Shown here piece by piece: positions 1 to 22,656 of a DNA stretch of 22,656 bases. The notes under the pieces are model-generated. The model saw nothing but the letters and a program-made list of their open reading frames with translations. It did not search any database and was not told the DNA's origin. Within the stretch, counting starts at the first letter, position 1; each line of letters opens with the position of its first letter. The stretch is taken from the IMG/VR virus record IMGVR_UViG_3300044960_000081, positions 1-22,656 of that record. One strand, written 5' to 3'. This DNA comes from a virus. Position numbers and translations under genes: made by a program.

Positions 1-1
1 A

Positions 2-754
2 GCTCTTATTTTGTTTTCAAGAATGGTGTATTCGGCTACTCCTACTGTGACTCCGAACCCTAATCCTACATTTCAAATCACCCCTGCGGCTGGGTTCATT
101 CAAAGACCCCTAGGAAAGAACGAATACACTCAAATTCTCGCTCAACCTTTCGTCTCTAGTTATACAGGAAAGCTAGGTAGCTTCGGTTTTTACCCTGGCA
201 ATTTCACTGGTAACATTGGAGACATCAATTCCATCAAGTTCCAAGTTCGTGCCGATAACAATGGGATTCCTTCAAATGTTACGCTATCAAGTGAGGATGT
301 TAGCCCTAGTAGTATCCCTACTCTTGCTCCGACTCCTCAGCCTTATAAAGTTTACCCAGGCTATTCTGGTGGAAGCGTGGTTGAGTTGGTGACTGGTCAT
401 AAGTATTGGATTACTGTGACTCAAGACCCAGTTACTGGCACTAGTTTTGGCTCTTACCTGATGAACTATGCTAAGACGCCTGTGCCAGGCGGCTATTACT
501 ATGCGAATCGAAACAATTGGGTTCGTGCTAATGCTAACTTCGCCATACATATTCAATACGGAGAGATTTACACCCCCACCCCCACCATCACGAAGACTTC
601 TACTCCTACTTTTACTAGAACTGCTACTCCTACTTTTACTAGAACGGTTACCCCCACTTTTACTAGAACGGCTACTCCTACTTACACGCCCACTGTCACT
701 CATACCCTCACATTTACAGGAACCCCCACTCCAACTGAAAGCCCTACTCCGTAA
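2..754 (+). CDS. Thr/Pro-repeat surface-type protein, 5' end outside the window
   Basis: The reading frame is open from the first complete codon, so about 250 residues of C-terminal part are visible and the true start probably lies upstream. An in-frame ATG at 23 has no good ribosome binding site. Residues of the globular part (roughly 30-190 of the visible part) are rich in Gly, Tyr, Asn and aromatic residues, with a GHKYWITVTQ-like strand. This resembles carbohydrate-binding or 'choice-of-anchor R' type beta-sandwich modules seen in secreted proteins; that is a resemblance by eye. From 572 on, the protein becomes an array of 8-residue units of type T-x-T-P-T-F-T-R, a stiff Thr/Pro stalk. 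It stops 12 bases before the portal start. I infer a virion-surface or adhesin-like protein. It could also be a fibre or head-decoration gene; no catalytic motif is seen. Confidence 0.6.
   Translation, partial: ALILFSRMVYSATPTVTPNPNPTFQITPAAGFIQRPLGKNEYTQILAQPFVSSYTGKLGSFGFYPGNFTGNIGDINSIKFQVRADNNGIPSNVTLSSEDVSPSSIPTLAPTPQPYKVYPGYSGGSVVELVTGHKYWITVTQDPVTGTSFGSYLMNYAKTPVPGGYYYANRNNWVRANANFAIHIQYGEIYTPTPTITKTSTPTFTRTATPTFTRTVTPTFTRTATPTYTPTVTHTLTFTGTPTPTESPTP
572..739 (+). repeat. 24-bp coding tandem repeat (8-residue Thr/Pro units)
   Basis: Seven consecutive 24-base units each encode eight residues on the plan T-x-T-P-T-x-T-x. Units starting at 596, 620 and 644 are nearly identical at DNA level (shared core CTACTTTTACTAGAA); the outer units at 572, 668, 692 and 716 have diverged. 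The pattern suggests recent unit duplication in the middle of the array. It would give an extended, possibly glycosylated stalk. Confidence 0.85.
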
Positions 755-766
755 AGAGGAATATAG

Positions 767-2362
767 ATGCTTTTCAATAAGACCTCGCAGTCTGTTGACC
801 GATACCCTTTAGGCCAAGAGCTTTCTGATAATGACCGTCAGAGGCTCTTGCGCTATACGCTGTATTGGCAGTTTTATCTTGGTCGCCATTGGGCTTGGAA
901 GCGTGAAGAGGGTGAAACCCAACTTACCCTTAACTACGTCAAAGCTTTTGTGAACAAAGGCTTGAGTTTTACCATTGGTAAGGGGTTTGATTGGATACTC
1001 CCTGATGATACTCGTGCAGTTGTCGGCCCGATTCTTTCTCAGATTTGGAAAGATAACAACAAAGACTTATGGGCATGGGAGTGCTTTCAAATGGGGGCTG
1101 TTACAGGTGACGCTTTCGTTAAAGTCACTTGGGAAGAGCCAACCCCATATAACGGTTTAAAAAGGGGCCGTATTCGTCTTATTAATCTTAACTCCTCGCA
1201 TTGTTTCCCTATTTGGGATAACCATGACAAAACTCTGCTCAAAGAGTTCCGGATTATCTATGAGTATGACGCCCCTGGAAGAACTGTCGAACGCACAGGT
1301 GAAACTCAGCGGGTGAAATTTATCGAAATTCTAACTAAGGACCGTTCTATTATTAAAGATGGTGATAAGCCCGAACAAATTATTGAGCATAACTTGGGCT
1401 TTGTCCCAATCGTTCATATTAAGAACGTGCCTGTAGCTGGAGCTTTTTTTGGTGTAAGTGACTGCGCTGACCTTATCACTGTTAACAGGGAGCTAAACGA
1501 AAAAGTTACTAACATCTCCGACATCATTAACTACCATCAGGCCCCAGTCACTCTCATCTTTGGAGCCAGAGCTACTAATCTAGAGAAGGGGGCTAACAAG
1601 GTCTGGTCTGGTCTCCCTAAGGATGCCAGAGTTGAAAATTTGAACATGACCACTGATTTGAGTGGCTCCAATAGTTACATGCAGTTTATCAAACAGGCTA
1701 TGCATGAAATCGGAAACGTTCCTGAGCCTACCCTTGGGGAACAGCAAGCTATCTCCAATACAAGTGGAGTTGCTCTACAAATTCAATACCAGCCCCTCAT
1801 CGAGTTAAAGCAGATTAAGTCACTTACTTATGGCACAGGCATTTCTGCTATAAATTCTATGGCTTTACGCTTGTATGAAATCAAAACTGGAGTTAGTATT
1901 AGAGAGCTACTCCAAAAAAATGGGATGAGTGGCGAAGCCGTGTCCGAAATTGACCCTTATGAAAACAAAGTATTCTTTCGTGATACCTTACCTAAAGACC
2001 GTAACGAAATCCTTCAAGAAATCTCTACTCGTATGGCTACTCCTTACCCCCTCATCACTCCGCCTATGGCGTTGAAGATGCTGGGTGAAGAAAACCCTGA
2101 AAAAATTATCAAAGAGATTGAGGAATGGCGTAGTGCAATGGCACCTTCTAAAATTGAAGATGGTGATAGTGTAGGTGATGAAAACACCCAAAGCACTGAG
2201 ACTCCTCTTATAGCCGCGTCTCAAGAAAATGGCATTCCTCCTGAAGCTTCTACGGCGAGTAATTTTGAAGGTGGCAACAACGGGGTTAACCTTGGAATTG
2301 TTAGAACAGGGGATTTTCAAGGCCCCGCAGGTATTTCATCTTACAACCCGTTAGGATTGTAG
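767..2362 (+). CDS. Portal protein, SPP1 gp6-like
   Basis: At 531 residues the protein has the usual portal length. It matches the SPP1 gp6-type portal family by eye: an N-terminal helical region with YWQFYLGRHWAW, an NYVKAFVNKG-like segment, a wing region with strands, and a helix-rich stem region near EIGNVPEPTLGEQQA followed by SGVALQIQYQPL. Twelve copies would form the ring at the capsid vertex through which DNA is packaged and ejected and to which the neck attaches. The acidic, low-complexity C terminus (after about residue 465) fits the flexible crown end. The start ATG has AGAGGA at 755-760, 6 bases upstream. The next gene begins one base after the TAG stop, so the two are translationally coupled. 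The terminase large subunit is expected upstream of the window. Confidence 0.9.
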   Translation: MLFNKTSQSVDRYPLGQELSDNDRQRLLRYTLYWQFYLGRHWAWKREEGETQLTLNYVKAFVNKGLSFTIGKGFDWILPDDTRAVVGPILSQIWKDNNKDLWAWECFQMGAVTGDAFVKVTWEEPTPYNGLKRGRIRLINLNSSHCFPIWDNHDKTLLKEFRIIYEYDAPGRTVERTGETQRVKFIEILTKDRSIIKDGDKPEQIIEHNLGFVPIVHIKNVPVAGAFFGVSDCADLITVNRELNEKVTNISDIINYHQAPVTLIFGARATNLEKGANKVWSGLPKDARVENLNMTTDLSGSNSYMQFIKQAMHEIGNVPEPTLGEQQAISNTSGVALQIQYQPLIELKQIKSLTYGTGISAINSMALRLYEIKTGVSIRELLQKNGMSGEAVSEIDPYENKVFFRDTLPKDRNEILQEISTRMATPYPLITPPMALKMLGEENPEKIIKEIEEWRSAMAPSKIEDGDSVGDENTQSTETPLIAASQENGIPPEASTASNFEGGNNGVNLGIVRTGDFQGPAGISSYNPLGL

Positions 2363-2363
2363 T

Positions 2364-2774
2364 ATGGCCCAGGGTAGAGATGATAACTCTCCTGACGCTC
2401 TGAGGATTAAGCCGCTCTCGCTTCATCCGAATCTATACACTCTTACTCATATAGAGACGAAGGAATCCAGAGTTGGTAACCTTCCTCCTAAGAAAGCGAT
2501 TCAATTGGCTGCAGCCCAGTATAAGGTTGTGGACTTGCTTTATATGAAAAAGACTGCCGCCAACAAAATTATTCACCGTGAGGTGGAGCCCTATGAGTTC
2601 AAAATTATCTCAGGTGTGCCTTATTTCTATGGGCATTGCCGTATGCACAATGAAACTCATAGGTTTATCATGGATAACATTCTTCAAGTGGAGGTCACTA
2701 CAAAGTCATATGTTCCGAGATGGCCAGTAAAAATTCCAGCTCCAAGTTGGAATATCTCTACAGGTAGGCTGTAA
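2364..2774 (+). CDS. WYL-like domain small protein in the head operon
   Basis: This 136-residue protein starts one base after the portal stop. Residues about 45-130 follow the consensus of the WYL domain, an SH3-like beta-barrel: a strand with VVDLLYMKK, then REVEPY (72-77), then GVPYFYGHC (84-92), then HRFIMDNI (99-106), then a VEVTTKSY strand. WYL domains are known as ligand- or nucleic-acid-sensing modules of bacterial transcription regulators, where VEPY-x-YL-GxC-RxFxxDRI is typical. There is no helix-turn-helix before it here, so it is a stand-alone domain. Its place between portal and scaffold suggests a virion or packaging role, or a regulator packed with the head genes. The family assignment is by eye; function is unknown. 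Confidence 0.65.
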   Translation: MAQGRDDNSPDALRIKPLSLHPNLYTLTHIETKESRVGNLPPKKAIQLAAAQYKVVDLLYMKKTAANKIIHREVEPYEFKIISGVPYFYGHCRMHNETHRFIMDNILQVEVTTKSYVPRWPVKIPAPSWNISTGRL

Positions 2775-2807
2775 CCGTAAAAAGCCACTAACTTTATAGA
2801 ACATAAT

Positions 2808-2812
2808 GGAGG
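2808..2812 (+). promoter_or_regulatory. Ribosome binding site that decides the scaffold start
   Basis: GGAGG followed by ATAAG and the ATG at 2818. It overlaps the upstream in-frame ATG at 2806, which therefore has no Shine-Dalgarno of its own. Confidence 0.7.
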
Positions 2813-2817
2813 ATAAG

Positions 2818-3561
2818 ATGACAAAGCCCAATGAGAACCTGGACGATAACGGCAATCCCATTTCTGCTTCTACTCCTACCCCTACTTCTACGAACCGCAG
2901 TAATCGGGATGACGTTCAAGCTTTGATTGAGAAAGTTCGTAGAGAAGAAAAAGAAAAACTCTACCGAGAACTCGAAGCTAAGGATGAGGCCGTCAAGCGA
3001 GCCCTAGCTGAGAAGAAGGCCCTCGAAGACCGTATCGCTTCAGAGAGTGCCGGACGTTCTGCTGAGTATGAGACTCTTACTTTAGAGATTGCCAAGCTCA
3101 ATGCCGTTATTGAAGCTCAGGCTCGCGAAGCTAAAGAGAAAGAGGCTCGTCTTGCTGAAGAACGTCGCCTTGCTAAGCTAGAAAGTTATAAGAACAAGCA
3201 GATTGCTAAGATTGGTGCGCATAATCTGATTGTTGAATTGGTTTCAGGTAATACCGAGCAGGAGATTGATAAGAGCATACTCATTGCACAGGAAAAGATG
3301 GCTGCAATTCGAGCCGAAGCAGAAGCTCAAATTAAAAAATCACTCGCCCAAACTCCTACCTCACCTATTACTGAGCCTGCCAGTGGCGGGGTCAGTAACA
3401 CAACCGGCCCCACTAATGCTGGTGGGATGCCCATTGAATTGACAGCCGAGGCTATTCGTAAGATGTCTCCAGAAGAGTATAAAAGATACCGTGACTTACT
3501 GAAGAAAGAGGCTACTAAATCTATCACTGACTTTTATCGCACTCGGCAATTTCAGAGTTAG
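2818..3561 (+). CDS. Putative capsid scaffolding protein
   Basis: This is a 247-residue charged protein. A disordered Ser/Thr/Pro/Asn-rich N terminus (to about residue 30) is followed by a long heptad-like coiled coil rich in Glu, Lys, Ala and Arg (about 35-180). A Gly/Thr/Pro linker comes next, and then a C-terminal amphipathic end with ELTAEAIRKMSPEEYKRYR. This layout and the place between portal and major capsid protein are those of internal scaffolds, which direct shell assembly and leave before DNA packaging. The C-terminal helix would be the capsid-binding end. I chose ATG 2818 rather than ATG 2806 because GGAGG at 2808-2812 lies 5 bases before it and inside the longer version. No protease motif is seen. 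Sequence families of scaffolds are poorly conserved, so the call rests on architecture and order. Confidence 0.7.
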   Translation: MTKPNENLDDNGNPISASTPTPTSTNRSNRDDVQALIEKVRREEKEKLYRELEAKDEAVKRALAEKKALEDRIASESAGRSAEYETLTLEIAKLNAVIEAQAREAKEKEARLAEERRLAKLESYKNKQIAKIGAHNLIVELVSGNTEQEIDKSILIAQEKMAAIRAEAEAQIKKSLAQTPTSPITEPASGGVSNTTGPTNAGGMPIELTAEAIRKMSPEEYKRYRDLLKKEATKSITDFYRTRQFQS

Positions 3562-3595
3562 TAAACACATCCATAAATAACCGGAGGTAAAGAAA

Positions 3596-4075
3596 ATGGG
3601 GAAGACACTCCAAGAGAAGGCGGAGCGTAAGATTGTTACAGTCCCGCTTGCTGCCGTTGGTGCTGGGCAAACTGTTGATACGCCCGTGTTCGCTTCGAGC
3701 GATGCCACTTGGCTGACCTCGGCGCGAATTCTGACTGCTACTGGGTTGGCCGCCAGTGACACGAACTACCTGACTGTAAGTGTCCTGCCGTATAACTCGT
3801 CTGGTGTTTTGCAGGCTGCGGCCGCTACTGCAAACACGAAGGTGACTGGCGGTGCGCCTATCGTTTCCAATGTGCCGTTTGTCGTGGCTGATGAGACTAT
3901 TTCGAATAGTGGGCTTGTCACTACTCCAAATAGCTCTCCAGCTAATGCGGTGGCTAGAAATAGCACGGTTATTGTGCGTGTCGCTTCGACTGGCACTGCT
4001 ACTCTGGCTGCTGGTGCCGTTGCTGTGTTGGAGTTCTCTACTGCTCCTTCCATGCGCAACGTCCCTGTCATCTAA
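3596..4075 (+). CDS. Putative capsid decoration/head-associated protein
   Basis: This 159-residue protein is rich in Ala, Val, Thr and Ser, with few charged residues after the first dozen and a pattern of short strands (for example LTVSVLPYNSSG and STVIVRVASTG). It has no cysteine. It lies directly before the major capsid gene, where lambda-type phages keep the head decoration protein, and has a strong ribosome binding site (GGAGG about 10 bases before ATG). Good initiation and strand-rich composition fit an abundant virion surface protein. I do not recognise a family, so a decoration role is inferred from position; a small head fibre or capsid stabiliser is an equal alternative. Confidence 0.5.
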   Translation: MGKTLQEKAERKIVTVPLAAVGAGQTVDTPVFASSDATWLTSARILTATGLAASDTNYLTVSVLPYNSSGVLQAAAATANTKVTGGAPIVSNVPFVVADETISNSGLVTTPNSSPANAVARNSTVIVRVASTGTATLAAGAVAVLEFSTAPSMRNVPVI

Positions 4076-4102
4076 ACTCATTAGAAACTAGGAGGAAAGA
4101 AA

Positions 4103-5089
4103 ATGGCTCTTACAGCGGCAACTGTGGCTGGCGCGGCTGGTGGTGGATACCAGCTTTCGTCTGCCATCATGCAGGTTTATTCGAAGGAAATTTATTTCTG
4201 GGCTCAGCCCATCTTGCGATTTGAGCAGTTCGTGGTTAAGAAAGAGGAACTGGGTGTCAGCCCTGGTCTGACCGTGAACATGCTCCGTTACAACAACCTT
4301 CCTAACGGTGGGCGTCTGACTGAAGGCACCCGTCTGCAAACCAACACTTTGACTGGCTCTCAAATCCAGTTGACGGTTACTGAGCATGGCAATGCAGTCA
4401 GCGTCACGGAACTGCTCCTGCAAACCAGTTTTGATGATGTGATGTCATCCACGGCTAAGCTCCTTGGCTATGACTACGCTAAGGTGCTTGACGCGGAATT
4501 GCGTGACGCTTATCTGTCCGCTACTAACGTTCAATATGCTGGTCGTGCGGCTGGTCGTAACGCTATCACTAATCGAGACATTATGGATACTCTTTTGGTG
4601 AAGGATGGGGTTGAGACGCTGAAGACGAATGACGCTCCGCAAGTTGCGGCGGGTTATTACGTCTGCTTCGCTCATCCTCATCAATTGCGCGGTCTGCGTG
4701 ACGACCCGAATTGGATTTCTGCTTCGCAATATGGCAATCCTACTCAGGTCTTCCAAGGCGAAGCCGGTCGTTACGAAGACGTAATCTTCATTGAAACGAC
4801 CATGATGAAGAATGGTGTTTTCGTTGACAGCTCTGCGAGCCCTAATAAGAACGTTCTGGCTTACGACCCTACTTTGGACAAGAGTGTTACCCCCTCTCTG
4901 ACTGCTGATGAGATTTATCAGGCTGTTATGTTTGGCGATAACGCTGTTGGACTTGCGGTCTCTCTGCCTGTTGAGATGCGTGATAACGGCATTACTGATT
5001 TCGGTCGTGAACACGGTCTTGCTTGGTATGGTATTTGGGGTTCTGGTAAGCTTACTGACCCGAACATCGTTCGCTTGGAAACGGCCTAA
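4103..5089 (+). CDS. Major capsid protein, N4-gp56 family (HK97 fold)
   Basis: This 328-residue protein resembles the N4-gp56 major capsid family. Landmarks are an N-terminal arm, a segment with FWAQPILRFEQFV, then PGLTVNMLRYNNLP and GRLTEGTRL, then the strand-helix stretch VTEHGNAVSVTELLLQ, and a helix with LGYDYAKVLDAELRDAYL. A middle HPHQLRGLRDD and a C-terminal GLAVSLPVEMRD follow. Many copies form the icosahedral shell. AGGAGG precedes the ATG by 7 bases. All 14 arginines use CGN codons (no AGA/AGG), unlike several neighbours, as expected for a highly expressed gene. A strong hairpin follows the stop. There is no obvious cleaved delta domain, which agrees with the separate scaffold gene upstream. 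Confidence 0.88.
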   Translation: MALTAATVAGAAGGGYQLSSAIMQVYSKEIYFWAQPILRFEQFVVKKEELGVSPGLTVNMLRYNNLPNGGRLTEGTRLQTNTLTGSQIQLTVTEHGNAVSVTELLLQTSFDDVMSSTAKLLGYDYAKVLDAELRDAYLSATNVQYAGRAAGRNAITNRDIMDTLLVKDGVETLKTNDAPQVAAGYYVCFAHPHQLRGLRDDPNWISASQYGNPTQVFQGEAGRYEDVIFIETTMMKNGVFVDSSASPNKNVLAYDPTLDKSVTPSLTADEIYQAVMFGDNAVGLAVSLPVEMRDNGITDFGREHGLAWYGIWGSGKLTDPNIVRLETA

Positions 5090-5102
5090 TCCAAACTGAC
5101 AT

Positions 5103-5133
5103 AGGGAGAGAGGGGTAAAATCCCTCTCTCCCT
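5103..5133 (+). terminator. Strong hairpin after the capsid gene (attenuating terminator or mRNA 3' end)
   Basis: AGGGAGAGAGGG (5103-5114) pairs perfectly with CCCTCTCTCCCT (5122-5133): a 12-bp stem with loop GTAAAAT. It lies 13 bases after the major capsid stop. The downstream stretch CTTGTCGTTCTC is only moderately T-rich, so termination is probably partial. It may instead protect the 3' end of capsid mRNA and keep capsid expression above that of the downstream genes. Confidence 0.75.
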
Positions 5134-5158
5134 CTTGTCGTTCTCAAAGGAGAATCAA

Positions 5159-5419
5159 ATGAGCGTGAAACAACAGGCCGCTTTTGTTGATAACCTTGGT
5201 CGTGTTATCCGTATTACTGGGCTTACTGCTCAGAACGGCACTACTACGACCACGGTCAACTTCGAGCATGGCAATTCTGACAATAACTACCATGTCAGTC
5301 TTGATTGCTCTTGGGATGGCGCGGCCAGAGTGTCTAGTAAGAATAACTCTAGCTTTGTTGTGGCCCATTCTGACCCTGGAGCTAATCTTGAGTTTAGCGC
5401 AGTAGTCTTCCTGGCTTAG
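5159..5419 (+). CDS. Small beta-rich virion-type protein, unknown
   Basis: The protein has 86 residues from ATG 5159, which has AAAGGAG at 5146-5152, 6 bases upstream. A longer frame from TTG 5135 would place its start beside the capsid hairpin and is not favoured. Residues alternate in a strand-like way (YHVSLDCSWDGAARVSSKNN, then a hydrophobic LEFSAVVFLA end). Similar short sandwiches occur as minor capsid decorations or as receptor-binding tips. I do not recognise a family. Its position right after the capsid gene makes a head-surface protein the most likely role. It has one cysteine. Confidence 0.6.
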   Translation: MSVKQQAAFVDNLGRVIRITGLTAQNGTTTTTVNFEHGNSDNNYHVSLDCSWDGAARVSSKNNSSFVVAHSDPGANLEFSAVVFLA

Positions 5420-5446
5420 CTTATGGCGTTTAGCTTATGGCTTAGC
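5416..5446 (+). repeat. Short tandem repeat in intergenic spacer
   Basis: TTAGCTTATGGC occurs at 5416-5427 and again at 5430-5441, with a third partial copy TTAGC at 5442-5446, giving a 14-base period. It overlaps the stop of the preceding gene. The end also contains GGCTTAGCC, a small near-palindrome. It could be a slippage scar or a weak regulatory element. Confidence 0.6.
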
Positions 5447-5487
5447 CTAATCGTCAACCTCTTTTAACTTTTGGAGAACCTACCGTC

Positions 5488-5844
5488 ATGGCAAAGAATG
5501 ACACGAATAACACGATTAAAGTTACCTCTTTGGTGGGGGATGATGTAGAAACTGCTGTGGTGGAAAAAGCTCTTCCCAAAGAGCCGGAAGTGTCCTCCGC
5601 AGTTATTTCAGAGAACTCCAATAGAGACGAAGATTCTGGTAAACAGGAACCCACCAAGGTGGCCCCTTCTCAAGTTGTGAAGGTGGTCAGCGACGTGGCT
5701 CCTGAGATGATTCTCATTGCTACTGAGAGTTGCTCTCCTACCATTGGCAAGTATCGTCTCAACCTGGTTAAGGATAGGAAATTCAAAGTCCCTGCTTGGG
5801 TCGGTGAAGACCTTCTCCGTTCCAAGGTAGCTGTGAAGGCTTAA
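5488..5844 (+). CDS. Hypothetical head-region protein with C-terminal conserved-looking segment
   Basis: This is a 118-residue protein. The first 65 or so residues are charged and probably disordered, rich in Glu, Val, Lys and Ser. The last 45 form a compact segment with hydrophobic strands (MILIATESCSPTIGKYRLNL, then FKVPAWVGEDLLRSK). The start has GGAG at 5473-5476, a rather long 11-base spacing. Genes in this place, between capsid and connector, often encode small head-completion or connector accessory proteins. I do not recognise the family, so the product stays hypothetical. The connector gene starts 5 bases after its stop. Confidence 0.6.
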   Translation: MAKNDTNNTIKVTSLVGDDVETAVVEKALPKEPEVSSAVISENSNRDEDSGKQEPTKVAPSQVVKVVSDVAPEMILIATESCSPTIGKYRLNLVKDRKFKVPAWVGEDLLRSKVAVKA

Positions 5845-5849
5845 AAGAG

Positions 5850-7256
5850 ATGAAATTGGTCAATTGGCTCGTCCCTGTCTTTAGCGGAACAGTAGCCAAA
5901 ATTCGCATTAGCAGAGCGCCTATGCGTGAGGGAACTTACGAGCAGGTGGCTTTGTTTGATGCCTATTCGACCCCCACGGACTCGACCACCTTCATCACAG
6001 AATACCGTGATGAAGGTGGCGAGGACCGTGACTGGTATCTCATTACTTTTGTCGGTCCTGATGGGTCTGACATTGCTTCCGTAGGGCCTCACCCAGGACA
6101 AACTATTCATAATTCTCAGTATGAACTTCTCTTTCGCCTGAGGCACAAAATCTCAGATACTAAGGTTCCTTACGTCTTCAGCGATTGGGAACTTCTTGAA
6201 GAACTTGACCAAGCACTCCTTACGCATTCGCCCCGTAAGACATGGGAAGATTTGAATGACCAAGTTCCGATTAATCAGTCGGAGCTATTGCTAATCCTTT
6301 GGCTTGCAGTTTCACAAGTTGCGAAAATCTTGGCTACTGATAATGCCAAGTATTTTCCTCTTTCTATTGACGGCAAGTCTGTTGATAAAACTGTTCGAGT
6401 TGAGCAGTATCTTCGAATTTCGCAGGAATACTTAGAGCAATACACCATAAAAAAGGCCGAATGGAATCTTGGTCTCGTTGAGCGCTCTGGTGAGATTCAC
6501 GAAACCTACATGACTCGGCAGTCACTTACTACTGGACGTAGGACTCCCTTCACTCAAGCTAATCCTCCAGACAACATCATTATGTATCCTCCCACGCATC
6601 TCAACCCCACAACGGTTGATTTGGCGTGGAGCAAATGCAATGACCCTGAGTTTTACTACTACATAATTTTCCGTAGTAGAGAGCCTAACGTGCAGACTAG
6701 GCTCATTCGTGATGCTTATAACAAGCGCATTTCTCTGCATGATGACCCGATTGATTACCAAACGAACTACCTATGGGGTGGCGTTACCGTCCCTATCATC
6801 CAAATTTTCCGGAATAGCACAACAAATTGGATTGACCAGCAGAGTAACGTGCAGTTTCCTCAACAGCCTTTCCAGAGGCTTTACCCAGGTGAGACTTACT
6901 ACTATGTTGTCGTGGCTGTAAATAGGAACCTTCTGTTTAGCATCTCTAATGAAATTAAAGTTACCCTTCCACCGTTGAAGGCTCCTACCATTATGGCCCC
7001 CGTTCTGGCTTACGAGCAGTCGGTGGTCGTTAAAGGCACTACGGGTGCTTCCGTCAATCTTGAGAAGCAGGCCGGTGGTATCGGTCCCTGGGTTCCATTT
7101 GGCTCATTGACTATTACTGGAACTTTTGCTGATACGGTTCGATTTACAGGGGTGAATCTTCAGCCATTGGACGCTTTGCGAGCCAATATGACTTACTCTA
7201 TTCCTGGCTTTACGCCAATTGTTACAGAGTATAGCACTACTGTTGTGGTGCAGTGA
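5850..7256 (+). CDS. Putative head-tail connector with fibronectin-III-like domains
   Basis: This 468-residue protein has a mixed layout. Residues about 1-85 look like an FN3-type beta-sandwich (KIRISRAPMREGTYEQVAL, then DWYLITFVGPDG). Residues about 105-215 are helical (WELLEELDQALL, then SELLLILWLAVSQVAKIL), as in small connector/adaptor proteins. Residues about 240-375 are a second FN3-like domain (VDLAWSKCNDPEFYYYIIF, then GETYYYVVVAV). The last 90 form another Ig-like beta domain. The helical part fits a neck adaptor that binds the portal; the beta domains would project from the neck. The stop overlaps the next start (ATGA). Domain assignment is by eye. A whisker or collar protein is the main alternative. 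Confidence 0.5.
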   Translation: MKLVNWLVPVFSGTVAKIRISRAPMREGTYEQVALFDAYSTPTDSTTFITEYRDEGGEDRDWYLITFVGPDGSDIASVGPHPGQTIHNSQYELLFRLRHKISDTKVPYVFSDWELLEELDQALLTHSPRKTWEDLNDQVPINQSELLLILWLAVSQVAKILATDNAKYFPLSIDGKSVDKTVRVEQYLRISQEYLEQYTIKKAEWNLGLVERSGEIHETYMTRQSLTTGRRTPFTQANPPDNIIMYPPTHLNPTTVDLAWSKCNDPEFYYYIIFRSREPNVQTRLIRDAYNKRISLHDDPIDYQTNYLWGGVTVPIIQIFRNSTTNWIDQQSNVQFPQQPFQRLYPGETYYYVVVAVNRNLLFSISNEIKVTLPPLKAPTIMAPVLAYEQSVVVKGTTGASVNLEKQAGGIGPWVPFGSLTITGTFADTVRFTGVNLQPLDALRANMTYSIPGFTPIVTEYSTTVVVQ

Positions 7257-7789
7257 TGCCTAGAGGTATGAGAGGCTACTCAGTTAGGACGGCACTTAGT
7301 TGTGACGTTCCAGAGACAGTGGATGCTGAGACCACCGAAGTCATGCGTAATTGCATTGACAAGGTGGAGCGTGAGTTTTACCGCCCCGTTCAGTTTCTGC
7401 GCCTCAAGGATGAGTCTAAAGACGACCTCTACCAGGAGAACGCCTTTAAGGAGTATGCCCCTATCGCTGTGGTTCCTTGTAATATCATCAATAACCCGCA
7501 GGCACTTTCCTACCTGCCCATTGGTATTAGAGAGCAATCGGATGTTGCTCTTGAGATGGCTGAGATTGAGCTTGAGCGTCTTGGCTATAAAATTGATACT
7601 GGTAGAGACATCTTTATTGTTGATGGGATTAGATACAAAATTATCTTCAACAACTCTAAAGATATTATTAAGGACGTCTACGTCAACCGTTTGGTGACTG
7701 GACAGAATATGAACACCCTTCAGGTTCCCAACGAACCGGCGTCACCTAGTCGTGCCACCGTTGAGAAGCCGTTTGAGGATTTACCGTAA
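7256..7789 (+). CDS. Putative head-closure (stopper) protein
   Basis: The protein has 177 residues from ATG 7256, whose ATG overlaps the previous TGA; a GTG at 7253 is in frame but less likely. The middle has the feel of head-closure/stopper proteins of the SPP1 gp16 type: DLYQENAFKEYAPIAVVPC, a long pairing region, then DTGRDIFIVDGIRYKIIF, like the 'GD-dG-Y-V' signature of the family. Such a ring seals the portal channel and gives the tail its docking surface. Gene order (connector, closure, completion, terminator, sheath) supports this. The last 20 residues are Pro/Ser-rich and probably disordered. Family membership is inferred. Confidence 0.5.
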   Translation: MPRGMRGYSVRTALSCDVPETVDAETTEVMRNCIDKVEREFYRPVQFLRLKDESKDDLYQENAFKEYAPIAVVPCNIINNPQALSYLPIGIREQSDVALEMAEIELERLGYKIDTGRDIFIVDGIRYKIIFNNSKDIIKDVYVNRLVTGQNMNTLQVPNEPASPSRATVEKPFEDLP

Positions 7790-8268
7790 TGAGATACAGG
7801 GCTCGATTTATTAGGTCTAGCCAATTTAAAGACTGGCATGACCTTGAAAAGAGTTTGGGTAAATTCTCAGAAAAATACATGGAAATTACCATGAAGGTTC
7901 TTGATAAAATTGCTAATGAGTTCATTGAAATCGTAAAACACGATTTTGGTGCCCGTGGAGATGTATTCTCTACACTGAATGAAGAAGAGAGGAAGAAGTT
8001 TGAAGGGATTACAAACGAACTGATTATGTCATCTATCAAGGTTGATAAAGACAACTACGGCTATGTTGTTGCTGGTATCCCCGATGATTTTTTCATCAGG
8101 GGGCAGAGCATTATTCAGTTTCTCCTCAGTAAAGAATATGGACTTCTCGGTGACTCCCATATCGGTGTGTGGAGAAGTGCCTATTCTAAGATTGAGAAGA
8201 GGTTGGAATATATTCTTCGGGAAGAGTTTTCTAAAGTTAAGCTCCTTGATGCTGGTTTGGGGGAGTAA
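7789..8268 (+). CDS. Putative tail-completion/neck protein (HK97 gp10-like position)
   Basis: This 159-residue protein is largely helical and charged. An early amphipathic helix has EKYMEITMKVLDKIANEFIEIVK, consistent with the HK97 gp10-like group of small tail-completion proteins. A central part (YVVAGIPDDFFIRG) and a final Lys/Glu-rich helix follow. It starts at the last base of the preceding TAA and ends in the next ATG, so the three neck genes are translationally coupled. It probably joins tail to head. Sequence alone gives only weak support; the order of genes carries the call. Confidence 0.45.
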   Translation: MRYRARFIRSSQFKDWHDLEKSLGKFSEKYMEITMKVLDKIANEFIEIVKHDFGARGDVFSTLNEEERKKFEGITNELIMSSIKVDKDNYGYVVAGIPDDFFIRGQSIIQFLLSKEYGLLGDSHIGVWRSAYSKIEKRLEYILREEFSKVKLLDAGLGE

Positions 8269-8918
8269 TGGCTCTAATTTGGTCTGACATAGACCGAGCC
8301 CTAAAAGACCGCCTTGACGGGCAGGTTAAAGTATGGGCAAACAAAGAAAAGACTATTGAACAAATAGTCCCTGTTGTTATTGCTCCACCAGAGCGTGAAT
8401 ACGCTGTTGCCCAGTGGCCTAAAATCTCTTGGTGGTTGATTGGGACTGACCATGACATCATCAGAGAAACCCATCAGTCACGAACTGGCATAGTTACACG
8501 CCCAACTCTAGGTGGACAAACCGCCAATGTGAAGCAAGTTCCAATTGCTTTAGACGGGCTCTACCAGCTTGATGCCTACTCCCGCTATGCAGGACATGAT
8601 AGGGCCATTCAAGAGCAGATTTGGAAAGCCATTCCGCCACGCACTTTTATTGACGTTTTTGATACTGAGAATCTAACTAACGGTCAACCCACAGTAAACC
8701 GCCTGTGGCTGTTCTTTCAAGACTTCCGACAGATGGATGCCTTTGACGGACAGCAACAAAGGATATATCATAAAGTATGGACTTGGAGAGTTCTCTCAGC
8801 CCTAGACGTTGACCCGAATGGCACCGATAAGAAAGTCCCATACTCTGGGCTTACTATCGGTGTGAATACAGATTTGTCTAAGGATTCTACTGGCATCAAT
8901 CTTTTAGTGGAGGAGTAA
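8268..8918 (+). CDS. Putative tail terminator protein
   Basis: This 216-residue protein lies immediately before the sheath gene, the usual place of the tail terminator that caps tube and sheath and docks to the neck. It has strand-rich parts with many aromatics (ISWWLIGTDHDI, VNRLWLFFQDFRQMD, YHKVWTWRVLSALDV). These fit an alpha/beta terminator fold, in which an N-terminal helix (IDRALKDRLDG) precedes a beta-sheet. It starts in the last base of the preceding stop and ends 1 base before the sheath ATG. No family is recognised directly. Confidence 0.45.
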   Translation: MALIWSDIDRALKDRLDGQVKVWANKEKTIEQIVPVVIAPPEREYAVAQWPKISWWLIGTDHDIIRETHQSRTGIVTRPTLGGQTANVKQVPIALDGLYQLDAYSRYAGHDRAIQEQIWKAIPPRTFIDVFDTENLTNGQPTVNRLWLFFQDFRQMDAFDGQQQRIYHKVWTWRVLSALDVDPNGTDKKVPYSGLTIGVNTDLSKDSTGINLLVEE

Positions 8919-8919
8919 A

Positions 8920-10398
8920 ATGCCTGAAACACTTCATCCAGGCGTCTATGTCTTCGAGAAGCCTGCCGCATCCCCCCTTGTTTCCGTTGGCACAAGTGCT
9001 TGTGCTATTGTTGGGAATTTCCAGAAAGGCCCCATTAACAAGGCTACTCTGGTCACCAGCTTTACTGATTTTCAAACTAAGTTTGGTGGGTTCTTCCCCG
9101 GCTCCATCGCTCCAGACGCTGTTTACGGGTTTTTCAACAACGGCGGTTCACGCATGTATGTTGTCCGGGCCAGTAAGACCAACCCTCTGACTGCTGGTTT
9201 TGATTGGCTTGATTCATCCGCCAATGTGGTGTTTCGTCTCGATGCATCGAGCCCCGGTGCGTGGGGCAACAATATTGATGTTACTGTTTCTGCTGGAACG
9301 GTTTCCAACACATACAAGATTACGGTGACTGATACGACCACAAACACGGAGGTCGAAAGTTTCGACAACATTGTGTTGTCTCCAGTAACGGATAGTAACT
9401 ACATTTCTAATGTGCTGGCGGCGTCAAACTACCTGGTTGTTAGTTCCGTGAATCCCTCATTCACTCCCGAATTGGTCACTAACTCGCTGGTTGGAGGTAG
9501 TGACGGTTCCGGTCCTGTGGATTATATTGGTAGCTCTTCTGCCAAAACTGGAATTTACGCTCTTGACGAGATTAACGGGGAAAACTTCCAAATCATCATC
9601 CCGGACAGCCGCACTGTTGCTACTGTTAGCGCAGGTATCTCTTACTGCGAGAATCGTAAGGATTGTTTCTATCTGTGGAGCAACGGTGGCTCTGTGACTA
9701 GTGCTCAATCCGCTGTGTCTGATTTTTCTTCGTTCAACGTTAACTCTTCTTATGGAGCTTTTTACGCTCCTCATATTTACGTCCAGGATTTCACTAGCAC
9801 TATCTCTGGCACTACTAAACTTCTCCCTCCCGAAGGTCACTTGGCTGGCATCTACGCTCGAACCGATAAAAATCGTGATGTTAGCAAAGCCCCTGCTGGT
9901 GTTGATGCTGTAGTAGTTGGTGCTTTGGGTCTGGAAGTGAAATTCTCCGATTCTGATTCGGATGTTTTGAACCCTAACCGTGTGAACGCCATTCGTCTGT
10001 TCTCTGACGCTGGCATTATCGTCTGGGGTGCCCGCACAGCTACTACAAACGGCTCACTGAAATATATAGCTGTGCGCCGGAATTTGATGAATATAGCTAC
10101 TACCATGAAACTTCAGACTCGTTGGGTTGTTTTCGAACCGAACGACAAGTTTTTGTGGGGCAAAATCCGCTCGGTTTTGTCGGCGTATCTTCGCACTCGT
10201 TACAATGATGGCGCTCTGTTCGGTGACACCGCAGACAAAGCGTTTTACGTTCAATGTGATGGCACAATCAACACTAATGACACTATTAATCAAGGCAAGG
10301 TTATTGCCAAGGTTGGTGTGCGTCCAACCCAAACTGCCGAGTTTTTCATCATTGATTTGGCTCAATGGGATGGCGGTTCTTCCGCTTCCATTTCTTAA
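8920..10398 (+). CDS. Contractile tail sheath protein
   Basis: This 492-residue protein has the clear hallmarks of phage and contractile-injection-system sheaths. The N terminus is LHPGVYVFEKP, followed by SACAIVGNFQKGPINKA, an FGGFFPGS stretch and NNGGSRMYVVRASK. The C-terminal domain has PAGVDAVVVGALGLEVKFSD, NRVNAIRLFSDAGIIVWGART, YIAVRRNLMNIATTM and WVVFEPNDKFLW. The C-terminal domain normally forms the inner layer around the tube and the arm exchange that couples neighbouring subunits. Sheath contraction drives the tube through the cell envelope, so this gene alone sets the phage as a myovirus type. All 17 arginines use CGN codons, as in the capsid gene, which fits high expression. Confidence 0.95.
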   Translation: MPETLHPGVYVFEKPAASPLVSVGTSACAIVGNFQKGPINKATLVTSFTDFQTKFGGFFPGSIAPDAVYGFFNNGGSRMYVVRASKTNPLTAGFDWLDSSANVVFRLDASSPGAWGNNIDVTVSAGTVSNTYKITVTDTTTNTEVESFDNIVLSPVTDSNYISNVLAASNYLVVSSVNPSFTPELVTNSLVGGSDGSGPVDYIGSSSAKTGIYALDEINGENFQIIIPDSRTVATVSAGISYCENRKDCFYLWSNGGSVTSAQSAVSDFSSFNVNSSYGAFYAPHIYVQDFTSTISGTTKLLPPEGHLAGIYARTDKNRDVSKAPAGVDAVVVGALGLEVKFSDSDSDVLNPNRVNAIRLFSDAGIIVWGARTATTNGSLKYIAVRRNLMNIATTMKLQTRWVVFEPNDKFLWGKIRSVLSAYLRTRYNDGALFGDTADKAFYVQCDGTINTNDTINQGKVIAKVGVRPTQTAEFFIIDLAQWDGGSSASIS

Positions 10399-10419
10399 AT
10401 TTCTTAAGAGGAGGCTTAG

Positions 10420-10935
10420 ATGCCTAACGGTATCGGAACAGTTGACCCCTATCGCAATTTTAAGTTCATTGTGGAGATTAATGCTCCAAATGGGCAGTTT
10501 TTCAGTGCTGGTTTTATGCGCGTAACCGGTCTTACCAGGACTACGGATGTCATTGACTACCGTGAAGGTGGTGAGAACACCACGATGCACAAGCTTCCTG
10601 GCCAGACTAAGTTCGAGCAACTGACCTTCGAGCGTGGAGCCACCGATAACACTGATATGTATAACTGGGCTAAACAAACAGATAATTTCGACGGTGCCGG
10701 TGTTGCTGGATTGACAAGCTTTAACCCTGCCAGGGCTACTTTGACTATCAGCGTCCTTGACGGCGATAACAATGTTCTCGAAGCGTATGAGGTTCAACGT
10801 GCTTGGGTGTCAGAGTTCAACGCTGGTGAGTTCGATAGCAAGGGCAATGATGTGTTGATTGAGCGCATGGTGGTTCAGCATGAAGGCTACCGTCAAATCG
10901 GCACACGTCAGCCTAGTAACTCGGTGGTCCGATAG
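10420..10935 (+). CDS. Tail tube protein, T4 gp19 / contractile injection system type
   Basis: This 171-residue protein matches the T4 gp19-like tube family common to phages and extracellular contractile injection systems. Landmarks are DPYRNFKFIVEINA, then AGFMRVTGLTRTTDVIDYREG, then TMHKLPGQTKFEQLTFERG, a central helix TDMYNWAKQ and a final strand set. Hexameric rings stack to form the inner tube that carries DNA. It has GAGGAGG some 10 bases before the ATG. Ribosomes reach it directly after the sheath, in the usual sheath-then-tube order. Confidence 0.92.
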   Translation: MPNGIGTVDPYRNFKFIVEINAPNGQFFSAGFMRVTGLTRTTDVIDYREGGENTTMHKLPGQTKFEQLTFERGATDNTDMYNWAKQTDNFDGAGVAGLTSFNPARATLTISVLDGDNNVLEAYEVQRAWVSEFNAGEFDSKGNDVLIERMVVQHEGYRQIGTRQPSNSVVR

Positions 10936-11004
10936 ATAGCCCCTGATAATAAATAAGAGTAAAAGTAAGATTAAAAGACCTTCATACAACAGGAGATATG
11001 GTAT

Positions 11005-11778
11005 ATGGCACTCGTTGAAGACACTAATCAGACAGAAACTCATGTTAAGCTTCCTCTGGGATACCAAGACAGAGAAGGTAACTGGCATCGTTACGCAGAT
11101 ATTCGTGAGATGACTGGTCGTGATGAAGAGGCTTTGGCTGACCCCCGTAATCGCAACAATGCGGCCAAAGCCATGACCAAGTTTCTTGCGTCCTGCGTGA
11201 CTAAGATTGGCTCTATCTCGCCTGTAACCGAAGAAATCATCAGGGATATGAGTATTGGTGACAGGGATTTTTTGATGGTAAAAATCCGTCAATTGTCCTT
11301 TGGGAATAAGGTCAAGATTGATTCTACCTGCCCTAACTGCTCCGCCAAACTTGGTCTTACTGTTAATCTTGATGAATTGGAGATTAAGAATCCCATTGGA
11401 GAAGATGAAGAGCCTACTTTGACTCATACAATTTCTCTCCCTAAGGGAGTAGAAATTGAAGGAAGACTCTACAAAGAAGCCGTCATTCGCACGTTGACTG
11501 GTGCCGACCTTGAGTTTGTTCTTCAGGATAAATACCGTCAGAATCCTGTTTTGATGGTATCGGCAACCATCCTGAAGAACCTTGTGAGTATCGGCCCTAA
11601 AAGAACTTTCACAATGGAAGACGTTCGTAACCTATCTTCTGCTGACCGTAGGGCAATCGGTGAGCAAGCTGGTAAGAAGATGCCTGCTCTCGATATGGAA
11701 GTGCACATCACCTGTTCCGTATGCAACCATGAGTTTTCTACAACTATGGATGCTAAAGATTTTTTCTCCATGAGTTAG
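11005..11778 (+). CDS. T4-type baseplate hub assembly chaperone / tail assembly chaperone, short (0-frame) form
   Basis: This 257-residue protein resembles the T4 baseplate hub assembly family (gp26/gp51-like): a mixed alpha/beta start with IREMTGRDEEAL, then a helical stretch with VTEEIIRDMSIGDRDFLMVKIRQ. It has two CxxC pairs, C109-P-N-C112 and C237-S-V-C240, which would form a four-cysteine zinc site. It lies between tube and tape measure, the position of tail assembly chaperones. RBS AGGAG at 10991-10995 favours ATG 11005 over the out-of-frame ATG at 10998. The frame ends at TAG 11776-11778, 9 bases after a slippery heptamer that allows a longer product. Confidence 0.8.
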   Translation: MALVEDTNQTETHVKLPLGYQDREGNWHRYADIREMTGRDEEALADPRNRNNAAKAMTKFLASCVTKIGSISPVTEEIIRDMSIGDRDFLMVKIRQLSFGNKVKIDSTCPNCSAKLGLTVNLDELEIKNPIGEDEEPTLTHTISLPKGVEIEGRLYKEAVIRTLTGADLEFVLQDKYRQNPVLMVSATILKNLVSIGPKRTFTMEDVRNLSSADRRAIGEQAGKKMPALDMEVHITCSVCNHEFSTTMDAKDFFSMS

Positions 11779-11930
11779 ACCCTGTATCCCTTAAGGAAGA
11801 AGTAGGTGTAATCGCCTATTTCTTTCATTGGGGTCTTGAAGAAATCATGGGTCTAACTAAAAAAGAAAGGAAATACTGGACAGACTTTATTCTGCGTATG
11901 GAAAAAGCAAAAGCAGGTGAGCGTCAATAA
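11005..11930 (+). CDS. Predicted -1 frameshift product of the assembly chaperone, long form
   Basis: After codon 254 (TTC 11764-11766) a -1 slip would continue in the frame CTC CAT GAG... from 11766 and add 54 residues, giving about 308. The added tail begins L-H-E-L-D and carries EVGVIAYFFHWGLEEI, then GLTKKERKYW. This looks like a compact conserved helical pair; tails of this HW...ER..W pattern are known after tail chaperones. The -1 frame has a stop at 11754-11756 and no ATG, GTG or TTG until ATG 11847, so the beginning of the tail can hardly be made except by frameshifting. It ends at TAA 11928-11930, 25 bases before the tape measure. Lambda G/GT is the functional precedent, though the family differs. 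Frameshift efficiency is unknown. Confidence 0.75.
11760..11766 (+). promoter_or_regulatory. -1 ribosomal frameshift slippery heptamer T-TTT-TTC
   Basis: The heptamer TTTTTTC matches the X-XXY-YYZ rule in the zero frame (GAT TTT TTC). Both tRNAs can re-pair after moving back one base (TTT TTT). The 0-frame stop TAG is 9 bases further on. A weak SD-like GGA lies about 10 bases upstream (11748-11750). The palindrome CCTTAAGG (11789-11796) lies downstream, but no strong hairpin is seen. Confidence 0.75.
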
Positions 11931-11955
11931 ATAATTAAATAATACGGAGACTTAA

Positions 11956-14193
11956 ATGCCAGCTAGTGAAGTCAAACAGCTAGGTATCGGCCTAAACTTT
12001 GACCACCAAAGAGCGGTTAAGAATATGGCTGAAGCTACAAAGGGCTTCACTAGTATGACGATTGCCGCAGAGGATTTCATTTCTGTAAGTCGTGATTTGA
12101 CTATCATGCAGGAAGGTCTCGCCAGGGTTGCTGAGGCTACCTTGGCTCCGTTCAAAGCCCTTGGTAAAACAATCTTTGATTTAGGTTCTCAAACTGAGAT
12201 GGCTTTGATTCGCCTTGGGATGTTTTCTAACACTCTCAAGCGGTCTGCTATTGATTCATTTCAAATTGCCCGCCAACAGGCTAAAGACACCCTCTTTTCA
12301 TTTGATGAGGTCATAGGCGCTGTTCAAGACTTTGCCGCTGCGGGCATTGATGCTCAAAAGTCTTTTGGCGAAGGGTTTGCTCATGCTGGTGGGCAAGTTG
12401 TTAAATACCAGAAGTCTTTGATTGGTGCAATTACAGACCTTGCTTCCGCCGCCAATATTGACCCCAACATAATTAAGGGCAATGTTCTGCAAGCCATTAT
12501 GAATGGTCGTATTGATTACCTTCAGCACTGGATTGGCCCACAAAAGACCATGTTGTTGCAGATGATGGGTGGGCTACAAGGGACTTTGCAACAAAAGACA
12601 GAGCAGATGACGAATTTCCTTGAGAAGTTCTACGGCGGTATGGGTGCAAAAGCAAACGCTACTTTTAAGGCTATCGTTTTAAACATCAAAGACATGGCTG
12701 GGGAAGTCATGTCATTTTTCTTAGATATTCAAAACCCCACAGCCGCCTATAGGCAAATGGTGGACTCCCTTTATGCCTCTTTCCAAAAAGTTCGCAAAGA
12801 ATACGAAAAGTTCATGGGTTATGGTGAATATAGGAATAAAGAGGAAAAAGAAGATTACCTTAAGAAGCGCCTTTCAGTTTTAGCTTCCGTAAAGGAGATA
12901 CTTTCTCCGTTTGTTTCCACGTTCAAGGCTATTGTGAACTCTATCGCAGACGCCACTAACGCCATTATTAATTTCACAGCTACTCATCCTAAATTAGTGG
13001 CTGTTCTTGGTAAAGGTATAGGCATTGCAGGCCTTCTTGCTACTGCTGCCGGTTTTGCTGTCGCTGCTACTTCGGCTTTTGTTGCTCTCTTTGGGGTTGT
13101 TAAGAATTTTATCGCCGCCTTTTCTGGCACCGGTGTAATGATGGCTGGTATCTTTATGTCTATTATGTTGGGGGTAGAGACTCTCAAAGAAGCTTGGAGG
13201 ACAAACTTTGGCAATATCAGAGATATTGTTGAGTCCGTAGGTAACACTGTAGTTAAATGGTGGAATAAAATTGAAGGGTTTTTTGGCGCTCTCTATGACA
13301 TCTTCAAGACAGCTTCTGGCGGTTTCGCTGTTGTGAGCAAGCGCCACTGGGATGCTCTTGCTGATAACCCTGGGCTTCAAAAATTCCTTATGCTTATTGG
13401 TAAGCTTATCAGTGATATGCGAGGATTTTTTAGTGGTGAACTTACTGGCCCTATTGCTGCCGCTAAAGCGTGGCTTACAGTTCTTGGCCCCGCAATTGCA
13501 GCAATCGGTGGGGTTATGGGTATTAGGGGCCTTTTAAAGATTTTTACAAGTGGCGGTAACGTAGCTTCTAGTGGGGGTGTTGTTGGTGGTGTTCTTGGTT
13601 CTATCTTTGGGATAAAGCAAGGCATGCCTGTTTTTGTTACTAACTGGCCTTCCGGTCTTGCGGCCCTTACTGCTTCAACAGCCGCTGAGCAGGTATCTAT
13701 ACTTTCTCGTTTGGTTACTTCAATTAATGGAACCAACAGCGTTCTCGGAAAGCTAGGATGGCTTGGTGCCGCACTTGGTGTAGGTTATGGCATCGGTAGC
13801 CTGATTGAGCCCTACATTCCTGGGTCTTCCTCCATGTCCAAAGAGGAATCTGATGCCGCATACGCCAAATCATACCCTAAGTCTCTTGGGATGGCCGCAT
13901 CGTTATTTACTGCTAAGAACCCTCTTACTCTCTCAGAAAGTGGCATAGATAAACAAGCTCTCAACAATGAGCTTATCCGCTATATCGGTGGGATTGCTCC
14001 TGGTCTGTCCTATGAAAAACGTAGTGCTATGGATAAGGCCGCTCAAGAGATTGTGAACGCTATTGATGAAGCTGTCAAAGCGGCTAGTAAGTCTGTTAGC
14101 CCAGATATGCGCAATGTTGGGTATATTGCTAAAGTTGAAATTTACGACGGACGCACTCCTTCCGTCCGTTTAGTTCCTGCTACTAGGCCGTAG
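11956..14193 (+). CDS. Tail tape measure protein
   Basis: This 745-residue protein follows the tail assembly chaperone and is the longest gene of the tail. It has long helical stretches in the first half. From about residue 348 to 410 there is a series of hydrophobic Ala/Gly/Val-rich segments (GIGIAGLLATAAGFAVAAT, then GVMMAGIFMSIMLGVE), with further ones near 505-530 and 596-617. Such segments can insert into the host membrane during DNA ejection. No lysozyme, CHAP or peptidase motif is visible. Protein length sets tail length, so this is a rather short contractile tail. GGAG stands before ATG 11956. Unlike capsid and sheath it uses AGG/AGA arginine codons at least eight times. Confidence 0.88.
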   Translation: MPASEVKQLGIGLNFDHQRAVKNMAEATKGFTSMTIAAEDFISVSRDLTIMQEGLARVAEATLAPFKALGKTIFDLGSQTEMALIRLGMFSNTLKRSAIDSFQIARQQAKDTLFSFDEVIGAVQDFAAAGIDAQKSFGEGFAHAGGQVVKYQKSLIGAITDLASAANIDPNIIKGNVLQAIMNGRIDYLQHWIGPQKTMLLQMMGGLQGTLQQKTEQMTNFLEKFYGGMGAKANATFKAIVLNIKDMAGEVMSFFLDIQNPTAAYRQMVDSLYASFQKVRKEYEKFMGYGEYRNKEEKEDYLKKRLSVLASVKEILSPFVSTFKAIVNSIADATNAIINFTATHPKLVAVLGKGIGIAGLLATAAGFAVAATSAFVALFGVVKNFIAAFSGTGVMMAGIFMSIMLGVETLKEAWRTNFGNIRDIVESVGNTVVKWWNKIEGFFGALYDIFKTASGGFAVVSKRHWDALADNPGLQKFLMLIGKLISDMRGFFSGELTGPIAAAKAWLTVLGPAIAAIGGVMGIRGLLKIFTSGGNVASSGGVVGGVLGSIFGIKQGMPVFVTNWPSGLAALTASTAAEQVSILSRLVTSINGTNSVLGKLGWLGAALGVGYGIGSLIEPYIPGSSSMSKEESDAAYAKSYPKSLGMAASLFTAKNPLTLSESGIDKQALNNELIRYIGGIAPGLSYEKRSAMDKAAQEIVNAIDEAVKAASKSVSPDMRNVGYIAKVEIYDGRTPSVRLVPATRP

Positions 14194-14203
14194 GGGGTAT
14201 GCC

Positions 14204-14914
14204 ATGGCTGGTAATAATGGGGTTAAGCCTCTCCCTGATGTCAGTGATTCCCTTTTGGTTAAAGGATTCATTGCCGATGTATTTTCGTCTCCCGCTATTA
14301 TTGTCGGCTTCAAGTTTAACCCTACCACTATTCAGGAATCTAAATCTACTAATTATGTTATGCAGCAGGTTCCTGGTCTTTCTTACAGTAAGTATCATTG
14401 GACAGGTGGCGGTGAGCATACACTGAGCTTTGAGCTTTTCCTTGATGGCTACGAGCAATCAACGTCCCTTGTTCCTGTCCCATTTCTTACTGCTGGTATT
14501 CATGGAGAGATTGCCAATCTTCAGCGTCTCATGCTTCCTCGTAGGTCTCCTACTGATGGGGCTTTCTTAAGCAGAGTTGGCAGTGCTTTTGCCATTGATG
14601 CTAATTCGTGGTCAGATAACAACGACCAGTTTAAGAAGCCTCCTACGGCTATATTTGGCTATGGCTCCATGCTCTATGATGTCATCATCAAAAATATGGT
14701 CATCAATACTGAGATGGTGTCTAGGAAACTCGACCCTGTTCGCGCCAGGGTCGCCATTCAGTTGACAGTCATTGATAACACTCCTTTGGCTGTTTACATG
14801 GATAAACTGAGAATTGCTCGGTCTCTTGTTGGTAGTGTCAGTAGTGCAGCTAAAACTATCGGTAGTTTGCTCACTAATGCATCAGCCCCTGGAAGGCTTA
14901 CTCCTGGTGGGTGA
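14204..14914 (+). CDS. Baseplate protein, CIS-tube-like N-terminal domain
   Basis: This 236-residue protein resembles the CIS-tube-type domain of contractile injection baseplates: IIVGFKFNPTTIQESKS, then WTGGGEHTLSFELFLDGYEQ, a strand order like that of tube proteins. In extracellular injection systems this domain is often fused to LysM; here LysM is the next gene. It probably forms the first ring below the tube or a hub adapter. After about residue 190 it has a helical, Ser/Ala-rich tail. The start is just after the tape measure stop. Its TGA is followed by the LysM ATG 14 bases later. Assignment by resemblance. Confidence 0.6.
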   Translation: MAGNNGVKPLPDVSDSLLVKGFIADVFSSPAIIVGFKFNPTTIQESKSTNYVMQQVPGLSYSKYHWTGGGEHTLSFELFLDGYEQSTSLVPVPFLTAGIHGEIANLQRLMLPRRSPTDGAFLSRVGSAFAIDANSWSDNNDQFKKPPTAIFGYGSMLYDVIIKNMVINTEMVSRKLDPVRARVAIQLTVIDNTPLAVYMDKLRIARSLVGSVSSAAKTIGSLLTNASAPGRLTPGG

Positions 14915-14919
14915 GGAGG
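14914..14919 (+). promoter_or_regulatory. Ribosome binding site that decides the LysM-protein start
   Basis: AGGAGG lies 9 bases before ATG 14929 and supports that start over the in-frame GTG at 14911, which overlaps the upstream gene and has no site of its own. Confidence 0.65.
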
Positions 14920-14928
14920 TCTTTTCTA

Positions 14929-15237
14929 ATGGCTATTTACAGAAACTCTAGATATGTTCAGACTACTTTGAGTTCTTGGACTCACCCTAGAAAAGGGCCT
15001 CAAATTAGTCTTGACCCATTTCAGATGGGAACCTTTTTTGACCAGACTGTGACAACTTACGTTGTCAAAGAGGGGGATACATTTGAATCTATCGCCTTCA
15101 AATTCTATGGCGATTCTACAAAGTGGTGGGCTATAGTTAAAGCTAATCGTGAGAATGAAGATATTTTCTTCCCTCTCGACTTAGCTGTTGGGACTAGGCT
15201 TTTTATTCCTCCTGCTTATGTAGTGAACAGGAGTTAA
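14929..15237 (+). CDS. LysM-domain baseplate protein (T4 gp53-like role)
   Basis: This 102-residue protein has a LysM domain at about residues 44-95: YVVKEGDTFESIAFKFYGDS, then WWAIVKANRENED, then LAVGTRLFIP. In phage baseplates LysM-carrying small proteins (T4 gp53, and the LysM part of the Afp7-type proteins) join the baseplate wedge or hub to the tube; binding to peptidoglycan is not implied. The N terminus is basic and likely flexible. The hub gene follows 1 base after the stop. Confidence 0.8.
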   Translation: MAIYRNSRYVQTTLSSWTHPRKGPQISLDPFQMGTFFDQTVTTYVVKEGDTFESIAFKFYGDSTKWWAIVKANRENEDIFFPLDLAVGTRLFIPPAYVVNRS

Positions 15238-15238
15238 C

Positions 15239-17230
15239 GTGGTCGCACTAAACGCTTCTGAGAATAATCCGTCTTTTCATTTTCTCAGTGAAGCCGCCAA
15301 GTCTCGGCTTTTTGCTAAGGCTCGTCACTACACTGTAGCTACCCCCTACTTTAATATCTGGATAGGTGGGCCTGCTCCTTCCGTTGTTACTAATATAGAC
15401 CGTATTGACGACGGTTTTGGAGGTGCTATCAGTAGTGCGGTTCAAACTGCGCGTAGCGCGCCTACTACGGCTGTCACTAAGAATACATCTTTTGATTCAA
15501 TCATTGGAATTTCCCCCGTTAGACAAGTTAAGAGCTTCAAGCAGGCTATTGAAGAGCTTGTGTTAAGTCAAAATCCTAAAATCTCTCAGGACGGCGTTCA
15601 ATACAAACAGCTTGTTAGTAACTTATTGTCCAATATTAAATCTGTGACTGTAGTTGATAGTGTCCTGACTACGGATACTTTCGACATTGTTATTCAAGAC
15701 CCAGACCTTATCTGGATTTCCAAACTTGCCCCAGCGTTCCTCAATCTTGGAGACATCATCAGTATTGAGCTTGGCTATGCTGAACCTTTCCAAGGCGAGC
15801 CCGGTTTCGAGAATAAAATTACAGGGCGCATCACTAGTGTTGATTTCAACGTGCCTCAAAACGGTGTCCCTGAAATTAAAATTCATGGGATGAATTTTTC
15901 TGAATATCTTCTCCGTCTTCCTTTTATCATAGAAGGCACACGCGGTAAGTGGGGTAAGGGGAATAAACAAATCTCTCCACCTACTGGAGACTTTGTTTAT
16001 TTTGCTAATAACAATTTAGATGGCTATCTTCGTGAAGTAGTCTTGCCCCGTTACGGTTTGACTGAAGGGCGCATTGATACTGGTTATACCAATAACCCCG
16101 TAGGAGTTTCCGGTCCTGTGAAAGTCAAAGAGCTTCCTGATTCTGTGCGCCATTTGGCAGGTAATGTGTTTGTTAAGAAGGGCAAAGTTAATGACTACGG
16201 CAATCTTTATGAAGCGTTGTCCTACTTAGCATCTACACTTAATTGTGTCTTCTTTGTGAAGGGAACTAATCTATATTTCTTTTCCCATGAAAACCTACAG
16301 ACTGCGCCACCTAGATTTCCTCTTCATTGGAGAAGTGGCCTTAAGAACCTTTTGAGTTTCAATGTCAGTAAGGTAGGACAAGATACCGCAGGGTTCACAA
16401 TGGGCGGTTACGACGAAAATGGCAGAACTCAAGATACTTTTATCGCTGATGCCGTTGATGCTGTTATTCAAAGTAACCTTGGTGAAATTAGAAAACGTAT
16501 TAATGAAAAAGCGAACTATACTTTAGAGGATGCATACGCAGATGCTAGGAAAAACCCTGTTCTTAGTCAGATGATTCACGATTTACAGATTACTCCTGAG
16601 GAGTTCGCAGGCTATCTCAACATGAAAAAGAATGTTTTGGATAAGATGCGAGCGGCTGACTATCGGGTAAATCTAAAGACTGGTGAGAAAGTTTTGCTCC
16701 CTATGGCCTCTGTTAAAGGCCCTCCTGGTGAAGGGGGTGAACGAGACTTGGGTGCAGATTCAGGAGAAAAAATACGTAGGCTTCTTTATTTTGTGGATGC
16801 TCAAGCAACCGCTCTTGGTGATATTGAGCTTCGTGCTGGAACAAAGGTGGCTGTCTCCATTACTGGAGAAGACACTACTCCAGTAGTTCATTCAGGCATC
16901 TCAGGCACAAGCATTGATGGGCCTTGGTATTTGCATGAAGTTCAGCACACTATCACGCATGAGGGCGGGTATAAGTGCGACCTTACCTTGAAAAAATACT
17001 GGGATGTCATCCCTGCTAATGCGGCAAGAGACGCTAACGCTACTGCCATTACTGGTGACCAGCATTATGCACTTAATTTGGAAACAAAACAGGCTAGTTC
17101 TGAGGTTCTTGAATCTGTCGTCTGGATTGACGCACCTGCCCCAACTGGTAACCCTATAAATACTGGCAGAGATGTCCGTAATCTGAGCAAAGGAGCTAAA
17201 GACGCTCTCAAGTTCAAGCCCGTAGAGTGA
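15239..17230 (+). CDS. Baseplate hub, phage late control D / gp27-like
   Basis: This 663-residue protein resembles the late control D/gp27 hub family. Early strands with LNLGDIISIELGYAEPF and KITGRITSVDFN occur in the first 220 residues, and a second domain with SYLASTLNCVFFV (about 325-345) follows. The C-terminal barrel ends in GPWYLHEVQHTITHEGG, then YKCDLTLKKYWD (about 560-585), the usual signature. The hub trimer accepts the tube above and the spike below. A helical insertion at about residues 415-488 (EIRKRINEKANYT..., NPVLSQMIHDLQITPEEF) is not typical of short hub versions. The start is GTG with AGGAG just before. No lysozyme domain is seen. Confidence 0.85.
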   Translation: MVALNASENNPSFHFLSEAAKSRLFAKARHYTVATPYFNIWIGGPAPSVVTNIDRIDDGFGGAISSAVQTARSAPTTAVTKNTSFDSIIGISPVRQVKSFKQAIEELVLSQNPKISQDGVQYKQLVSNLLSNIKSVTVVDSVLTTDTFDIVIQDPDLIWISKLAPAFLNLGDIISIELGYAEPFQGEPGFENKITGRITSVDFNVPQNGVPEIKIHGMNFSEYLLRLPFIIEGTRGKWGKGNKQISPPTGDFVYFANNNLDGYLREVVLPRYGLTEGRIDTGYTNNPVGVSGPVKVKELPDSVRHLAGNVFVKKGKVNDYGNLYEALSYLASTLNCVFFVKGTNLYFFSHENLQTAPPRFPLHWRSGLKNLLSFNVSKVGQDTAGFTMGGYDENGRTQDTFIADAVDAVIQSNLGEIRKRINEKANYTLEDAYADARKNPVLSQMIHDLQITPEEFAGYLNMKKNVLDKMRAADYRVNLKTGEKVLLPMASVKGPPGEGGERDLGADSGEKIRRLLYFVDAQATALGDIELRAGTKVAVSITGEDTTPVVHSGISGTSIDGPWYLHEVQHTITHEGGYKCDLTLKKYWDVIPANAARDANATAITGDQHYALNLETKQASSEVLESVVWIDAPAPTGNPINTGRDVRNLSKGAKDALKFKPVE

Positions 17231-17233
17231 CCT

Positions 17234-18004
17234 ATGGCTATTACCGCAGAAGAACATATTTTCGGAAAACACCGAGCTCAAGTCGTAGATAACAATGACC
17301 CAGAGCAACGTGGCAGAATTTTGGTCATCTGCCCAACTCTTTCCCCTAAAAGGCCTAAGTCCATCCCAGCGTCTTCTAACTGGGCGGATGTAGTTTTTGA
17401 GTATCCGGTCATTGGTTGGTGTTCTCCTGCTATGAGTTACGGCCATTTTACTGTCCCACCAATTGGGGCTGGTGTGTGGCTCGAATTTGAGGCTGGACAC
17501 CCTCAATTCCCCATATATTCTGGAGTTTGGTATAGCAAGAGCGGCAAGCTTCCAGACGTGCCCTCGGTTCCAGACTTTGTGAAAGCTACTCCTCCTACTA
17601 AGCGCATTACGTCTTCAGTTAAGCATCGTATTACTTTGGATGATACTGATGATGAGGAGCAATTGGATATTCTTAGCTTTTCTGGGCATAAGATTACATT
17701 GGACGACTCTAACAATAAGGTAGTCATCAAAACGTCCTTAGGGCATACAATTACCCTAGATGATACTTCTGGCAATGAAAATATAGAAATTCTCCATTCA
17801 AATGGGGAGTATTTTAAAATTGATAAGGATGGTAAAATCCATACAAATTCAAACGCTTCCGGTTCGGATGACTTCTTCGTTTTGAAGAAGTTTCTCACAC
17901 AATATTTTGACACCCATACTCACACAGGCAATTTGGGCGCGCCTACAAGTCCGCCCATTATTACGTCCAGCTCATTTACTGGCGTTACAACAGATAAGGT
18001 GTAG
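17234..18004 (+). CDS. Baseplate spike, gp5/gpV/VgrG-type OB-fold with beta-helix and HxH tip
   Basis: This 256-residue protein has three parts. Residues about 8-105 form the OB-fold of spike proteins (VVDNNDPEQRGRILVICP, then VPPIGAGVWLEFEAGHPQFP). About 128-205 carry repeats with the core GH-x-ITLDD (KHRITLDD, GHKITLDD, GHTITLDD and a degenerate fourth), the usual triple-stranded beta-helix needle. The tip has D-THTHTG-N with H228 and H230, like the HxH iron site at the point of P2 gpV and phi92 gp138. The three chains would bind one metal ion with six histidines. It is the puncturing device and lacks a lysozyme domain. It starts 3 bases after the hub stop. Confidence 0.9.
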   Translation: MAITAEEHIFGKHRAQVVDNNDPEQRGRILVICPTLSPKRPKSIPASSNWADVVFEYPVIGWCSPAMSYGHFTVPPIGAGVWLEFEAGHPQFPIYSGVWYSKSGKLPDVPSVPDFVKATPPTKRITSSVKHRITLDDTDDEEQLDILSFSGHKITLDDSNNKVVIKTSLGHTITLDDTSGNENIEILHSNGEYFKIDKDGKIHTNSNASGSDDFFVLKKFLTQYFDTHTHTGNLGAPTSPPIITSSSFTGVTTDKV

Positions 18005-18006
18005 CT

Positions 18007-19329
18007 ATGGCTCTCAATTGGAAATCTTCCAATAATGATGTGAATAGTCCAGGAGGTGTTCCGTTGCTTCTCCCCAACGGAAAACCAGACCCAAGCTCAC
18101 TTGCTAGATTTGCTAGTGCTTATGGGGAAAATTTTGTAGATACCCATGAAAGCAGGGCCGCAGCTTACGAACGCCTCAAAAAGCACATTGAGGAAGTCAA
18201 CAAACAGTTTGAGCATGAGAGCAACACCAAAGGTATTTCTGAAATCACCGGTGGAAGGATTGTCTATAAAACTTTTCCTCAGATTCGTATGGCTTATTCT
18301 AAGAACCCTATACACCCAACTTTTTACTCTGAGAAGGCTAAAGGAGTTACGTCTGAACAACCTAAGAAGGTCACTAAAGAGAAATCGCCCTACTCACACT
18401 TATCTGTCAAGGCTGGAGAAATCTACCACCATCCTACTCTTGGACGCGTCCGAGTTTTGCACGACGCTACAGGGGATGAATCAGTAGAGTTCGCTGTTGG
18501 AAAAGACGCAAAAATTATCGGTGATTCTCATAGATTAGCCTCACGGCCGACCCTTCATGTAGGTCGTTTTCTAGAGAAAGCCAAAAAGATACAAGACGCA
18601 GAAGACGAGGACGATAAAACCCCTCGCAAATGGGTCATGTTATCTGCTAAGGCTTCAAATATTGATTGGTATCGGCGCAACCGTGGCTTATCTGGTCGCT
18701 CTATCACTCCTACTAGTATGGCTGACTTAGATAAAGTCAATGCGATTATGCGCGCTGATTTTGAAGAGCGCAAAGCCGCACAGATAGCTGATTTAAGCAA
18801 CCCCAAGATTAAAAATACGGAATTTAGTTTTTGGCTTCCTGACCCAGATAACCCTGGGCAGAAAATTCGTAGAGCCCCTACGGATAAAGAGCGCTCTGCT
18901 ATTTTAAAGAAAGTCATCAATTCCAAGTATGAGCCTGTTACTCACCCTGTTAAGCTTCACGGCTATACTTGGTATCATGCGTCTGAAGAAGACTTGCCTC
19001 ATATCAGTCATATGATTATCGGACGTGACGATTATGAACGTCCTAGGAGCCGTAGGGAGGTTAAAAAAGAAATTAGTGAAGCTCGTCAAGCTCGCAAAGA
19101 ATCTGGTTCTCATGGGCGTCTTATTTTGCCGTCACTCTCTGCTAAACAAGAGGTAGAACGACAGAAGGCCGAGCGAGCTAAGAAGATGGAATCTATACGT
19201 AAAGACCCTGATCAAGCTCGTAGGGAAAATCTTAAAAAGGCTCGTCTTGTTCTGAAGCTTAACCCTAGTAAGCGCAAACACTCACACATACATAATGCTT
19301 TTAAATCTGCCATTCTTAGGGGTAAGTAA
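18007..19329 (+). CDS. Unrecognised basic 440-residue protein next to the spike
   Basis: No family is recognised. The protein is very rich in Lys, Arg and Glu and has no cysteine. An N-terminal part with Pro/Ser/Asn (to about 50) precedes a helical section. About residues 136-165 hold a compact strand-rich segment, EIYHHPTLGRVRVLHDATGD, then SVEFAV, which recalls small SH3/KOW-type barrels in a 'V-H-P-x-x-G-x-V-x-V-L...V-x-F' pattern. The last 90 residues are a strongly basic helix/coil (RRENLKKARLVLKLNPSKRK). It lies between spike and gp25-like wedge, a place where T4-like and injection-type systems carry tip, accessory or cargo proteins. It could be a nucleic-acid-binding internal or injected protein, or a baseplate assembly factor; this is inference only. 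Confidence 0.6.
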   Translation: MALNWKSSNNDVNSPGGVPLLLPNGKPDPSSLARFASAYGENFVDTHESRAAAYERLKKHIEEVNKQFEHESNTKGISEITGGRIVYKTFPQIRMAYSKNPIHPTFYSEKAKGVTSEQPKKVTKEKSPYSHLSVKAGEIYHHPTLGRVRVLHDATGDESVEFAVGKDAKIIGDSHRLASRPTLHVGRFLEKAKKIQDAEDEDDKTPRKWVMLSAKASNIDWYRRNRGLSGRSITPTSMADLDKVNAIMRADFEERKAAQIADLSNPKIKNTEFSFWLPDPDNPGQKIRRAPTDKERSAILKKVINSKYEPVTHPVKLHGYTWYHASEEDLPHISHMIIGRDDYERPRSRREVKKEISEARQARKESGSHGRLILPSLSAKQEVERQKAERAKKMESIRKDPDQARRENLKKARLVLKLNPSKRKHSHIHNAFKSAILRGK

Positions 19330-19568
19330 TGGCTTTATCTGGCGCTGGTCTTAAAAGTATGGTGCAGGCTCAATTACAATCTCAACTTGGGACTGATTAT
19401 GTCAGTAACCCTATCAACGACAAAGTGCTGACTGCTCTTTGTAACGGCATTATACTCTATTTAGTGGCCAACACTACTGTTACAACTACGGTGACTGGCG
19501 TTGCATCAGTTACTAGTGCCCCTGGAGCCGCCCCTGTTACTGGTTCTGGCACAGGACAAATCTCTTAG
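19329..19568 (+). CDS. Small baseplate-region protein, unknown
   Basis: This is a 79-residue protein. The first half is an amphipathic helix set (LKSMVQAQLQSQLG, then DKVLTALCNGIILYLVAN); the second half is a low-complexity Thr/Val/Ala/Gly strand (VTTTVTGVASVTSA, ending GSGTGQIS). Small proteins of this shape with an AlaNGI...ANT helix are frequent next to spike/PAAR and gp25 genes in phages. The role is unknown, and the assembly function is inferred from position. Its ATG overlaps the TAA of the 440-residue gene. There is one cysteine. Confidence 0.6.
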   Translation: MALSGAGLKSMVQAQLQSQLGTDYVSNPINDKVLTALCNGIILYLVANTTVTTTVTGVASVTSAPGAAPVTGSGTGQIS

Positions 19569-19575
19569 GTGAGCT

Positions 19576-19989
19576 ATGGCTATTTCACCCCTAGTCGGTG
19601 AGCAAATCTACTACAAAGGATTTGCCTTCCCTTTCAGCTTTGGGCCTGATGGTTCCATTGTTCAGGCTAAGTTTAGTGAGACCGACTATTCTCTTTTACG
19701 TTATAGCTTGGCTCAGATTATACTTACAGGTGTTGGTGAAGTTGTCGCCAATAGGAACTACGGGTGCAGTATCACAGGGTTGGTCTTTGATCGTGTTACC
19801 CCTGCTATTGTTCCACTTATTCATCAGAGCATCATATCTGCTGTATCCCTCTATGAACCACGTGTTCAGATTGTGGATATTAATGTAGATCAAGTTGTTG
19901 AGGATAATGGAGACCAACGAATCCTTGTCAGCCTCCAATACCAAGTTCCCTCGGTTGGAGCCCTTGACTCAGTTCAGGTGACCGTCTAA
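19576..19989 (+). CDS. Baseplate wedge protein, gp25-like
   Basis: This 137-residue protein has the gp25/gpW-type fold signatures: FPFSFGPDGSI near the start, then RNYGCSITGLVFDRVTP, then a helix, and the conserved E94-P-R-V97 in YEPRVQIVDINVDQV. gp25 joins the wedges to the start of the sheath and triggers polymerisation. It is followed directly by the J-like gene, whose ATG overlaps its TAA, the usual gp25-then-J pair. Confidence 0.93.
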   Translation: MAISPLVGEQIYYKGFAFPFSFGPDGSIVQAKFSETDYSLLRYSLAQIILTGVGEVVANRNYGCSITGLVFDRVTPAIVPLIHQSIISAVSLYEPRVQIVDINVDQVVEDNGDQRILVSLQYQVPSVGALDSVQVTV

Positions 19990-21653
19990 TGGCTATTGAC
20001 CTTACACAAGTTACGATTGACTACACAAGCAAAGATTTTCAGGCCTTCAGAAACGATATGTTTCAGTTGGCGTCTATTTTTACGCCTGAATGGAACAATC
20101 GAGCTGACAGTGACTTGGGTGTTATTTTGGTCAATGAGTTTGCTCTTGGTTTGGATATTCTTTCATTCTACCAAGACCGGATTGCTAATGAATGTTTTCT
20201 CCCAACCGCTCAGCTTCGTAGTTCCATTATCAATCTTCTTAGTCTGATTGGATATACATTAGATACCGCTTCGCCAGCTAGTGCGGATGTGATGTTTACA
20301 ATTCAAGTTTCATCTTCAGATACAAATATCTACTCTGGATATCGTGTAGGGACTACTCCAACAGCTACGTCTAGCGCGGTGTCTTTTGAAGTTGGAACCC
20401 CACTGGTTATTCCTGCTGGTTACGCAGGAACGTCCGTCCCTACATCTAACATTTTAGCTGGTTCTACAAGTGGCACTTTCAATGATGTGACAGGTATGGC
20501 TATTGGTAAGCCCATTCTTCTATGGAATGGCACTAATGGTGAGAAACTTACTGTCACTAACATCGTTGGTAATCAGGTATTTTGGGGGCCTGCTGTCACT
20601 ACTTACACATATACTACGGCAAACGGCCTTGCTTCTGGCCTTTTTACTACAGTTACTGAAGGCACCAGTATCAACTCAGAAAATATTGGGACTTCTAACG
20701 GTTCAGCTAGTCAGAAATTCCTTCTGACTAACGCCCCTGTTGTGGAGCCCACCGTTGTTGTAGTGGTAAATGAGGGTGGCTTTGATATTACTTGGACGAA
20801 GGTTGATAACTTTCTTGCATCTAGTTCGACAGACCGCCATTTTACTACTACTGTTAATGCCAATGACCAAGTTATCATTACTTTTGGAGATGGAAATTTA
20901 GGTAAGATTCCTCCTCTTGGTTCTTCAATCACCGCTAGTTACCGCATTGGTGGTGGGACACGTGGAAACGTTGGTGCCGGTCAAATCAACGCTCTTATCT
21001 CCTCATCTCCTACAAACGTCCTATCTGTTGTTAACCCTTTAGCGGCTTCTGGTGGCATTGACCGTGAGAGTAATGAAGAGGCTAAAATTCTTGGCCCTCT
21101 GTTTGCTAGAGCTAACGACAGAGCTATTACAAAGCAGGATTACGAGACCCTAGCGGCTTCGTTTTCTTCTGCTAATGGGTCTATTAACAAAGCCCTAGCC
21201 GTCGCCACTAATTATAATAACGTTAATATTTACGCTGCTGTTCAAGGCCCCAATGGAACTGGAGTTCCTGCAAGCGCTGCTCTAAAGGCCGACCTAAAGA
21301 ACTATTTAGACAGCAAAGGAATGATTTGGGTTACTACTACAATCCTTGACCCCATCTATTCCCCTGTTGATATTACTCTCAATCTAAAAGTTCTTGGGAA
21401 CTACGTTGGAACTCAAGTTCAGTCCGCCGTCAATGCTTCTTTGCAGAACTTCCTGGCCTTTGAGAACCAGGACTTTGACGGCACTTTGCGCCTGAGTGAC
21501 GCTTATAATGTGATAAATCAGAATCAAGGGATTGACTACTTCAACATTACTAAGTTTCAACGGAGTTCTGACCCTCCGATGGCCCCTGCTGATATTGTTG
21601 GCCTTCCCAGTGAAATTTTTGAACCTGGGACAATTACCATTAACCTGATTTAA
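19989..21653 (+). CDS. Baseplate wedge protein, J-like (gp6 type)
   Basis: At 554 residues it is long for a J-like baseplate wedge. N-terminal signature: FQAFRNDMFQLASIFTPEW, then DSDLGVILVNEFALGLDILSFYQ, then LRSSIINLLSLIGY. The middle, about residues 110-260, is a Thr/Ser/Gly-rich beta region. The C-terminal half is classical: FGDGNLGKIPPLGSSITASYR, then GGTRGNVGAGQINAL, then NPLAASGGIDRESNEEAK, then FARANDRAITKQDYETLA. J-like proteins dimerise to form the wedges around the hub and hold the fibres. The start overlaps gp25. The tail fibre follows 11 bases after its stop. Confidence 0.93.
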   Translation: MAIDLTQVTIDYTSKDFQAFRNDMFQLASIFTPEWNNRADSDLGVILVNEFALGLDILSFYQDRIANECFLPTAQLRSSIINLLSLIGYTLDTASPASADVMFTIQVSSSDTNIYSGYRVGTTPTATSSAVSFEVGTPLVIPAGYAGTSVPTSNILAGSTSGTFNDVTGMAIGKPILLWNGTNGEKLTVTNIVGNQVFWGPAVTTYTYTTANGLASGLFTTVTEGTSINSENIGTSNGSASQKFLLTNAPVVEPTVVVVVNEGGFDITWTKVDNFLASSSTDRHFTTTVNANDQVIITFGDGNLGKIPPLGSSITASYRIGGGTRGNVGAGQINALISSSPTNVLSVVNPLAASGGIDRESNEEAKILGPLFARANDRAITKQDYETLAASFSSANGSINKALAVATNYNNVNIYAAVQGPNGTGVPASAALKADLKNYLDSKGMIWVTTTILDPIYSPVDITLNLKVLGNYVGTQVQSAVNASLQNFLAFENQDFDGTLRLSDAYNVINQNQGIDYFNITKFQRSSDPPMAPADIVGLPSEIFEPGTITINLI

Positions 21654-21664
21654 GGTGGCTCCAA

Positions 21665-22656
21665 ATGAGCGTAAATTACCCTGCAAGCTTAGATACCTAT
21701 GACCCCACAGGAATTTCAGATGGGCTTATTATCTATGCGGCCCATATACAACGTCTTTACGACATTTGTGGTGTCATTGAGAGCACCATTGGGCTTGGTA
21801 ACCCTACTAATAATTTTGGGACTATCTCTGCTTATATTGCATCACGTCAAAGCATTTCAGAAAAGGGCCAAGCTAATGGGTATGCTTCCCTCGACAGTTC
21901 GGGCAAGATTCCTACTAGCCAAATTCCAGACATTGCTCTTTCAAAGGCTTACGTTTATGCAGATGAAGCTACTATGGTAGCCGATTCTGCTAACCTTCAA
22001 GAAGGCGATGTTGCAATCGCTACTTTAGAAGGCACTAACTGGATTCGTAACAGTCTCAACACTGGGACTATTTCTGACTTTTACCAGTTGAGCGTCCCAT
22101 ACGCTTCTGAGACAGTTAATGGAGTCATTAAACTCGCCACACAAGCTTTGACCGATGCTGGCGTTGATGACACCACTGCCGTTACTCCCTTGAAGCTGGC
22201 TACAAACCTAGCCTCTGTGCTTGGTGCTTACTTGCCTCTGACTGGCGGCACCATGTCTGGCAATATAAACATGGGGGGCAACTCTCTCGTCACTTCGAGC
22301 ATCCAGTCTGGAAATAGCACGCTGCTCATTGATGGTAACGGTGCTACCAGCAACGTTGACATTCAGGCTTCTATTGGCGTTAACATTACTGCTAACACTA
22401 CCGATGTGAACATTAATTCTTTATCTGGAGACATCAATATCAACGGTGCTGGTTCCCTTACAGCTACTATGGGGTATGGTATAAATCTTTATGGTTCTGG
22501 CAATATTCACCTTAGTGGTTCTGGAACTGCTACAGTTGCTACTACTGGTGACATTACTTTGAACTCTAGTGGTAACGTCACCATCTTAGGTAACTCGGAC
22601 GTTTCTATTTCTAGCCCCAATGGTAATACCTATGTGTCCACTGGCAGTGGTGACCT
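21665..22656 (+). CDS. Tail fibre protein, 3' end outside the window
   Basis: The frame opens at ATG 21665 and stays open to the last base, so 330 codons are visible. The N terminus (PASLDTYDPTG, then GLIIYAAHIQRLYD) is the adhesion-to-baseplate part. About residues 75-115 follow the known fibre plan: GKIPTSQIPDIALSKAYVYA, then LQEGDVAIATLEGTNWI. Next comes ASETVNGVIKLATQALTDAG, then DDTTAVTPLKLA, then YLPLTGGTMSGNINMGG, the standard phage fibre repeats. The final part is a Gly/Asn/Ser/Thr-rich beta-strand array ending in the frame edge. It would form trimeric fibres for host recognition. The receptor-binding tip is not in view. The ribosome binding site is weak (GGTGG). Confidence 0.85.
   Translation, partial: MSVNYPASLDTYDPTGISDGLIIYAAHIQRLYDICGVIESTIGLGNPTNNFGTISAYIASRQSISEKGQANGYASLDSSGKIPTSQIPDIALSKAYVYADEATMVADSANLQEGDVAIATLEGTNWIRNSLNTGTISDFYQLSVPYASETVNGVIKLATQALTDAGVDDTTAVTPLKLATNLASVLGAYLPLTGGTMSGNINMGGNSLVTSSIQSGNSTLLIDGNGATSNVDIQASIGVNITANTTDVNINSLSGDININGAGSLTATMGYGINLYGSGNIHLSGSGTATVATTGDITLNSSGNVTILGNSDVSISSPNGNTYVSTGSGD

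Follow-up and report, generated by a model that had tools for sequence, protein, structure and literature searches.

A predicted programmed −1 frameshift in a T4-type tail assembly chaperone gene of a contractile-tailed phage, and a probable counterpart in contractile injection systems

The window analyzed here, a whole 22,656-base virus record read on one strand, contained a gene for a tail assembly chaperone that was preceded by a GGAG ribosome-binding site and placed between the genes for a tail tube protein and a tape measure protein (Table 1). The zero frame of this gene ended with GCT AAA GAT TTT TTC TCC ATG AGT TAG and encoded a protein of 257 aa, and the fusion of the zero frame to a tail encoded in the −1 frame corresponded to a protein of 308 aa. 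The perfect slippery heptamer 9 bases ahead of the stop, as proposed in the original prediction, was confirmed (TTTTTTC, then TAG), as were the 54 open codons of the −1 frame and the stop upstream at 11754. The position between tube and tape measure genes had been likened to that of lambda G/GT, and the PF06841 and phrog_8125 matches of the neighboring genes agreed with this. Both this position and the combination of a heptamer near the stop with a −1 extension lacking its own start are features by which the lambda G/GT class is recognized. No Shine-Dalgarno-like stimulator was seen 5' of the heptamer.

Table 1. Coordinates of the chaperone gene, its neighbors, and the elements of the predicted frameshift site in the window.
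Feature	Position	Strand	Remarks
Tail tube protein, gp19 family (upstream neighbor)	10420-10935	+	PF06841, E 1e-35
Zero-frame tail assembly chaperone, short form (G/TAC-N equivalent)	11005-11778	+	PF12322, phrog_150
TAA closing the −1 frame just 5' of the heptamer	11754-11756	+	
Slippery heptamer T-TTT-TTC	11760-11766	+	X-XXY-YYZ register; kept in homologues
−1 tail, 54 codons and stop	11766-11930	+	Codons 11766-11927, TAA 11928-11930; T-like domain of the 308-aa long form
Predicted stimulatory RNA structure	11773-11858	+	Outer stem 11773-11784/11846-11858, inner stem 11795-11808/11813-11826
Zero-frame stop TAG	11776-11778	+	9 bases past the heptamer
Tape measure protein (downstream neighbor)	11956-14193	+	phrog_8125, E 3e-7 (tail length tape measure protein)

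The 6,799 codons of the window contained 25 in-frame X-XXY-YYZ heptamers, and only the one at 11760-11766 combined proximity to a stop with a long extension distinct from the gene annotated next. Another heptamer, T-TTT-TTG, lay inside the chaperone gene at 11268, where a −1 shift would lead to an 11-residue dead end. Elsewhere, T-TTG-GGG was found in frame at 8256-8268, near the end of ORF 7789-8268, the stop of which forms a TAATG overlap with the following start; frameshifting by −1 at 8256 would fuse two tail genes, but the site probably arose by chance.

The −1 tail might instead be a small gene in its own right, its start being used through re-initiation or internal initiation. Injection systems of haloarchaea have such an arrangement, and Vibrio phage D508 apparently does too, with a start overlapping the stop (ATGA, GTGA, or TAATG), and the tail is treated as a separate gene by the public annotations of many cyanophages. 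In the window, ATG, GTG, and TTG were all absent from the −1 frame between 11757 and 11846, in agreement with the earlier claim that no usable start precedes ATG 11847, and initiation at that ATG would lose the conserved core of the tail (EEV-IAY-HW). Further, a separate start would leave the conservation of the heptamer in homologous phages (86 of 86 ORFs; see below) unneeded, and we consider this explanation very unlikely.

The zero frame matched PF12322 (T4_baseplate) with an E-value of 4e-21 and 74-76 bits against a curated cut-off of 24.5, and more weakly, below cut-off, PF10109 (4e-4), the family of the P2 E and Mu 41/14 chaperones. The phrog_150 match covered residues 7-295 and thereby the entire fusion. 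Two CxxC pairs were present (C109/C112 and C237/C240), and all four cysteines were invariant across a seven-sequence phage alignment. The AlphaFold2 model of the chaperone was confident at about residues 11-120 (pLDDT about 90). Among solved structures, this N-terminal domain was closest to HK97 gp13 (2ob9; Z 7.0 over 90 residues) and YqbN (3klu; Z 6.5), followed by a next score of 3.5; the Z values of HK97 gp13 and YqbN are moderate, below 8, and are suggestive of a tail assembly chaperone fold of the short form. This resemblance came only from a second structure aligner; Foldseek gave no match against the PDB at E 0.001, and PDB sequence searches with the chaperone part and with the tail part gave no matches. 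The gene had been described as a T4 gp26/gp51-like four-cysteine chaperone, which the PF12322 match and the four cysteines upheld, whereas the contrast drawn with the lambda G/GT class did not stand, since the N-terminal domain was modeled like HK97 gp13 and YqbN.

The −1 tail alone matched PF20546 (DUF6760) just above threshold (27.2 bits against a cut-off of 27, E 4e-6), and the match within the fusion was 22.9 bits. All seven invariant residues of DUF6760 (E, V, A, Y, W, R, and W) were present in the tail, which together with the family match bore out the earlier impression of a compact, conserved-looking −1 tail. The match to PF06528 (P2 E'/GpE) reached 14.7 bits against a cut-off of 23, below membership. 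An alignment of DUF6760 that included the window tail gave a profile-profile probability of 92% with the P2 E' extension, compared with 0.2% for the reversed-sequence control. At the level of profiles, the window tail appears to resemble P2 E' though it is not a member of PF06528. Three helices made up the model of the tail (pLDDT 87). The predicted viral structure nearest to it was from phage ctgXL3, which was also the source of a top match to the zero frame. A tblastn search with only the 54-aa tail as query gave no phage match, and a search of viral_contigs with DUF6760 gave none either. A relation between the T4 gp51 tail and DUF6760 was considered too, but hhalign did not support it.

The predicted RNA structure downstream of the heptamer comprised an outer stem of 12 bp enclosing a 14-bp hairpin, with a spacer of 6 nt from the heptamer. 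The fold of 11767-11862, predicted from a single sequence, had a minimum free energy of −40.4 kcal/mol, compared with −19.6 kcal/mol for shuffled sequences (z −7.16; 0 of 200 shuffles equally stable), and the stretch had the lowest G+C-corrected energy among the 2,820 same-strand 96-nt stretches of the window. When viral_contigs was scanned for close relatives of the phage with the chaperone, tube, capsid, and sheath proteins, only relatives of the capsid protein were found, and their records carried no chaperone match. A strong downstream structure was also predicted in Atu_ph07 (z −7.0). The mean downstream z of 29 T4-like loci was −1.8, many homologues being weakly structured. A universal downstream stem was rejected because many homologues showed no unusual structure; with T4-like loci on average so weakly structured, stimulators appear to vary among lineages, and the stem is not a shared element. 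Elsewhere in the window, a very stable RNA structure was predicted at 5925-6085 within ORF 5850-7256 (z −5.3), and a perfect 14-bp G+C-rich hairpin, possibly a terminator or processing site, was present at 5103-5133 between the capsid gene and ORF 5135.

In homologues from distant phages, T-TTT-TTY was found at the homologous FF, with the tail in the −1 frame, in PA5oct, Atu_ph07, C48C1, S-SSM7, S-CRM01, S-N03, phi-Grn1, D479, and OC; the context was AGT TTT TTC in PA5oct, CAT TTT TTC in Atu_ph07, and GAT TTT TTT in C48C1. Two Rhizobium phages had a heptamer ending in TTA or TTG together with a −1 tail, and a huge uncultured phage had GGT TTT TTC some 25 codons ahead of the stop. The seven-sequence phage alignment was too divergent to serve as a scan profile, and marine T4-like ORFs were collected by a profile whose patterns fix the FF residues but not their codons. 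The marine T4-like viral ORFs with FF at their end numbered 86 distinct ones, and every one carried T-TTT-TTY at this terminal FF (51 TTTTTTC, 35 TTTTTTT, and none other); one locus ending in FLS (L142) was excluded from this count. The stop followed 0-3 codons past the heptamer, and each ORF had a −1 tail of 56-68 codons. The codon before the heptamer was AGT, TCT, GAT, GCT, AAT, or GGT, so that its wobble base was always T while the residue varied. As a control, other FF pairs in the same genes fitted the heptamer pattern in 3 of 59 cases. The 86 ORFs are related and do not represent 86 independent events; identity among them drops to about 34%, at which synonymous sites are saturated. The conservation of heptamer and −1 tail that the original prediction had named as a check was thus seen in all of these ORFs and in several jumbo phages, and the high synonymous variation across the heptamer that would have counted against it was replaced by the opposite, the preceding wobble T being kept in 86 of 86.

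These homologues also bear on two further explanations. RNA polymerase might slip on the T run and add a U, giving two mRNAs instead of one mRNA read in two frames and a nearly identical product. This run has 6 bases in the window and reaches 7-8 in some cyanophages, and six T is short for polymerase slippage. The last base of the heptamer varied among C, T, A, and G while the X-XXY-YYZ register was retained, so that the length of the T run is not the conserved feature, and a strong stem at ribosomal spacing favors slippage by the ribosome; slippage by the polymerase is highly improbable. Moreover, the window is a single metagenomic record and T runs are error-prone, as would suit one in-frame gene divided by faulty sequencing or assembly or by a recent indel. 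The chance of this is negligible: the identical split position recurs in over 90 independent genomes, and T4 retains a separate short gene, gp26, besides the long one.

Other phages differ from this arrangement. The same FF in gp26 of T4 and Cronus is written TTC TTT after G, with neither a heptamer nor a −1 tail, and the long form of T4 is encoded by the separate gene 51; gp51 covers phrog_150 to position 280 and gp26 to position 235. In the T4 locus (L012, 10803-12229), gp26 and gp51 lie head to head on opposite strands and match the same profile, gp51 with an extra tail region. The original prediction had listed a tail encoded as a separate gene as evidence against frameshifting; T4 has its long form as a gene of its own and the haloarchaeal tail has a start of its own, but neither has the heptamer, and both are taken as alternative solutions and not as refutations. 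The separate gp26 and gp51 of T4 are read naturally as a two-gene replacement of an ancestral frameshift. In the Streptomyces phages BRock, pSt2308, GiJojo, and LuckySocke, a homologous tail lies in the +1 frame just past GAA CTC TGA or TAA and is annotated as a separate gene or unannotated, which suggests that it may be reached by a +1 shift resembling that of prfB. Vibrio phage D508 (L034, about 2075-2100) has a degraded T run (TCA CTT TTC AAG TAA) with an ATG overlapping the stop (TAATG), as if re-initiation had taken the place of frameshifting.

Frameshifted phage tail chaperones are textbook knowledge, and the lambda G/GT heptamer is G-GGA-AAG, which differs from T-TTT-TTC of the window. 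Lambda G/GT is like the window gene in its position, in −1 slippage, and in giving two chaperones, one short and one long (Atkins et al., 2016; PMC5009743). In lambda, the tape measure is coated by the short form and linked to the tube by the long form, and the same review named T4 as the exception among frameshifted tail chaperones (PMC5009743). Passages of PMC10885494 and PMC12846349 credit Vladimirov, Gautam and Davidson (2022) with identifying T4 gp26/gp51 as tail assembly chaperones; the former, citing that study, mentions one short and one long chaperone gene in some T4-like phages, and the latter mentions poly-T slippery sites as already known in T4-like phages. The zero frame of the window gene belongs to the same family as T4-like gp26/gp51 (PF12322, phrog_150), and its members from T4-like cyanophages carry T-TTT-TTY with a −1 tail at the corresponding site. 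In T4, gp26 corresponds to the short form, and gp51 spans the short form and the tail in phrog_150; T4 differs in having two separate genes and no heptamer, and the window tail is DUF6760/P2 E'-like, whereas hhalign gave no similarity of DUF6760 to the gp51 tail. P2 E/E+E', annotated with a −1 frameshift, shares a similar heptamer (GGT TTT TTG, T-TTT-TTG vs T-TTT-TTC), a −1 tail with an FHW motif, and a gene directly ahead of the tape measure, whereas P2 E is short and without CxxC pairs and the window chaperone exceeds it in length and has a T4-type body. The window gene is a further, well-equipped case of the already known frameshifted chaperones.

Five independent lines, namely the heptamer and its frames, the stem, the family match of the tail, the conservation of the heptamer, and the gene position, point to a programmed −1 frameshift, by which this gene of a contractile-tailed phage very probably would yield a short and a long tail assembly chaperone. 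We infer slippage in the window phage, its rate, and the division of labor between the products as follows. The majority of ribosomes would pass T-TTT-TTC and terminate at TAG 11776, giving the 257-aa short form, while a minority would be delayed by the stem 6 nt downstream. On these, the two tRNA-Phe would re-pair one base back, from TTT TTC to TTT TTT, and enter the −1 frame, and the slipped ribosomes would complete the 308-aa long form with its helical, DUF6760/P2 E'-like C-terminal domain. If lambda G/GT and P2 E/E+E' are a guide, the tape measure protein may be coated by many short copies, and a few long copies may recruit tube subunits.

DUF6760 also pointed to contractile injection systems (eCIS). 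A scan with patterns confined to this domain gave 80 loci, distributed over cyanobacteria, Chloroflexota, Nitrospirota, Paenibacillus, archaea that produce or oxidise methane, Planctomycetota, and others. After the addition of three loci from plasmids, 79 distinct junctions were readable (L036-L118 and L203-L206, from bacterial and archaeal genomes and plasmids). Thereof, 73 had DUF6760 in the −1 frame relative to a short chaperone, with G-GGG-GRN 0-1 codons from the chaperone stop (5 codons in one case). The base ahead of GGG was G in 73 of 73 junctions, over 11 residues, against about 27% third-position G elsewhere, and the glycine codon of the motif was always GGG, against 23% elsewhere. 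No ATG, GTG, or TTG was present within 10 codons in the −1 frame of 69 of the 73. The remaining six junctions were haloarchaeal and lacked the motif, most of them having a start that overlapped or lay near the stop. Streptomyces, Paraburkholderia, and Rhizobium plasmid copies carried G-GGG-GRN too, with the frameshift case ambiguous in the Streptomyces and Rhizobium copies because a GTGA or ATGA start is also possible there.

The eCIS chaperone was homologous to the N-terminus of the window chaperone (hhalign, 98%). The eCIS pair of a 'phage tail assembly protein' and DUF6760 is like the window gene in joining a short CxxC chaperone to DUF6760 in the −1 frame at the stop, and unlike it in its slippery motif (G-GGG-GRN against T-TTT-TTC), in its single CxxC against two in the window chaperone, and in having no capsid genes. 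G-GGG-GAR departs from a perfect X-XXY-YYZ heptamer; the P-site tRNA could re-pair fully but the A-site tRNA only partly, so that slippage may mainly involve the P site. Judged from these junctions, DUF6760 probably represents the −1 tail of a frameshifted chaperone in most bacterial and methane-cycling archaeal eCIS, reached via G-GGG-GRN, with haloarchaea having switched to stop-start coupling. If so, phage-style G/GT chaperone production reaches eCIS with a non-standard slippery motif. The open-licence literature gave no hit for DUF6760 and, judged by titles and abstracts, nothing that links injection systems to frameshifting or to tail assembly chaperones; a frameshifted chaperone in eCIS is apparently unreported so far, and the extension to injection systems looks new.

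T4 gp26/gp51, P2 E/E', and eCIS DUF6760, treated apart so far, would be united in one layout, and public annotations, for phages and injection systems alike, would in many cases miss or cut the long chaperone. Because eCIS particles are now being developed into protein syringes, failure to notice a frameshifted assembly chaperone could have consequences when they are rebuilt in other hosts, in which frameshift rates may differ. The downstream stem, the DUF6760 identity of the tail, and the homologues were all additional to the original prediction. Within the window, proteins with CIS_tube (PF19266) and LysM were encoded after the tape measure gene at 14204-17230 in an eCIS-like baseplate layout, and the record also had portal and capsid genes.
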